Below, one piece after another: positions 1-64,000 of a DNA stretch of 64,000 nt. The stretch is from the NCBI GenBank assembly GCA_029242715.1, contig JAQWTL010000007.1, forward strand, positions 1-64,000, written 5' to 3'. Under the pieces are notes generated by a model. That model was given only the letters and a program-made list of their open reading frames with translations. It made no database searches and was not told the DNA's origin. Made by a program: the position numbers and the translations under genes. Positions within the stretch are counted from its first letter, which is position 1; each line of letters starts with the position of its first letter. This stretch comes from Phycisphaerales bacterium. Lineage in GTDB: Bacteria > Planctomycetota > Phycisphaerae > Phycisphaerales > SM1A02.

Positions 1-77
1 CCATGAACTACAACCTCGCCAAGCAGATCTTCACCAAAGCCATCAAACTGGCCCCGGAGGTTGAGTTCGTCTGTTGA
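1..77 (+). CDS. 3' end of an unidentified protein (partial)
   Basis: An open frame enters from the left edge and stops with TGA at 75-77. The visible part encodes about 25 residues ending in KLAPEVEFVC. Nearly every codon in this frame ends in G or C, as in neighbouring genes, while the other two + frames close early or give an implausible peptide. It meets the next gene tail to tail with a 3-base gap, a common arrangement here. I do not recognise the family; the fragment is too short to name. Confidence 0.55.
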   Translation, partial: MNYNLAKQIFTKAIKLAPEVEFVC

Positions 78-80
78 TAC

Positions 81-1799
81 TCAACCTGAGAACGTACCCC
101 AGCACGACAAGATCATGCCCAGGTCTGCTGCATCGACCCAACCATCAAAGTTGAGATCTGCTTCACAGCTCCAGTCGGCCGCACAATCACCGGTTTCAGG
201 ACATTCGCCCCAGGCTACAAACAGAAGCCCCATGTCCGCTCCGTTCACCACACCATCATCATTCAGATCACCGAAACACGTCTGTGGTTCGGTTGGAATC
301 AACAGGAACGGTCGACGATGTGAAACTATCGAATCACGCTCACCGACAGTCGCAATACCCACGATCCACCCCTGACGATTGACATCATGAGCCGAATTCA
401 ATTGCAGTGAGCAAGGATCCAGCGTTCGACTTAGTCCTGACAAATCGATGGAAAACTGACTCTGGATGTCGATGGCAGACCACTCCCCCCCTCCGAACAC
501 ATCCCGTTCCCAGAGCATGGCGCGTCGGCAATTACTTTCTCGAGGAGACCGATACCCAGCCACTTGAATTCGGGTCAATCCCTCACTGGTACCAATGCCC
601 AGTCCAAGGTAGTTGCTGTTAGCTGCACTTGAGTTCCACAGGCATGTGCTGTTTTCATTGCCAACCGCCGTGATCGGCAGCTTGACATAGTCTTGTGATG
701 GCGCCGCCCGAAAAGTCGCCCGTGTGGCACAGCGGCTTGATGAGAGTCGATCGGTCATAAAACCGACACTGCTTGATCCCAACGTGTCTCGTTCGGCGGC
801 TGAGTTGTCCCACAGCCAATTGTCACCCTCTGTGCCACAAAGTTCCTGAAGACTTTCACGCTCTGTTGAAAGCTCACCGTGGGCATTGGCACCGAAGTCA
901 AATAGTGTCGGCCAGTCACGATTGGACCAGCAGCACGAAGGGGGTAACACATCTGTATTATCGCACTCCGCTTCTTCCAACGAATGAGGTACGTCACCGC
1001 GTCCTACAGCCTGGCCATCATCATTCGTTTCCAGGAAGGAAAAAGCAAGTTGCTCGATGATGTCACGGGTATCCCCCTCGTCTTCGTGTCTAGAACGCAA
1101 CGGATTACTACCGGTTATCACGTCGATTTCAGGTAACTCGCTGCGGTAACGAAATGCCCTGAGGCCCAATATTGATGCTTCACATTCATATCTACTCACA
1201 CCGCCGCAGATGCTGTAACCCGTGGGCGTATCAATGACATCAAAGGCACCTGAATGACCATCACCGGGCTGATCGAGAGGGAGCTGGATTCCCGCCCATC
1301 CCAGTTTTTCTTGTTCCCATACGGTCGCAAATGTGTGTTCCTGGCCTGTTCCCCACACGTTGGAACGCAATCCGACAATGACATCATTGTTGCTGACACC
1401 TGTTGCCCATGAATGCGGGCCGTAGTAGCCATTGGGAGTTTCCAGTTGCACAAATTCCGTTGCCAACGTATTTCGATCCGTCACATTCCAGGTGGCGGCA
1501 ACTGGAACATTGCCTCCATCAGTATTGCGACTGACCCATCCAACAACGCGCCCAGAGTCATTCAATCGGAACAGGACATTCTTGTATGGAACGAAATTGA
1601 ACTGATGAGGGCTTGACCAGGAAGCCGTTTCAAACGGGATCATTGTTCCATCTGGCCCATCCAGGTTGTTCGGTTCACCACCACGATCCGGGTTGATACC
1701 GAGATCAACATAAACGTACGACGGGCGTTCAGCCTGCACAACCGTTGCCAATGCCGTCACAAGTCCGATCACCACTAAAGATCTACATTTACTCGCCAT
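81..1799 (-). CDS. Secreted HAF-repeat-like protein with C-terminal dockerin-like EF-hands
   Basis: About 572 residues. The N-terminus starting MASKCRSLVVIG is a signal peptide with likely cleavage after VVQA. The body has short beta repeats such as LNDSGRVVGWV followed by AATWN, resembling extracellular HAF repeats. The last ~60 residues carry two dockerin-like calcium loops (DLNDDGVVNGAD and DLNFDGWVDAAD), each followed by hydrophobic residues and WG. The ATG at 1799 gives a typical signal peptide. A TTG 30 bases upstream (1829) is in frame and also possible, since neither has a convincing Shine-Dalgarno site. It is the last of three consecutive dockerin-tagged genes on this strand. Function is unknown; a surface or matrix role is inferred from export and tag. 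Confidence 0.8.
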   Translation of the reverse strand: MASKCRSLVVIGLVTALATVVQAERPSYVYVDLGINPDRGGEPNNLDGPDGTMIPFETASWSSPHQFNFVPYKNVLFRLNDSGRVVGWVSRNTDGGNVPVAATWNVTDRNTLATEFVQLETPNGYYGPHSWATGVSNNDVIVGLRSNVWGTGQEHTFATVWEQEKLGWAGIQLPLDQPGDGHSGAFDVIDTPTGYSICGGVSRYECEASILGLRAFRYRSELPEIDVITGSNPLRSRHEDEGDTRDIIEQLAFSFLETNDDGQAVGRGDVPHSLEEAECDNTDVLPPSCCWSNRDWPTLFDFGANAHGELSTERESLQELCGTEGDNWLWDNSAAERDTLGSSSVGFMTDRLSSSRCATRATFRAAPSQDYVKLPITAVGNENSTCLWNSSAANSNYLGLGIGTSEGLTRIQVAGYRSPRESNCRRAMLWERDVFGGGEWSAIDIQSQFSIDLSGLSRTLDPCSLQLNSAHDVNRQGWIVGIATVGERDSIVSHRRPFLLIPTEPQTCFGDLNDDGVVNGADMGLLFVAWGECPETGDCAADWSCEADLNFDGWVDAADLGMILSCWGTFSG

Positions 1800-1899
1800 C
1801 GACTTTGTCACTTTCTTCCTTGTTCCCAATACGTAAGGGGTGACTCTTCAAGTCCATCAGATTTCTGAACGCCGTTCAATCCCTCAACGCACGCATCAT

Positions 1900-3294
1900 C
1901 TACAAGTTTGGAGGCGCAATCAGACCTGCGGTCGGATTGCAAGCACCCCAGTAACCCAACAGGACCGACAGGTCTAAACCATTAACGTTGCCATCGCAGT
2001 TGATATCTGCAATCGACTCTGCCTGGCCCCAATCACCAAGCAGTGTTGTCAAATCCTGTCCGTTTACCCATCCATCGTTATTGAAGTCAGCCGCACAGTA
2101 ACTATCCAGCTGACTGGAAGGCTCGTAAGGCCTGTCTTCGCTCACGATGTTTCCAGAACAGGGATTATCAGGTGGCGGAGCAGATGTACATGATGCTGCA
2201 CACACCTCTATTTGAGGTGTGCCCACGAGTTCCATGAATGACTCGCTTTCAAGTCGCTTGACCGGCTCTTCCACATCCGTCAGACGTTCAATGATTTCAT
2301 CCTGGCCACCCGGTCGGTAGGCTTCAATCCTTGGATCAGGGAAAAATTCACCGGGTCCTCCGAGTCCTCCTGGGACCAATTCCACATAGGGATAGTCAAG
2401 CGTCGCTAATTCAGTCGGTGTACTGGCTTCAAAAAGATAGACATCATCGACAAGAACACCAGTGACCTCAGCCAAATGACAAGCATCAAATCCACTTTGG
2501 CTGCAGGCTTTATCGCAACGACAAATGCAGTAGGCAGGACTTGGCTCATCCTTGTAGATATCCGTATAAGAGCAGGGCACGTACCGATACCGAAAAAATA
2601 CAACCGCAGCATCCCAATCATCTTCTCGATCGATTGAAACTTCAGCAGTACGCCAGTTGGCTGATGCTGGAATCGCAACTGAGCCGGGATACTGCCAATC
2701 ATCCTCCGGATCACCCGCCCTGTGTGTCATGATTCCTGTGTGTAACACATAAACATATCCATCCAGTGGTGACGCTGGGGCAATGTAGTCGAAGCGAAGC
2801 GTGAGTTGAGTTCCTATACAACTGTTTCCGCTCAGTTCAACGAGCTGAAAGGCCGTCGGCTGTGTATCTGTGAATGGACCCTCTGTCTCTCCTCCCCACT
2901 GCCCAGAGTAAGTAAACCAAGGCCATAGTCGGTCGTTGTTTACGATAAGATCGCATGGCCAAGCTTCATACGAGAAACCACCGTCCGCGTAACAACAATG
3001 CTCCAAGCCTGGTAGTTCCAGAACATGCTGCCCAGTCGTCCCGCGACGCACAGTTTCGAGACGCTCTTGACAATCAACCGGCTCACACAACTGTTCGTCG
3101 ATTTCGTCTTTCTGCATGACCTTCCACCAACCTTCCCACTCTTCAATTGATCCCGGGTCTACGCCCTCAAAATCGTGATCCACAATGTAATTTTGAGTTG
3201 GAGGCTCAGCATGAATAGCGGATGAGGTTATTGATAGCAGCCCAAAGATCAAGATGACTGGTGAGATCAACTTCGTGGCAAATCTGGAAAGCAT
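1900..3294 (-). CDS. Secreted protein of unknown function with C-terminal dockerin-like EF-hands
   Basis: 464 residues. A signal peptide (MLSRFATKLISPVILIFG..., cleavage near SAIHA) is followed by a beta-rich region with many aromatic and cysteine residues, including a Cys-rich stretch YCICRCDKAC. This could be a carbohydrate-binding-like fold, but I cannot assign a family. Near the C-terminus are two EF-hand/dockerin-like units, DFNNDGWVNGQDL and DINCDGNVNGLDL, each followed by a WG pair, then about 14 trailing residues. An AGGAG lies nine bases before the ATG and supports this start. Upstream is an AT-rich region with two inverted repeats that may hold its promoter. Confidence 0.8.
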   Translation of the reverse strand: MLSRFATKLISPVILIFGLLSITSSAIHAEPPTQNYIVDHDFEGVDPGSIEEWEGWWKVMQKDEIDEQLCEPVDCQERLETVRRGTTGQHVLELPGLEHCCYADGGFSYEAWPCDLIVNNDRLWPWFTYSGQWGGETEGPFTDTQPTAFQLVELSGNSCIGTQLTLRFDYIAPASPLDGYVYVLHTGIMTHRAGDPEDDWQYPGSVAIPASANWRTAEVSIDREDDWDAAVVFFRYRYVPCSYTDIYKDEPSPAYCICRCDKACSQSGFDACHLAEVTGVLVDDVYLFEASTPTELATLDYPYVELVPGGLGGPGEFFPDPRIEAYRPGGQDEIIERLTDVEEPVKRLESESFMELVGTPQIEVCAASCTSAPPPDNPCSGNIVSEDRPYEPSSQLDSYCAADFNNDGWVNGQDLTTLLGDWGQAESIADINCDGNVNGLDLSVLLGYWGACNPTAGLIAPPNL

Positions 3295-3349
3295 GGTGCA
3301 TGACTCCTAATCGCACCTCCCCACAAATCTGTTAACTCATTACTTGACG

Positions 3350-3367
3350 AATTCAGTGAACTGAATT
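3350..3367. promoter_or_regulatory. Dyad, possible operator
   Basis: Two perfect 8-base arms, AATTCAGT and ACTGAATT, flank the dinucleotide GA. The site lies 56 bases upstream of the ATG of the secreted protein at 3294. The near-contiguous arms fit a dimeric DNA-binding protein better than an RNA hairpin. No regulator can be named. Confidence 0.35.
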
Positions 3368-3479
3368 GGTTTCAATCGATTGAGTTCAAGCGTACTTTCT
3401 TGTTTCTGTTCCAAGATCATTAAATGCGGTAATTTGATCAGGTTGAGTCATGTATGCTCTCTGAATATTGAGCTGTAAA

Positions 3480-3505
3480 TTCAACTAATTATAAAATGAG
3501 TTGAA
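3480..3505 (-). promoter_or_regulatory. Inverted repeat enclosing a TATAAT-like box
   Basis: Seven-base arms TTCAACT and AGTTGAA flank an AT-only-like 12-base core. Read on the - strand, the core holds TATAAT at 3493-3488. No good -35 hexamer is visible 16-18 bases upstream, so a sigma-70 promoter is only a possibility. An operator overlapping a -10 box would be a normal repressor layout. It would drive the 1900-3294 gene with a leader of about 180 bases. Confidence 0.3.
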
Positions 3506-3553
3506 GCTTTGCCTTAGACGAGCCATTCCATGAGTTCTGGCCCTCATATGACA

Positions 3554-3582
3554 AGCCGGCCCGCGACACGCACGGACCGGCT
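3554..3582 (-). terminator. GC-rich stem-loop downstream of the lectin-like gene
   Basis: On the - strand, a nine-pair stem (AGCCGGTCC against GGGCCGGCT, one G-U pair) closes an 11-base loop about 50 bases after the stop at 3632. No uridine run follows, so it may act as an RNA 3' end stabiliser or a Rho-assisted terminator rather than a classic intrinsic one. Confidence 0.4.
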
Positions 3583-3631
3583 CTACCATCTCCCTGATGG
3601 TGCTCGTATGTATTTCGCTAGAGATATGAAC

Positions 3632-4588
3632 TCACTGATACGTACCCAGTTTGAGCAGGACGCCCAGGATGTCATCAGCATCGATGCGACCATCACAGTT
3701 CACGTCTGCATCACCCTGCTTCCAACTTCCCATTCCATCAATGACGACATGAAAATCGTGTAGATCCACCAGGCCATCCCCATTGACGTCGGGCTTACCG
3801 GGCATGCAATGATCACCTGATTCATGACAGTCTGGAATGCCGTTTCCGTCGACATCCGCCAAGGTGCCCTCGAGGATCTGGCCAAAGTCGACAATGCCAT
3901 CATCGTTATGATCTGCAGACCACTCGATGGTCCAGCAATTCATCATTGGGAAGCGACCCACTGCCCCACCGCGATCACGCCAGGACCCCATGGCCTCGTT
4001 GCTTCGCCGATGCAATCCACACATCACCACGTATGGATTGTTGCCTGATGGAACTGGATGAACGCTGTTGCACTGCCAATTGGTGTATCCCCAGGGCTCA
4101 CCATTCACCCAGGACCAACGATCATCGGTTTCCTGCATGACCCCGATCCAACCAAACGTTCCCAGGCCGATCGCCCGGAGGTGAAGATGGCCCAGCGACC
4201 TGACAAGAAAGGCGGTCTCACGCGCCTCGGTCAGAGTCACCAGGTAACCACCCATTGCTTCACATCGCTCACGGGCGTCGGACCAGGGAACAGAACTCGT
4301 CGTGATATCTCGAATCGTCATGTACCAGTGACCATTGCCACCATCCTTGGTTGACCACTGAACCGGACGTGTTGACCATGTCTTTCCCAAGGTAGTTCTT
4401 GGAATATCAATGAACATATTGATGCCTTGACAGTCGAATCCAAAGCCGTCGCTGTCAGGTACGGCACTGGCTGGCTGGCTCACGAATCCACAACCATCAT
4501 GATCCACCCAGGCACGTGGGCCATAAGCCTGAACAACAGCAGCTGAACCAATGAAGAGACTGAAAATGATTACGGTAAGCCTGGGCAT
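3632..4588 (-). CDS. Secreted C-type-lectin-domain protein with dockerin-like tail
   Basis: 318 residues with a signal peptide (MPRLTVIIFSLFIGSAAVVQA). The middle matches the C-type lectin fold: WSDARERCEAMGGYLVTL early, a FGWIGVMQ strand, then WSWVNGEPWGYTNW, the usual WxWxxGxxxxYxNW segment. A short EF-hand-like DHNDDGIVDF and DVDGNGIPDC follow. Two dockerin-like repeats (DVNGDGLVDLHD, DVNCDGRIDADD) end four residues before the stop. Such domains bind sugars, often with calcium, so adhesion or glycan binding is a reasonable inference. AGGAG seven bases upstream of the ATG fixes the start. It is divergent from the sigma factor gene. Confidence 0.85.
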   Translation of the reverse strand: MPRLTVIIFSLFIGSAAVVQAYGPRAWVDHDGCGFVSQPASAVPDSDGFGFDCQGINMFIDIPRTTLGKTWSTRPVQWSTKDGGNGHWYMTIRDITTSSVPWSDARERCEAMGGYLVTLTEARETAFLVRSLGHLHLRAIGLGTFGWIGVMQETDDRWSWVNGEPWGYTNWQCNSVHPVPSGNNPYVVMCGLHRRSNEAMGSWRDRGGAVGRFPMMNCWTIEWSADHNDDGIVDFGQILEGTLADVDGNGIPDCHESGDHCMPGKPDVNGDGLVDLHDFHVVIDGMGSWKQGDADVNCDGRIDADDILGVLLKLGTYQ

Positions 4589-4640
4589 CGTCTCACTCCT
4601 TTAAATCCATTTCTCGACTGACAAGACACGCCAGGGCAAA

Positions 4641-4658
4641 GGACAGCCTTCGCTGTCC
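4641..4658. promoter_or_regulatory. Perfect 7-bp hairpin in divergent spacer
   Basis: GGACAGC and GCTGTCC pair around a four-base loop. It lies 53 bases upstream of the lectin-like gene on one side and 163 bases before the sigma factor on the other. It could be a leader hairpin for either transcript or an operator. Confidence 0.3.
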
Positions 4659-4706
4659 GGTGATGGACAGACGCACTTACAGCGAGAATTGAATTGCTGC
4701 ATTCTT

Positions 4707-4728
4707 GCCCGGTGATACACCACCGGGC
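4707..4728. promoter_or_regulatory. Perfect 8-bp stem-loop upstream of the sigma factor gene
   Basis: GCCCGGTG and CACCGGGC pair around ATACAC. It lies about 90 bases before the annotated sigma factor start and may be in its 5' leader or be a protein-binding dyad. No uridine run follows on either strand, so an intrinsic terminator is unlikely. Confidence 0.3.
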
Positions 4729-4820
4729 TTCCAGGTTCTCATGCGGAAAACGCACAAGCATGTGCGGAACTTGCCTTGTTTTCCAAGGAAGATGGAATTT
4801 TCATCCACATCACGTGATCC

Positions 4821-5528
4821 ATGCCAAGTAACACCCTACGCTTTGGGACGAATTCATTGGAATTCTCCACGAAGGGGTTTGCCGAAGACGCATGTAGACT
4901 TGAGGACTCTGCTTTGACCACCGGCAGTGATATCACGCGACTGCTCCATGACGCCAAGTCCGGCGATGCCAGGGCCTTGGACGCCCTGTGGGACGCGGTC
5001 TACACCGAGTTGAGGCAGATGGCCCATGTCCTCATGGCCCGAGAAAAACAACAACCGGACCTTCAACCCTCGATCATCGTCAGTGACCTGTATCTGAGGA
5101 CCGCGGAAAACGTGGTTCCTGACTGGAATGATCGAAGGCACTTCTTCGGATGCTCATGGCGAGTCATGAGGCAGATCGTCATCGATTACGCCCGGAAGCG
5201 GGATGCCCTCAAGCGAGGTGGTGATCGGAACCGCATACCCCTTGAAGTTGCCGTAGGCAGCTTCTCGACGCTCTGCGAATTTCCCGATGATGCCGAGGAT
5301 ATCTTCGAGGCCATGGACCGCCTGCATGGACATGATCACAGACAATTCGAGATATTCTGGAGACGTTGGGCCTTCGGCCATACCTACCGGCAGATCGCCG
5401 AGGATCTTCAGATGGGTGAAACCACGGCCCGGGATGAATGGCGACATGCTCGGGCCTGGATCCGAAAGGAACTTGACCTGGAACCTGAAGCCCGTTGTTC
5501 AGACCAGGGCAGGAGACGAAACCGATGA
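4821..5528 (+). CDS. ECF sigma factor, planctomycete (Sig-70_X6-like) type
   Basis: 235 residues. From about residue 37 (DITRLLHDAKSGD) it follows the ECF sigma layout. Region 2 contains ALDALWDAVYTELRQMAH and RHFFGCSWRVMRQIVIDYAR. A short linker leads to a region 4 helix-turn-helix near residues 190-210 (YRQIAEDLQMGETTARDEW). These factors direct RNA polymerase to specific promoters. No anti-sigma gene is adjacent. Instead the stop overlaps the start of a Ser/Thr kinase gene (ATGA), a pairing known in Planctomycetes that suggests phosphorylation-linked control. The first ~36 residues are not family-typical, so a later start, such as a TTG near 4914, is possible. Confidence 0.85.
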   Translation: MPSNTLRFGTNSLEFSTKGFAEDACRLEDSALTTGSDITRLLHDAKSGDARALDALWDAVYTELRQMAHVLMAREKQQPDLQPSIIVSDLYLRTAENVVPDWNDRRHFFGCSWRVMRQIVIDYARKRDALKRGGDRNRIPLEVAVGSFSTLCEFPDDAEDIFEAMDRLHGHDHRQFEIFWRRWAFGHTYRQIAEDLQMGETTARDEWRHARAWIRKELDLEPEARCSDQGRRRNR

Positions 5529-7312
5529 CCTGTTTTCATCAAGCCAAGGATCTGTACCTGGAAGCGCTCCGGATGCCCCAGGCAGAACTGGCCGCGTTCC
5601 TTGAGGAACGCTGTGGTGATGATGACAAACTCCGCCGGGAAATCGAGCTTCTCATGGAAGTCGATGCCATCGATACCACCATGTTCGCCGAAGAGGCAAC
5701 AAGCAAGGAACAAGCGCCTGAATTGCAGGCCGATGAAGTGGTTGCTGGCCATCGCATCATTCGAAAACTTGGTGAAGGCGGCATGGGCACCGTTTACCTT
5801 ACGAGGAATATCGAGCTCAACTGCGAAGTTGCTTTCAAAGTCCTTCATCGCGCACATGACACCCCGGTATTCAACGCACAATTCCTCCAGGAACGCCGAA
5901 CCCTGGCGATGATGCAGCATCCGGGAATCGCGCGAGTGCGGCAGTCAGGCTTTACACCTGGTGGCAGGGCCTGGTTCACGATGGACTACATCGATGGTTC
6001 GCCACTCACGAGCTATTGTGATCAGTACAAACTGGATCTGCAGCAAAGACTGGAATTGCTGATCAAGATCTGTGATGCCGTTCAGTATGCCCATGGCAAG
6101 ATGGTGATTCATCGGGATCTCAATCCGAACAACATCCTGGTGACGACAGATGAACGTGGCCAACCACAACCACATCTCATTGATTTCGGGATCTCAAGAC
6201 TTCTTGAACACGATGAGCAGACTTCTGAATCACTACCGACTCGTTGCGGCACCCCACCCTACATGAGCCCGGAGCAGTACCTTGGCCACGAAGACCAGAT
6301 CGAAGTACGTTCAGATATTTATGCACTAGGTGTTCTTCTCTACAAACTCTCGACAGGCCGCGAACCTTTTGACAGACAGCAGTTGAAGAAGCCCATGCAG
6401 CAACTCGGCACGTTCCTGAGAAAGACAACTCCACAACTCCCCAGCGATCGTTTCCTTGAGGTGTCACCTTCCGAACAACGCTCATTTGTTTCCAAGATGG
6501 ACTTGACGGTGAGAAAACTGGTCAAACGCCTGCGTGATGGCGTTGACTGGATTGCATTCACGGCTGTGACGCCTCGGCGAGAAGATCGCTACTCATCGGC
6601 AGATGCGATGGCCAGTGACTTGAAGAGATTTCTGTCTCAGCACCCTGTCGAGTCCGCGCCATCAAGCAGCATGTATCGAATGAAACTCTTCCTTCGTCGC
6701 AACTGGGCAGCGGTGGCAACGATTTCCCTGGTCATGTACCTGCTGATAGCCGGGACTGTTTATTTCTTGTATCAAAACAATCGATTGAATGAACAAACTG
6801 ATCAACTGACTCAACAAGCCGAATTGATCGAAGGTCAGCTACTGGAATCAAGGCAGGCATTCACCCTTCTGAAAGACACCATCTTTGAGGGCATGACTCC
6901 TTACACGATTCAATTCGAGCATCCAGAATCCAAATCGGAATTGATGAATCGACTGGTCGCGATGCTTGATGCCACCCCCTCGATCAACATGGCCATGGTG
7001 GCTGATCTTCGATTTAAAATTGGCACTGTGCACCTCATGGTGGGCCTCGATACCAAATCTGAAAGTGAGTTTCTTAAAGCCGAGCAACAGTTCAACCAGG
7101 CTCGTGATCTCTACGCTCAACTGGATGGTGACTACCGTTCCAATCTGGATCAGATCGAGTCGAGTCTGACTTTGATCTACACTGAAACTGATCGGATGGG
7201 ACCTCGGAAACCAACTGAATCGGATTCCACCACGTCAGCATCCTCGCCGGAACGCATCAAATCAATCGTCGACAAGATGCTTTCTCCGCCGACGGTGCCT
7301 TTCAAACCTTGA
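5525..7312 (+). CDS. Transmembrane Ser/Thr protein kinase
   Basis: 595 residues. The ATG overlaps the sigma factor stop and has AGGAG nine bases upstream, so I prefer it to an ATG 30 bases earlier. A ~75-residue N-terminal region precedes the kinase domain. That domain has the glycine loop LGEGGMGTVY (~83), ATP lysine in VAFKVL (~105), catalytic loop HRDLNPNN (~196), IDFGIS (~219) and GTPPYMSPEQ (~242). One transmembrane helix spans about residues 394-416, followed by a probable coiled coil and helical, TPR-like C-terminus outside the cytoplasm. The catalytic loop has Asn where Ser/Thr kinases normally have Lys (HRDLK). It probably senses an envelope signal and acts with the coupled sigma factor; the substrate is unknown. 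Confidence 0.9.
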   Translation: MTCFHQAKDLYLEALRMPQAELAAFLEERCGDDDKLRREIELLMEVDAIDTTMFAEEATSKEQAPELQADEVVAGHRIIRKLGEGGMGTVYLTRNIELNCEVAFKVLHRAHDTPVFNAQFLQERRTLAMMQHPGIARVRQSGFTPGGRAWFTMDYIDGSPLTSYCDQYKLDLQQRLELLIKICDAVQYAHGKMVIHRDLNPNNILVTTDERGQPQPHLIDFGISRLLEHDEQTSESLPTRCGTPPYMSPEQYLGHEDQIEVRSDIYALGVLLYKLSTGREPFDRQQLKKPMQQLGTFLRKTTPQLPSDRFLEVSPSEQRSFVSKMDLTVRKLVKRLRDGVDWIAFTAVTPRREDRYSSADAMASDLKRFLSQHPVESAPSSSMYRMKLFLRRNWAAVATISLVMYLLIAGTVYFLYQNNRLNEQTDQLTQQAELIEGQLLESRQAFTLLKDTIFEGMTPYTIQFEHPESKSELMNRLVAMLDATPSINMAMVADLRFKIGTVHLMVGLDTKSESEFLKAEQQFNQARDLYAQLDGDYRSNLDQIESSLTLIYTETDRMGPRKPTESDSTTSASSPERIKSIVDKMLSPPTVPFKP

Positions 7313-7316
7313 GGCA

Positions 7317-7772
7317 TCAATTGACTGAAGGTGGCGATTCCTGCATTGAGCGATCCATCGGTCCAGTCAGAAGTGATCTCATTTCAGAGAAGTAGCGTTG
7401 AGCCTCGAACTGGAACTTGGTCGGCAAGCTGAATCCACGGTTGTGGATGATGACCCCTGGAGGATCGTCCGGGATGAGCTCAACCGTGAAGACCCAGGAA
7501 GCAGTCTCATGCAGCGGCTTGGTCATGGGCCGTTGAAGAATTCGCTCAAGTGATCGATCGATCTCGATGAGATGCTGCTCGTCGTCGATATGTACGAAGT
7601 TGTCAATGATCGTCCATCGCTTGGAGTAATGAGCAGTCTGGTAGTCAGGTTGCTGGGCAACTGCCTTCATGACGGTCCAGACCTGGTCATTCGTGGAACC
7701 TGGAAATCTGGCTTCCATGGAGCAGCCACACAACAGAAGTACCGGCAGAAGCATGAAGATGATTTGTTTCAT
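7317..7772 (-). CDS. Small lipoprotein of unknown function
   Basis: 151 residues. The N-terminus MKQIIFMLLPVLLLCGCS is a lipoprotein signal with lipobox LLCGC, so the mature protein should be lipidated at its first Cys. The open frame extends 59 codons upstream, but that part only overlaps acyP and lacks a signal sequence. The start at 7772 shares one base with the acyP stop. The mature region has no family I recognise. It is the last gene of the nusA-led operon and ends four bases from the convergent kinase gene. Confidence 0.75.
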   Translation of the reverse strand: MKQIIFMLLPVLLLCGCSMEARFPGSTNDQVWTVMKAVAQQPDYQTAHYSKRWTIIDNFVHIDDEQHLIEIDRSLERILQRPMTKPLHETASWVFTVELIPDDPPGVIIHNRGFSLPTKFQFEAQRYFSEMRSLLTGPMDRSMQESPPSVN

Positions 7773-8068
7773 CAGGCGTACCGTACCTCGAAACCGCTGA
7801 ACACCCCCGAAGCCATGGCCTGACATTCCCGTGTTTCGGCAATGTGACCCGCCATGGCCTCCTGAACCTCGGCAATGAATGCCCGGATAATGGCAGGCTC
7901 GCCTTCGACTACGCATTGCACCGTTCGATCCGGCCGGTTCATGACCCAACCCGTGATTTCATGCCGACCAGCGATCTGCTGGGTGGTGTACCGAAAACCC
8001 ACGCCCTGGACATTGCCGTGAAAGACAACGTCCTGCTGAATATGTCGGGAATTACTCACCAGGATCAA
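7772..8068 (-). CDS. acyP: Acylphosphatase
   Basis: 98 residues, the normal acylphosphatase size. The signature GNVQGVGFRY holds the catalytic arginine that binds the phosphate, and GWVMNRPDRTVQCVVEG holds the second conserved motif with the catalytic asparagine. The enzyme hydrolyses acyl phosphates such as carbamoyl phosphate or 1,3-bisphosphoglycerate in the cytoplasm. Its start overlaps the yebC stop by four bases (ATGA), indicating translational coupling. The first ~12 residues are slightly longer than usual. Confidence 0.93.
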   Translation of the reverse strand: MILVSNSRHIQQDVVFHGNVQGVGFRYTTQQIAGRHEITGWVMNRPDRTVQCVVEGEPAIIRAFIAEVQEAMAGHIAETRECQAMASGVFSGFEVRYA

Positions 8069-8817
8069 CTGTCCAAAGATTCCATGATCTCTTCGGAGAT
8101 GTCGGCATTTGTGTAGACCTTCTGGACATCATCGTGGTCCTCGAAGATATCAACCATCGTCATGATCTTGCGAGCTGTGTTGGCATCACACTTGACCTGG
8201 AGGTCCGGGATCATCGTGATCTCGGCTGAAACGGGCTCGACAGCGGCTTCTTCCAGCGCCTTGAGGATGGTCACGAAATCAGATGGTTCACTGGTGATCT
8301 CCCATCCAGCATCACTCTCACTCACATCCTCTGCGCCCGCTTCAAGGGCAAGCTCCATCACCTGGTCTTCGGTAACCGCTGATGACTCCAGCAGAATGAC
8401 ACCCTTGGTGTGGAAACTGAAGGCGACAGCCCCAGGCTTCGCAAGATTGCCTCCATGCTTCTCAAAGGCATGTCGCAGATCGGGGCCCGTTCGCTGCACG
8501 TTGTCAGTCAGACAGTCCACGATGATTGCAACACCATTGGCCCCGTAGCCCTCGTAACGGATTTCCTGGAAGACCGCCCCATCCGACCCTTCACCACTGG
8601 CCTTGGCAATAGCTTTCAGGATCGTGTCCTTGGGCATGTTGACGCTCTTGGCGTCGAGAATTGCGTAACGAAGGGTAAGGTTCGTATCTGAATCAGGACC
8701 ACCGTTCTTGACAGCAACCATGATCGCCCGGCTGCATTTGGACCAGGCCTTTCCCTTCACGGCATCCTGCCGTGCTTTGCGGTGTTTGATATTCGCCCAT
8801 TTGCTATGACCAGCCAT
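8065..8817 (-). CDS. yebC: YebC/PmpR family translation or transcription factor
   Basis: 250 residues beginning MAGHSKWANIKHRKARQD, the family's invariant N-terminus. GGGAG lies nine bases upstream; the frame extends 25 codons further but those residues are not conserved. Three alpha/beta domains are expected, with conserved stretches such as RYEGYGANGVAIIVDCLTDN and FEKHGGNLAKPGAVAFSF. Members are described as DNA-binding regulators or, as for TACO1, as factors that relieve ribosome stalling. Its position behind nusA, infB and rbfA supports a role in translation here, though that is inference. Confidence 0.95.
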   Translation of the reverse strand: MAGHSKWANIKHRKARQDAVKGKAWSKCSRAIMVAVKNGGPDSDTNLTLRYAILDAKSVNMPKDTILKAIAKASGEGSDGAVFQEIRYEGYGANGVAIIVDCLTDNVQRTGPDLRHAFEKHGGNLAKPGAVAFSFHTKGVILLESSAVTEDQVMELALEAGAEDVSESDAGWEITSEPSDFVTILKALEEAAVEPVSAEITMIPDLQVKCDANTARKIMTMVDIFEDHDDVQKVYTNADISEEIMESLDS

Positions 8818-8839
8818 CTCAATCAACTCCCCATGCGTG

Positions 8840-10369
8840 TCAGTTCTCTTCCACGGTAGCCAAGGGCTGAACCGGGCATGGCTCCCCTGCATCCAGGGCC
8901 ACTAGCTTGGCCTCCAAGCTGATTGCCAGGGGACCGAATTCCAGATCATACACGGCGCTCTCCTTGCGGATACGACGCCCCCAGACCATGCCCTGCAATT
9001 CCTGAAGCATGCGGATCTGGTTTTGTCGATGAGCTGGATCCAGCAGGATCGCCAACCCAGATGACCACGCCTCACGAGCAGCCTCTGGCTGCCCCGCACG
9101 GTAATAGGCATCTCCCAGGTGATCGAGGATTTCCGGGCTGGGCTGTTGACCAGATCGTTCATTTGCCTGCTCAAGCAGAGAAATGGCACCAGGCCCCTCA
9201 TCATCATCTTCAAACCGTCCCTGGACATATTGAAGCCAGCCATAACTATCCAGGATGGCTGGGTGCTCTGGTGCATCACGCCATGCCGTTTCCAGCATCC
9301 TGATGGTACTTGAATCCAACCGTCCACGAACCATCTCGTAATACGCAAGGTTGTTACGAGCCATGACATTCGTTGGATCATGCTCAAGCACATCCTCATA
9401 CAACCAGGCAGCTCCGGCCCGATTGCCCATAGTGCTGTAGAGCGTCGCGATCTCGAAGAGTAGATCTGCTCTTGCTGATTGACTGACAGGTTCCGGGACA
9501 AGGTATTCAATCATTGAATCAGGCAGTTGATCAATAACCGTCGAGATCTCACTTCCGTCATCAAACAGAATCGCAATGCCAATGGACATGTCCAGGAGAC
9601 TCTTCCGAGTCTGGGGGTTTATCTGAGGAAGGTCAGACAAGACCATCACGCCATCGAATGCTGATCGCTGCGCGCCATCAGACTGGAACATGGAAATCAC
9701 ATCCAGCCATTTATCCTGCCCCATCCGATACCGGGACTTTCCCTTGACCATGGCATCGATGTCGTCACGCAGTGATTGCCGAACGGTCTCTGCCGCTGCC
9801 GGTTCATTCAGGTTGTAGAGCAACTCAGCAAGGACTGCTTCCCCGCGCATGACCTTGTCGGGCCTGGGAACGGCGGACTGGACAAGCGATTCCTTGCCAC
9901 CACCCAGCCGCCACGAAAGAAGCAAGGAGACTGCCTCCTCGACATTGCCTTTTCTTGATGATTCCAAGCCGAGGAAATACTGTGAATCGACATCATGAGG
10001 ATTGATTCGACCAACCTGCTCCCACGCTTCCCTGGCGTAATCCTGACGCCCTACACCTTCCCAGTACAGAGCGAGCATCCGCCAGGCGGCAGCATTGTCC
10101 TTGTCAAAGTTTGTTGCACTTGAAAGCAACCCCAGGCCCGCAGCATCATTGCCGCGAATAAACATCTCTCTCGCCTGGATGTATTCACGAAGACTCTGTT
10201 TGGTACTGGAAAAGGACCACCTGCGATCAACCAACGCGCCTTCATCCTCGATATGCAGGTTCCGGCGGTTCTGGACTTCGTTCAGTTGATCAGACAGCAC
10301 ATCGGATTTCACCGCCACTGTTGAAATGGTGAGGAACAGAGCGAAAATCCAAGCGCCAAGACAATGCAT
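8840..10369 (-). CDS. Exported tetratricopeptide-repeat protein
   Basis: 509 residues with a likely signal peptide or N-terminal anchor ([22 protein letters not shown]). The rest is helical with TPR-like units, for example [44 protein letters not shown] and [26 protein letters not shown] proteins are scaffolds and no catalytic motif is seen. It starts at the last base of the HhH/H1-like gene's stop and ends 22 bases before yebC, inside a translation-related operon. A periplasmic scaffold role is inferred only from sequence type. Confidence 0.8.
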
Positions 10370-11427
10370 CAGCTGCCACGACCCTTCTTCTTCCTGGTCA
10401 CAGCTTTTTTCTTGGCCGGCGCCTTCTTGGCCGGTGCCTTCTTCTTGGCGGGCGCCTTCTTGGCCGGTGCCTTCTTCTTGGCGGGCGCCTTCTTGACCGG
10501 TGCCTTCTTCTTGGCTGGTGCCTTCTTGACCGGTGCCTTCTTCTTGGCGGGCGCCTTCTTGGCTGGTGCCTTCTTGGCTGGTGCCTTCTTGGCTGGTGCC
10601 TTCTTGGCTGGCGCCTTCTTTGCAGGCGCTTTCTTTACTACTACCGGCTTGGTTGTTTTCTGACTTGCTGCGGCTGCCTTTGCCGACTTCTTCGCAGCTT
10701 TCTTCTTGGCTTCTGCCTCAGCCGCCTGAATCACCTTGCGTTTTTCAGCCTCAAGCTTGGCCACCTGCCGCTTGCGATTCTGAGAATCCTGTTTCATATC
10801 AGCAAGAGCATCCTTTGCCAGACGAGCAGATTCCTGATCTGCCCAATGCTGCAGCCTGGCCGAAACACTGCTGCTTTCATCGCTGTTGATCTGCCTGGAC
10901 AACCAGGAACCAACCTCAGAGACATCTGCCGTCTCATCGACTGCGCCCTTCTCGAGCAAGAGCCTTCGCATCTGATCATCCACAGGAACACCCTGGACAT
11001 CACAGCAATGCATCAAGACAAAGGATGAAACATAGGGAACCATGCCATCGAGCGATTCGATGTAGTCACGAGCCTCCCGTTTCTTCATCTCCCGAAGAGA
11101 ATCCAGACATGTTTCATGCTCTCTCAGGAACACCGCATGGAGTGAACTCCTGAGACGCCGTGCACGCTCAATCTTGTGTGCATCATTGAAGCCTGCCATC
11201 TCAACGATTTCTTCAGGCTTGCAGACCCGAAGATCGTTCCAATCAACAAGCGACTTCCGGAGCTTGCGGCAGCTATCCAACGCCTTTTCGGAGGTCGACT
11301 CCCAGGCGCAGAATGCAAAGGCAAGAACCGTAACCGGATCATTCTCAGACGGCAGTACAGGGTCTGCTGCCTTGAGCTTCTTCAATACCGCCTTGAACTT
11401 GGTGGCATGCTTCGTCGAGTTCTTCAC
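10369..11427 (-). CDS. HhH (endonuclease III-like) protein with histone-H1-like Lys/Ala/Pro tail
   Basis: 352 residues in two parts. Residues ~1-190 resemble the helix-hairpin-helix DNA glycosylase/endonuclease III fold: [16 protein letters not shown], a hairpin-like [15 protein letters not shown] and [10 protein letters not shown], where the Asp sits where endonuclease III has its catalytic Asp. The catalytic Lys of the usual LPGVGRKTA motif is absent, and no C-terminal Fe-S cysteine cluster is seen. After a charged coiled-coil-like linker (~190-240), the last ~110 residues repeat KKAPA units and end in KKKGRGS, as in histone-H1-like bacterial proteins. A nucleoid-binding or DNA-structure role is more likely than a glycosylase, but this is inference. 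Its ATG overlaps the rbfA stop by four bases. Confidence 0.75.
10411..10636. repeat. Tandem 15-base coding repeats (KKAPA)
   Basis: On the + strand, near-identical units around GCCTTCTTGGCNGG repeat with a 15-base period, with some units lengthened by one codon (TTC). They encode the Lys/Ala/Pro tail of the HhH protein on the - strand. Such arrays expand and contract by slippage, so copy number may vary between strains. Confidence 0.85.
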
Positions 11428-11834
11428 GTCGTCTCGTCCTCGATTGATTTGTCATCGACCTCATCGGGCCGAATTGACTGCTTCAGCGTCTCTTCGCGTC
11501 GCCTGGCTTCATTGATTGCTGCCAGAACTTCTGCTTCACGCTTGAGTGATTCATCGATCTTGTATCGCAAACGCGGCACACGCCGCATTTCCAACTTTTC
11601 CTTCAATTCCCGATGTATCCGGCCTGCGGCATGCATCAAACCCTTCTCTACAAGAGCCGCCTTTTCTGCAGGCATCACTGAACACCACACCGTCCCCTGC
11701 CGTCCATCCGGACTGATTTCAACTCGCGTCACAGTAACGACACCACTTATACGAGGGTCCGAAAGCCCTCTGGCGAAAACGTCCTGGACGCTTCGCTTCA
11801 GAACTGACTCGATTTGGGCGCGATGGTGACCCAT
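11424..11834 (-). CDS. rbfA: Ribosome-binding factor A
   Basis: 136 residues with the KH-like RbfA fold. Recognisable stretches are RAQIESVLKRSVQDVFARGL, DPRISGVVTVTRVEISPD and the C-terminal RVPRLRYKIDESL. RbfA binds the 30S subunit and helps mature the 5' end of 16S rRNA during cold growth. It follows infB by 24 bases, the standard gene order, and its stop overlaps the next start by four bases. Confidence 0.95.
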   Translation of the reverse strand: MGHHRAQIESVLKRSVQDVFARGLSDPRISGVVTVTRVEISPDGRQGTVWCSVMPAEKAALVEKGLMHAAGRIHRELKEKLEMRRVPRLRYKIDESLKREAEVLAAINEARRREETLKQSIRPDEVDDKSIEDETT

Positions 11835-11858
11835 GCCTGCTCTTAACGATCGCAGCCG

Positions 11859-14657
11859 TCAAAGTGTCGGCGCAACCTCCTGGGACTTGTAGCACTCCAA
11901 CACGTCGCCGACCTTGATGTCGTCGTAGCCATCGATCAGCATGCCGCACTCCTGGCCACTCTTGACTTCCTTGGCATCGTCCTTGAACCGCTTGAGCTGC
12001 GAGAGCTTGCGATCCGCCTCGATGACGATGTCCTCGCGTGTGACACGAATGAGAGCATTCCGCTCGATGGAACCATCTGTGACATAACAACCAGCAACCA
12101 TGCCGACTTTCGAGATCTTGAACACTTCCCGGACCTCGGCATGGCCAATGACTTCGATGCGATGCTCTGGATCAAGAAGACCGACCATCGCTTTCTTGAG
12201 ATCATCACTGATGTCATAAATGACGTCATAGAGGCGAATATCAACGGCGGCTTTCTCAGCTGCTCGCCTGGCACCAGCGGATGTCGTCACGTTGAAGCCG
12301 ATGATGATTGCACCAGAAGCCTCTGCAAGAGCAACATCCGATTCGTTGATACCACCCACTGCCGTATGTTTGACCGCAATGGAAATGTCATCCGTAGACA
12401 GCTTCTTCAGCGTGATATCAAGAGTCTCAACTGACCCCTGGACATCACCCTTGATGATGATCGGCAGTTCCTTCTGGTCAGCGCCTTCGAGCTTCTCGAA
12501 GATGTTGTCCAGCGTGACCTTTTCACGAGCCAGTGACTTGTTGCGATCTGCCTCGATCCGCTCTTTCGAAGCGGTCTCCGCCTCGCGAATCGATTTGACC
12601 ACGTAGAACTTGTCACCGGCATCCGGAACCTCGTTCATGCCGGAAATAGCGACTGGTGTCGATGGCAGTGAAGCTTCGATTCGACGCCCGTGGTCGTCGA
12701 CCATGTCACGCACTCGACCATATGCACGCCCAAGCACGATGAAGGAGCCCTTCTCGAGCTTGCCCTGCTGGACAAGAATGTTGGCGACCGCGCCGCGGCC
12801 TTCCTGCAATTGGGCTTCCAGAACAATGCCCTCTGAACGTCCGCCAAAGTCGGCCGTAAGCTCAAGCAACTGAGCCTGAAGATCAAGAACTTCAAGAAGA
12901 TCCGATACACCATCGCCATTGGTGGCGCTGGTGCGAACAACCTCGATTTCCCCACCCCATTCAACTGGGTTCAGCTCATGCTCGGCCAACTGACCGAGAA
13001 TTCGCTGAATGTTGTTATCCGTTGCTTCTGCCTTGTCAATCTTGTTCAAGGCGACAACGATTGGAACACCAGCGGCCTTGGCATGGTTGATTGATTCAAC
13101 AGTCTGAGGCATCACGCCGTCGTCGGCTGCAACAACAAGCACGACGATGTCGGTCGCCTGGGCACCACGGGCACGCATGGCAGTAAACGCCTCGTGACCA
13201 GGTGTATCAATGAATGTGATCAATCGATCACCTTCGCCCAATGTGACAGGTACCTGAAAAGCGCTGGTGGCCTGAGTAATACCGCCGGCCTCGCCTTCCG
13301 CCACATTCGCGTTTCGAATCTTGTCCAGCAAGGATGTCTTGCCGTGGTCGACATGCCCGAGAATGGTCACGACAGGAGAACGAGTCTGCTCGTCAACCAT
13401 CTCGCGATCAGCAAATTCCTGAGCAATCTGCTCCTCGGCCGTCTTCTGCTCGATGACTTCCAACTCGATTCCGAATTCCAGCATGGTCTCGATCGCGGAA
13501 TCGGTTTCCAGCACGCTGTTGACGGTGGCCGTATGACCGGCGAGGAACAACTTCTTGAGAATGTCAGCTGCTTTCACGCCAGTTGCGCTACTCAGCTCCT
13601 TGATGGTGATCGGCTCGCTAACAGTTACACCACCACCAGTCTGAGCAGCCGTCTGGGCCCGCTTGCCACCGGAACCATCTGTACGCTTCTGAACGTCACG
13701 CCTGGCTGCCTTGAAGAAGCCGCCGGCTCGCGACAGCCTTCGCTCTCGCTCAAGAAGGTCCTGTTGACGCCAACCGCCCTGTCGACCCTTCTCTGGAGTG
13801 AGCGTTCCGCGACCGGAACGGCCATCTGGCCGAGCAGTACTTCGCCGCTTGTTGCGACGCGATGGCCGGCGGTCATCGCCTGCAGCACCTGGGGCACCAG
13901 GTGGCATTACGCCAGCTGGACCACCCGAAGGACCACCAGGGCCACGAGCAGCCGGTGGTCGTGATGCTGGACGTGGTTGGCGAACCGGTTCTGGTTGCTC
14001 GACACGGATCACCTTTGGACCCGAGAGTGTTGTCTTGACTGGTTGTTTCAACTGGCGGCCAGCTGGAGTTATGACCTTTGGCCTTACTGGTGCATTAGGC
14101 ACAGCTCCCGGGACAGCACCCTGTTGTGGCAGGTCTGGCGAATCATTCTCAGCAGAGGAATCAACATCATCCTTCTGATCCTTGCCAGGCTCCACAGAAG
14201 CAGGTGGCGCTTCACTGAGCGGCGCTGCTGAAAGAGGCGCGGAAGCTGCAACAGCCGGCGGCTCGATTTTCCGGATCGGCGGAGGCGGCACAACTGCTGG
14301 CTCGATTTCTGGCCTGGGCGCCAGAGGCTCTGGAGGAACAACTGCTGGCGGTGGTGGTTCAGGAGCAGCCGTTTCGACCATCTCAACTGGCATGGCTTTC
14401 GGGCTGCGTCGCTTCGCGCGAGCACGAGCCTTGTCCAGATCTACTGGTGCCGCCGTCTGTACAGCCGAACTACTCTCGGCTTTAGCCGATGAGAACCACT
14501 CGCGTATGGTTGCCGCCAACCCTGCCGACAGAGTCGACATGTGATTGGTGACCTGAGAGATCCCCTCGTTAGAACACTTGGAGACCACGTCCTTCGACGT
14601 AACGCCCAGTTCCTTAGCGATCTGGTGAACCCTGATTGTGCCGGTCTTCTTCGCCAC
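11859..14657 (-). CDS. infB: Translation initiation factor IF-2
   Basis: 932 residues. The N-terminal IF2_N domain ([18 protein letters not shown]) is followed by a ~300-residue Pro/Ala-rich linker, a basic segment and a second IF2_N-like unit ([20 protein letters not shown]). The GTPase domain begins near residue 420: [20 protein letters not shown] and NKIDKAEA are the G1, G3 and G4 motifs. Domains II-IV complete the protein. IF-2 places initiator tRNA on the ribosome using GTP. It sits 87 bases downstream of nusA. The ylxR gene often found between them is absent. Confidence 0.97.
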
Positions 14658-14744
14658 GTCCTGCTCCCGGATACCGTTGCCGATTGAACGACCCGGCTCC
14701 GATTCAACGCTTACCTGGAGAACCTCGACATGATCACTGAGTGA

Positions 14745-16187
14745 TCAAGCGGTGCTCGAAGCGTCCTCCTGGTTCTTGTCAGCCTCGGTGGTTGACGCTT
14801 CAACCACCTCTTCAACAGCCTCATCTGAGGCTGCACTTGATTCCTCTTCATCCAATACCGGGGCCTCACTGGCCGGAGTTGCAACCGGGCCACCGCCCAG
14901 AATCGCATCGGCAGCAGCCTCAGCGGAAACATCCTGCTCACCGCCAGCCAGGACGGCATCGGCAGCAGCCATTTCCTCGGTACGTCTCTTCTCTTCCTCT
15001 TCCTTCTCACGTTGCTGCTGCTCGGCAACCTCACGAGATCTTTCGGCACAGACAACAGCAACCCTCGCGGAAAGCTCTTCAGCCATTCCGACTTCGCCCT
15101 GAAGAACCTCGACACCGACTTCCTCGACATCGAAGACACTGATCATGCCAAGTGCGCCCATGCGATCAAGCATGGCATCTTCGACACCTTCAATGGGTCG
15201 CAGCGTGGACTCGAGTGTTTCCAGACTCTTGGCAAACTCGACAGGTGTCAGGATGTCGATATCCCAACCAGTCAACCGAGCCGCAAGCCGAACGTTCTGG
15301 CCACGCCGACCAATGGCCAGCGACAGTTGGTCTTCTCGAACGATGATCGTCGCACGACCCAACTCGAAGCAGAGGCTTACTTCCTCGACCTCAGCAGGCT
15401 TGAGTGCATTGGCGATCAAGATCTGGCTGGACTCGTTCCATCGAACGATATCAATCTTCTCACCACCGAGTTCATCGACAATGTTGCGAATACGACTTCC
15501 GCGAACACCAACACAGGCTCCAACCGCATCTACTTTGGAGTCGATGGATGAAACCGCGATCTTGGTTCGGAAGCCAGCCTCGCGAGCCATGGCCTTGATC
15601 TCGATGATGTGCTCGGAAACCTCGGGAACCTCCGCTTCGAAAAGACGGCGGATGAAGTCGGGGTGGCTTCGGGAGAGAACGATCTTCACCCGGCTGCCAT
15701 CCTCACGGACCTCCTTGATCAAGCAGCGAACACGGTCACCAGGGTGAAACTGTTCGCCCTGAATCTGCTCGGAACGCGGCATGAATCCCTCTGTACGCTC
15801 GATCTGCACAACCAATGCGCCACCTTCGTAACGATGGGCTGTACCTGTGAGAACTTCGCCGACTCTCTTGGAGAATTCATCGAGGATGCTTGCACGTTCG
15901 TCCTCACGGAACCGCTGAATCATCACCTGCTTGGCTGTCTGTGCAGGGATGCGGCCCAGGCTGGCGATGGGGATCTCATTGAACTGGCCTTCCTCATCGG
16001 CACGCCATAGGTGCATGTCCCCGCTGAGAGGATCAATCCGGCATCGGAATTCCTCGGCATCCAATGAATTGAAGTGCTTTCGTGCAGCACTGATCATGGC
16101 CTGCTCAAGGTCATTGATCAGCAACTCTCTATCGATGTTCCGATCACGAGCAATGGCGTCGATGATTCGGATAGTCTCGGCGTTCAT
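14745..16187 (-). CDS. nusA: Transcription termination/antitermination protein NusA
   Basis: 480 residues. The N-terminal RNA-polymerase-binding domain (to ~120) is followed by an S1 domain (GDRVRCLIKEVREDGSRVKI). Two KH domains have GVRGSRIRNIVDELGGEKI near residue 227 and AIGRRGQNVRLAARL near 296. The C-terminus is a helical stretch rich in Glu, Ala and Arg, partly low complexity. NusA modulates pausing, termination and antitermination. It heads an eight-gene operon of tightly packed cistrons. rimP, the usual upstream neighbour, is not present; a long structured leader lies there instead. Confidence 0.96.
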   Translation of the reverse strand: MNAETIRIIDAIARDRNIDRELLINDLEQAMISAARKHFNSLDAEEFRCRIDPLSGDMHLWRADEEGQFNEIPIASLGRIPAQTAKQVMIQRFREDERASILDEFSKRVGEVLTGTAHRYEGGALVVQIERTEGFMPRSEQIQGEQFHPGDRVRCLIKEVREDGSRVKIVLSRSHPDFIRRLFEAEVPEVSEHIIEIKAMAREAGFRTKIAVSSIDSKVDAVGACVGVRGSRIRNIVDELGGEKIDIVRWNESSQILIANALKPAEVEEVSLCFELGRATIIVREDQLSLAIGRRGQNVRLAARLTGWDIDILTPVEFAKSLETLESTLRPIEGVEDAMLDRMGALGMISVFDVEEVGVEVLQGEVGMAEELSARVAVVCAERSREVAEQQQREKEEEEKRRTEEMAAADAVLAGGEQDVSAEAAADAILGGGPVATPASEAPVLDEEESSAASDEAVEEVVEASTTEADKNQEDASSTA

Positions 16188-16278
16188 GTTCGTTGCTCAT
16201 TCACCGCTTGCACGGCGATCTGGGAAGGGTGGGCAAGCCACCTTGTATCGATCCCGCGTGGTCTCCATGGACGTCACA

Positions 16279-16320
16279 GGCCACGGGCGACATACCGTTT
16301 CCGGCTGCCAGCCCGTGGCC
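16279..16320 (-). ncRNA. Nested stem-loop, candidate structured leader RNA
   Basis: Perfect 10-base arms GGCCACGGGC and GCCCGTGGCC enclose 22 bases. On the - strand that interior holds a second helix, CCG-GAAA-CGG, capped by a GNRA tetraloop. A tetraloop of this type is found in functional RNA much more often than by chance. It lies about 90 bases upstream of the nusA start codon in the same orientation. It could be a cis-regulatory leader element, a terminator/antiterminator or part of a small RNA; no known family was recognised. Confidence 0.4.
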
Positions 16321-16433
16321 CGCGGTTGCCCGGCAGCATCGTGCCTTCCGAGCGAACGTCGTGATGAACGTTCACTCAGACCACGGTGCCACCTGAATAC
16401 AAGGCCACACGCGGACCATCTGAAATGTCGAGC

Positions 16434-16455
16434 CGACGGATGACATCATCCGTCG
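16434..16455. promoter_or_regulatory. 22-base dyad, possible operator
   Basis: Perfect 10-base arms CGACGGATGA and TCATCCGTCG are separated by two bases. The tight spacing suggests a dimeric protein-binding site, although a hairpin with a four- to six-base loop is also possible. It is about 145 bases downstream of the TATAAA-like box and 247 bases upstream of nusA. Confidence 0.4.
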
Positions 16456-16599
16456 TACCCACGTAACCGACCTGGGGCGTATCAAGCCTCATGACGATCA
16501 TCAATGAATGTCACGGAACTGTTCACGATGGAACTCCCGGAACACGTTCAAGCCAATGCGATCACCGCACCCGCACATGCGAGGCGGCGTATTCCGTAC

Positions 16600-16626
16600 T
16601 TTATACACGCCCCATGAGGCCCGCAA
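16600..16626 (-). promoter_or_regulatory. Possible promoter for the nusA operon
   Basis: On the - strand a TATAAA box (16605-16600) is preceded by TTGCGG (16626-16621) with a 15-base spacer. Both the spacer and the -35 match are poor, so this is only the best candidate in the region. Transcription from here would give a leader of roughly 400 bases containing the dyad and nested hairpin. Confidence 0.22.
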
Positions 16627-16668
16627 CCAAGCCAGATCCCCTACTGGCCTATGAAGCCCTTTAAAGCC

Positions 16669-17718
16669 TCAGGAAGGGGCTTGGCGACTGGGTATCGAGG
16701 TCGTATCAAGGACCTGGACGGCTCGCCGCCCAGCATGCTGCCCCTGGGATGCCTGGAACTTCGACCGGCCTTCCACGCAAATGGTTGCCGGGGTCCTGGT
16801 CGAAACGCCCGTAAGAATGACATCCCCTGGTTGCATTGATCTCAGTTCAGACAAAGTGATGCTGGTTGATGCCAGAACTGCAGAAAGCTCAACCGCAGCT
16901 CCCGAGAGATGTTCTCGAACTACCGGTGATTGATTGCTGCCGGCTGAAATGTCTCCCGCTGCCTGCCAGGATCGCGTACCCAGATCATCCACCAGCGGCT
17001 CGATCAATGCGTATGGAAGGCAGAGGCTCAACGTTCCACTGCCTCCTGCAAGTCCAACGCGAAAGCGAAGAGCCAGAACCACCTCGTTAGGTGAGACGAT
17101 CTGTGCGATCTGCGGATTGGATTCGACCGTATCAATGGTGAAATTGACTGCTCGGAGTCCCGACCATGCCTCATGTAACGGCTGCATCGCCCTGTGAAAT
17201 ACAGATCGGGCCAAACGCGTCTCGATCGAGGTCAGTGCCCGATCCGGAATGATTGAACCGTGAACATCCCCTCCAAGCAGTCGCTCGATGAGGGGGTAGA
17301 ACACATCCTGGGACATTTCGAGAACCAACCGACCACCCAACTCCGGCGCAAGCACGGTTGCAAAGCAGGTCTGGTTTCCAAGGCCACCGATGTACTCGGC
17401 GTATGAAATCTGCTCCGCTGCCTCAATCTCCATGTCCACGATCATCCGGCTCATGCCCGTGAGCTGCCCGCCATAACTGCGGGCGAAGGTCTCATGGAGC
17501 GATTTCAACGATCTCAGTTGATCCTGGCTGATTCTCTCAGGACGCTTGAAGTCATAGGGCCGAACCTGTGGCCGCAGTGATGTCGGGCCTCCAAGGGTGT
17601 ACAACGCCCCTTCAGCCGCTGCCCCATCTCTACCCGGAACCCCGTCGGCTATAGAAGGATGCCTCGTTGAGATCCCTTCCGACTCGAAACCCTGCTGCTG
17701 AATAAAGGAACGGGTCAT
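16669..17718 (-). CDS. fliM: FliM-like flagellar motor switch protein
   Basis: About 349 residues. The middle matches FliM: YDFKRPERISQDQLRSLKSLHETFAR, then AEYIGGLGNQTCFATVL and FYPLIERLLGG. The C-terminal SpoA/FliN-like domain ends with LRSMQPGDVILTG. FliM forms the C-ring that couples CheY-P to flagellar rotation. The usual N-terminal CheY-binding motif (LSQxEIDALL) is not visible in the first ~60 residues. I chose the ATG at 17718, which has GGAG 12 bases upstream; an upstream ATG at 17817 lacks any ribosome site and would crowd the divergent dsbD promoter. No other flagellar gene is in the window. Confidence 0.8.
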   Translation of the reverse strand: MTRSFIQQQGFESEGISTRHPSIADGVPGRDGAAAEGALYTLGGPTSLRPQVRPYDFKRPERISQDQLRSLKSLHETFARSYGGQLTGMSRMIVDMEIEAAEQISYAEYIGGLGNQTCFATVLAPELGGRLVLEMSQDVFYPLIERLLGGDVHGSIIPDRALTSIETRLARSVFHRAMQPLHEAWSGLRAVNFTIDTVESNPQIAQIVSPNEVVLALRFRVGLAGGSGTLSLCLPYALIEPLVDDLGTRSWQAAGDISAGSNQSPVVREHLSGAAVELSAVLASTSITLSELRSMQPGDVILTGVSTRTPATICVEGRSKFQASQGQHAGRRAVQVLDTTSIPSRQAPS

Positions 17719-17886
17719 GGGGGCGATTGGCTCCGTAGCGGACCGGTGGTGGCGAACTCGTCCCCCACATGCCTGCGGGGGTATATGCTTCTGTTTATCG
17801 GAAGGCATGGGAAGCATGCTTGAGCCAGGCTGCCTCGATAACGAATCCCGCCCCTGAACCCCCAGGCGATTGGATGCCCCAAAGTG

Positions 17887-19854
17887 ATGCTCACGACACT
17901 CCTATTGACCATTTTGAGCTTTGCAGGCCCTGCTGACAACATTCAGGTTCCAGGCCTCGGTTCCCCTCTCTTTGCCCCCCAGGCCCCTGCATCCGAAACT
18001 CAGTTCTACGATTCACGTGATCGGGTGCGAGTCGAGGCGATTGCTGATACCGAAAGAGCGGTTCCTGGCGAGGACATCATCCTTGCTGTGATTTTTCAGC
18101 ATGATCCAGGCTGGCACATCCACACCAACGATCCCGTGGTCCCACCGGAACTGGGCGAGCCCTCCGACTACATCAAGACCCAACTGTTCTTCGAGCCTGT
18201 GGATGGCCCCATCCGTGCCCATCCTCGGTTCACCCAATGGCCCGAACCTCATGAGATCAAGGTTGCCTTCACGGGCAACCCCGTCACCTACGCCGTCTTC
18301 GAAGGAAGAGCAGTCGCCTACGTTCCGGTCACGATCGCACCCGATGCCCCACTGGGCAAAGCGATCCTGACCGTCAAGCCAGTCTTCCAGGTCTGTGATG
18401 ATTCCAGTTGTCTGGCACCGACTCCGATGCCCAGCGATGGCAGTTCATGGGATGAGTATGAGGGATTGAACGTATCCATCGAGATCGTCTCGCTGAAAGC
18501 CATGCAGGCCAACCCGACACCGCCACCGGATCCCGAGATCTTTGGTGGTTTCAACCAAGCTGTCTTTGGTGAAATCAAATCAGACGCTGAGTACGTCGAC
18601 TTCGACACCTTCGGCGTGGAGTTCTCGCTTGATACGGCCAGCACCTGGGGACTGATTCTCTTTCTGATCGTCGCCGCAATTGGCGGTCTACTCCTGAACT
18701 TCACGCCATGCGTCCTGCCGGTGATCCCACTCAAGATCATGGCTTTGAGCGCAGGGGCCACCCATCGGAGCCGCACGATCCTGCTGGGAGTCGCAATGGC
18801 CATCGGCATCGTGGCATTCTGGCTTGGGCTCGGTGTGGCGATCAAGGTGTTTACCGAATTCACCGCGACCAACCAACTCTTTCAGTACCCCGCATTCACC
18901 ATCAGTATTGGTGTGCTGATTGCGATTCTGGCTGTTGGGATGTGTGGCCTGTTCACACTTCGCCTGCCCGGCAAGCTCTACATGTTCAACCCCAGCCACG
19001 ACACGGTCTGGGGTTCGTTCCTCTTCGGGATCATGACGGCGATTCTCTCGACACCCTGCACGGCCCCCTTCATGGGTGCTGCCATGGCCTGGGCTGCCGG
19101 CGAACCCTTCATGACCGCCTTCGTCACGTTTGCCGCCGTCGGGATCGGCATGGCCTTGCCCTATCTCTTCCTCAGTATCTTCCCGAAGCTCACTGAAAAG
19201 ATGCCAAAGGCTGGACCAGCCAGTGAATTGATCAAGCAGGTCATGGGCCTGTTGATGCTGGCAGCTGCGGCTTACTTCATTGGAGTCGGGCTCAGCGGCA
19301 TGCTTGTCACGCCACCTGAACCACCGAGTCGGCTCTACTTGTGGGTCGTTGCCGGCGTGATCGTGCTCGCAGCAGCCTGGCTGGTCATTCGAACCTTCCA
19401 GATCACTGGCGGGCTACGAAACCGCGTTGTCTTTGGTGGCATCGGCATGGCCCTCATGGCTGCCGCGATCCTTGGTGGAATCATGCTCACCGAAAAAGGT
19501 CCGATCAAGTGGATCTACTACACGCCTGATCGATTCGCAGAAGCCAAGTCCGATGGCAACATCGTTGTCATGGAATTCACTGCGGAATGGTGCCTGAACT
19601 GCAAAGCACTGGAACAATCCGTGCTCGCAAGCGACACGGTCTCTTCGTTGCTGGCTGAAAAAGGCGTCGTTCCAATGAAAGTGGATCTGACTGGCAACAA
19701 TGATGTCGGCAATGACATGCTTGCTGAAGTCGGCGGCCTGAGAATTCCGCTTCTGATCGTATTCAAGCCGGATGGCCAGATCGTGTTCGAAGGCGACTTC
19801 TACACGGTCGATCAGGTTGTAGAAGCCGTGGACGACGCCCGCGGTTCTGGTTGA
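17887..19854 (+). CDS. dsbD: Thiol:disulfide interchange protein DsbD
   Basis: About 655 residues with all three DsbD parts. A signal peptide leads into the periplasmic alpha domain with the cysteine pair VCDDSSC (~168). Eight membrane helices follow, carrying FTPCVLPVIPLK and STPCTAPFMG, the two redox cysteines of the membrane domain. The C-terminal thioredoxin domain has AEWCLNCKALE (~568). DsbD moves electrons from cytoplasmic thioredoxin to periplasmic disulfide partners. A GTG directly precedes the ATG I chose. It ends three bases from the convergent O-antigen-ligase-like gene. Confidence 0.94.
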   Translation: MLTTLLLTILSFAGPADNIQVPGLGSPLFAPQAPASETQFYDSRDRVRVEAIADTERAVPGEDIILAVIFQHDPGWHIHTNDPVVPPELGEPSDYIKTQLFFEPVDGPIRAHPRFTQWPEPHEIKVAFTGNPVTYAVFEGRAVAYVPVTIAPDAPLGKAILTVKPVFQVCDDSSCLAPTPMPSDGSSWDEYEGLNVSIEIVSLKAMQANPTPPPDPEIFGGFNQAVFGEIKSDAEYVDFDTFGVEFSLDTASTWGLILFLIVAAIGGLLLNFTPCVLPVIPLKIMALSAGATHRSRTILLGVAMAIGIVAFWLGLGVAIKVFTEFTATNQLFQYPAFTISIGVLIAILAVGMCGLFTLRLPGKLYMFNPSHDTVWGSFLFGIMTAILSTPCTAPFMGAAMAWAAGEPFMTAFVTFAAVGIGMALPYLFLSIFPKLTEKMPKAGPASELIKQVMGLLMLAAAAYFIGVGLSGMLVTPPEPPSRLYLWVVAGVIVLAAAWLVIRTFQITGGLRNRVVFGGIGMALMAAAILGGIMLTEKGPIKWIYYTPDRFAEAKSDGNIVVMEFTAEWCLNCKALEQSVLASDTVSSLLAEKGVVPMKVDLTGNNDVGNDMLAEVGGLRIPLLIVFKPDGQIVFEGDFYTVDQVVEAVDDARGSG

Positions 19855-19857
19855 CCC

Positions 19858-22077
19858 TCAGGGGTTCGCCCTCATCTCGATCAATACCTGATCTTGATCC
19901 GACAATTGTCGCAAGCGATCGATCTGTCGAGCAGCATTCAGTTCGAGCACCCGACGATAGACCTCTGCCGCTACGTCTCGTTGACCAGACTCCCAAAGCA
20001 CATCGGCAAACAGTCGTTGTGACCACAAGCCGACTGGATCCAGTTCTGAAACCGCATACGCCACGGGAATCGCCCGTTCGATCTCATCTGGATCATCGGT
20101 CGCAAGCAAAGCCGTGATGACGAGGTGACCCGCCTCGATCGACCCGGTGCGTTCGAATATGTCCAGCCCGATGGATACCACAAGTTGGCGTGTCTCCTCG
20201 ACCTGTTCAGAAGGCGCCGGACTGTTCCCTGCTGCATACATCGCAATTCCGTTGAGCAACTGTTCCGCTGCTGCAAGACGGATGCGATCATCATTCCGAA
20301 TGTCGGCTGCGATCAACAAGCCTTCTGCTGCGCTTCGGCGACCAGACAAGCCCACCAGACCGTTCGTCGTTTCTTTGCTGGAATGGATCAGCAAACCGTG
20401 AACGCCCACCTTCATCTCAGCTCGTTTGGCTGGCAGTGTTCCGATGAACAGGACCAGGACCGCCAGGCAGACGGACACAACTGCAGCCAGTGCTGCTAAG
20501 AAACGTGCCACGCCTAACCGGTTTGATCGGGCCATGCCTACGGGCGCTGCGATGGCAAGCACGGCAAGAATCCAGGGAACCGTCGTAGGCTGTTCGATGG
20601 TCATCTCGATCTGTGCATGCACAACAAGTACTACGGCCGCGGCACATGCGCCGACTCGGAGCCCCTTCCCGACTCGATGCCAGAGCGAGGCCAACAAGAC
20701 TGCCGATGCAATGAAGCAAAGCCAACCAAGCACACGCACCATCATGGCCTGGCTACCCAGCGTCATCATTTCAATGGTCTGCACTTGGGCCAAACCCAAT
20801 CCCACAATCAACACAGCCACCATGAAGACCAGCGATCGCAAGGGCATGACACGATCCAACATGGATGACGGCGCTCGCGTGCAACGTGACGTCCACCAGA
20901 GGCCAACGAAAACCAGGATGACCCAGGCAAGAGACAGCACACCCGTCGTGGCAACCCAATCCCAGGGCATGGAATGAGGTGACACGATTTCCTCGGCACT
21001 GCCCGCACCGCGGACTTGGAGCCATGCAGATTGGAAACCAGAGGGGCCTGCACCAACCCAAGGTGCTTCCGCCGCGACCTGGGCAGCCCCTGCGATATAG
21101 CCACTTCGAATGACGAGGCTTCGAATTCCTGGCAGATCCCCGAGCAGGCTTCCAAGAGGCGCCGCCAACAACGCCAGGATGACCAACAGTAATGCCACCC
21201 CGCCACCCCATCGATACCAGCCTCGCAAGAACACGCCGGCAGCTGCGAAACACAAGCCGATGAACAAGACAACCCAGCCACCCAGTGAACCGGTTGCAAT
21301 CACAATCGCTGCCATGGCAATCGCTATGAAAGCACAGAGGCCTGATAATCCAGAGGCGACTTTCTCACGAATGGCGATGAGCGTAATCGCAAACCAGGCA
21401 CTCGCTCCTGCTGCCAGGACACTCGCCAGAAGATTGGTGCTTGAAAACCAGGTCGTTGGTACGGCGTTGCGCAAACGACGCTCAAGCACGCGGGCTGCTG
21501 AAGATCCTGGTTCCAGACCACGCATCGCGAGAACATCCGCACGGTTGGCATCGAAATAGGCAATGGTCCCTGGAATGTCCCATGCGATCTGCGTAATGGC
21601 CTTGATGACCAAAGGCGCAAGGCCTGCAAGCAGTATGGCGAGCCCGGTGGCACGCAGCCAGCTGTTTCCAGCCCCATGCGCGAGTGCCACCGCTGCCACA
21701 ACCGATGCGATCCAGAGGCTCCCTTGCTCCAAGTCGGCGGGATCATTCCACCCGTGCCACAACAGCACTGGAATGGGAAGGGCCGCTAACAAAAGGATCC
21801 ACCACGCAGCCCCTCGACCACGTATGAACTGCCCCGCAAATATCAGAGCGGCCCCGAACAGCATGATGGCGTCAACAAAGAATCGACTGGACGGCAAAAG
21901 GCCTAGAGCCGCATGGTCCACACTGGTGGGATCCACGTCGAACCAGGACAAGGTGATCGCAGCTGTCGTCAACCGGACGACAACGGCCCCTACGATCAGG
22001 GCCGTACCCAGCAAAGCCACCCAAAAACCAATCATCCAACCCTGGGTTGGATGGTTTGATTCAGGCTCAACCATCAT
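19858..22077 (-). CDS. O-antigen-ligase/Wzy-like membrane protein with TPR-like C-terminus
   Basis: 739 residues. About a dozen hydrophobic helices fill residues 15-520. A large extracytoplasmic loop contains WVGAGPSGFQSAWLQVRG and HSMPWDW, resembling the Pro/Gly/His loop of O-antigen ligases and polymerases. The C-terminal ~170 residues are soluble and helical (SELDPVGLWSQRLFADVLWESGQRDVAAEVYRR is TPR-like). Such proteins ligate or polymerise surface glycans on undecaprenyl carriers. It overlaps the upstream WecA-like gene by 11 bases, so the two are probably one operon for surface polysaccharide. Confidence 0.75.
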   Translation of the reverse strand: MMVEPESNHPTQGWMIGFWVALLGTALIVGAVVVRLTTAAITLSWFDVDPTSVDHAALGLLPSSRFFVDAIMLFGAALIFAGQFIRGRGAAWWILLLAALPIPVLLWHGWNDPADLEQGSLWIASVVAAVALAHGAGNSWLRATGLAILLAGLAPLVIKAITQIAWDIPGTIAYFDANRADVLAMRGLEPGSSAARVLERRLRNAVPTTWFSSTNLLASVLAAGASAWFAITLIAIREKVASGLSGLCAFIAIAMAAIVIATGSLGGWVVLFIGLCFAAAGVFLRGWYRWGGGVALLLVILALLAAPLGSLLGDLPGIRSLVIRSGYIAGAAQVAAEAPWVGAGPSGFQSAWLQVRGAGSAEEIVSPHSMPWDWVATTGVLSLAWVILVFVGLWWTSRCTRAPSSMLDRVMPLRSLVFMVAVLIVGLGLAQVQTIEMMTLGSQAMMVRVLGWLCFIASAVLLASLWHRVGKGLRVGACAAAVVLVVHAQIEMTIEQPTTVPWILAVLAIAAPVGMARSNRLGVARFLAALAAVVSVCLAVLVLFIGTLPAKRAEMKVGVHGLLIHSSKETTNGLVGLSGRRSAAEGLLIAADIRNDDRIRLAAAEQLLNGIAMYAAGNSPAPSEQVEETRQLVVSIGLDIFERTGSIEAGHLVITALLATDDPDEIERAIPVAYAVSELDPVGLWSQRLFADVLWESGQRDVAAEVYRRVLELNAARQIDRLRQLSDQDQVLIEMRANP

Positions 22078-23209
22078 GGCCTTCGCCTCGTGTCACACGA
22101 CGAGAAGCATGTTCCAGCACACCAAGCATCAACAGGACAAGCAGAACCTGAACACCGACCAGGACAGCCTGCCAAGGCGCGAGGTGCGCCAAGGAGACAC
22201 CCGCAATTCCTGTGACAGCCGCGATGCACCAGATGACTGCAACTGCGCCGCGTGGTGAAAGCCCTCGGGCTACCAGCCGGTGTGAATAGTGCTGCTGGTC
22301 GCCCACCAGCGGACTGCGGCCCTGTCTCAATCTCAACAGGCTCACAGTGACCATGTCATAGAGAGGAACGGCAAGTATCGCCAGAGGCATGAAGATTCCA
22401 TACCACCCGCTGCCGAGGCCTGTGCCCTGCTCTGCAGGGTTGTAGAAGGTAGTACGCGCGACCAGAACTGCCAGCGTGAACCCGATCACCAGCGATCCGC
22501 CATCACCCAGAAAAATCTTTGCCGGTGCAACGTTGAAGACAAGGAAGCCAAGAAGTGATCCGATCAGGACTGCCAGAGTGGCCGCAATGAACCATTGATC
22601 ATTCAACAACGCGGCCGCCATCAGGAAAATTGATGCAATCGCTGCAACGCCTCCAGCCAATCCATCCATGTTGTCCATGAAGTTGATTGCATTCGTGATC
22701 AAAACGATCCAGATGACCGTGATGATGATGCTTGGCACAGGGCCGACGCCCAGTGGCTCATCTACGATTCTCAGAAGGCGAACATCAAACCAGGCCGAAA
22801 GGCATGCCGCGACCACCACCTGGATGATCAATTTGAACCATGGCCCAAGGCCCCGCCGGTCATCCAGCACACCGATGATGTGAATGAGCAGCAGACTGAT
22901 GGCAAAGGCAATCACAGTCGGCATCGTCTGGTCAAGTCGTGACTGATATGTCTCAAGTTCCGGAACGATTGAAAGCAGAAAGTCCCAGGCAAACCAGACC
23001 AGTGCCGCACCTGCAAGAAGCGCACCGATCAAAGGCCATGCAATGGCGACTCCACCGATATTCGGAACATCACGAATGGCCTTGTCGTGCCCTGTCGATC
23101 CTGCAGAATCCAGAGCCCCGACACCACGCCCGATCCGGATGAGAAGTGCAGTCAAGATCACGCTCACGAAGAACGCAACGGGCACCAGCAGAACCACAGG
23201 CCAGACCAT
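22067..23209 (-). CDS. WecA/MraY-family undecaprenyl-phosphate sugar-1-phosphate transferase
   Basis: 380 residues with about ten membrane helices. Family motifs are present: GVLDDRRGL, NAINFMDNMDGLAGG, FLGDGGSLVIG and the His-rich QQHYSHRL loop. These enzymes transfer a sugar-1-phosphate (often GlcNAc-1-P) from UDP-sugar to undecaprenyl phosphate, the first step of O-antigen, teichuronic or common-antigen synthesis. The PNIGG and DNMDG segments fit the WecA/TagO/RgpG group rather than MraY. The sugar cannot be told from sequence. Confidence 0.88.
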   Translation of the reverse strand: MVWPVVLLVPVAFFVSVILTALLIRIGRGVGALDSAGSTGHDKAIRDVPNIGGVAIAWPLIGALLAGAALVWFAWDFLLSIVPELETYQSRLDQTMPTVIAFAISLLLIHIIGVLDDRRGLGPWFKLIIQVVVAACLSAWFDVRLLRIVDEPLGVGPVPSIIITVIWIVLITNAINFMDNMDGLAGGVAAIASIFLMAAALLNDQWFIAATLAVLIGSLLGFLVFNVAPAKIFLGDGGSLVIGFTLAVLVARTTFYNPAEQGTGLGSGWYGIFMPLAILAVPLYDMVTVSLLRLRQGRSPLVGDQQHYSHRLVARGLSPRGAVAVIWCIAAVTGIAGVSLAHLAPWQAVLVGVQVLLVLLMLGVLEHASRRVTRGEGHDG

Positions 23210-23234
23210 GCCATCATGGTACCGGGGCTGGCCT

Positions 23235-23254
23235 CGCTCATGTCCTCATGAGCG
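23235..23254. promoter_or_regulatory. Perfect 8-bp hairpin between the LOG and WecA-like genes
   Basis: CGCTCATG and CATGAGCG pair around TCCT. An outer GGGCT/AGCCC pairing can extend the structure. It is 26 bases after the LOG stop and 25 bases before the WecA-like start on the same strand. Without a uridine run it may be an intercistronic processing or attenuation element. Confidence 0.35.
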
Positions 23255-23280
23255 AATTAGCCCTGGGATGATGAATTTGG

Positions 23281-23883
23281 TCATTTATCCCAATCTCCTG
23301 AAGGCACCATCAGGCTGGGATCCACCGTATGACCCTTATGGGTCATGATCGCTTTGAGTGATTCCTCCGGGGTGTCGTTCACCAGGAGGTACTGCTTTAC
23401 TCCACCACTGATGAACTTGTTCTTGATGCCCTCCTCGATGAGTTGCACGAGTGTGCTCAAGGCCCCCTTCACATTCACCAGACTAACTGGCTTGGCGTGA
23501 TGCCCGAGGACTCTGCCCACGAAGGCATCAAAGAATTCCTCGTACGTCCCCAGGCCTCCAGGCATGACGATGATGGCGTCTCCGTGTTCGATGAGTGCCT
23601 GCTTTCTTTCAGCCAAGGACTCCATGACCACCATTTCATCGCAATCAGGATGTACCTGCTCAAGCTCGACAAACTGCCTGGTCGTGATTCCCACGGTCCG
23701 CGCACCAGCTGATTGGGCACCTTCAAACAATGCACCCATGAGCCCCACACTGCCACCACCGAAGACCAGTGTGAGACCATGCTTTCCGAGCATTTCCCCC
23801 AACTGCCTTGCAGAGTCCATGAACGCTGAATCTGCTCGCGTTGAGGAACTGCAAAATACGGTTATGGACTGGATCTTGTTCAT
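23281..23883 (-). CDS. LOG-family protein (nucleotide 5'-monophosphate phosphoribohydrolase type)
   Basis: 200 residues with a Rossmann-like fold. It starts SITVFCSSSTRAD, continues LVFGGGSVGLMGALF, and has the signature PGGLGTYEEFFD. LOG enzymes remove ribose 5-phosphate from nucleoside monophosphates, including cytokinin ribotides; many bacterial members are of unknown physiological role and were once called lysine decarboxylases. It is divergent from lpxI across 63 bases. Confidence 0.92.
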   Translation of the reverse strand: MNKIQSITVFCSSSTRADSAFMDSARQLGEMLGKHGLTLVFGGGSVGLMGALFEGAQSAGARTVGITTRQFVELEQVHPDCDEMVVMESLAERKQALIEHGDAIIVMPGGLGTYEEFFDAFVGRVLGHHAKPVSLVNVKGALSTLVQLIEEGIKNKFISGGVKQYLLVNDTPEESLKAIMTHKGHTVDPSLMVPSGDWDK

Positions 23884-23946
23884 GGCTTACAGCGTAACAG
23901 GGTCCATATCCCAGCTGTTTTCCTGCCATGGCAATACAATGGAGTT

Positions 23947-24795
23947 GTGAAAAATGACGGACCCATCGGGCTGATTGCAGGCGAAGGCCAACTCCCAATT
24001 GTCGTGGCAGAGGGAATGCGTAAAGCAGGCCGCACTGTTGCATGCGTCGCCTTCAGAGGACACGCCGATGAAGGTCTCATTGATCAATGTGATCGCTACC
24101 GGACGGTAGGCCTGTATCGGATGAGTCAATGGTTGAGGACTTTGAGGCGATGGGGCGCATCCGAAGCCATCATGGTTGGTCGGGTCTCCAAGGCCCGCAT
24201 GCATGATCCGTTGAGGTTGGTCCGTCAGATCCCCGACATGCGAACGGCCCTGCTCTGGTATCGTCGCCTGCGTCATGACCGTCGCAATGCCACGGTTCTG
24301 GCAGCCGTCGCCGATGAACTTGCACGTGGAGGCATTCAACTGTTGGACTCGACAACCTTCATCGAAGATCACCTGGCCACAGATGGTGTACTGGGACAGG
24401 TTCAGCCCACTGACCTGCAACAGGCGGACATCGCATTCGGATGGCCATTGCTTGAGCAGACGGTCGAGATGGACATCGGGCAGTCCATGGCCGTTCGTGA
24501 GGGCGATGTGATCGCTGTCGAAGCGCTTGAGGGAACCACAGGCATGATCAAGCGAGCAGGAAACCTCTGCAAACGCAGTGGCTGGACTCTATTGAAAACC
24601 TCCAGCAGCCAACATGACCGGCGTTCAGATGTACCAACCATTGGCGTGCAGACCATCGAGGAACTTGCTGCAGCGGGTGCCGGATGCGTTGCCATCGGCA
24701 CAGGTCGCGTCATCCTGATCGATCGACCCGCTGTCCAAGCGGCCGCGGACAAGGCCTCCATTGCAATCGTGGGCGTCCCGGTATCCGGATCCTGA
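23947..24795 (+). CDS. lpxI: UDP-2,3-diacylglucosamine pyrophosphatase LpxI
   Basis: 282 residues. The N-terminal GLIAGEGQLPIVVAEGMRKAG and the C-terminal region with VREGDVIAVEALEGTTGMIKRAG and PTIGVQTIEELAAAG are typical of LpxI (DUF1009). The enzyme releases UMP from UDP-2,3-diacylglucosamine to give lipid X in lipid A synthesis, replacing LpxH in many lineages. The start is GTG with GGAG only two bases upstream, a poor spacing. A TACAAT box just before it hints at a very short leader. It is followed by a methyltransferase gene after six bases. Confidence 0.9.
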   Translation: MKNDGPIGLIAGEGQLPIVVAEGMRKAGRTVACVAFRGHADEGLIDQCDRYRTVGLYRMSQWLRTLRRWGASEAIMVGRVSKARMHDPLRLVRQIPDMRTALLWYRRLRHDRRNATVLAAVADELARGGIQLLDSTTFIEDHLATDGVLGQVQPTDLQQADIAFGWPLLEQTVEMDIGQSMAVREGDVIAVEALEGTTGMIKRAGNLCKRSGWTLLKTSSSQHDRRSDVPTIGVQTIEELAAAGAGCVAIGTGRVILIDRPAVQAAADKASIAIVGVPVSGS

Positions 24796-24801
24796 CTCCC
24801 C

Positions 24802-25419
24802 ATGGCTGGCGAGCAGATTCCCCCAGAAAGAAAATGGGTTTCTCGTGCTGGTGAGAAACTGGATCACGCCCTGGATGTCTTCTCCATGGATGTATCCGGT
24901 CTGCAGTGTGCTGATTTTGGATGCAGTACCGGTGGGTTTACGGATTGCCTTCTGCAGAGAGGTGCAAGCAACGTCATTGCCCTGGATACCGGTTACGGAA
25001 TTCTGGACTGGAAACTTCGGCAAGACGACCGCGTTGAGGTCCGCGAGCGATCCAATGTCCTCCATGCCACTCCACCGGATACTCCCGTTGACCTGGTCGT
25101 GATCGATGTTGGCTGGACACCCCAGGCTCGAGTCCTCCCAGTGGCCTCAAAGTGGATTGGTAACGGTGGTCGGGTGATTTCTCTCATCAAACCCCACTAT
25201 GAACTCTCCGCTGATACCAAAGGTCGAGGGCCCAGCAGACTTGAAGATGATCAAGCCCATCAGGCCTTTGAGCAGACCCTCGCGAAGCTGCCTGACTGGG
25301 GCTGGAAAGTAGTTGCCCACACACCCTCCCCAATTCGTGGCGCCAAGAGTGGAAAGGGAAGAAAAGGCGCCGGAAATCTCGAGTTTCTGGCCATGATTGA
25401 GCCCTTTTCCCTGAGTTGA
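24802..25419 (+). CDS. TlyA/FtsJ-like SAM-dependent methyltransferase lacking the S4 domain
   Basis: 205 residues. WVSRAGEKLDHAL resembles the junction region of TlyA proteins. It leads into the SAM site DFGCSTGGFTDCLLQRGA, LDTGYGILDWKLR and DLVVIDVGWTPQARVLP. TlyA enzymes 2'-O-methylate rRNA and normally carry an N-terminal S4 RNA-binding domain of ~60 residues. Here only about ten residues precede the motif and no upstream extension is possible because lpxI ends six bases before. RNA methylation is likely; the target is unknown. Confidence 0.82.
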   Translation: MAGEQIPPERKWVSRAGEKLDHALDVFSMDVSGLQCADFGCSTGGFTDCLLQRGASNVIALDTGYGILDWKLRQDDRVEVRERSNVLHATPPDTPVDLVVIDVGWTPQARVLPVASKWIGNGGRVISLIKPHYELSADTKGRGPSRLEDDQAHQAFEQTLAKLPDWGWKVVAHTPSPIRGAKSGKGRKGAGNLEFLAMIEPFSLS

Positions 25420-25482
25420 TCCTGTGTCAATTTCAGGACCTCCAAGAAGGGGTTCAAAGGCTCGCGAGACGCCTGTTTCAGG

Positions 25483-25507
25483 TAGAATGGACAGCCCGAA
25501 TTCGGGC
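25483..25507 (+). promoter_or_regulatory. TAGAAT box and 14-base palindrome upstream of gyrA
   Basis: A -10-like TAGAAT (25483-25488) is followed after five bases by the perfect palindrome GCCCGAATTCGGGC (25494-25507). It covers the expected transcription start and lies 69 bases before the gyrA ATG. No clear -35 is seen. A bulged stem (GTGTTC/GAACAC, 25508-25529) comes next. This could be an operator, or the end of the upstream operon. Confidence 0.3.
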
Positions 25508-25575
25508 GTGTTCCAGCCTGCCTGAACACCCGTTTGAACTCTGTTTTTTCCTGACAATTCGAGACCTCATTCAAG

Positions 25576-28209
25576 ATGACTGACCGCGACATGCCCATGG
25601 ACGATGCCCAGTCACCTGACGTCTCGAATAACGGTCACGGTCACGTGATCGAGCAGTTGATTGATCGGGAACTGCACGACAGCTACCTCACCTACGCAAT
25701 GTCCACCATCATGGACCGCGCGCTTCCTGATGTCCGCGATGGCATGAAGCCATCACAGCGTCGCATCATGGTGGCGATGAATGACCTGAATCTTTCGCCA
25801 GGACGAAAGCACCGCAAGTGCGCAAAGATCGCTGGTGACACCTCTGGCAACTATCACCCACACGGCGAATCCGTCATCTATCCAACACTGGTCAATCTCG
25901 GCCAGAACTGGAAGATGCGAGCGATGCTCGTGGACAAGCAGGGCAACTTCGGTTCCATCGATGGTGACCCCCCTGCTGCCATGCGATACACCGAAGCCCG
26001 GTTGACACACGTAGCGGTCGAAATGCTTGATGACCTCAAGCTGGACACCGTTGACTTCATTGCCAACTACGATGAGACCAGGACCGAGCCGACAGTCCTG
26101 CCTGGTCGCTTCCCCAACCTTCTGGTGAATGGTTCCAACGGAATCGCGGTCGGCATGGCCTGCTCCATGCCGCCACACAATCCCACGGAAGTCTGCGACG
26201 CGATCATCGCGATGATCGATGAGCCGGATCTCGAGATCGAAAAACTCCTGGAGATCATGCCGGGACCCGATTTCCCGACTGGCGGCGTCATTGTCGGACG
26301 ATCGGGAATTGCTCAGGCTGCTGTCAATGGCCGTGGCCGTGTACGAGTCCGTGGACGAGTCACCCACGAGACCGTTGGAAAACGCGAAGCCATCGTGATC
26401 AACGAGATCCCGTACCAGGTCGTCCAGAACAATCTGATTGACAAGATGGTTGATGCCACCAAAGCCGGTCGCATCGATGGCATCTCCGATATCAAGAACC
26501 TCTCTGGCAAGTCACACCGCACTCGGATCGTCGTGTACCTCAAGAAAGGTGCAGACCCGGACGTGGTGGAGAAGCAGCTGTATCGACACACGCCGCTGCA
26601 GACGACCTACTCGATCATCAACATCGCGCTGGATCGAAACCGACCACGGACCTTGGGCCTGAAGCCGCTGATCCGTTGCTTTATCGATCATCGTCGGACT
26701 GTAATTCGCCGACGTACCGAATACCTCCTGCGAGAAGCACGAAAACAAGCCCACAAGCTGGAAGGCCTGATCCTCGCGGTTTGCGACGTCGACGAGGTCA
26801 TCCGACTGATCCGGGCCAGCAGGACCCGAGAGGAAGCCATCAACGCATTGATGGAGCGAGCGTTCTCGATTGTGAAGTCGCACCAGTACGCACCGCATGT
26901 GCCTCCTGCTTTGCTGGAACGATCACAAGTAGATGATGGAATCACCCTCACGCGTGTTCAGGCTGATGCCATTGGTGCCTTGAGGCTGATCCAGCTGGTC
27001 GGCTTGGAAATTGAGAAGCTGACCGCTGAGTACAAGTCCTTGCTCGAAGACATCGAGGAATACGAATCGATTCTCGGCAGCGAAGAACGCGTGCTTCAGC
27101 TCATCCGTGAGGATTGCCTCTCGATCCGGGAACGGTTCGGCTCTCCTCGCAAGACCATCATCGAAGAAGGTGAAGATGACGGCTTCGACATGGCCGAATT
27201 GATCACGGAACACGACGTCGTCGTGACCATCTCAAGCGAGGGCTACATCAAGCGTGTCCCTCTGGAGACCTACCGTGAACAGGGCCGTGGCGGGCGTGGC
27301 ATCCGAGGTGCCGGTACCCGGGATGAAGATTTCATCGAGCACCTGTTCTCATCTTCAAGTCACGATGATCTGTTGTGTTTCACGGATACAGGACGGGTCT
27401 TCAAGCTCAAGGTATGGCAGGTCCCGGAAATGTCCCGGACCAGCCGAGGCCGCGCCATCGTCAATCTCCTTCGGCTCAAGGATGGCGAGCGAGTTGTTGC
27501 CTTCCTGAGCATCAAGGACTTCGAGAAGGGTGAGAACTTCCTGTTCTTCGCCACAGCCAGTGGTCGTGTCAAACGTACGGCTCTGAGTGATTACCGCAAC
27601 GTCAATGTCGCAGGCATCAACGCAATCAACTTGCGAGATGGCGATCGGTTGATTGGGATCGTCCAGACGGACGGCAGCGATCACGTGCTCCTCGCTACGG
27701 CAAATGGCATGTCCATTCGATTCGATGAGAACGATGCTCGCGTCATGGGCCGTGTCGCCTCTGGCGTCAAGGGCATTGATCTTGCAAAGGATGATGAGGT
27801 CGTCGGCCTTGTTCGAGTCATCGACGACGCCTACCTGATGACCGTGACAGAAAATGGATACGGCAAACGAACTGCCATGGATGAATATCTGGTCCACTCA
27901 GAAGGTGGTTCGGTGCGTCCCCAAAGTCGTGGTGGCAAGGGTCGACGAGATATCCGAACGACGGAACGCAATGGCAAGGTTGTTTCCATTCGCTGCCTGG
28001 AATTTGGCGGATCTGTGATCCTGGTGAGCGTCGGCGGCATGCTGGTAAGAATCCCGGGTGATTCCATCAGCCAGATCGGACGAAATACGATGGGTGTCAG
28101 ACTCGTCAACCTCAAGGCGGGAGATACCGTCGTGGCCACCGCAAAGGCCCAGGAAGGCGATCTTTCCGACGAAACCGAGATGGCAGCGGAAGAAGTCGAG
28201 CCCGCCTGA
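25576..28209 (+). CDS. gyrA: DNA gyrase subunit A
   Basis: 877 residues. The breakage-reunion domain includes [20 protein letters not shown] and the active-site Tyr near residue 138 in [10 protein letters not shown]. The C-terminal beta-pinwheel starts after residue ~520 and has a GyrA-box-like QGRGGRG at ~569 (consensus QRRGGKG). A second RGGKG occurs near 785. This box supports gyrase over topoisomerase IV. In the quinolone pocket the sequence is [11 protein letters not shown]: Ser is kept at the E. coli 83 position, but the acidic residue at 87 is Pro. It introduces negative supercoils with GyrB, which is not in the window. Confidence 0.97.
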
Positions 28210-28276
28210 GCCCTATTGTCGGGTAGGATGCATGAGCATCCCCCACAGGGGAAACCGTGCAAGAGGGAGAGTGGTC

Positions 28277-28633
28277 ATGGCTCTGAATACCTGGTCCGAA
28301 ACGATTGTCATCGCTGAACTGAATGATGAGCCGATGTTCTCTGAGGACATGGACAACCTTCTTCAACGACTTAGAACACTACGCGACGCCAAGGACGAGG
28401 TCCCGGACGTCATCGTCGACCTGCAGAATGTCGCCACGGTCAATTCATCGAATCTGGCCGCACTGCTGACTGCTCGAGAATTGCTTGAAAAAGCAGACCC
28501 CAAACATCGGCTGATCATCTGCAGCGTGAGTGATGGGATCTGGACAGCACTACTGGCCACCGGCCTTGATCGCATCTTCACTTTCAGTGAGAACGTGACC
28601 ACGGCTCTGGCAACCCTTCAGTTAGACCTGTAG
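28277..28633 (+). CDS. STAS-domain protein (anti-sigma factor antagonist-like)
   Basis: 118 residues forming one STAS domain. DVIVDLQNVATVNSSNLAALLTARE corresponds to the strand and helix that hold the phosphorylated serine in SpoIIAA-type proteins. The ATG has GGGAGA about seven bases upstream; the frame runs further up but into gyrA. A small hairpin (GGATGC/GCATCC, 28226-28241) lies between gyrA and this gene. STAS proteins usually bind anti-sigma kinases, but none is adjacent. It leads the exbD-tonB pair by 17 bases. Confidence 0.82.
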   Translation: MALNTWSETIVIAELNDEPMFSEDMDNLLQRLRTLRDAKDEVPDVIVDLQNVATVNSSNLAALLTARELLEKADPKHRLIICSVSDGIWTALLATGLDRIFTFSENVTTALATLQLDL

Positions 28634-28650
28634 CCAACGCGAGTTGCAGA

Positions 28651-29085
28651 ATGCTCAGACTCCGGCGGGAAGAACTCGAACCTCGCATCGAACTGATGCC
28701 TTTGATTGACGTGATCTTCCTGATCCTCACGTTCTTCATTTATGCCATGGTGCTCATGGTCCGGGTAGATGTCCTGCCCGTACCTCTTGAAACCTATGCA
28801 TCCTCGGATGAACCCAAAAGTACGCCGGCCATTGGCATTACTTTGCGTCTAGATGGATCGATCTATGTCGGCCATGACGAGGTCGATCTGAATAACGTGC
28901 TTCCAGCCATCAAGAAGACACTTGAGGAAGAGCCGGGAACGATCGTGTACCTGGTCATGGAGCAAGGTAATGGCACCGTTGATCGTGGGCCGTTGCTGAC
29001 AGGACTTTGGGACAACCTCCACCTTGCAGGGATCGATATCCAGTTGGTTGGCAAGGATCGTGAGAGCCTGGAGCCAACCCAATAA
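28651..29085 (+). CDS. exbD: ExbD/TolR-family biopolymer transport protein
   Basis: 144 residues: a short cytoplasmic N-terminus, one membrane helix (MPLIDVIFLILTFFIYAM) with the essential proton-pathway Asp at residue 20, and a periplasmic domain with DGSIYVGHDEVDL. ExbD works with ExbB to use the proton motive force to energise TonB. The exbB partner is not here; the downstream gene is TonB-like and its ATG shares one base with this stop. Confidence 0.9.
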   Translation: MLRLRREELEPRIELMPLIDVIFLILTFFIYAMVLMVRVDVLPVPLETYASSDEPKSTPAIGITLRLDGSIYVGHDEVDLNNVLPAIKKTLEEEPGTIVYLVMEQGNGTVDRGPLLTGLWDNLHLAGIDIQLVGKDRESLEPTQ

Positions 29086-30329
29086 TGAACCGCGACCGAG
29101 TCATCATCTGGGTTGCATTGGTGGCCTCCATCGGCATCCATCTCTTCGTCCTGCTTCCTGGACTGGTTGAGGCATCGACTGCGGCAAAGGCCACTGTTGA
29201 AGAAACTGCCGTCAACAAATCCGAGTTCAAGCGTGAGGAAGAAGAAGAGGAAAAGCTTGAGCTCGGCATCGATGAATCAGACGCCTCGACTCTGACCTGG
29301 ATCGGCTACAAGGAATATCAGGAACACATGGCTCGCCTGGCGAAGGTGGAGCAGGCCGAACTTCAGGCCGGATCCGCCATGCCCGTCTCCGGGGGCGCCC
29401 CTGCTGCACCGGATGTACCGCAGGTCACCCCGCAACAACCGACTCAGCCAACTCCGGAATCTGCACAACCTGCTCCCGAAGCTGTGACCGAAGCCGCCAA
29501 GGACCAGGAAACCGCATCCAATGCTCAACCTGCAGAAACCACGCCGGCTCCTGAATCGAGTCCCGAATCAACCAAGACCAGCGAAGCACCCCCGCCACCA
29601 GGTGGCCTTCGCAAGCTTCCTGAAGGCAACGCCCCACCAGGCCAAACCGTCAACCCCGAGCTGGGCGCGAAGACACCCAAGCCTGATGAAGCCCTGCCTG
29701 AATCACCGGACAAGAAGCCAACGGATCCCGTTCAGAATCCCAAGCAGGCTGAAAACCCCGCCTCATCCAAACAGGAACCCAAGCCACAGTCCCCACCGGA
29801 ACAGTCCAAGCCTGACAAAGCCACACCTGAGAAGCCAAAGCCACCGGCAGAGCAGACGCCTCCAGTACAACCATCCAAGCCTGGCCCTGGTGGAACAGCA
29901 GGTGATGGGCCTCCTGCTCCTGATTCCATGCCAGCCCGGGATGAAACCGATCCCAACCTGCCGCCTAAACCAGATGCCGCCAAGTCCGACTCCCAGGCCA
30001 CCTCTACCGTCAAGGTACCGCTGAAGGACTGGAAGAAAGGCAAACCAATTGCTGCCCAGGGGCTTCGTCTCTATCCACGACGCCCAAGTTTCACGGCGCT
30101 GCAAGGCGTGACCAATGGAGGCAGCAAGAACATCCTCGTTCGCTTCGAGTTCAGCCGCAATGGGAAACCGGCCAAGGTCATACTGGTTCGAGGTTCTGGA
30201 AATTCTTCACTCGACCGCCTATTCAAGGCAAGCTTCTATCAATGGCGAGCCAGCGGAAAGCAGCTCGCCAAATTGAAGAAGAAGGAATTCGTTCCCGTTC
30301 AGTTGGAAATCATCCTGACGGTGAACTGA
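29085..30329 (+). CDS. TonB-like energy transducer with long Pro-rich spacer
   Basis: 414 residues. One N-terminal membrane helix (VIIWVALVASIGIHLFVLLPGL) is followed by an acidic segment and ~220 residues rich in Pro, Ala, Glu and Lys, long enough to span a wide periplasm. The C-terminal ~90 residues resemble the TonB fold: VRFEFSRNGKPAKVILVRGS and SSLDRLFKASFYQWR. TonB domains pull on outer-membrane transporters. The gene is coupled to exbD and its 3' end overlaps the convergent surE by 20 bases. TolA-like function is an alternative. Confidence 0.75.
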   Translation: MNRDRVIIWVALVASIGIHLFVLLPGLVEASTAAKATVEETAVNKSEFKREEEEEEKLELGIDESDASTLTWIGYKEYQEHMARLAKVEQAELQAGSAMPVSGGAPAAPDVPQVTPQQPTQPTPESAQPAPEAVTEAAKDQETASNAQPAETTPAPESSPESTKTSEAPPPPGGLRKLPEGNAPPGQTVNPELGAKTPKPDEALPESPDKKPTDPVQNPKQAENPASSKQEPKPQSPPEQSKPDKATPEKPKPPAEQTPPVQPSKPGPGGTAGDGPPAPDSMPARDETDPNLPPKPDAAKSDSQATSTVKVPLKDWKKGKPIAAQGLRLYPRRPSFTALQGVTNGGSKNILVRFEFSRNGKPAKVILVRGSGNSSLDRLFKASFYQWRASGKQLAKLKKKEFVPVQLEIILTVN

Positions 30330-31122
30330 CGACCGGTGACTCGAAGACTTCACGCCATGTCTGCATGCGTGCATCATCCGTGAGTACGTAGCTCAATGGA
30401 GTGACACTTGCGTGCCCATCCAGAACGGCTTCCACATCCGAATCAGGTGATGTGGCGGCAAAATTCAAACCGGTGCCGGCTGCCCAGTAGTACACCTGTC
30501 CATCGGGGCTTGTACGCCGCTCATACGCTTCTTCCAAAGGCGCGCTGTTCATGCCTACAACACGGACCTCGGGCATCGGCTGATCAGGTGACTCGGTCTT
30601 CGGAATGTTGATGTTCACGACTTCATGTGGATCGAGTTTTCGCTCCAGGACACGATCAATGATGGCGCGTGCAATGGTTGCCGCTCGATCCCATTGCGTG
30701 CGGTGGCGATCCCTGAGGAGCAGACTCACTGCAATCGAAGGAACACCCAGGAATGCAGACTCGACAGCCGCCGCAACCGTTCCGGAATAGATCACGTTGA
30801 TGCCGATGTTCGCACCACTGTTCATTCCACTGATCGTGAGATCCGGACGTGTTCCCTGACCAAACTTCTCTTCCCAGAGTTCACGAAGCGCCAGCTTTAC
30901 ACAATCTGCAGGTCGGCCATCCACAGAAATACCTGGTACGCCTGGCATCATCTCGACATCACTGACCATCAATGGCTCTGTATAGGTGATGCCGTGACTC
31001 GTCGCGGACTGGACCGTCTTGGGCGCAATGACAACGATCTCGCCAAGCCCCTCGATCGCCTTGTACAAGGCACGTATCCCGGGTGCCATGATGCCATCAT
31101 CATTCGTCAACAGGATGCGCAT
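30310..31122 (-). CDS. surE: 5'/3'-nucleotidase SurE
   Basis: About 270 residues starting MRILLTNDDG, the invariant SurE N-terminus with metal ligands Asp8 and Asp9. Other motifs are PKTVQSATSHGIT, DGRPADCVKLAL and SGMNSGANIGINVIYSGTVAAA. SurE hydrolyses nucleoside monophosphates and short polyphosphates using a divalent metal. AAGGA nine bases upstream of this ATG supports it over a start 21 bases earlier. It follows the glycosyltransferase gene by 17 bases. Confidence 0.95.
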   Translation of the reverse strand: MRILLTNDDGIMAPGIRALYKAIEGLGEIVVIAPKTVQSATSHGITYTEPLMVSDVEMMPGVPGISVDGRPADCVKLALRELWEEKFGQGTRPDLTISGMNSGANIGINVIYSGTVAAAVESAFLGVPSIAVSLLLRDRHRTQWDRAATIARAIIDRVLERKLDPHEVVNINIPKTESPDQPMPEVRVVGMNSAPLEEAYERRTSPDGQVYYWAAGTGLNFAATSPDSDVEAVLDGHASVTPLSYVLTDDARMQTWREVFESPVVSSPSG

Positions 31123-31139
31123 TCTGCTGGTTCCTTTCT

Positions 31140-32339
31140 TCAACGAGCTTCAAGCACGTACGAACGGCCACCCCACATCACGGGCTCGCCTTGACTGAGT
31201 ACACGGGCACCTTCACACAGGATCCTGGCAAGGTCCACGCAACCCAACGGGAATCGCCAGAGTTGCCATGGCGCTTGATGAAACGAACGATACATCGCTG
31301 CCAGTACACCTACCTGTGTCAGCAGGGCAATCACTGCCACGATGAGTGTCAACAAACCAATGCCGAATTCTCCTGATCCCATGGCAACAGGCCCAAGAAC
31401 AAGACCGAACAGACATCCCAACGGACCCAGAAGACCCATGAGCCGCAATCTCAGGGCCCATTCCTTCATGCGGCCAGGCTTGCGGCGGCAGGCCTCGATG
31501 AAAATACGCTGCCAACCACGACGAAAGGCCACGGAAGAAGAATACATCGAGCACACGAGAAGTCCTTCTGAACTGAGCAGGTGCACGCGACCCCCCTCTT
31601 GATCAATTCGCCTCGCAAAGGCGATGTCTTCAAGAAGATCATCTCGAACAGCTTCATGCCCACCGATCTTTTCGTACCACTCACGATCAAAGAGCATGAA
31701 CTGGCCATTGGCGAAAGGTCGAGATCCCACATCACGGTTCACCCGATCAGGTGGATAGAGCGTCAGCAGCAACATCGAGGCCACGGTCTGGGTCCGTCGC
31801 TCGTAGATGGCATCAGTCGTCAGTTTCGAAAGAAGGCTCAGAAGTGAAGATCCTCTCGCCTTTGCAGAAGTCACTGCCGCCCGGATAAGACTTGGATCGG
31901 ACAAGGTGTCTGCATCCATGAAGACCATGTAACGACCGCAGGCACCCGCTGCGCCCAGTCGGGCAGCATGGCATTTTCCCGCCCATGAATCAGGGCAATC
32001 ACTGTTCTCGATGATACGCACACGGCTGTCAGAAGCCGTGGTTTCTCGCAGAATCTGGACAGTGTCATCCGTACAGCGATCCGCAACGAAGATGATCTCA
32101 AGATTCGACCAGTGCTGGTTCATCAAACTCCGGGCACAACGCTCGATGATTCTGGCTTCATTGTGAGCAGGCACGATGATGGAGACCAGTTCCTCCTCAA
32201 TGTCATCGGAGACATGTTCACTGACACCCAGTCCCGTTCCCAGTGCACGCTGCAGACGCCAGCCAATGACAACCCAGAGTGCCAACGCAACCAAGGCGAC
32301 GGCAATGGCAATCCAGCAGAGAATCAGCAGGACGATCAT
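31140..32339 (-). CDS. Family 2 glycosyltransferase, HpnB/CrtQ-like, membrane-bound
   Basis: About 399 residues. An N-terminal helix (MIVLLILCWIAIAVALVALALW) precedes a GT-A domain with VSIIVPAHNEARIIE, FVADRCTDDT, the DADTL metal site and RRGWQRIF. Two or three helices close the protein. This layout resembles the hopene-associated glycosyltransferase HpnB and carotenoid glycosyltransferases. A squalene-hopene cyclase lies 9 kb away, which makes a hopanoid link possible but unproven. An in-frame GTG at 32390 is an alternative start. Confidence 0.75.
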   Translation of the reverse strand: MIVLLILCWIAIAVALVALALWVVIGWRLQRALGTGLGVSEHVSDDIEEELVSIIVPAHNEARIIERCARSLMNQHWSNLEIIFVADRCTDDTVQILRETTASDSRVRIIENSDCPDSWAGKCHAARLGAAGACGRYMVFMDADTLSDPSLIRAAVTSAKARGSSLLSLLSKLTTDAIYERRTQTVASMLLLTLYPPDRVNRDVGSRPFANGQFMLFDREWYEKIGGHEAVRDDLLEDIAFARRIDQEGGRVHLLSSEGLLVCSMYSSSVAFRRGWQRIFIEACRRKPGRMKEWALRLRLMGLLGPLGCLFGLVLGPVAMGSGEFGIGLLTLIVAVIALLTQVGVLAAMYRSFHQAPWQLWRFPLGCVDLARILCEGARVLSQGEPVMWGGRSYVLEAR

Positions 32340-32428
32340 CTGCAAAGTGTAGGGCAATACGCATCCTGGCAACGAACAGCATGGCCTCACAACGCCCCTG
32401 CCAGAGCCAAGGATCGTTAGACTCCATC

Positions 32429-33106
32429 ATGCGCCAACTGGATCAACAGCATGAACCACTGATCTTTGATCGAACTGGAATTCGCGAGGTTGATCGACGT
32501 GCCATCGATGAATTCGGAATGAGCGGCCTTGTGCTCATGGAGAATGCCGCCAGAGCGGCCAGTCAGTTGGCGATTGAGATGCTCAATGGCTCAAAGGTTG
32601 TCATCGCCTGCGGTCCGGGAAACAACGGAGGTGATGGGTATGCCATGGCCAGACACCTGCACAACGCCGGCGCCGAAGTTGTGGTCGTGGCCCTCACTGC
32701 TCCCAGGACAGGATCGGACGCGGAAACAAATGCACGCATTGCCCAGTTGATGGGACTGAAAACTGTTGAGGATCTCGATGTCCTGTCCACTGCGGACCTG
32801 GTCATCGATGCGATGCTGGGTACCGGCCTTGACCGTCCCGTGAAGGCTGGAGCCAGGGACTGCATCGAGATGATCAATCGCACGGCCAAACCCACACTCG
32901 CCATCGATATCCCCTCTGGCCTTGATGCGGATACCGGCCAGCCCCTGGGCACCGCCGTTCATGCCACTGCAACTGCGACCTTCGTGGGGTGGAAACGTGG
33001 CTTCCTGAACGAGGATGCCAAGGCCTTCACAGGTGCCCTGCACGTGGTCGACATCGGGATTCCAGCATCATTGGCTTATTCACTATGCCTGAAGCAGCCT
33101 GATTGA
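32429..33106 (+). CDS. nnrE: NAD(P)H-hydrate epimerase
   Basis: 225 residues. DEFGMSGLVLMENAARA, GPGNNGGDGYAMARHL and the catalytic-Asp region AIDIPSGLDADTG match YjeF N-terminal domains. The enzyme epimerises damaged NADHX/NADPHX so that the kinase-like NnrD can repair it. Only the epimerase half is present; many bacteria have both fused. It is divergent from the glycosyltransferase and 37 bases upstream of lolC. Confidence 0.9.
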   Translation: MRQLDQQHEPLIFDRTGIREVDRRAIDEFGMSGLVLMENAARAASQLAIEMLNGSKVVIACGPGNNGGDGYAMARHLHNAGAEVVVVALTAPRTGSDAETNARIAQLMGLKTVEDLDVLSTADLVIDAMLGTGLDRPVKAGARDCIEMINRTAKPTLAIDIPSGLDADTGQPLGTAVHATATATFVGWKRGFLNEDAKAFTGALHVVDIGIPASLAYSLCLKQPD

Positions 33107-33143
33107 CGGCCCCAGACCGTGAGCGGGCTATCATCCCCGGCAC

Positions 33144-35030
33144 GTGTATCACTTTCTCCTCACCAGCCGTTACCTCACCAGCCGCATCATTCCCCTGCTG
33201 GCCATAGCTGCCGTCGCCCTGTGCGTGGCATTGGTGATCGTGGTGGTGTCGGTCATGACTGGTTTCCTCGACATGATCAAGGACTCTGGCCGCACGTTGA
33301 TGGGCGATGTCATGATCTCCTATCCAGTGAGCGGGATCCCCTGGTATGACGATCTGATCGAAGAAGTGGAGGCGATGCCTGAGGTCGTGGCAGCAGCCCC
33401 AATGGTGGAAACCATCGGTGTCCTGCGGATGCCCTATCCACGTGGCGCGGTGAAAGAACCCAAGATGGTTCAGATCTGGGGTGTTGATCCGGAACGCTTT
33501 GCCAAGGTCACGACCTTTGGTGAGACTCTCATGTGGCCAGAGGTTCCCGAGTCCGCCCGCTATCAGGTGTCTCATGATGAAGCCTACGGCCCGATCATCG
33601 ACACCTTTGACCGCACGCAACGCATTGCCATTCTCCGAGCGTCCGACTGGGAGGACACCGAGGGAATGAGCGATTCCCAGGTTGCCGACATGGGCAGTGC
33701 TCTGACTCAACCGGAGTGGTACGAACACATGCGGCACTTGATGCTGGACAAGGGCGACACCCTGCCCAGAATCCTCCGGGATGATCAACGGTTGGACATG
33801 CAGAAGGTTATTGAACTGGAACAGGCCGGCAGGCTTCCCATTGATCTGGATGTCCTGGCTGAGGGACTTTCCATGAGTCGTAATGGGCGGCCGGGAATTG
33901 TTGCAGGCATCCATGTCTCTGATGCGAACTACCGCGACAGCAATGGTGAATACCAGATCGGCGGCAATGGTCACTGGTGGCTTCCGAGATATGAAGGTGC
34001 GCTGACCACTATTCCTGTTGATGCAACCGGCGGAACCCTCGAACCTGAAACAGTACTCATGCCCTTCGTGAATGAGTTCTCCAGCGGCGTCTTCGCTGTT
34101 GATGAAATTCGGGTCATGATCCCTCTCGGCACTGCTCAGCGCATGATGCACCTGGATGCCGCAGAGATCGTGGATGAATTCGATCCGATGAAAGTTGTGG
34201 GTGTTGAGCCTGCCAGAGCAACCATGATCCTGGTGCGCGGGCAGGATGACATCGATCCTCTTGATCTGAGAGAACTGGTGAGAGCTGCATACCAGCGTTT
34301 TACCGACAAGATGATCGAGACACAGCCTGGCAGCGTGTCGCCACCCATCGAGGGCATCAACCCCAGCCTTCGTATCCTGACATGGGAAGAACAGAACGCT
34401 GCATTCATCGGCCCGGTTGAGAAGGAACGGGCCCTGATGCGCACTCTCTTTTCAATCGTCTACGTTGTCTGCGCAGCACTTGTCTTGGCAATTTTCTGGG
34501 CAATCGTCTATGAGAAGACACGGGACATCGGCATTCTTCGAAGTATCGGCGCATCGAGACCAGGCATCGTCTGGATCTTCCTTCTCTATGGACTCGTGGT
34601 CGGAATCATTGGAGCGGTGATCGGTCTGGGACTGGGGTGGTTGATTACCGCCAATGTCAACGGTATTCATGACCTCCTTGCCCAACCACCTGGCTGGCTT
34701 GCATGGAGCCTGGCTGCCGTAACAGTGATCACTCTTCTCTGGACGTTCCTGAAACTCTTTACAGGCCGCATCCTGCCCGTGATGCTCGGGCTCATGATCT
34801 CAATCCTTCTGGGCCTGTTGACCGCACTCGTTTTCATTCTCGATGCTCAAGGTGGCGTCGTCATATGGGATCCCGCGGTCTACTACTTCAGTGAGGTTCC
34901 CAATTCCATTGATCTGCCCGCTGCCATCATCACGATGATCGGTGCAGTGATCTTCAGCCTTGTGGGCGCCGCAATTCCCGCTGCACGTGCCGCAGATGTC
35001 GATCCAGTGAAGGCGCTTCGCTATGAGTGA
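33144..35030 (+). CDS. lolC: LolC/LolE-type ABC transporter permease, enlarged
   Basis: 628 residues, about 220 more than E. coli LolC. A membrane helix at ~12-42 (PLLAIAAVALCVALVIVVVSVMTGF) precedes a large periplasmic MacB-like domain. The C-terminal third has several helices, including FSIVYVVCAALVLAIFWAIV, and ends with PAARAADVDPVKALRYE, the usual FtsX-family tail. It probably extracts lipoproteins from the inner membrane with LolD, whose gene overlaps by eight bases. The start is GTG. The extra length lies in the periplasmic domain and in additional C-terminal helices. Confidence 0.83.
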   Translation: MYHFLLTSRYLTSRIIPLLAIAAVALCVALVIVVVSVMTGFLDMIKDSGRTLMGDVMISYPVSGIPWYDDLIEEVEAMPEVVAAAPMVETIGVLRMPYPRGAVKEPKMVQIWGVDPERFAKVTTFGETLMWPEVPESARYQVSHDEAYGPIIDTFDRTQRIAILRASDWEDTEGMSDSQVADMGSALTQPEWYEHMRHLMLDKGDTLPRILRDDQRLDMQKVIELEQAGRLPIDLDVLAEGLSMSRNGRPGIVAGIHVSDANYRDSNGEYQIGGNGHWWLPRYEGALTTIPVDATGGTLEPETVLMPFVNEFSSGVFAVDEIRVMIPLGTAQRMMHLDAAEIVDEFDPMKVVGVEPARATMILVRGQDDIDPLDLRELVRAAYQRFTDKMIETQPGSVSPPIEGINPSLRILTWEEQNAAFIGPVEKERALMRTLFSIVYVVCAALVLAIFWAIVYEKTRDIGILRSIGASRPGIVWIFLLYGLVVGIIGAVIGLGLGWLITANVNGIHDLLAQPPGWLAWSLAAVTVITLLWTFLKLFTGRILPVMLGLMISILLGLLTALVFILDAQGGVVIWDPAVYYFSEVPNSIDLPAAIITMIGAVIFSLVGAAIPAARAADVDPVKALRYE

Positions 35031-35739
35031 CCAGGGCAAGGTGGGCGTCCCACTTCTCGAAGCTGTCGATCTGCACAAGACCTACCGCATGGGCTCGGTG
35101 GATGTACCCGTACTCCAGGGCAGTTCCATGAAACTGGATCCGGGAGAGTGGGTTGCCGTGTTGGGCGCCAGTGGTTCCGGCAAGAGCACCCTTCTTCACC
35201 TGCTTGGCGGCCTGGACACTCCAGACCCGAAGGGTGGAGAGGTCATGTACAAGGGCCGCACGATCTCGACTTTGACCAGGGGCGCACGAAACCGATACCG
35301 GAACCGTGAAGTTGGATTGGTGTTCCAGTTCTATCACCTGCTTCCAGAGCTCAACGTTCTTGAAAACACGTTGCTACCGGGCCTGGTTGGTTCAGGCATC
35401 CGTGCAGATCGTGATCGCGCTCGTGAACTCCTGAGCACATTCGGACTGGATCATCGACTCACACACAGGCCACGGGAACTCTCGGGCGGTGAACGCCAAC
35501 GTGTCGCCATCGCCAGAGCATTACTCAACAAACCGGAAGTTCTCCTCGCCGACGAACCTACGGGCAACCTCGATGAAGATACGGGAAGTGAGATCCTGGA
35601 ACTGCTGAAGAAAGAGCACCAGGCAGGCCTGAGCATCGTCATGGTGACCCATGACCGAGCCATTGCAGAGCTTGCTGATCGCGTGGTTGTTCTTCACCAC
35701 GGCCGTGTCGATCAGGATCAGTCATTGAGCATCCAGTAG
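35023..35739 (+). CDS. lolD: LolD-type ABC transporter ATP-binding protein
   Basis: 238 residues. Walker A GASGSGKST, Q-loop VFQFYHLLPELN, signature LSGGERQRVAIARAL and Walker B LLADEPTGNLD are intact. The sequence follows the LolD/MacB subgroup (HKTYRMGSVDVPVLQG). It powers the overlapping LolC-like permease. Its 3' end overlaps the convergent next gene by 22 bases. Confidence 0.93.
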   Translation: MSDQGKVGVPLLEAVDLHKTYRMGSVDVPVLQGSSMKLDPGEWVAVLGASGSGKSTLLHLLGGLDTPDPKGGEVMYKGRTISTLTRGARNRYRNREVGLVFQFYHLLPELNVLENTLLPGLVGSGIRADRDRARELLSTFGLDHRLTHRPRELSGGERQRVAIARALLNKPEVLLADEPTGNLDEDTGSEILELLKKEHQAGLSIVMVTHDRAIAELADRVVVLHHGRVDQDQSLSIQ

Positions 35740-37061
35740 CGGACCTGACGGGCAACTGCCCGGGATGGCGTTGCGCCAATCGAATCTTCAAATGCCTCAT
35801 CGATGTCCTCGCCACGCTTGACGCGATCAATCCAGGCGGCAACCTGTCTGGGGTTTTCCTCGAGCATCCGCCGAACAAGCAGGCCTGCTGCTGCTGTGTC
35901 CGTTCCATTCATGGCCCAGTTGCCTGCCCCGTAGGGACGGGACAGTAACGCCTCTGCAGATCCCGGTTTCCGGAGGTATGAGATGGCAGTTGACCGCCAA
36001 GGTTGCTCTGGAGGCGATGTGCGCCACCATGCCATTGCGTGTGCCAGGCCCTCATTGAACCATGCTGGTGGACGGCGTGGGGAATAGTGCCGATGCATCC
36101 AGGCATGTACGAGCTGGTGCCGCAATGCCGACATCGCTGAACTGACATCAGATCCGTCCACGAATATGGCCACATCTGAATCCGCGGAACCAATCGGCTC
36201 GAACATCACGACTTCAAGTGGTCGTTGGAGAACATCACGGACAAACTGCTCATGATTGGCTGATTGAGAACAGACCAGTATGGCTGCTCTTGGCGCAAAG
36301 ATTCTGTTGTCGGGGGCATTGCCAAGCAACTGATTCAAATCATTTACAAGAGCATCGACCTGCAAACCGATGGCCATCAGGTCCTGTCGAGGTTCATCAC
36401 TGGCGATAAGGGCATGCCGGGACTTTCGGATGCGGCGGTCAGATACTTCCGTTGACTCCACTCCCGAATCAATGTCTTGCAGACGCTGGTTCAACCATGC
36501 ATGAAGATCACGCGACCGACGTGCCACTTCAACCTCACCAGCAGGCCACGGTTCAGCACTCCAGGAACGAGCTTCTGGGCCAAGCAGGTGAATGCGCTGA
36601 GCCTCTTCACGGGCCAGTCTGGAATTGCGATCGGAGATATATGCCTGGGAATCAGATCGGAGTGCCTCAACCCGGGCTTCGCCATCAGGCAATCGCCGGG
36701 ACGCTTCTGCCAGGAACTCCCTGGCCATTCGAAGGTCTTCCTTTTCAGCTGCCGGATGGACCAAAAGAACCCAGGCGGCATCAAGCCAATCCTCCCCCTG
36801 TTTACGATCCATCACCTTCAACCAGAGCTGACGAGCCTCCCGTGCCCGGATGGCCTCCCAGGAAACCAGGCCTTGGCTGCCGTGAATCCCGGAGCGATCC
36901 AGCCCACTTGCGAGAATTCTCAACGGTTTACGGTCCATGGAGACCACCCTGATGGCCCTTGGAGGGTCAAAGACCACATCCCCACTGGCGAATGTCGCCA
37001 AGAGGGCGATCCAAAGGCCCTTGCCGGCCGTATTCCAACTTATAGGCAAGATCAGGTTCAC
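35718..37061 (-). CDS. Exported peptidase-MA-like protein with degenerate zinc motif
   Basis: About 447 residues from a GTG at 37061, which has GAGGAG eight bases upstream and gives a good signal peptide (NLILPISWNTAGKGLWIALLA). The C-terminal part resembles gluzincin peptidase-MA/DUF1570 domains. LRHQLVHAWMHRHY stands where HExxH is expected (~316), and PAWFNEGLAHAM supplies the usual third-ligand motif. Glu of HExxH is replaced by Gln, so it is probably not an active peptidase. The N-terminal half is helical. The longer upstream frame (to 37172) lacks a ribosome site. Confidence 0.7.
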   Translation of the reverse strand: MNLILPISWNTAGKGLWIALLATFASGDVVFDPPRAIRVVSMDRKPLRILASGLDRSGIHGSQGLVSWEAIRAREARQLWLKVMDRKQGEDWLDAAWVLLVHPAAEKEDLRMAREFLAEASRRLPDGEARVEALRSDSQAYISDRNSRLAREEAQRIHLLGPEARSWSAEPWPAGEVEVARRSRDLHAWLNQRLQDIDSGVESTEVSDRRIRKSRHALIASDEPRQDLMAIGLQVDALVNDLNQLLGNAPDNRIFAPRAAILVCSQSANHEQFVRDVLQRPLEVVMFEPIGSADSDVAIFVDGSDVSSAMSALRHQLVHAWMHRHYSPRRPPAWFNEGLAHAMAWWRTSPPEQPWRSTAISYLRKPGSAEALLSRPYGAGNWAMNGTDTAAAGLLVRRMLEENPRQVAAWIDRVKRGEDIDEAFEDSIGATPSRAVARQVRYWMLND

Positions 37062-37270
37062 GAAGGTGACTCCTCGGCCGATGACTGCTGGCGGGTGCTC
37101 TGCATACCGTGCCTGTATGTAAAGGAATGGATTCATGCCGGAACAGCATGTCCCCAAATCCTCCATAGGCACCCTATCAGCCTGGGCTTCTCGCGGGATA
37201 TTGCTTTGGCGGATACCCTGATAGGACTCGGCGGAAGGCTGCCGTATTAACAGGAATTTGGAGATTCGAG

Positions 37271-39796
37271 ATGTTCGAGCGATTGACGGATCGTGCCCGC
37301 AAAGTGATGGCCCTGGCTAATCAGGAAGCCCAACGATTCAACCACGAGTACATCGGTACTGAACACATCCTTCTGGGTCTCGTGAAGGAAGGCTCCGGTG
37401 TCGGCGCCAACGTTCTGAAGAACCTCGACATCGACCTTCGCAAAGTGCGGCTCGAAGTCGAGAAACTCGTGAAGTCCGGACCTGAGATGGTCACGATGGG
37501 CAAGCTGCCGCAAACCCCCCGTGCCAAGAAGGTCCTGGAGTATGCGATCGAAGAAGCTCGGAATCTCAACCATAACTACGTAGGCACCGAGCACCTCCTG
37601 CTTGGCCTGCTCCGTGAACAGGACGGCGTTGCAGCCCAGGTCCTGATGAACCTGGGCGTCAAGCTCGAGGAAGTCCGAGAGGAAGTCCTCAACCTCCTGG
37701 GTGCCGGAGTCGAGAGTGAAGAAGCCGAAGACGCTGGAGATCCCGTTGCCGCTGAAAGTGGCGCCGCTCCACGACGTGGCAAGAGCAAGACACCGGCCCT
37801 GGACAGCTTTGGTCGTGACCTGACCGAACTGGCCCGTAACGGTGAATTGGATCCGGTCATCGGTCGCCATGATGAGATCGAGCGACTCGTACAGATCCTC
37901 TGCCGTCGAACCAAGAACAACCCGGTCCTTCTGGGTGAAGCCGGCGTAGGCAAAACCGCCATCGTCGAAGGGCTCGCCCAACGGATCATCAACAAGGATG
38001 TCCCCGACCTCCTCCATGACCAGCGGGTCGTGGTACTGGACCTGGCCATGATGGTGGCCGGAACCAAGTATCGCGGTCAGTTTGAGGAACGCATCAAAGC
38101 GGTCATGAATGAAGTGCGTCGAGCCCGGAATGTCATCCTGTTCATCGACGAACTCCATACGCTGGTAGGTGCCGGTGGCGCAGAAGGCGCAATCGATGCT
38201 TCCAATGTTCTCAAGCCCGCTCTTTCGCGTGGAGAGATCCAGTGCATCGGTGCGACAACCTTCGATGAGTACCGCAAGTACATCGAGAAGGATTCAGCGC
38301 TGGAACGTCGTTTCCAGAGCATCACCGTCGAGCCGCCGAATCCTGAACAGACCATTGAAATCCTCAAGGGTCTTCGTGGCCGTTATGAAGAACATCACCG
38401 CGTCACGATTACCGACGATGCCATCTCCGCAGCTGTTGAACTTTCCAGCCGTTACATGCCTGATCGTGTTCAGCCTGACAAGGCCCTGGACATCATTGAT
38501 GAATCTGGCGCACGTGTACGTCTGAGTTCAATGACCAAGCCACCAGATCTCGCTGAACTTGAATCCCGCATCGAGATGCTGGGTATCGAGAAAGAAGGCG
38601 CCGTGAAGGCCGCCGACTATGAAAAGGCTGCCGACCTGCGAGATCAGGCGGAGAAGCTTCGCGCCGAGAAGGACAAGGTCCAGAAAGACTGGCGCGACCA
38701 GATGAGCGAGACCGCAGGCGAGGTGAACGAAGAAGTCATCGCCGAAGTCGTCTCGAAGATCACCGGCGTACCTTTGACACGACTTGAAGAGGCCGAGTCC
38801 GCAAGGCTGTTGCAGTTGGAGGAAGAGCTCCATCGCATGGTTGTCAGTCAGCACGAGGCCGTCACGCACGTATCCAAATCGATCCGCAAGGCACGCAGTG
38901 GCCTGAAAGATCCGAATCGACCAATGGGTTGCTTCCTGTTCGTAGGCCCTTCCGGCGTGGGCAAGACCCTGCTGGCCAAGGCCCTCAGCGAGTCCATGTT
39001 CGGTAATCAGGATGCCCTGGTATACCTCGACATGTCTGAGTACATGGAGAAGCACACTGTCTCTCGCCTTGTCGGCGCCCCTCCCGGTTATGTCGGATAC
39101 GAAGAGGGTGGCCAGTTGACCGAACAGATCCGTCGTCGGCCCTATGCCGTTGTTCTGCTCGATGAGGTCGAGAAGGCCCACCCAGACGTCTTCAACATGC
39201 TCCTTCAGATCATGGAAGAAGGTCGTCTCACGGATTCCTTCGGACGACGTGTCGACTTCAAGAACACGATCCTGATCATGACATCGAATATTGGTGCAGA
39301 CCTGATCAAGGGCGGCCAGTCATTCGGCTTCGGCAAGCGAGGCGACGTCATGGACTACGACAAGATTCAGATTGCTCTGAAGTCTGAAGTCGAGAAGTTC
39401 TTCCGACCGGAGTTCATCAACCGACTCGATGACACCGTGGTCTTCCAGCCACTTGTGAAGAAAGACCTTTACGGCATCATTGATCTGGAACTCGAGAAAG
39501 TCTGTGCTCGCATGCGAGCCAAGGGAATGGAATTGGTACTCGACGAGAATGCCAAGGACTTCCTCATCGAGAAAGGGTACAACCCCGATTTCGGTGCCAG
39601 GCCACTTCGCCGTGCCATCAGCACCCATATCGAGGACCCCCTCGCAGAGGGCCTGCTGTCAGGTGAATACCACAGCGGCCTGAAGATCGTCGTCACGCAT
39701 GTCGAAAACGCTACAGAGTTGGCCCTGAATCACGAGGCGCTGCCGGAACCTGCCGTGGAAGAACCTGCCGATACGGTCTCTGAATCAAGTAGTTGA
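37271..39796 (+). CDS. clpC: ATP-dependent Clp protease ATP-binding subunit ClpC
   Basis: 841 residues. Two N-terminal Clp repeats ([15 protein letters not shown]...; [19 protein letters not shown]) are followed by the first AAA+ domain with [16 protein letters not shown] (~222). A UVR-like middle segment ([20 protein letters not shown]) is diagnostic of ClpC rather than ClpB. The second AAA+ domain has [14 protein letters not shown] (~558). ClpC unfolds substrates for ClpP, which is not in the window. TGGAG seven bases before the ATG supports the start. No CIRCE or CtsR-like operator was seen upstream. Confidence 0.96.
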
Positions 39797-39802
39797 TTCG
39801 CG

Positions 39803-40429
39803 TCAGCGAATCGTCTGCAACTTGAATTCTCGGCCTTCCTTCACGATCAGGACTTCCCTGAACTTGAACTCTGGCCTCAATCGCTTGCAGAGGTAGCAGT
39901 AGGTTGTGCCGTCAGCACCAGTCTCGATGATGACCTCGTTGAAGGTCTGCCCGACAATCATGCGGTTCAGGAATGAGGCCATGTCGCGGCGGTGCTTGCG
40001 AAGGTGCTTCTCGTACTTCTCATATCCATCTTCCTGCTCCATGTAGAAGGACTGAGTGGAAGGCGCAAGCATCTGGTCCCAGAGCAGCTGATATTCGTTG
40101 TTCCTGAGACAAGCGAGCGTGTTGATCAGGACATGTTTGGGCATCTTGGCGCGAAGGGTGACCGTGCCATCTTCCTGTTCTTCCCGGATCCTGAAGACCT
40201 CCCCACTGATCTTCTGATCAAATGAATCAGGGGCAGTCTGCTCTGGCTCAACCCACCGGATCTCGACGCCGTCTCGCGTCACACCATTCTCGAAGCTTGA
40301 TGTGGACATCTGGTCGTAATACGACGGCCTTGTCCTGTACTCGATCACGTACGGCTTGCAGCCTGCGGTCGTGATGCACAGTAGTGCCAGAAGCAGAATC
40401 AATTGAATGGGGTAGACAGTGCGGGACAT
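39803..40429 (-). CDS. Lipoprotein of unknown function
   Basis: 208 residues. MSRTVYPIQLILLLALLCITTAGC is a lipoprotein signal with the lipobox TAGC. The mature part is mixed alpha/beta with a charged helix (GYEKYEKHLRKHRRDM); no family is recognised. It ends six bases from clpC (convergent) and starts 25 bases from the divergent pseudouridine synthase gene. Confidence 0.72.
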   Translation of the reverse strand: MSRTVYPIQLILLLALLCITTAGCKPYVIEYRTRPSYYDQMSTSSFENGVTRDGVEIRWVEPEQTAPDSFDQKISGEVFRIREEQEDGTVTLRAKMPKHVLINTLACLRNNEYQLLWDQMLAPSTQSFYMEQEDGYEKYEKHLRKHRRDMASFLNRMIVGQTFNEVIIETGADGTTYCYLCKRLRPEFKFREVLIVKEGREFKLQTIR

Positions 40430-40454
40430 TATCCAGCTATGCTACTCCGCGATC

Positions 40455-41099
40455 ATGACGACCAATCAAAGCCATGACTGTCCCCCCGCAATCTTTGCGG
40501 ATAACCGGATGATCGTCCTTGAAAAGCCCACGGGGCTTCTCTCGGTCCCGGGTATCGGCCCGGAAAAAGCAGATTGCCTGGCATCACGTGCAGAAGCCGC
40601 CTATCCGGGTGCTCGAATCGTGCATCGGCTTGACCGGGATACATCCGGCCTGATCGTCATGGCCCGTGATCCGGATACTCATCGCGAACTCAGCAGGCAG
40701 TTTCAGGATCGCGAGGTGGACAAGAACTATGAAGCAGTCGTCGGAGGCCTGGTCTCCATCGATCAGGGGACAATCAATGCACCCATCCGCAAGGACATGG
40801 ACAACCCTCCCCGGCAACTGATCGATGATGTTCACGGTCGCCCATCCGTTACCCACTGGGAAGTGATCGAACGGATGGATGATCGAACACGATTGAAACT
40901 TCATCCGATCACGGGGCGTTCTCACCAGTTGAGACTTCACCTGCTGAGCATTGGTCACCCCATTCTGGGAGATGATCTGTATGCACCTGAAGAACTGCGT
41001 GCTGCCGCGCCGCGGCTGCTGCTTCACGCCACACTTCTGGGTTTGACGCACCCGGCTTCTGGGCAATCAGTGGTCTTCGAGAGCCCCTGCCCGTTCTGA
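40455..41099 (+). CDS. RluA-family pseudouridine synthase
   Basis: 214 residues. The catalytic motif RIVHRLDRDTSGLIVMAR contains the essential Asp, and the second signature LKLHPITGRSHQLRLHLLSIGHPILGD (split here: LHPITGRSHQLR, GHPILGDDLY) is complete. There is no S4 domain, as in RluA and TruC. It isomerises uridine in rRNA or tRNA. The end overlaps the convergent squalene-hopene cyclase gene by 33 bases. An in-frame ATG at 40419 is possible but would overlap the divergent lipoprotein gene. Confidence 0.9.
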   Translation: MTTNQSHDCPPAIFADNRMIVLEKPTGLLSVPGIGPEKADCLASRAEAAYPGARIVHRLDRDTSGLIVMARDPDTHRELSRQFQDREVDKNYEAVVGGLVSIDQGTINAPIRKDMDNPPRQLIDDVHGRPSVTHWEVIERMDDRTRLKLHPITGRSHQLRLHLLSIGHPILGDDLYAPEELRAAAPRLLLHATLLGLTHPASGQSVVFESPCPF

Positions 41100-43160
41100 T
41101 GCATCATCTTTCACCGGTTTGATATTTGGCCGCATCCTCTGAACGGGTTCGACACCGGTGATTGAATCAGGTGTGTCGCGGAGCACACGAGCAAGTGCCA
41201 TCACGGGGAAGTACAACCTGTAAAGGTGGTAACGAAGGTAGAACACCTTCGGGAAACCCGTACCGGTGAACCATGGCTCCGCCCATGAACCTGCAGGATC
41301 ACCATCCGGATTGACCACTGGATCCTCGGCTTCCTGATCGGAGAGTTGTGTCGATACCAGCCACTCAAGTGCCGCCTGGACACTTGAATCCTGCGAACCA
41401 TAGATGGCATGCATGGTCATCGTCGCCCAGGCCGTCTGCGATGCCGTAGAAGGCCCGATACCCTTGAGTGACGGGTCCAGATAGGATTCGGGCGATTCAC
41501 CAAATGAACCGTCTTGTTTCTGGACGCTTTTCAGCCATGCGCCAGCCCGTTGGACCCAGTCCTCATCTGTCTTCACACCACAACGAATCGGCCCCAGCAG
41601 CGCTTGCCAGGTTCCATAGATGTAATTCACACCCCAGCGGCCGATCCATGGGCCGTCCGAAGTCTGCGTGCGCCGTACATAGTCGACAGCTTTCTGCACA
41701 CACGGATCTTCAAGTGTGAAGCCGTACCAGGAAAGGCATTCGAGACAACGACCCGTGATGTCCGAGCAGGAAGGATCCTGCATGGCATTGTGATCCGCAA
41801 AGGGAATGTACTCAAGAATCTGGCGATGGGTTGTCTTGTCAAACGCTGCCCAACCACCGTCATCGTTCTGCATGGAGAGCATCCATTCAACACCACGACG
41901 ACCTGCTTCACGGTTGTGTTCGCCACCAGCGCGATACAGGGCCATGGCGACCATTGCGGTGTCATCAACATCCGGATACCACGCGTTGGCATACTCGAAG
42001 TACCAGGCGGAAGTCTCGGTGGATGGCTTAACAATCTCATGCCAATCACCTTTGAAACGGCATTCCTTGCTCCGAAGCCACTCTGTTGCAGCACGCACAG
42101 ACGGATCGCCTTCGTCAAGGCCGGCCTCGGTCATTGAATACAGGGCAATGCCCGTATCCCAGACCGGGCTCAGGCAAGGCTGAACCTTGATCGACTTGCC
42201 TCCTGGTCGCTCAATGAAGAAGTCATCCAGATCCCGTTCAGCTTGCTGACGAACCTCGTGATCCCGCGGCCATCCCAACGTATTCAATACGACCTGGATA
42301 TACACCATGGATGGAAAAATGGCACCAACTCCGTCGGTCGGAGCTGGTTGGTCCTGAGAAGCTCGTTTCAGAATCCACTGGGTGCATTCACGCAGCGCTT
42401 TTCGTCTGAATGGTGTTCCACCCAGATGATGAAGACCTTTCAGACAACTATCAACGCCCTTGAAGAATACTCGCCAGAACCAAGGGGCATTGTTCTCGCA
42501 CGTGAGACGCCTGCGTTCTCGTTGATCAATGAACAATTCGTCAATACAGAGTTCCTGCGAAAATTTACGCGTCGGCCTCATGGTCGTGACGATTGAAAGC
42601 GGAAGAATCATCGCCCTTGTCCAGGCGCTGATCTTTGTCAGATGAAAATAGAACCAACGTGGAAGCAGAATGATTTCAGGTGGAATTGATGGCACCGCGC
42701 TCCAGGGCACCTGGCCGAGACTGGCCAGATAGAACATGGTGAACGTGTTGCAGTTCTCTGCACCACCTGCCTGGATAATCAGATCCCGAGCCTTGCTCAT
42801 GTGAGGAGCATTTGGATCATCGCCCATCAACTTGAGGGCAAAGTATGCCTTGACCGACGCGCTCAGATCCATGCCTGAATTGGGATACGGCCCCCACTCC
42901 CCACTGGGACGCTGTTGATCCCGAAGGCCATTGGTGATCTGTTCCAATCGTTCACGGCCACTGCCATCAACGAAGGGTTCGTTTTCCAGGCCCAGAATGA
43001 ACTTCATCAGGATGTACTCGCTCTCCAGGATGGAATCACCCTCGAGTTCAGCACACCAATGACCATCCGAGTTCTGCAGATGACGCAAGGCAGCCACGCC
43101 ACGAGCAAGGGACTTGCGGAAACGGCCTGCGGCACTCTTCTGATCGTTCGTTTCGGGCAT
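41067..43160 (-). CDS. shc: Squalene-hopene cyclase
   Basis: About 697 residues from an ATG preceded by GGGGGAAGG; the frame stays open another 144 codons but that part antisenses the FIST gene and is not conserved. The catalytic acid motif DVDDTA lies near residue 398. QW-type repeats include NSDGHWCAELEG, QRPSGEWGPY, QNDDGGWAAFD and QKQDGSFGE. The enzyme cyclises squalene to hopene for membrane hopanoids. The C-terminus runs ~35 residues past the last conserved helix and overlaps the RluA-family gene. No squalene synthase genes are adjacent. Confidence 0.95.
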   Translation of the reverse strand: MPETNDQKSAAGRFRKSLARGVAALRHLQNSDGHWCAELEGDSILESEYILMKFILGLENEPFVDGSGRERLEQITNGLRDQQRPSGEWGPYPNSGMDLSASVKAYFALKLMGDDPNAPHMSKARDLIIQAGGAENCNTFTMFYLASLGQVPWSAVPSIPPEIILLPRWFYFHLTKISAWTRAMILPLSIVTTMRPTRKFSQELCIDELFIDQRERRRLTCENNAPWFWRVFFKGVDSCLKGLHHLGGTPFRRKALRECTQWILKRASQDQPAPTDGVGAIFPSMVYIQVVLNTLGWPRDHEVRQQAERDLDDFFIERPGGKSIKVQPCLSPVWDTGIALYSMTEAGLDEGDPSVRAATEWLRSKECRFKGDWHEIVKPSTETSAWYFEYANAWYPDVDDTAMVAMALYRAGGEHNREAGRRGVEWMLSMQNDDGGWAAFDKTTHRQILEYIPFADHNAMQDPSCSDITGRCLECLSWYGFTLEDPCVQKAVDYVRRTQTSDGPWIGRWGVNYIYGTWQALLGPIRCGVKTDEDWVQRAGAWLKSVQKQDGSFGESPESYLDPSLKGIGPSTASQTAWATMTMHAIYGSQDSSVQAALEWLVSTQLSDQEAEDPVVNPDGDPAGSWAEPWFTGTGFPKVFYLRYHLYRLYFPVMALARVLRDTPDSITGVEPVQRMRPNIKPVKDDASERAGALEDH

Positions 43161-43242
43161 CGTGGTCCTTCCCCCCGTCCTTCTTCCGTGAAGGAGCCAT
43201 TGTAGCCAACAGACCTGCGACTTCGAGGGTAGCATCGCCCGA

Positions 43243-44460
43243 ATGCTGTCATGGTCGACATCTGATCCCGTTCCAGGTGGCTGGGCTGGCGCCTCGGCAA
43301 CCAGTGCACACCCGGATACCGCTACGGCTGCCACCGAAGTCGCCGACACCCTGCATGATCGTTTCGGCACCCATCCTGACCTCATCCTGGTATTCGGCAG
43401 CTTCCAGCATGTAGCCGCCTTCACAGATGCCATGAATGTGCTTCGGAGAACTCTGCAGCCTGGTTGTCTTCTGGGGACGACCGCTGAATCCGTTCTTGGT
43501 GATGATGAGGAACTGGATGGCGTCTCGGGCTTCTCGGCCATTGCGCTGCGGCTACCGGAAGTCCGCGTCACGCCCTGGCGGAGTACCCCCACTCACCCGC
43601 TACCTCTTTCCAGGCCCGATGAGTTGCCTGAGAGGCTCGGTATCGAGCATGACACCAAGTGCATGATCCTGTTTGCTGACCCCTTCACGACACCAACGCA
43701 TCGAACACTGCAGACTATCTCCAGATGTGGTGATGACGGCCAGACGATTCCAATCGTCGGTGGCCTGGCATCAGGCGGTTCACGACCAGGCATCAACAGG
43801 CTGGTCCTGGACGACACTTTTCAGACATCTGGTGCTGTCGGTGTCACCTTGAGTGGCCGGCTTGAATGCGATGTGATCGTTTCCCAGGGCTGCCGACCTG
43901 TTGGCAAGCCCATGGTGGTCACCGGTGTGAAGGATAAGCATGTGATCACTGAACTGGGGGGCGTCCCCGCACTTTCACAACTGCAATCCACTGCGCAATC
44001 ACTTCCGAAACAGGAACGTGACCTGTTGGAGAAAGGCCTGTTGATCGGTCTGGTCGTGGATGAACACCGTGATCACTTCGGCCGAGGTGACTTTCTTGTC
44101 CGATCAGTGCTTGGAGCCAACCAGGCAGATGGCAGCCTCTCGATCGGGGCCGTGATCCGCCCTGGCCAGACCGTACAGTTCCAGATTCGGGATGCACAGG
44201 CCGCCCATGAGGACCTGCAACTTCTTCTCGATGGTCAGCAGTTGGCCAACGATCCGTTGGCAGCCATGCTGGTGACGTGCAACGGTCGAGGCAAATCACT
44301 GTTCGGAACCGTTGGACATGACATTTCGATGACGCGTCGGCGACTCAATGAACCGCCTGTCGCCGGATTCTTCGCTGCAGGTGAACTGGGGCCTATCGGT
44401 GGTGAAAGTTACCTCCACGGCCACACGGCGGTCATGACCGTGTTCCGTCCTGGCATCTGA
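43243..44460 (+). CDS. FIST-domain sensory protein
   Basis: 405 residues spanning FIST_N and FIST_C. The N-terminal half has DLILVFGSFQHV, GCLLGTTAESVLG and IPIVGGLASGGS. The C-terminal half ends with AGFFAAGELGPIGGESYLHGHTAVM, the typical FIST_C tail. FIST proteins are thought to bind small ligands such as amino acids and often feed signalling modules. This one stands alone, with an ABC exporter 28 bases downstream, which suggests co-transcription. Confidence 0.85.
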   Translation: MLSWSTSDPVPGGWAGASATSAHPDTATAATEVADTLHDRFGTHPDLILVFGSFQHVAAFTDAMNVLRRTLQPGCLLGTTAESVLGDDEELDGVSGFSAIALRLPEVRVTPWRSTPTHPLPLSRPDELPERLGIEHDTKCMILFADPFTTPTHRTLQTISRCGDDGQTIPIVGGLASGGSRPGINRLVLDDTFQTSGAVGVTLSGRLECDVIVSQGCRPVGKPMVVTGVKDKHVITELGGVPALSQLQSTAQSLPKQERDLLEKGLLIGLVVDEHRDHFGRGDFLVRSVLGANQADGSLSIGAVIRPGQTVQFQIRDAQAAHEDLQLLLDGQQLANDPLAAMLVTCNGRGKSLFGTVGHDISMTRRRLNEPPVAGFFAAGELGPIGGESYLHGHTAVMTVFRPGI

Positions 44461-44488
44461 ACTCTTTCCACCTGCAGAGTCTTCAAAC

Positions 44489-46489
44489 GTGAAACCCGCA
44501 AGCCAAGAACCCATTGATCCGGATCAGCCTCTGCAGCACGGGTCCAGCAGTCTGCGTTTTTCCCGGTACAAGAACTTTCATCGCGACCGTTTGAAAAAAC
44601 AGCGATCCGAACGTACGCATGTGACTTTTCATGGAACCTCGCGCAGCCTGAAACGTTCACGTTCCGCTGCCAATCTTTTCCGGATATTCGTTTCCATGCT
44701 TGGTCGGCGTCGGAAGACACTGGTACTGGCACTGGCCGTTCTCTCGCTTTCGACCATCCTCGCCCTGCTTCCACCCGCTGCAACGAAACTGGTCATTGAT
44801 TATGCGTTCACGGGCGAAGCACTTCCAGCAAGTGTCTCCACTTGGGTTCCATCATCATGGCAACTGGATGGTCATCCACGTCGATTACTTCTGGCCATTG
44901 CGATTGCCCTGGTCATCGTGGCATTCGCCAGTGTGGCCTGTGGCTTGACTGGTCGTTGGCAGGCAACCAAGGCAACGCGGACACTCGCCGTTGCACTGCG
45001 GAAGAAAGTCTTCGATCACGCCGTGCGGTTGCCCTTGAACCGCGTGAGCGAATTACGGTCTGGCGGGGTCGCCAGTCTCCTCCGAGAAGATGCCGGTGGC
45101 ATTGCCGAGCTCATCTTCGGCATGATCTACAACCCATGGCGTGCCATCATCCAGTTGGCCGGCATCCTCGTGATCCTGGCATTCACTGATTGGCGGCTGC
45201 TGCTTGGTGCTCTGGTGCTCCTGCCCATGGTCTGGTTCACGCACCGCACCTGGATCGGTCGCATTCGTCCGTTGTATCGCGACATCCGGGCCCAACGTTC
45301 AAACGTTGATGCCCATGCCACCGAGGTCTTCTCTGGCATGCGTGTCGTGCGGGCCTTTGGCCGTGATCGCTCTGAGACGGCCCGTTTCATTTCCGGCAAT
45401 CACATGCTGGCACGCCAGGAAATCCATGCCTGGTGGTGGTCTCGCATCACCGAAACAACCTGGGCCCTGGCGATTCCGATTGCCAGTGCTGCCCTGCTCC
45501 TCTATGGAGGTACACAGGTCCTTGAGGGCACCATCACAATCGGCGACCTCGTCATGTTCCTGACCTACCTCGTGCTGCTGCTTGGTCCGATTGAAACACT
45601 GGCCTCCAGTGCGACTTCCTTCCAGACCAACCTGGCTGGCCTTGATCGCGTCCTTGATCTGTTGGATGAACCTCGCGAACTTCCGGATCGCGAGAATGCG
45701 ATCATGTTCGATGAGGCCAATGCAGAAGGCTGCATCGAGGTCATGGATCTTGGATTCACCTATCCCCGTGCTACCGAGCCTGTGCTTCATGACATCAGCT
45801 TCACGGCCCGGCCCGGACAACTGATCGCCTTCATCGGCGCCTCGGGTGCCGGCAAGACCACCTTGTGCAATCTGATCGCCCGCTTCTATGACCCGAGTCT
45901 CGGGTCGATCCGCATTGACGGTGTCGACCTTCGTGACATCAGGCTGGACAGCTACCGCAACCTGATCGGCATCGTGGAACAGGATGTCTTTCTCTTTGAT
46001 GGCACGATCCGGGACAACATCGCCTTTGGTCGACGAGGTGCGAGTGATGCAGACATCCACTCAGCGGCAGAAGCTGCCAATGCGTTGGAATTCATCGAGG
46101 ACACACCACGGGGCTTTGACACATTGATCGGCGAGCGTGGAGTGCGACTCTCCGGTGGCCAGCGGCAACGGCTGGCCATTGCCCGGGCGATTCTGGCCAA
46201 TCCGCGGATCCTGATCCTGGATGAAGCGACCAGCAACCTCGATACGCAAAGTGAACGATTGATCCAGTCCTCGGTCGATCAACTCTTGAAGAACCGGACG
46301 ACGTTTGCCATTGCGCATCGTCTTTCAACGATCCGTCATGCGGATCTGATCATCGTGCTGGAAGGTGGCACCATTGTCGCCCAGGGCACCCATGACTCCC
46401 TGATGGAATCGAACGATCACTACCGCGACATGGTCGCGGCCCAGACGGCCAAAGCCGAACGTCCCGAGCAGGACATGCTGACGAACTGA
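44489..46489 (+). CDS. ABC exporter, fused permease and ATPase (MsbA/lipid-type)
   Basis: 666 residues from a GTG start. A basic cytoplasmic extension of ~75 residues precedes six membrane helices. The nucleotide-binding domain (from ~400) has Walker A GASGAGKTTLCNLIARFYDP, signature LSGGQRQRLAIARAIL and Walker B ILILDEATSNLD. Half-exporters of this type dimerise and flip lipids, peptides or drugs. The substrate is unknown. The unusual Arg/Lys/His-rich N-terminus (RYKNFHRDRLKKQRSER) may be regulatory. Confidence 0.9.
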   Translation: MKPASQEPIDPDQPLQHGSSSLRFSRYKNFHRDRLKKQRSERTHVTFHGTSRSLKRSRSAANLFRIFVSMLGRRRKTLVLALAVLSLSTILALLPPAATKLVIDYAFTGEALPASVSTWVPSSWQLDGHPRRLLLAIAIALVIVAFASVACGLTGRWQATKATRTLAVALRKKVFDHAVRLPLNRVSELRSGGVASLLREDAGGIAELIFGMIYNPWRAIIQLAGILVILAFTDWRLLLGALVLLPMVWFTHRTWIGRIRPLYRDIRAQRSNVDAHATEVFSGMRVVRAFGRDRSETARFISGNHMLARQEIHAWWWSRITETTWALAIPIASAALLLYGGTQVLEGTITIGDLVMFLTYLVLLLGPIETLASSATSFQTNLAGLDRVLDLLDEPRELPDRENAIMFDEANAEGCIEVMDLGFTYPRATEPVLHDISFTARPGQLIAFIGASGAGKTTLCNLIARFYDPSLGSIRIDGVDLRDIRLDSYRNLIGIVEQDVFLFDGTIRDNIAFGRRGASDADIHSAAEAANALEFIEDTPRGFDTLIGERGVRLSGGQRQRLAIARAILANPRILILDEATSNLDTQSERLIQSSVDQLLKNRTTFAIAHRLSTIRHADLIIVLEGGTIVAQGTHDSLMESNDHYRDMVAAQTAKAERPEQDMLTN

Positions 46490-46515
46490 TCACGCGTCTG
46501 GTTGTTCAACGCCAC

Positions 46516-48099
46516 TCAGCGGTGATCACATCCATAATCACCAAGAACAACCAGCAGGTCGTCGATGTCGGAGAAACCATCCCCAGTGACATCACCATCA
46601 GTTCCATGCCCCCAGCCCTCGACCATAAGTAACAGATCATCGATGTTGGTATGGAAAGTGCCGTTCAAGTCACCGTTGCAGGTGACGGGGCCAAGAGTCA
46701 GATCATTCAGTGAAATTGTCAGAGTCGCATCCTGTCCAGCAGGAAAAGTCACCAACGGTGACTTGGATCGTCCTCGCCATGTGTCCATGTTTTGAGTCGA
46801 GTAACCAGCCGCCTGCACTTTATTAAGGGCGTCAGACCAGACGTTGTAATGGGGTGTAGATGTACTAGGAGCCACAGAACTGTAAGCCTCCTTCATATAT
46901 TTCCATGAGGCCGAATCAATGTTTTTCAAAACAAAACTCTGTCCGGAACCAGTCAAGGAAAACAATGGCTCATAAGTACCGTCTGACAGTTGGCACTGGT
47001 TTCCAGGAATGGCCTTTACCTCAACAGATGCATTTATCATTCCTGTGTTTATTGCTGTGCAAATATCTTTCCACAGAAACAAGCCACAAGTAGAACCGCC
47101 CGAATGCGCTATGTTGGGTGGCGGCCAATCTTCGCGATAGATTGCATTAGTATAATCTTCATATGTGCCGCTAAACGAGTATCCCAAAGCACCGCCGCCT
47201 TCATTGTCTACTCCAGAAAAATTAAAAGTAATGTTCGTAGCTGTTGAGTCAACAGTGACATTGTAGTTGTAGCCAGTACAGTCAACGTTTGTTGAATTCA
47301 CAACTGTACTACATTGCGCTTCAGTGCCAACGCCAGTAATTGTTCCTACGGTTCCATTGAAATTGGCAACCCTCGTGCCATCGCCAGGAATACTAGTTAG
47401 ATAGGATTCGAAAGATGGGTAGATCTTTGAAAATATGTAATTGAAGTTAGCCCCCGTGGGAGATGAGTACCGCACGAAATTATTTTGACTATCTATCACC
47501 TTGCACTGATGTTGACCAGAAGGAACAACGTAACTCAATGCCTGCCTGATAGCTTTGTCTGTCGCATTGATTCTTTCGCCCACGGCTGCTCCACTACTGG
47601 CATTGACATTAAAACTCAGCGGTAGCGAGTAATAATTGATATTCGTCAGATTAACCTGTCCATTCGAATACTGATTGTCGTTGTTAAACGTGATTTCAAT
47701 CGGCTGCCACCTTAAGTAGTAACTAGAATTACTTGGGTTGTTACCGTCGACGGGCGTATTGTTCTCAAAACCAACACCGCTTGGATCTCGTCCAATGATC
47801 ATTCGTTCACTTGTTAGCCCTTTGACAATTATTCCCTGTGGGTAATCTTTCCACCAAAATGTCTGTTCCTTTAATGGAGCGGGCAACGGTGCATGAGATG
47901 AGTCGGCGCTTACTGCACTAGTTATGTCAGTAGTAAACCAAAAGAAGAAATCAGCACGTGAAACATTAGTTGCTCCAACATCCAGCTGAATTGTTAACTC
48001 ATTGTCGGCGGTAGCACACGCAGTCTTCCCGATCCCAAAGACACCAACAAAACAACCAACAACCATCATCACCAACAGATTTCGTTGTGTAAAAGGCAT
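46516..48099 (-). CDS. Secreted GH64-like (beta-1,3-glucanase family) protein with dockerin-like tail
   Basis: About 527 residues from an ATG preceded by GAGGGAGGG. A signal peptide leads into an Asn/Ser/Thr-rich domain. From memory of the family, its order of segments follows GH64: NPSNSSYYLRWQPIEITFN, TNINYYSLPLSFNV, FVRYSSPTGANFNYIF, YPSFESYL and CGLFLWKDICTAINTG. The Glu in PIEITF would align with the GH64 catalytic acid, while the expected Asp in the next strand appears as Asn. Two dockerin-like repeats close the protein. G+C is clearly lower than in neighbours (three 60-base lines counted by eye: 37, 40 and 48 percent, against 57 in the adjacent exporter), consistent with acquisition. 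Other beta-sandwich folds remain possible. Confidence 0.55.
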   Translation of the reverse strand: MPFTQRNLLVMMVVGCFVGVFGIGKTACATADNELTIQLDVGATNVSRADFFFWFTTDITSAVSADSSHAPLPAPLKEQTFWWKDYPQGIIVKGLTSERMIIGRDPSGVGFENNTPVDGNNPSNSSYYLRWQPIEITFNNDNQYSNGQVNLTNINYYSLPLSFNVNASSGAAVGERINATDKAIRQALSYVVPSGQHQCKVIDSQNNFVRYSSPTGANFNYIFSKIYPSFESYLTSIPGDGTRVANFNGTVGTITGVGTEAQCSTVVNSTNVDCTGYNYNVTVDSTATNITFNFSGVDNEGGGALGYSFSGTYEDYTNAIYREDWPPPNIAHSGGSTCGLFLWKDICTAINTGMINASVEVKAIPGNQCQLSDGTYEPLFSLTGSGQSFVLKNIDSASWKYMKEAYSSVAPSTSTPHYNVWSDALNKVQAAGYSTQNMDTWRGRSKSPLVTFPAGQDATLTISLNDLTLGPVTCNGDLNGTFHTNIDDLLLMVEGWGHGTDGDVTGDGFSDIDDLLVVLGDYGCDHR

Positions 48100-48256
48100 G
48101 GGTCCCTCCCTCAATTGAGCCAGACCTGGAAACGCCTGCTGGAACATCCACTCAGGCATTTGCAGGGCATCGGCCCAGAGACAAAAGACTAGTCAACAAT
48201 CACACGAGGTCCAGAGAGCACCCGCCAATTTGATGGGAATGTTGCCGGATGGCCAA

Positions 48257-49441
48257 TCATTCCGACGTGAGGCGAGATCCCGTATCGTCCAGTCCTGCAA
48301 ACAAATGAGCCTGGGACAGATCAGCACGAAGGGAAGCCGAGTCACCTTCACGCAGTCCGGAACCCGACGCGATTCGGGCCGTCATTCTTCGGTGATCGTT
48401 TGCGAGGATCACATCGGTTCGATCACCAAGTTGTTCCACCACCTCCGCTTCGCCCGTGAACATGGCATCACCATCAGGGGTGATTTGTTTACCTGTGAAC
48501 ATGGCATCACCATCGGAGACAAGTTCCAGATGCTCGGGTCGGATCCCCAGTGTGACCTGTTGACCAACCGACAACGATGGCCAGCGTTCCTTCGGCAGTT
48601 GGATGCGTACATCCCCATCAGCCTTGAACATCAGACCATCCTCGATCACACCTTTGAGAAAATTCATCTCTGGAGTACCGATGAATGAAGCCACGAACCG
48701 ATTGGCCGGATGTTCATACAACTCCGCCGGTGGACCACACTGCTGCACCACGCCATCCTTCATGACCACCAGTCGGTCACCCAACGTCATGGCTTCTTCC
48801 TGATCATGTGTGACATGAACCATCGTGGCGCCGAGCTGTCGATGCAACCGACGCAGTTCGGTGCGCATCTCGCTACGCAACTTGGCGTCGAGATTGGAGA
48901 GTGGTTCATCCAGCAGAAAGACGCTGGGGTCTCGGACGATCGCACGCCCCAGCGCGACACGCTGCCGCTGGCCGCCGGAGAGTTCACGTGGGCGACGTTC
49001 CAGGAGATCACTGAGACCCAGGACACTGGCGGCGTCCTGGACACGCTTGCGAATCGAGGTACGCTCCTCATGTCGCGATCGGCGATAGCTGCCTGAAATC
49101 AACGAACGCAGCAAGCTTGGGTACTGCCGTCGTCGCAACAGACCGAAGGACAGATTCTGCCCGACACTCATGTGGGGATAGAGCGCGTAATCCTGGAAGA
49201 CCATCGCGATATCACGATCACGGGCGGCCATCGTGTTGACCTTCCTCCCATCGATGAAGAGATCTCCATCCGTGATGCTTTCCAAGCCGGCGATCATCCG
49301 CAGCGTCGTGCTCTTGCCGCAACCAGACGGACCAACCAGGACAACGAACTCACCATCGGCAATCTCCAGTGAGACACCATCGACTGCCCGGACACCGCCG
49401 GGGTACGTCTTGCCGATTGTTTCGAGTCGTACATCTGCCAT
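48257..49441 (-). CDS. MalK/UgpC-type sugar ABC transporter ATPase
   Basis: 394 residues. Walker A GPSGCGKSTTLRMIAGLE, Q-loop VFQDYALYPHMS, signature LSGGQRQRVALGRAI and Walker B VFLLDEPLSNLDAKLRSEM are intact, followed by a TOBE/regulatory domain (GIRPEHLEL). Two oddities are seen: a basic insertion of ~20 residues (YPSLLRSLISGSYRRSR) between Q-loop and signature, and a 13-residue tandem duplication (DGDAMFTG twice) near 315-340. It powers the permeases encoded just upstream; the stop of the second permease is three bases away. Confidence 0.93.
   Translation of the reverse strand: MADVRLETIGKTYPGGVRAVDGVSLEIADGEFVVLVGPSGCGKSTTLRMIAGLESITDGDLFIDGRKVNTMAARDRDIAMVFQDYALYPHMSVGQNLSFGLLRRRQYPSLLRSLISGSYRRSRHEERTSIRKRVQDAASVLGLSDLLERRPRELSGGQRQRVALGRAIVRDPSVFLLDEPLSNLDAKLRSEMRTELRRLHRQLGATMVHVTHDQEEAMTLGDRLVVMKDGVVQQCGPPAELYEHPANRFVASFIGTPEMNFLKGVIEDGLMFKADGDVRIQLPKERWPSLSVGQQVTLGIRPEHLELVSDGDAMFTGKQITPDGDAMFTGEAEVVEQLGDRTDVILANDHRRMTARIASGSGLREGDSASLRADLSQAHLFAGLDDTGSRLTSE
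48456..48514. repeat. Pair of 20-base direct repeats, 39-base period
   Basis: GTGAACATGGCATCACCATC occurs at 48456-48475 and 48495-48514. The 39-base offset is exactly 13 codons, so the reading frame of the ATPase gene is kept and DGDAMFTG is encoded twice. It looks like a recent in-frame duplication. Confidence 0.85.
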
Positions 49442-49443
49442 CG

Positions 49444-50307
49444 TCAGCCCTTCACCGCTCCAGCGCCGATGCCTTCCACGAAGGCACGCTGCGCTGCAAA
49501 GAATAGAACAACACAGGGAATCATGGTGACTACGCTCACCGCCATCAACAGATGGACATTATCAAGGCCCCCGTACTGGTTCCGGAAGGAGTTCAAGGCC
49601 AGTGCCAGTGTGGACTGGTCATCGGAGTGCAGATAGATCAAAGGCCCGAGGAAATCATTCCAGACGAAGATGAAGGTGAAGATCGCCGTGATGGCCGTCA
49701 CCGGCTTGCACATCGGAAGAATGATCCGCCACCAGATGCCCAGCATGCCGTACCCGTCGATGCGGGCCGCTTCGATGAGCGACTCAGAGATCTGAGCGAT
49801 GAACTGCCGGTACATGAAGATGAAGAACGCGCTGCCGAAGAAGGCTGGGATGACCAAGGGCAGGATCGTGTCGATCCAACCCATTGATCGGAATACGAGG
49901 AACAACGGGATCATCGTCACCTGGGCTGGCAGCATCATGGTGGCAAGCATCAGAAGGAACAGCCCGCGACGTCCTCGAAAGTTGATGCGCGCGAAGGCAA
50001 AGCCGACCAGACTTGACGACAGGACTGTACCGATCACGACCAGCACCGTAATCACGATCGAGTTTGCAAGCGCATCAAAGAAACCCTGCCAGGGTTCGGT
50101 ACCGATCTGCTTGAGCGCCTCGGCATAGTTCGACCAGTGAATCTCCTCGGGCCAGACCGCAATGGAACCACCGCCTTCAGCCGCCGCTCCGGCACGCTGC
50201 GGTGACTCCAAGGAGATCACCAGCATCCACCACAGTGGGAACAGCATCGCGACCGAACCAATGGTCAGCGCCAGTCCCACCAGGAATCGTCCTGTCCAGC
50301 GACCCAT
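49444..50307 (-). CDS. Sugar ABC transporter permease, MalG/UgpE type
   Basis: 287 residues with six membrane helices. The EAA loop ESLIEAARIDGYGMLGIWWRIILP is present (core EAARIDG), as in binding-protein-dependent sugar permeases. A ~45-residue periplasmic segment follows the first helix. It pairs with the permease half of the upstream fusion protein, whose stop overlaps its start by a few bases. Substrate is inferred to be malto-oligosaccharide from the adjacent amylase genes. Confidence 0.92.
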   Translation of the reverse strand: MGRWTGRFLVGLALTIGSVAMLFPLWWMLVISLESPQRAGAAAEGGGSIAVWPEEIHWSNYAEALKQIGTEPWQGFFDALANSIVITVLVVIGTVLSSSLVGFAFARINFRGRRGLFLLMLATMMLPAQVTMIPLFLVFRSMGWIDTILPLVIPAFFGSAFFIFMYRQFIAQISESLIEAARIDGYGMLGIWWRIILPMCKPVTAITAIFTFIFVWNDFLGPLIYLHSDDQSTLALALNSFRNQYGGLDNVHLLMAVSVVTMIPCVVLFFAAQRAFVEGIGAGAVKG

Positions 50308-52694
50308 CAGCGAAGCCCCTCGTAGTGAACCATGCGTGCACTGCCACGCAACGTCAGCATCGTCAGGCCCAGGATGATCAACAACAGCAGCCAGGCCATG
50401 GCCGAGGCATATCCCATCTCGTAGAAATCAAAGGCCTGGTTGTAGAGATACAGAACATAGAAGCGAGTGTGATCGCCTGGCCCCCCGCCGGTCATGACGA
50501 ACGCTTGCGTGAAGACCTGGAAGGAACCGATCAGTGACATGATCACGTTGAACAGGATCACCGGCGAAATCATCGGCAGCGTCACACTGACGAAACGACG
50601 GACAGGACCTGCTCGATCAATCTCTGCCGCTTCATAAAGCGAACGCGGAACGTTCTGGAGCCCCGCGAGGTAGATCATCATGCTGCCACCAACCAGCCAG
50701 AGGCTCATGATCGCGAAGGCTGGACCACCGAAGTTCTCTGCATCCCGCACGAACCAGTCGGGCGGTTCCAATCCCAATGGAGAGAGCACGGGATCAAGAA
50801 TGACATTCATCAAACCGTTCTCGGCATTGAAGACCCAGCGGAACAGCACCGCCATGCCCACGCCGGCCAGAATGCTCGGCAGATACCAGGCGGCCCGGAA
50901 GAGGGACACGCCTCGGATCTTCACGTTCATCAACACGGCCCCCAGCAGGGCAACCACCTGCCCAATGGGGACCGCCAGCAATGCGTAGACACCGGTGACT
51001 TCCAAGCTGCGCCAGAACACGTCGTCGTGCCCCAACAAATGACCGTAGTTGGCCAGGCCCACGAAGTCTGCTTCATCGAGGGTGGTGATGCCACTCCAAC
51101 GCGTCACCGACAACGCCAGCGACAACAAGATGGGCACGGCCATGAAGAGAATGAATCCAATGATCCACGGTGAAACCAGCAACCACCCCGACCGTTCCTC
51201 GGTAGCACTGGCAGGATCCGGACGGTTGCGGCGTAACAACCACCAACCGATTGCCAAAGCGATCACAAGACCAATGATGAACACGCCCACAATCCACAGC
51301 CAGGGCATGCCGGGCAGTGACGGACTGGCCAACGGACTGTTCCGTTCCTGATCCCACCAGTCGCGTGCCTTGACGAGCGCGTCCTTGACCGGGAGGTCGC
51401 CGGTTCGCAGCGCCTGATCAAGTCGCTTGGCAACTGTTCCTTCCAATGCAGGGTTGGTCGACCAGGGCACGACCCGTGCATAGTCGACGGGATCGATGAA
51501 ATCGCGATCACGTGATGGTGGCGTCGTGGGATCGATGAACGAATCACCTTCCGCAACCATGCGATTGGTAGGAACAGCAAGACCGAGTTCGGCCTGCTCG
51601 GCCTGCGTGGTCGTGCCGGTCAACCAGGACACCAGTTGCCAGGCTTCTTCAGGATGCTCGGTCCGAGATGAAATCGACCAGGCCACCGTCGCAACCATGT
51701 TTGCAGATGTTTCGCCGCGCGGCAGTGGCGCATAATCCCATTGGAAGTCCTCGATCGATCGATAGGTCGGTACGACCCAGCGACCAAAGGGACCGGCAAA
51801 GCCAAGTTTGCCCCCGAGAAAACGTGATGCGGGATTGGCCGTCTCCGAGCGGCCGCTTGTCAGCGTGCGCTCTTCATCATGTCGCCAACTGCGAATGCGA
51901 TCCAGAACTTCAATGACACGCGGATCATCGGCTCGGATGTTCCCTTCGTCATCGATGAGATCAACACCCTCTGTCCACAGAACGGCCCGCACCATGGAAG
52001 CCCATGAAACGAATTCGGCACCGGTACAGTCAGGAAGCGAACCGACCGCACGCGCCGAGTCAATGAAGTCATCCCAGGTCCAATCGGATGATGGCTCAGG
52101 TACACCCGCACGCTCAAGAAGGTCACGGTTGTAATAGAAGCCGACCGTCGTGAAGTCCTTCGGAATCCCCCAGAGTGAGCCGACCCCGACCTGGCCATCC
52201 TGGAAACGGAACGCATCCACCGTTGATGGATAGAAATCCTGAAGATTGAAATCTTCGGCTGTGCTGTTCGAATTGGTCCGTTCATCGAGAGAAAGGAGCA
52301 GGCCGGCATCTGCATAGGCCGCCAGTCGTTCCGCCCCGACATAGAAGACATCCGGAGGATCGCCGGCAGCCATCATCGTCTGCAGCTTCGTATAGAAGGA
52401 ACCGGCATCCCCGGGGTTCAATCGGGTGACGTGGATGTCGGGGTTGGCCTCTTCAAACCGCGCGAGGGCCCGGTCAACGATGGCATCTTCGGCCGGGCCA
52501 CCATCGCCCGACCAGTGCATGACGACCAGTTCTGTCTTGCCCTTGGTCCCATCGCCATGAAAAATCTCGCGGACACCCACTCGTGCAAAGGCCCACGCCA
52601 CCAGTGCCAACGAAAGGATCAGAAGAATGGTCCGTGTGACCCGACCAGCAATGGCAGCAGGTGCTTGACTCGAGATACGGCGTTCACCGGACAT
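50307..52694 (-). CDS. Fusion of solute-binding protein and MalF/UgpA-type permease
   Basis: 795 residues in three parts. An uncleaved N-terminal helix (~19-40, ILLILSLALVAWAFARVG) anchors an extracellular family 1-type solute-binding domain (~50-455; VVMHWSGDGGPAEDAI, DPPDVFYVGAERLA, GIPKDFTTVGFYYNRDLL). A membrane helix at ~462-485 follows, then a six-helix permease with the EAA motif EAAEIDRAGPVRRFVSVTLP near 690. The frame is continuous with no sign of an internal start or stop at the junction. In most sugar transporters these are separate proteins. It is divergent from the GH13 amylase across 32 bases. Confidence 0.9.
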   Translation of the reverse strand: MSGERRISSQAPAAIAGRVTRTILLILSLALVAWAFARVGVREIFHGDGTKGKTELVVMHWSGDGGPAEDAIVDRALARFEEANPDIHVTRLNPGDAGSFYTKLQTMMAAGDPPDVFYVGAERLAAYADAGLLLSLDERTNSNSTAEDFNLQDFYPSTVDAFRFQDGQVGVGSLWGIPKDFTTVGFYYNRDLLERAGVPEPSSDWTWDDFIDSARAVGSLPDCTGAEFVSWASMVRAVLWTEGVDLIDDEGNIRADDPRVIEVLDRIRSWRHDEERTLTSGRSETANPASRFLGGKLGFAGPFGRWVVPTYRSIEDFQWDYAPLPRGETSANMVATVAWSISSRTEHPEEAWQLVSWLTGTTTQAEQAELGLAVPTNRMVAEGDSFIDPTTPPSRDRDFIDPVDYARVVPWSTNPALEGTVAKRLDQALRTGDLPVKDALVKARDWWDQERNSPLASPSLPGMPWLWIVGVFIIGLVIALAIGWWLLRRNRPDPASATEERSGWLLVSPWIIGFILFMAVPILLSLALSVTRWSGITTLDEADFVGLANYGHLLGHDDVFWRSLEVTGVYALLAVPIGQVVALLGAVLMNVKIRGVSLFRAAWYLPSILAGVGMAVLFRWVFNAENGLMNVILDPVLSPLGLEPPDWFVRDAENFGGPAFAIMSLWLVGGSMMIYLAGLQNVPRSLYEAAEIDRAGPVRRFVSVTLPMISPVILFNVIMSLIGSFQVFTQAFVMTGGGPGDHTRFYVLYLYNQAFDFYEMGYASAMAWLLLLIILGLTMLTLRGSARMVHYEGLR

Positions 52695-52726
52695 GGTTGA
52701 GGTGATCGTATAGGGTGGATGGATCC

Positions 52727-55129
52727 ATGTTGCTCACAATCGCCATCCTGGTTCTGGCCGGCCAAGCCGACATTCCTTCGACATGGCCCCCACCAGTCCC
52801 AAAAGCCCGGTCAACCCACCTGTCCGCTACCCAACTGCCCGACTCCATCTCGGGAAAACAAGATGCGGATGGGAACTGGCAACTGGATTTTCGATTTCGC
52901 CCCGCCAACCCGCTCCCTCCAGGAAGCCGGGTAGCCATTGCGGGCAACTTCAATCATTGGAGCACGACCTCCCAGCCCATGGTTCAACTGCGAAAAGGGA
53001 CCTGGCATGCTCGGATGACATTGGCTGACGGCACCTACTGGTACAAGTTCGTGATCAACGGGGACACGTGGCTGTCGGATCCTGGCAACCCGGTATCAGA
53101 TCCCGATGGCTATGGCGGAGTGAACTCAATCATTCGGCTGGGGTCCGTTGCGAATCTGGATGCTGGCAGGGCACGGCTCGGAGACGGTCATATCGATGCC
53201 AGTGGATTGGCCCACGATCCGGCCGAGCCACGCTATCTCCAGCGGCGTGATCCACAGACCTGGCGAATACGGTTTCGGACGCTTGCCCATGATGTCCAGA
53301 AAGTCAGTGTTGTTCGGCCAGGAGCCCCCCCGGTTGCGATGGCGGCTATTCTCGGTAACGATCGCGATCAATGGTGGGAAGCGGTTGTCCCAGATACCGG
53401 TGAGGCAGTCCCCTATACGTTCATCATCCAGGACGGCAAGACGCAAGAACGGCACCAAGACATCCACACCATGAGCGATTCCGAACAAATCAATTTCACA
53501 ACACCCGAATGGGCACGCGATGCCATCTGGTACCAGGTCATGATCGACCGGTTCCGCAACGGCAATGCCTCTAATAACCCGGATCCCATCCGACCATGGA
53601 ACTCGGCCTGGTACGAGGGAAGTCCATGGGAAGGTGCAGACGGGCAGACCTTCTATGAGTACTACGTCTTCGCAAGACGGTATGGCGGTGACATACAGGG
53701 CCTGCTTGAAAAACTCGACTACCTCTCGGATCTTGGCGTCAATGCGTTGTATCTGAATCCCGTGTTCGAGGCAGATAGTCCGCACAAGTACAACGCAACC
53801 AGTTACATCCACATCGATCAGGCCTTTGGACATGGAAGCGACTACGCCCAGGCCGAAGAACAGGAAGATCTGCTTGATCCTTCCACGTGGACCTGGAATG
53901 AAAGCGACCGACTCTTCCTGGACTTCCTGAAGGAAGCCCATGCTCGAGGATTCAAGGTGATCATCGATGGTGTCTTCAATCATGTCGGTGTCGATCACCC
54001 TGCCTTCCGTGATGTGCTGGAAAATGGTGAGGATTCACGCTTCACTGATTGGTTCTCCGTGACATCATGGGAACCGTTCGAATATGACTGCTGGGGTGGC
54101 TTCAAGAGTCTTCCGGTCTTTCGAAAGAATGATGAACACGGCATCGCCTCGGAGGAAGTCCGAAATCACATCATGCAAGTGACCACGCGCTGGATGGATC
54201 CGGATGGCGACGGGGATCCTTCCGATGGTATTGACGGTTGGCGGCTCGATGTCCCCAACGAGGTTCCACTGCCGTTCTGGATCGAGTGGCGAAAACATGT
54301 GAAATCGATCAATCCGGATGCCTACATCACGGGGGAAATCTGGACCCGTGCAGAGGAATGGCTGGATGGCCGTTCATTCGATGCGGTCATGAACTACCCA
54401 TTCGCAGAAAACACTCTGGCCTGGATCGGTAACCGTGAGGCCAAGATCACACCAACGGAACTGGATCGTCGACTGGCTGAACTTCGGTTGACTTATCCAG
54501 AGCCTGCAACCAACGTGCTTCAGAATCTCCTTGACAGTCATGACACGGACCGGTTCGTCTCCAAGATCCATAATCCGGATCGGCCCTATGACCAGGGCAA
54601 TCGCGAACAGCAGGATGCAAGCTATGACGGTTCCAAACCGCCAGAGGATGCGTATCGACGAGCTCGGCTCGCTGCCTTCGTGCAGTTCACCTATCTGGGC
54701 GCACCAATGATCTATTACGGCGATGAGGTTGGCATGTGGGGATCAGATGACCCCAATAACCGAAAGCCGATGCCCTGGCAGGACCACGGCCCTTATGCGG
54801 ATGATGGCTTTGAATTCATGCCTGAACATCTTGATTTCTACCGGAGAGTGATCGCTCTTCGAAATGAATCGGCCGCATTGCGCCGTGGTGAGTTCAGAAC
54901 AATCCAGGTCCACGACGACAATGACACCTGGGCCTTTGTCCGGACACTCGATGACGAGGAAATTCTGGTTGCAATCAATGCCTCTGACCGTGAGGCTGCG
55001 TTTGACATGCCTGATATCGGCAATGGATGGACACGGGTCTTCAGTGAACCAGCAGATGCCGATGCCGGTGATCCGCCTCGCATCACCTTGCCACCGCTGG
55101 GCGCTGCAGCGTGGCGCCGTCATCCATGA
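52727..55129 (+). CDS. Secreted GH13 alpha-amylase/neopullulanase-like enzyme
   Basis: About 800 residues. A short signal peptide (MLLTIAILVLAGQA) precedes a CBM48/AMPK-like domain (VAIAGNFNHWSTTSQ...YWYKFVINGDTWLSDP) and a second E-set domain. The GH13 barrel has region I IDGVFNHVG, nucleophile in DGWRLDVPNE (~506), acid/base in GEIW (~535) and LDSHDTDR (~604). The layout matches neopullulanase/cyclomaltodextrinase enzymes that cut starch, pullulan or cyclodextrins. The ATG at 52727 is preferred to the GTG at 52715. It shares four bases with malQ and is divergent from the sugar transporter. Confidence 0.93.
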   Translation: MLLTIAILVLAGQADIPSTWPPPVPKARSTHLSATQLPDSISGKQDADGNWQLDFRFRPANPLPPGSRVAIAGNFNHWSTTSQPMVQLRKGTWHARMTLADGTYWYKFVINGDTWLSDPGNPVSDPDGYGGVNSIIRLGSVANLDAGRARLGDGHIDASGLAHDPAEPRYLQRRDPQTWRIRFRTLAHDVQKVSVVRPGAPPVAMAAILGNDRDQWWEAVVPDTGEAVPYTFIIQDGKTQERHQDIHTMSDSEQINFTTPEWARDAIWYQVMIDRFRNGNASNNPDPIRPWNSAWYEGSPWEGADGQTFYEYYVFARRYGGDIQGLLEKLDYLSDLGVNALYLNPVFEADSPHKYNATSYIHIDQAFGHGSDYAQAEEQEDLLDPSTWTWNESDRLFLDFLKEAHARGFKVIIDGVFNHVGVDHPAFRDVLENGEDSRFTDWFSVTSWEPFEYDCWGGFKSLPVFRKNDEHGIASEEVRNHIMQVTTRWMDPDGDGDPSDGIDGWRLDVPNEVPLPFWIEWRKHVKSINPDAYITGEIWTRAEEWLDGRSFDAVMNYPFAENTLAWIGNREAKITPTELDRRLAELRLTYPEPATNVLQNLLDSHDTDRFVSKIHNPDRPYDQGNREQQDASYDGSKPPEDAYRRARLAAFVQFTYLGAPMIYYGDEVGMWGSDDPNNRKPMPWQDHGPYADDGFEFMPEHLDFYRRVIALRNESAALRRGEFRTIQVHDDNDTWAFVRTLDDEEILVAINASDREAAFDMPDIGNGWTRVFSEPADADAGDPPRITLPPLGAAAWRRHP

Positions 55130-56541
55130 CTCGTCCTCATGACCTTTTTACGAGCCGTGCGGCCGGTGTGCTCCTGCACCCGACATCACTTTCACGAGGT
55201 CATGGCATCGGCGACATCGGGCCGGGCGCGAGACAGTTCGTTGATTGGATGTCCCGAGCCGGGTTGTCCCTGTGGCAGATGCTTCCCATCGGGCCAGCAG
55301 GACGCGGGAACTCTCCTTACAGCGGGCAATCCGCTTTCGCTGGAGAGCCGCTTCTTATCAGCTTGCATGATCTGGTGAAAGATGGCTTGCTGCCGAACCG
55401 AGCAGCACGTTGTCCTGCGGAACTCGCATCGGGTTCAACTCGATATGCAGCCGCACGACGATTCAAGGCCTCCCGTTTTCAAGAGGCCTTCGACAACTTC
55501 CACAAGGGCGGTCGATCCAGATCTCGAAGTTATCGCGACTTCGCTTCCGCCAATCGTCATTGGCTGCATGGCTGGTGCCTCTACGCTGGAGGCGAACCTG
55601 ATGAACAAGTCTTCCTGCAGTACATCTTTGACCGTCAATGGAAAGCACTTCGCAAGTATGCCAATCGTCAACACATTCGATTGATTGGTGATCTTCCGAT
55701 CTTTGTAGATCTCGATTCAGCAGATGTTGCTCAGTATCCTGATCTCTTCCTTCTGGATCGATCAGGCAATCCGAAATGGCTCACAGGTGTGCCGCCTGAT
55801 CGCTTCAGTCGAAATGGACAACTCTGGAATCACCCCCAGTACCGTTGGCCTGCCCATCGCAATGAGAACTGGCGATGGTGGACGGCACGATTCCGCCAGG
55901 CGCTTGACCGTTTCGATGCAATCCGGCTTGATCACTTCATCGGCTTCGTCAGGCTCTGGCATGTGCCAGCTGGTAGTCGAACAGCTCGAAATGGGCGATG
56001 GAGGCCAACCCCGGGTCGTGAACTCCTGAAAGTCCTTCGAAAGCGATTGGGCTCCCTGCCGATCATTGCCGAGGATCTTGGGGCCAAGACCCCTGCCGTG
56101 GACCGACTTCGTGATGAATTCGGCCTCCCAGGCATGCGCGTCCTCCAATGGGCATTTGGAAGTTCTGACAGCGGGGACCTGCCTCACAACCACCCTCAGC
56201 AATCAGTGGTCTATCCAGGCACTCATGACAACGAGACGGCCACCGGCTGGGCCCGCCGACTCGATTCCAGCACTCGACGACGTTTCAACGCATATGCAGG
56301 CCAGTCAGAGCCTGCCGCTGATGCCCTGGTGCGATTGGCGATGACCTCCCCGGCGACCTGGGCCATCTGCCCGGCTCAGGATCTGCTTGGCCTCCCTCCC
56401 AATACCCGGATGAACCGTCCTGGAGTTGCCAGGGGGAACTGGACGTGGAGGCTCTCCGAGGGCACACTGTCGAACCTTCGAGCCAGGGAACTACGCATTC
56501 TGGCCGAATCAAGTGGACGTGTTCCAGGAGTGAATTCGTGA
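55126..56541 (+). CDS. malQ: 4-alpha-glucanotransferase
   Basis: 471 residues, GH77. AAGVLLHPTSLSRGHGIGDIG at the start (core LHPTSL), LIGDLPIFVD, the nucleophile region AIRLDHFIGF, IIAEDLG (acid/base) and GTHDNETATGW are all present. It disproportionates malto-oligosaccharides in the cytoplasm, making substrate for phosphorylase. The ATG overlaps the amylase stop (ATGA). It is shorter than E. coli MalQ, like amylomaltases of the compact type. Confidence 0.94.
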   Translation: MTRPHDLFTSRAAGVLLHPTSLSRGHGIGDIGPGARQFVDWMSRAGLSLWQMLPIGPAGRGNSPYSGQSAFAGEPLLISLHDLVKDGLLPNRAARCPAELASGSTRYAAARRFKASRFQEAFDNFHKGGRSRSRSYRDFASANRHWLHGWCLYAGGEPDEQVFLQYIFDRQWKALRKYANRQHIRLIGDLPIFVDLDSADVAQYPDLFLLDRSGNPKWLTGVPPDRFSRNGQLWNHPQYRWPAHRNENWRWWTARFRQALDRFDAIRLDHFIGFVRLWHVPAGSRTARNGRWRPTPGRELLKVLRKRLGSLPIIAEDLGAKTPAVDRLRDEFGLPGMRVLQWAFGSSDSGDLPHNHPQQSVVYPGTHDNETATGWARRLDSSTRRRFNAYAGQSEPAADALVRLAMTSPATWAICPAQDLLGLPPNTRMNRPGVARGNWTWRLSEGTLSNLRARELRILAESSGRVPGVNS

Positions 56542-58682
56542 TTGAACGGAATGTGCCAGGTGAATCCACAAGGAACCGACTGGAAGATGATCCACGCGCC
56601 ATCAGACATCGATTGAAGGCCCTTTCAAAGGACCTGTGGTGGTCATGGAATGAAATCGGTCGCCGACCATTTGCGATGCTTGACCCAGAGCTCTGGGAAG
56701 CCGTCAGGTACAGCCCCTTTCGTCTGCTGCAGAAACTCGACTCGAACATCTACACCAGTCGACTGGCCGAGCCCTCCTTCCGGGAAGTCGCTGCCAGGGC
56801 CATCAATGCCCATCATGAATATCACAACAGACGAAGCTGGCACGAGGCGAATTCGGATCCCTCTGATCCCCCACTCCGCATCGCCTACTTCTGCTCGGAG
56901 TACGCGATCCATGAAAGTCTCCCGCAATATGCCGGTGGACTTGGAGTACTCGCAGGTGATCACCTCAAGTCTGCGTCAGATCTCGGACTGCCTCTGATAG
57001 CGGTTGGCCTGTTGTACCAGCACGGTTACTACAAGCAGGAATTCCGTGATGATGGATCCACTCGGGTGATCTATCCATCCTTTGATGCGGATGCGATGCC
57101 TTTGGAAGACACCGGCGTTCGTCTTGATTGCCCCATTGGCGACCGAACCGTTCGTGTACGTATCTGGTCGATGTCGATGGGACGTGTCCCCCTCTATCTG
57201 CTCGATGCCAATCTGCCCGGCAACAGAGTTGAAGATCGGGCACTGACCGCAAGCCTCTATCAAGGTGATGATGACATTCGTCTTCAAAGACAGGTCCTGC
57301 TTGGTGTCGGAGGCTTCCGGGCACTGCGACTTCTGGAAGAAATACCAACGGTCATCCATCTCAACGAAGGCCATGCCGCATTTGCCGCTGTCGCGAAGAT
57401 GGCCGAGCTTGTTCAGGGAGGGATGGACCTTGAAGAGGCCAAGCAGCTCGTCCGATCAAGTACGGTATTCACAACACATACACCTGTCCCGGCAGGCAAC
57501 CAGAGATATGACGCCAACAAACTTCGTGAGGCACTGAAGCCGGTGCTTGAACCAGCAGGACTTGATCCTGACATGGTCACACAACTGGGTCGTGAGAATC
57601 CAGATGATCAACATGAAGCCCCGTGCATGACGGTACTTGCACTGCGACTGGCAGAACGAGTGAACGGCGTGTCTGAACTGCACGGTGCTGTATCTCGCGA
57701 CATGTGGAAGAACGCCTACGGTCTTGAGGACCCGGACCAGGTTCCGATCAAGCACATCACCAACGGCGTACATACCGGAACATGGATGGCGCCTGTCGCT
57801 GAAAGATTCTGGTCAGAAACCATCGAGTACACCAAGACCCCTGGCCCCAAGAACCCCTGCTGGGCTCGAGCGGAATCAGTTGATCCTCGTGCCTTCTGGG
57901 ACTTGCGTGAAGCCTTGAGAAGACGATTGCTTTCCTTCGTGCGTCGCCGGCTGGCCATCCAATCAAGACGGCGAGGCGAAAGCCCGGAAAGAGTGGTCCG
58001 AAGCCGTCGCATTTTCCAGGACTCTGCACTGACCATCGGCTTCGCCCGTCGATTCGCGACCTACAAGCGTGCAACCTTGTTATTCCATGATCTGGACAGG
58101 CTTGCCAATATTCTTGGAAACCCTGATCGTCCTGTACAGGTGATCTTTGCAGGCAAAGCCCATCCGGCCGACGAAGGTGGACAGGCCGTCGCGCAACGTA
58201 TTCACGATCTGTGCCTGGAATCAAGATTCGATGGACGAATCGTCCTGCTTGAGAACTACGACATCGAGATCGGACGACGCCTGACTTCTGGCTGCGATCT
58301 CTGGCTCAATACACCACGTCGGCCCTTTGAAGCCAGCGGTACCAGCGGCATGAAACCGCCACTGCATGGTGGACTCAATTGTTCTATCCCAGACGGTTGG
58401 TGGGTTGAAGCGGATGATGGCCGCAATGGTTGGACCATCGGAGACGGCAGCTCTTCTGAAAATGAAGGTGTCCAGGATGATCAGGATGCAAACATCCTGT
58501 ATGACCTTCTTGAGCAGGAGATCATTCCAGCTTTCTGGGATCGCGATGATCAGGGGCTGCCCCAGGCCTGGATTGAACGTGCCCTGCATACGGTGGCCAC
58601 GATCCCGGAGTGGTTCAATACAGACCGCATGGTGGCTGAGTACCTTGAATGGGGTTACAAGCCCGCCTCTGTACAGGTGTAA
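56538..58682 (+). CDS. glgP: Alpha-glucan phosphorylase (short type)
   Basis: 714 residues from a GTG that overlaps the malQ stop (GTGA) and has AGGAG seven bases upstream. The N-terminal DLWWSWN and YFCSEYAIHESLPQYAGGLG, then FATYKRATLL and EASGTSGMKPPLHGG with the pyridoxal-phosphate lysine near 604, identify the compact phosphorylase group of bacteria and archaea. It releases glucose 1-phosphate from alpha-1,4-glucans. Together with the amylase, MalQ and transporter it completes an alpha-glucan catabolic route. Confidence 0.93.
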   Translation: MIERNVPGESTRNRLEDDPRAIRHRLKALSKDLWWSWNEIGRRPFAMLDPELWEAVRYSPFRLLQKLDSNIYTSRLAEPSFREVAARAINAHHEYHNRRSWHEANSDPSDPPLRIAYFCSEYAIHESLPQYAGGLGVLAGDHLKSASDLGLPLIAVGLLYQHGYYKQEFRDDGSTRVIYPSFDADAMPLEDTGVRLDCPIGDRTVRVRIWSMSMGRVPLYLLDANLPGNRVEDRALTASLYQGDDDIRLQRQVLLGVGGFRALRLLEEIPTVIHLNEGHAAFAAVAKMAELVQGGMDLEEAKQLVRSSTVFTTHTPVPAGNQRYDANKLREALKPVLEPAGLDPDMVTQLGRENPDDQHEAPCMTVLALRLAERVNGVSELHGAVSRDMWKNAYGLEDPDQVPIKHITNGVHTGTWMAPVAERFWSETIEYTKTPGPKNPCWARAESVDPRAFWDLREALRRRLLSFVRRRLAIQSRRRGESPERVVRSRRIFQDSALTIGFARRFATYKRATLLFHDLDRLANILGNPDRPVQVIFAGKAHPADEGGQAVAQRIHDLCLESRFDGRIVLLENYDIEIGRRLTSGCDLWLNTPRRPFEASGTSGMKPPLHGGLNCSIPDGWWVEADDGRNGWTIGDGSSSENEGVQDDQDANILYDLLEQEIIPAFWDRDDQGLPQAWIERALHTVATIPEWFNTDRMVAEYLEWGYKPASVQV

Positions 58683-58823
58683 AAGAGCGTATCTGCTCGA
58701 AAAATGGTGGCATTGGCTCCCTATTGCTTGTTCTGAAAGCGATGGCATCTACTATTGATGGTTGGAGATACATGCCGCCAGGTGCCTCTGGAGAGCGCAT
58801 TTGGAGCAGAGGAGAGAAATGAG

Positions 58824-59939
58824 ATGATTCATCGTTTACACGTTTTGGTTATTGGTCTAGCCACACTTCTTTTGTTCTCATCGGCCACCATGGCTCAGAG
58901 CATCATGGATGGCACTCTGGACGAATCTGGTTTCTGGCCGGAGCATTCCGCGCTTCAGGGAACCTCCACCAGTTTCGGAGATAACGACTTTGGCCAGCCG
59001 GGATTCTGCAATGGTTCCGAGCTCAACGCGATCCATGTGACCAAGGAAGACGGCTACATCATGATCTTCCTGGCGGGCAATCTCGAGAGCAACTTCAACA
59101 AGCTCGATATCTTTATCGATGCGCGTCAGTTCGAGGGCCAGAACCAACTCCAGCACAACAACCCGGATGTGGACTTCGAAGGCTTGAGGCGGATGGGCAA
59201 CACCAACGAGAACATGACTGATGGCCTGACATTTGATGAGGGCTTTGCCGCTGATCTCTGGCTCTCAGTGACCTGTGGCGATGATGGCAATGGTGGGTTC
59301 GTGACCTATGCCAGCTTTGCTGAACTCTATACCGATGGTGACGGGAATGGCGCTTATCTCGGAAGTGGCTCTTCAGGCAACAGCATCCTCAACGGAGAAA
59401 ATGGCATTCAGATTGCCATTGATAATTCAAATGTGGATGGCGTTGGTGGAGGGAACCTCGGCGACTGTGGTGACGATGTCACCACGGGAGTCGAAATCGC
59501 AATACCCGAGTTTGTCATTGACTGGTTCTTCGAAGGCCTTCCCCTTGATGATGTCAAAGTCTGTGCCTTCCTCAATGGCAGTGGACATGACTATGTATCC
59601 AACCAGGTCCTTCCTGGCATTCCACCTTCCGACAGCCTGGGTGACCCACGAGGACTCGACTTCAATACCATCCCGGGCCTCCAGTATGCCCAGATGGGTA
59701 GTGCCGTCACCGAGTGTCCGGAATTCAACTACGGCGGCTGCTGCCTTGGCGAAGTCTGTGTCCCGCTTGAGGAGGCCAACTGCCTGGCTGGTGGTGGTGA
59801 GTATCTCGGCACGAATGTGCCTTGTGATGAAAACTCATGCGTGCCCCCCGATTGCGCTACGGACGTCAATGACGATGGCATAACGGATGTCGATGACCTG
59901 CTGGAACTTCTAGGCGAGTTTGGTCAGATCTGCAGTTGA
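58824..59939 (+). CDS. Secreted acidic protein with single dockerin-like EF-hand
   Basis: About 371 residues. The ATG has AGGAG nine bases upstream and starts a clear signal peptide (MIHRLHVLVIGLATLLLFSSATMAQ). The mature part is acidic and Asn/Gly-rich with DGYIMIFLAGNLESNFNKLDIFID, which suggests a beta-sandwich. A Cys-rich segment (GGCCLGEVCVPLEEANC) precedes one EF-hand-like DVNDDGITDVDDLLELLG, ending ten residues before the stop. No family is recognised. It lies between the glucan operon and the secreted branching-enzyme-like gene. Confidence 0.8.
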   Translation: MIHRLHVLVIGLATLLLFSSATMAQSIMDGTLDESGFWPEHSALQGTSTSFGDNDFGQPGFCNGSELNAIHVTKEDGYIMIFLAGNLESNFNKLDIFIDARQFEGQNQLQHNNPDVDFEGLRRMGNTNENMTDGLTFDEGFAADLWLSVTCGDDGNGGFVTYASFAELYTDGDGNGAYLGSGSSGNSILNGENGIQIAIDNSNVDGVGGGNLGDCGDDVTTGVEIAIPEFVIDWFFEGLPLDDVKVCAFLNGSGHDYVSNQVLPGIPPSDSLGDPRGLDFNTIPGLQYAQMGSAVTECPEFNYGGCCLGEVCVPLEEANCLAGGGEYLGTNVPCDENSCVPPDCATDVNDDGITDVDDLLELLGEFGQICS

Positions 59940-59974
59940 TACCCAGTGAGACCCTGGTCTGCCGATGGGGATAT

Positions 59975-59990
59975 CGGCCCATCCGGGCCG
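59975..59990 (+). terminator. Stem-loop after the secreted acidic protein gene
   Basis: CGGCCC and GGGCCG pair around a four-base loop about 35 bases past the stop. An overlapping alternative stem (GCCGAT/ATCGGC) is also possible. There is no uridine run, so termination is not certain. Confidence 0.35.
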
Positions 59991-60016
59991 GCCTTGTCTC
60001 ATGCCATTTGAGATCA

Positions 60017-60044
60017 TTGGACCGATTGCCACGCGTCGTATACT
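60017..60044 (+). promoter_or_regulatory. Candidate promoter for the secreted GH13 gene
   Basis: TTGGAC (60017-60022) and TATACT (60039-60044) are 16 bases apart. The -10 box is only 11 bases before the ATG at 60056, so the transcript would have a leader of a few bases at most. No ribosome-binding site precedes that ATG, which agrees with a nearly leaderless message. Confidence 0.35.
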
Positions 60045-60055
60045 GAAACTGAACA

Positions 60056-62116
60056 ATGATGACCTCCCGTCCATCCCGCTCGACCTCCTGGGCCCCCGTT
60101 GCCTGGATTGCCATGCTCCTGTTCGGCGTTCTCGCCGGAGTCAATCCGGTCCAGGCAGAACCCTCCAGCCGACCCGGTATGGGTGCGATCCCCTACCAGG
60201 ATGAGAATGGATCGGGCGTTACCTTCAGAGTTTGGGCCCCCAACGCAACTGCCGTTGGTGTCGTAGGCAGCTTCAACAGTTGGCAGCCCTTTTCAAATCT
60301 GCTCTCTCCAGAAGGTGATGGAAACTTTTCCAGCGACATCACCGCCGCTGAAAGTGGTGATGGCTACAAGTGGGTCATCATCAATGGGGCCGACACGATC
60401 TGGAAGAATGATCCACGTGCGATGGACCTCACCAGTTCTGCCGGCTATTCCATCGTCGTTGATCATGATGCCTACGAGTGGAGTGCCCAGGGATACGTCC
60501 CGCCCGTCTGGAGCGAAATGGTCATCTACGAAATGCACGTAGGCACCTTCGGCCTTGAAGCTGGTGAAGATGTCCCCGGTGATCTCGCTGGCACCCTTGA
60601 ACACCTTGATCATCTTCAGTCCCTTGGAATCAACGTCATCGAACTCATGCCGATGTGTGAATTTCCCGGCGACATTTCCTGGGGCTACAACCCGTCATAT
60701 CCCTTTGCAGTCGAAAGCGCCTACGGCTCTCCGGATGAACTCAAGGCCTTCGTCGATGCCTGCCATGAACGGAATATCGCCGTCTTCGGCGACCTCGTCT
60801 ATAACCATCTTGGCCCCACTGACATGGACATGTGGCAGTTCGATGGGTGGTCTGAAAACGATTATGGCGGCATCTATTTCTACAACGACTATCGCGCGTA
60901 TACGCCCTGGGGAAATACTCGCCCAGACTTTGGTCGCAATGAGGTTCGTTCTTTCCTGAAGGACAACATCAAGATGTGGCTCGACGACTACCGTCTCGAC
61001 GGGGTACGAATTGACGGCACACGCTGGATCCGCACACTTGGAACGAGTGGCGAGGAGATCCCAGAAGGCTGGTCACTTCTCAAATGGTTCAATGACGAAG
61101 TTGATGCAACCACTCCTTGGAAACTCATGGTCTCCGAGGACATGGATTCCAACCACTGGATCACCAAGTCCACGGGTGAAGGTGGCGCAGGTTTCGATTC
61201 ACAGTGGGATCCCTGGTTTGTTCACCCCATGCGGGATGCCATGGTCATTGCCGCAGATGATGATCGAAACATGTGGGATGTCCAGAACGCCATCTCCTAC
61301 GCCTACAACGGGGCGGCATTGCAGCGCGTGATCTATACCGAATCCCATGATGAAGTCGCAAATGGACATAGCCGGGTGCCAGAGGAAATCTGGCCCAACA
61401 ACGCTGACAGCTGGTTCGCGAAGAAGCGATCCACGCTTGGCGCTGCTGTTCTCATGACCTCCCCCGGCATCCCGATGATCTTTCAGGGACAGGAGTTCCT
61501 TGAAGATGGGTGGTTTGATGACCAAACGCCACTGGATTGGTCCAAGGTAGAGACATTCTCTGGAATCCTAGAGCTCTACAAGGATCTCATCTCGCTCCGG
61601 ACAAACCGTGAAGGCCTTACAGCTGGACTCTCAGGTCCAAATCTGAATGTGTTCCATTTGAACAATGAAGACAAAGTCATCGCCTGGCACAGGTGGAATC
61701 AGGGCGGTGAGGGCGATGATGTCGTCGCTCTGGCCAATTTCAGAAACCAGACCTGGACGAATTATCGCATTGGATTGCCTCGAGGCGGGAATTGGAAAGT
61801 ACGCTTCAATGGCGATGCCCTCATCTATGATGAGGATTATGACGGACACCCAGCCTGGGACGTCGAAGCCGAACCAGTTCCCTGGGATGGGCTTGGTTGG
61901 AGTGCGGAACTTTCCTTTGGCCGCTACACGGCCCTGATTCTGTCACAATCCCCGCCATGCCTTGGTGATCTCAATGGCAGCGGCATCGTTGATGTAGATG
62001 ATGTCCTGCTCGTGATATCGGGCTGGAACACAAGTGAAGGTGATGTTGACGGTGATGGCATAACTGGGGTGGAAGATTTACTGATCCTTCTGGCGCGTTA
62101 TGGAGAATGCCCGTGA
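60056..62116 (+). CDS. Secreted GH13 branching-enzyme-like protein with dockerin-like tail
   Basis: 686 residues. A signal peptide (cleavage near PVQA) is followed by a CBM48-type domain (FRVWAPNATAVGVVGSFNSW). The GH13 barrel is of branching-enzyme/trehalohydrolase style: VIYEMHVGTFG, region I GDLVYNHLG, nucleophile in GVRIDGTRW (~319), acid/base in VSEDMD (~360) and TESHDE (~430). Classical branching enzymes are cytoplasmic, so export is unusual; it may remodel or cut extracellular alpha-glucans. Two dockerin-like repeats (DLNGSGIVDVDD, DVDGDGITGVED) end the protein. The stop overlaps the next start by four bases. Confidence 0.9.
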   Translation: MMTSRPSRSTSWAPVAWIAMLLFGVLAGVNPVQAEPSSRPGMGAIPYQDENGSGVTFRVWAPNATAVGVVGSFNSWQPFSNLLSPEGDGNFSSDITAAESGDGYKWVIINGADTIWKNDPRAMDLTSSAGYSIVVDHDAYEWSAQGYVPPVWSEMVIYEMHVGTFGLEAGEDVPGDLAGTLEHLDHLQSLGINVIELMPMCEFPGDISWGYNPSYPFAVESAYGSPDELKAFVDACHERNIAVFGDLVYNHLGPTDMDMWQFDGWSENDYGGIYFYNDYRAYTPWGNTRPDFGRNEVRSFLKDNIKMWLDDYRLDGVRIDGTRWIRTLGTSGEEIPEGWSLLKWFNDEVDATTPWKLMVSEDMDSNHWITKSTGEGGAGFDSQWDPWFVHPMRDAMVIAADDDRNMWDVQNAISYAYNGAALQRVIYTESHDEVANGHSRVPEEIWPNNADSWFAKKRSTLGAAVLMTSPGIPMIFQGQEFLEDGWFDDQTPLDWSKVETFSGILELYKDLISLRTNREGLTAGLSGPNLNVFHLNNEDKVIAWHRWNQGGEGDDVVALANFRNQTWTNYRIGLPRGGNWKVRFNGDALIYDEDYDGHPAWDVEAEPVPWDGLGWSAELSFGRYTALILSQSPPCLGDLNGSGIVDVDDVLLVISGWNTSEGDVDGDGITGVEDLLILLARYGECP

Positions 62117-63033
62117 CACGATCTCTTTCTAATCGAAACGCTTTTACGCTCATCGAGTTGATGATTGTCATCGTCATCCTCGGGCTCATGGCGTCGCTGC
62201 TTATCGTTACCACCGGTTCAATCAGTGCAACGGCAAAAAGTGCCCAGGACTCCACCCACCTTCGTTCTATCGCGTTGGCCAATGCCACGTTTGCCGCAGA
62301 TAACAAAGAAAGATTGTTCTGCCCCCGGACGGAAACAAATGATGGCATTCCAGGTGATCCTGTCAACCCGTCCACGACTCCTGAACAGATCAAGAGAATG
62401 TGGGTCCATGGATTCGATGACAACGTGGAAAACATGGGAAGCGATCTCACCGAGTTGAATAGCGCACTGACAGAAGGCGCTGCCTGGGACTACCTCGGTG
62501 ATTCATCCATCTACAAATCACCACTGGACACGACTGAGCGGCTTCGAAGCTATTCACTGAATGCCTTTGTCGGTGTTGACCGCTGTGCGGATGAATACCC
62601 CGAAATGGTTGGTGTATTCCTTCCTGCCTATAACACGAGGTACCGCGTGCCCTGCAGAACTGCGGCGGCCATCCCCCAGCCAGGCATGACGATCTGCGCC
62701 ATCGGCGAGGTCGACGCAGGAACAAGCGCCGGTTTTTCTCAGAGTGCCAACATCAATGGTTGGCTTGTCTCCCCCAATCCCAACATGCCGCTCTGGAAAG
62801 ACACCCCTGCCCTCTGGAACCAATCCAGGGTCAACTTCTCTCTGATGGATGGTTCTGTTGACACCGTCACAGTTCAGCAAGCTGACCTGATTCGAGCCAA
62901 GATCGCCCAGACTGGGTCCTCACACAACATCATGATCGGGGCAACCGATCAGGACAAGGTGGACTTTCAGACATTCAATTCGCGGCTGCTTCCTGGCGTG
63001 CTCAACTTCCGAACGGACGCTGATCAAGAATAG
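62113..63033 (+). CDS. Prepilin-like protein with N-terminal methylation motif
   Basis: About 306 residues from a GTG that overlaps the upstream stop (GTGA) and has GGAG seven bases before it; an ATG six bases earlier has poorer spacing. The N-terminus AFTLIELMIVIVILGLMASLL is a type IV prepilin/type II secretion pseudopilin helix with the conserved Glu5. The C-terminal VNFSLMDGSVDTV resembles the H-X9-DG motif found in many planctomycete pseudopilins. Processing by a prepilin peptidase and a place in a secretion pseudopilus or surface fibre are inferred. It is coupled to a secreted GH13 enzyme. Confidence 0.85.
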   Translation: MTRSLSNRNAFTLIELMIVIVILGLMASLLIVTTGSISATAKSAQDSTHLRSIALANATFAADNKERLFCPRTETNDGIPGDPVNPSTTPEQIKRMWVHGFDDNVENMGSDLTELNSALTEGAAWDYLGDSSIYKSPLDTTERLRSYSLNAFVGVDRCADEYPEMVGVFLPAYNTRYRVPCRTAAAIPQPGMTICAIGEVDAGTSAGFSQSANINGWLVSPNPNMPLWKDTPALWNQSRVNFSLMDGSVDTVTVQQADLIRAKIAQTGSSHNIMIGATDQDKVDFQTFNSRLLPGVLNFRTDADQE

Positions 63034-63038
63034 GTTGC

Positions 63039-64000
63039 TCAGACCGCTGCCGCCTTCGTTGCAACTGATTCAACTGCATTGAGCAGCAGATCCGATTCCG
63101 ACTGGGTCATGACCAATGGCAGTCTGAAACGCATGGCCGTATCGCCACATTGCAGGACGATCACGTTCTGGTTGAAGAGTTCACGAACCATGTGATCTCT
63201 GGATTCGGGCGTATCGAAACTGCAGGCAATCAAGCTGCCCACTCCACGAACATTCCGGAAGGCGCCTGTTGAAGCCGCAATGCTTCGCATTCCTGCAATC
63301 ACATGCTCGCCAAGTTCCAGGACATGCTCACAGAGATTGTCTTCAGCAATGATCTCCATGTAGCGGCGGCTTCTCACCATGTCGACGAGGTTGCCACCCC
63401 ATGTGGAATTGATACGGCTGGATCGACGGAACACGTTGTGCTCGACTTCGTCCATCCGAGGTCCCGCATAGATTCCGCATACTTGCGATTTCTTTCCAAA
63501 CGCAGCGATATCGGGTGCGACACCCAGATGCTGCCAGAACCATGGGGCACCTGATCCGAAGAAACCGGTCTGGACCTCATCAAAGAGCAGAAGGCACTGA
63601 TGCTCATCTGCATATTGCCGCAGCTTCTGCATGAATTCCGGTCGGAAATGGTTGTCTCCGCCCTCGCCCTGCATGGGCTCGATGAGAATGCCCGCAACAC
63701 GATTATGCGTCGGGGAGCCCTTTGCAAATACCGCATCCAGTTCCGCACAGGCCTGAGCCTCTGCAGCTTCGATGTCGTTGCAAATAGCGCCGTCTGAATC
63801 AAATTCGACTTTCGGATTCGAGATGCGTGGCCAGTTGAATTTCGGGAAGAGGCCCACCTTGTCAGGCAAGGTGTTGGTGACGCTCATGGTGTAGCCAGTA
63901 CGACCGTGAAAAGCTTCCTTGAAGTGGACGATCACAAGATCGTTCACGTCGTCTGCGAAGTTTGTCCGGCCAAGCAGCCTGGCCTTCCAGTCAAAGGCGG
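63039..64000 (-). CDS. lat: L-lysine 6-aminotransferase (5' end beyond window)
   Basis: About 320 codons are visible; the frame continues past the right edge without a start. Class III aminotransferase motifs include VHFKEAFHGRTGYT, LLLFDEVQTGFFGSG and the lysine site AFGKKSQVCGI, which is characteristic of lysine epsilon-aminotransferases rather than ornithine enzymes. It transfers the epsilon amino group of lysine to 2-oxoglutarate, giving 2-aminoadipate semialdehyde. It converges with the prepilin-like gene across five bases. Confidence 0.9.
   Translation of the reverse strand, partial: AFDWKARLLGRTNFADDVNDLVIVHFKEAFHGRTGYTMSVTNTLPDKVGLFPKFNWPRISNPKVEFDSDGAICNDIEAAEAQACAELDAVFAKGSPTHNRVAGILIEPMQGEGGDNHFRPEFMQKLRQYADEHQCLLLFDEVQTGFFGSGAPWFWQHLGVAPDIAAFGKKSQVCGIYAGPRMDEVEHNVFRRSSRINSTWGGNLVDMVRSRRYMEIIAEDNLCEHVLELGEHVIAGMRSIAASTGAFRNVRGVGSLIACSFDTPESRDHMVRELFNQNVIVLQCGDTAMRFRLPLVMTQSESDLLLNAVESVATKAAAV

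Follow-up and report, generated by a model that had tools for sequence, protein, structure and literature searches.

Results

A sugar-binding domain and a permease share one reading frame

In the window (the whole stretch of DNA analyzed, 64,000 nucleotides), the genes of a putative sugar importer lie on the minus strand, opposite GH13, GH77, and phosphorylase-like genes. One of them encodes both a solute-binding protein (SBP) and a permease:

48257..49441, minus strand: MalK/UgpC-like ATPase (ABC_tran, OB_MalK, TOBE_2; UgpC subfamily model 437.7 bits, above its cut-off of 432)
49444..50307, minus strand: MalG/UgpE-like second permease (BPD_transp_1, E 9e-21; UgpE model 116 bits, below its cut-off of 297)
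50307..52694, minus strand: fused SBP-permease gene (P0001; intact 795-codon frame; Pfam, AlphaFold model, homologues)
50310..51215, minus strand: MalF/UgpA-like permease core, residues 494-795 (BPD_transp_1; structure-chain matches; EAA-loop residues)
51228..51302, minus strand: second helix, residues 465-489, leading from binding domain to permease (hydropathy 2.63; model helix)
51330..52547, minus strand: periplasmic sugar-binding domain, residues 50-455 (SBP_bac_1, SBP_bac_8; solved-structure matches)
52560..52664, minus strand: helix at the N-terminus, residues 11-45, either anchoring the chain in the inner membrane or removed as a signal peptide (model helix 11-45; hydropathy)
52715..55129, plus strand: GH13 amylase/cyclomaltodextrinase-like enzyme, divergent from the fusion (Alpha-amylase, CBM_48, AMPK1_CBM)
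55111..56541, plus strand: GH77 4-alpha-glucanotransferase (E 5.7e-137)
56445..58682, plus strand: alpha-glucan phosphorylase-like gene (open frame; named by eye)

Translation of 50307-52694 on the minus strand yielded 795 residues and one terminal stop; the plus strand gave internal stops. The coordinates in the first-pass annotation were thus borne out, and the strand, which it had left unstated, is minus. Its central claim, that a type I sugar SBP and a MalF/UgpA-type permease form one 795-residue chain, is upheld by the intact frame and by the Pfam domains, all of which exceeded their curated cut-offs: SBP_bac_1 (71-364, E 1.6e-36), SBP_bac_8 (77-387, E 2.8e-29), and BPD_transp_1 (598-779, E 2.9e-11). 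The AlphaFold model of the whole chain (pLDDT 87, pTM 0.80) predicted both domains and two extra helices, laid out as sugar-binding domain (∼50-455), joining membrane helix, and permease (∼494-795). With one frame and one predicted chain, the binding domain is predicted to be covalently joined to the permease. A frameshift at the junction had been named as what would speak against the fusion; in silico, neither frameshift nor stop is present there, and relatives likewise have the two domains joined in one frame. The frame may contain an internal start.

Compared with the relative L003, dN/dS was ∼0.06 for the binding domain, 0.03 for the junction, and 0.05 for the permease. Against the more distant relatives L004-L007, junction values ranged from about 0.12 to about 0.55. 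Constraint on the first 49 residues was weak in every one of the five comparisons (about 0.23-0.57); in these estimates, synonymous sites approached saturation. Scanning for promoters and terminators was uninformative (two promoter-like sites vs 1.6 expected; six terminator-like sites vs 4.1 expected).

SBP_bac_1 and SBP_bac_8 were the only SBP families in the fused chain at E ≤ 0.001; neither OpuAC nor the amino-acid family SBP_bac_3 matched at this threshold in Pfam. GlnP and OpuA carry domains of the families SBP_bac_3 and OpuAC, those of GlnP belonging to a different SBP family from SBP_bac_1. The closest solved chain by sequence was AbnE (6rjy_A, E 2.7e-44, 27% identity), and the closest fold in the structure comparison was 5f7v_A (Z 42.8, rmsd 2.7, 380 aligned), with maltose-binding proteins (3uor, 6dtr, and 8art) following at Z 38-39. 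A fused CUT1 structure was absent among these matches, a comparison mainly of the binding domain that says nothing on the whole chain. Seven Trp residues of the binding domain (61, 205, 207, 231, 306, 319, and 339) are invariant among homologues.

The permease core matched 7cad_A (E 1.8e-19) and MalF (2r6g_F, E 4.4e-15). It carries invariant E688, A689, D693, T705, and P707 in a loop at about 688-707 of the fused chain, which we take to be the EAA motif of importer permeases. The best NCBIfam permease model was UgpA (503-791, 107.4 bits; equivalog cut-off 335) and the third was MalF (545-785, 65.4 bits; cut-off 392); overall, the fusion system scored far below the NCBIfam equivalog cut-offs for MalF, UgpA, MalE, and MalG. 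The start codon of the MalG-like gene shares one base with the stop of the fusion, and an EAA loop is visible by eye in its translation. By Pfam, the fused chain has a single binding domain, and its MalG-like partner has no such domain.

The system has the features of a CUT1 importer: an SBP_bac_1 domain, two different BPD_transp_1 permeases with an EAA loop, and one MalK/UgpC-type ATPase with OB/TOBE domains. The separate free or lipid-anchored SBP usual for this type is missing, the SBP being fused. No free sugar SBP was found in the genome by a search for PF01547, which returned two matches, one of them the fused gene, and this agrees, within that search, with the earlier suggestion that the fusion removes the need for a free binding protein. 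The second match (31.9 bits) is a 583-residue protein encoded between pyrF-like and pyruvate-kinase-like genes (named by eye); its weak score and gene context led to its rejection as the SBP of a sugar importer. Because the SBP is fused and no free sugar SBP was found, the system was filed as a variant of the CUT1 type.

Gene neighbourhood points to maltodextrins

Maltodextrin import is suggested by the gene order: fusion, malG, and malK on one strand, with genes for GH13, GH77, and a phosphorylase-like enzyme opposite. In neighbourhood counts that include near-copies, the MalG-like gene was next downstream of the fusion in 65/66 loci and a MalK-like gene lay downstream in 43/47; the divergent GH13 neighbour was present in 54/61 (not found in seven), and within 6 kb lay GH77 in 40/47 (not found in seven) and a phosphorylase-like homologue in 37/47 (not found in 10). 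By eye, the GH13 enzyme has an N-terminal hydrophobic segment and is probably exported. A protein with a sub-threshold GH64 match adjoins the MalK-like gene.

The substrate assignment rests on these neighbours because the closest solved binding domain by sequence takes arabino-oligosaccharides. The same fused importer could thus serve another oligosaccharide, derived for example from arabinan, laminarin, or cyclic glucan, with the amylolytic neighbours devoted to glycogen turnover. The ligands of the closest solved domains (arabino-oligosaccharides for 6rjy, cycloalternan for 5f7v, and beta-1,2-gluco-oligosaccharides for 5ysd) and the adjoining GH64 match are in line with such a role, and GH77 and phosphorylase are also part of glycogen metabolism. 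However, cycloalternan is itself an alpha-glucan, and the divergent GH13 gene is kept in most loci and its product looks exported, which makes a substrate other than alpha-glucan oligosaccharides unlikely.

Two membrane helices flank the binding domain

The first helix may be a retained anchor or a cleaved signal peptide. Its hydropathy peaks at residues 23-41 (2.32), residues 1-22 carry a mean net charge of +2.3, and a possible signal-peptidase site follows residue 35, positions −3 and −1 being small or aliphatic in 62/63 homologues. Whether or not this helix is cleaved, the binding domain would in any case stay joined to helix 465-489, which is followed by an Arg-rich stretch. The spacing between W447 and W465, both invariant, is 17 residues in 60/63 homologues; together with the continuous helix in the model, this near-constant spacing looks like a structural joint.

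A later proteolytic cut at the junction may occur. If processing of the finished chain separated the SBP, free or anchored, from the permease, the fusion would be only a device for 1:1 production; the permissive signal-peptidase motif could free the N-terminus, and the junction sequence differs among relatives. A cut near residue 35, however, keeps the binding domain attached to the permease, and the conserved Trp spacing and unbroken model helix also speak for a structural joint; such processing appears quite improbable.

Fused genes are widespread in two phyla

The first-pass annotation had proposed a search for the order SBP_bac_1 then BPD_transp_1 in other genomes. Such loci were confirmed 112 times; among the best 80 of these 112, kept from named genomes, 67 had a fused frame, five were cut by contig ends, and eight had separate genes. 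The joined frame was present in 5/6 genomes of the genus and 16/37 of the family; 40 of 61 relatives, including one of the six in the genus, had no full-length fused match. An artefact of assembly or annotation, in which a frameshift or a missing stop would have merged two adjacent genes, can be dismissed. The assembly is a draft (46 contigs), and in other phyla these genes lie side by side but unjoined; the frame is nevertheless intact, 21 full-length matches among the 61 relatives have no stops inside, neither a stop nor a frameshift interrupts the junction in the five matching genus members, and the fused frame recurs across loci, among them two records titled as complete genomes (CP036296 and CP054190).

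Stop-free full-length fusions were found in at least 25 of 392 genomes of the source's phylum (Planctomycetota) and, for a second phylum taken to be Armatimonadota, in at least 32 of 121; in the samples read as Chloroflexota and Bacillota, none of eight and none of seven full-length matches, respectively, was stop-free (phylum names of the surveyed samples are our reading). Diverged fusions are undercounted, most in the Bacillota sample, because of the number of candidates scored per genome (at most two in the source's own phylum, eight in Armatimonadota, six in Chloroflexota, and five in Bacillota) and the E cut-offs (1e-20, 1e-60, 1e-60, and 1e-100, respectively). Two long Chloroflexota frames without stops in the match (G686:C109 and G618:C90) were rejected as fusions; they are separate genes. 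In many unfused relatives (Bacillota, Chloroflexota, and plasmids), an SBP gene lies directly upstream of a MalF-like gene, with stops between, and this pair of separate genes is likely the arrangement that preceded fusion.

The two domain trees disagree

All trees were quick searches that included long rows. For the permease, 215 rows were found (163 fused and 52 unfused, duplicates included), of which 129 were chosen for the first tree (81 fused); 41 more, long rows and near-copies, were dropped by hand for the topology test. For the binding domain, 8/48 unfused rows had no SBP found at the locus, leaving 121; 14 of these were dropped for the first tree and 30 for the later tree and topology test. 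The "unfused" SBP L221_u, which fell inside a fused clade, was dropped as it lies at the guessed start of another fused gene. Five of 20 long frames (L156-L159 and L168) were rejected as fusions, L156 and L159 being retained as unfused. L211, placed in the source's clade by the binding-domain tree and among unfused rows by the permease tree, was excluded from the later binding-domain tree.

The source's fused group formed one clade in both trees. A single origin of all fusions was rejected by the binding-domain tree (p-AU 1.2e-62; 64 fused vs 27 unfused rows) and not by the permease tree (p-AU 0.283; 55 fused vs 33 unfused rows). The fusions may thus stem from one joining event or from several; repeated exchange of binding domains on fused chains would explain the conflict between the trees.

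Discussion

The best reading of the genes is a CUT1-type importer whose SBP would be a permanent domain of the MalF-like subunit and whose substrates would be alpha-glucan oligosaccharides, most likely maltodextrins; from the sequence evidence, we give this reading a probability of about three in four. The complex would consist of the fused MalEF, MalG, and two MalK. Each pore would have a single binding domain, tethered in the periplasm by a short link of almost constant length. This domain would catch oligosaccharides freed by the exported GH13 enzyme and dock on its own MalF-MalG pair, and the ATPase cycle would open it as in MalFGK2; GH77 and phosphorylase would then process the imported sugar in the cytoplasm. 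The tether would make docking independent of SBP copy number and periplasm size, at the cost of the affinity gain from excess free SBP.

How far free SBPs outnumber pumps is considered to determine the affinity of ABC uptake (PMC8168909). In the kinetic model of that study, specific affinity rises with SBP abundance where SBPs outnumber transport units, the cost of free SBPs being slow diffusion and large periplasms. In cellulolytic clostridia, SBP:translocator ratios are controlled by internal terminators (PMC9045158). Because affinity rises with excess SBP, a fixed ratio gives this gain up, and the published kinetics (PMC8168909) speak against the "low-flux, high-affinity" uptake proposed in the first-pass annotation. 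They suggest the opposite trade: the half-saturation constant would lie closer to the KD of the domain itself, and handover would be faster.

In Planctomycetota and Armatimonadota, SBPs may have been fused repeatedly with permeases of the CUT1 type, or a fused chassis may have exchanged its binding domain repeatedly, so that "self-delivering" importers would form a regular class in both phyla; this idea is tentative, as is its extension that fusion in planctomycetes answers an enlarged, convoluted periplasm, in which free SBPs would be diluted and slow to reach the pump. If the latter is true, the KD of the domain itself, rather than a surplus of copies, must provide the affinity. In any event, the excess-SBP claim becomes directly testable in a natural CUT1 importer whose MalF-like chain carries exactly one binding domain, so that the catcher cannot outnumber its pump, and which has unfused relatives for comparison and is conserved in two phyla. 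Such chains are likely named only "binding protein" or "permease," hiding half of their function, and surveys counting free sugar SBPs would be expected to miss sugar uptake in Planctomycetota and Armatimonadota.

Chains combining SBP_bac_1 and BPD_transp_1 are to be expected in domain-architecture databases. Searches of an open-access library for fused sugar SBPs yielded no description of a fused CUT1 binding protein, and the accessible portions of PMC8276074, PMC3899296, and PMC11131199 hold nothing on it. The earlier view that such fusions are not standard for maltose/UgpA-type systems needs correcting if taken to mean a one-off, as they are widespread in two phyla.

The importer shares with MalEFGK2 and UgpBAEC of Escherichia coli a homologous binding domain, two different permeases, one MalK/UgpC-type ATPase, and a maltodextrin-type neighbourhood; there, however, the SBP is free in the periplasm, whereas here it is a domain of the MalF-like chain. 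The binding domains of OpuA are C-terminal. Fused binding domains as such are already known, and the earlier statement that they occur in some amino-acid and osmolyte importers agrees with the reports on GlnPQ (PMC8025302) and OpuA (PMC11065425), both of Lactococcus; it is the CUT1 case that was not found in print. As in the fused importer, the binding domains of GlnPQ are N-terminal to the permease in one chain. In this amino-acid importer, however, each chain bears two domains and the whole complex has four binding sites (PMC8025302), in contrast to the one domain per fused chain seen here, and, unlike GlnPQ, the fusion system pairs two different permeases, MalF and MalG. OpuA, a type I importer of glycine betaine, likewise includes its binding domain as a part, but two such domains act cooperatively (PMC11065425), whereas the present importer has none on its MalG-like partner.

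Architecture of the fused gene and the nearest relatives of its halves

The fusion is encoded by a single frame of 795 codons, read on the minus strand from 52694 to 50307, in which the sole stop is the terminal one. The intact frame and the presence of both Pfam domains bear out the first-pass annotation, which had described a sugar substrate-binding protein (SBP) and a MalF/UgpA-type permease in one chain.

Residues 71-364: SBP_bac_1 (Pfam)
Residues 77-387: SBP_bac_8 (Pfam)
Residues 598-779: BPD_transp_1 (Pfam)
Residues 11-45: first helix (AlphaFold model)
Residues about 50-455: binding domain (AlphaFold model)
Residues 465-489: helix between binding domain and permease (AlphaFold model)
C-terminal to helix 465-489: permease helices (AlphaFold model)

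The AlphaFold model, for which 63 fused sequences served as input, had a mean pLDDT of 87 and a pTM of 0.80. Mean net charge was +2.3 in residues 1-22 and likewise in 486-502; hydropathy peaks and charges would agree with a binding domain in the periplasm and chain ends in the cytoplasm. The −3/−1 positions of a putative cleavage site after residue 35 were small or aliphatic in 62 of the 63 fused sequences, and the first helix may be either a membrane anchor or a cleaved signal peptide.

By sequence, the binding domain was closest to AbnE (6rjy; E 2.7e-44); by fold, Lmo0181 came nearest (5f7v; Z 42.8, 380 residues aligned at rmsd 2.7), with maltose-binding proteins in the next rows. Among solved chains, the permease part matched the sugar permease chain 7cad (1.8e-19), SugA (8ja7; 1.2e-18), and MalF (2r6g; 4.4e-15). 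NCBIfam scores were far under the MalF and UgpA cut-offs; judged from its sequence, the permease part is therefore of the MalF/UgpA type but not an equivalog.

The joined frame is conserved

The fused CUT1 importer is real and conserved, and its predicted substrate is most likely maltodextrins. In a survey of named genomes, 112 loci were confirmed and the best 80 analyzed; the frame was joined in 67 of these 80, cut by contig ends in five, and absent in eight, where the genes are separate (titled Alicyclobacillus, Chthonomonas, Fimbriimonadaceae, Paenibacillaceae, Tissierellia, Paenibacillus, Chloroflexi, and Clostridia). Two of the latter genomes (G431 and G432) carry stop-free, full-length fused matches elsewhere. 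Among near relatives, a full-length fused match was found in 21 of 61 (genus, 5/6; family, 16/37), and none of the 21 contained a stop. Two invariant tryptophans flank the junction, spaced by 17 intervening residues in all but three of 63 sequences (60/63). Compared with the nearest relative (L003), dN/dS was about 0.06 for the binding domain, 0.03 for the junction, and 0.05 for the permease; against four other relatives (L004-L007), the junction was looser (about 0.12 to 0.55). Over the N-terminal 49 residues, constraint was weak against each of the five relatives (about 0.23 to 0.57).

Conserved neighbors and predicted substrate

Directly downstream of the fusion, same strand: MalG/UgpE-like permease gene, its start overlapping the fusion's stop by one base
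Two bases beyond the MalG/UgpE-like gene, same strand: MalK/UgpC-like ATPase gene
Upstream of the fusion, divergent: GH13, GH77, and alpha-glucan phosphorylase-like genes

Neighbors were counted in named genomes, at those fused loci whose flanks were long enough; near-copies were kept in. malG came next downstream in 65 of 66 loci and malK downstream in 43 of 47; GH13 was divergent in 54 of 61, and GH77 and the phosphorylase-like gene were nearby in 40 and 37 of 47, respectively. Because these genes recur beside the fusion, maltodextrin uptake by the predicted importer is favored, whereas the binding domain itself leaves the substrate unfixed.

Only ∼20-32 bases separate the start codon of the fusion from that of the divergent GH13 gene (52694-52727), and any promoters must therefore overlap coding starts; such tight spacing is seen in relatives, too. 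At 14 fused loci (L008, L011-L016, L018, L026, L027, L029, L061, L064, and L071), the malG-malK gap holds an extra ∼1.2-1.7 kb. The protein encoded at 46516-48159 (minus strand) has C-terminal repeats that look dockerin-like by eye and a sub-threshold GH64 match (20.5 of 27 bits). This gene may have been acquired, as its G+C content (about 0.43-0.48) is below that of its flanks (about 0.54-0.60).

A PF01547 search of the genome, the one SBP family searched, returned two proteins and no free sugar SBP: the fusion, and a protein of 583 residues matched at 31.9 bits and flanked by pyrF-like and pyruvate-kinase-like genes (named by eye). Within this search, gene content supports the earlier proposal that the importer can do without a free binding protein. 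The same genome encodes a frame of 587 residues in which BPD_transp_1 occurs twice (L118/L120, G000:C22:23426-24877), another kind of fused permease.

Spread across phyla

The nearest named relatives are titled Phycisphaerae and Phycisphaerales, and the phylum was therefore read as Planctomycetota. The survey covered genomes read as Planctomycetota, Armatimonadota, Chloroflexota, and Bacillota. With at most two candidates scored per genome, 25 of 392 sampled Planctomycetota genomes held full-length, stop-free fused matches, at 26 places. Checking long frames around partial matches (L147, L148, and 20 further stretches) yielded 15 more diverged fused chains (L147, L148, L151-L155, and L160-L167), both domains being found by Pfam in all four of L147, L155, L160, and L167. 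L169 and L170 were also upheld as fused; five of the 20 stretches were not fused on frame check.

The second phylum, that of G431 (locus titled Chthonomonas), was read as Armatimonadota; among the matches listed for its 121 genomes, 39 were full-length and stop-free (32 genomes), and seven contained stops. All eight full-length matches listed for 151 Chloroflexota genomes contained stops, as did all seven at E ≤ 1e-100 in 199 Bacillota genomes; two more long frames in the Chloroflexota sample proved to be separate genes. Six annotated plasmid matches spanning the query, among 25 rows listed, each comprised two or more separate genes. Contigs titled Bacteroidia, Chitinophaga pinensis, and Limnohabitans (L010, L045, and L059) carry the fusion at 57, 56, and 52% identity; wrong naming or binning of these records is a more probable cause than transfer.

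History of the joining

The fused group containing the studied gene formed one clade in both the permease tree (35 rows, SH-aLRT 95) and the binding-domain tree (34 rows, 99; pruned, 28 rows, 98.8). As both trees agree, including on the placement of the L171/L172 pair from the Armatimonadota sample, the clade would fit a single joining, after which both domains descended together. L211 belonged to it in the binding-domain tree but not in the permease tree.

When all fused rows were considered, the permease tree required nine state changes (two forced by starred branches; six changes after pruning), and a single clade was not rejected (p-AU 0.283). The binding-domain tree required seven (five forced; after pruning five, three forced) and rejected a single clade (p-AU 1.2e-62). 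Either several joinings (or splittings) or exchange of binding domains on fused chains may account for this pattern. One well supported clade of SBP-permease fusions is far diverged from the rest (frames of 817-1081 residues) and comprises eight members from Planctomycetota (L160-L167) and one from the Armatimonadota sample (L206). Pfam confirmed the fused chain in L160, L167, and L206, and the clade probably serves other substrates.

Comparison with known systems

What makes the finding of moderate interest is less the single gene than how widely the fused architecture occurs and that it may have arisen repeatedly. In the open-access literature searched, no description of a fused binding domain in a CUT1 importer was found. 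In a published kinetic model (PMC8168909), the affinity of ABC uptake depends on how abundant the free binding protein is, the price being slow diffusion and large periplasms. A tethered domain would avoid the search step but could not be made in excess; this would argue against the high-affinity uptake suggested by the first-pass annotation, and for the reverse. Such a tether/periplasm reading leaves the Armatimonadota fusions unexplained.

Some Gram-negative bacteria have SBPs that carry a lipid anchor or are tethered to their translocator (PMC8025302), and binding domains are fused to the importer in GlnPQ and OpuA (PMC8025302, PMC11065425). GlnPQ and OpuA import amino acids and osmolytes, respectively, and have at least two such domains per complex, whereas for the fusion a single domain of a sugar-SBP family is expected per MalF-MalG pair.
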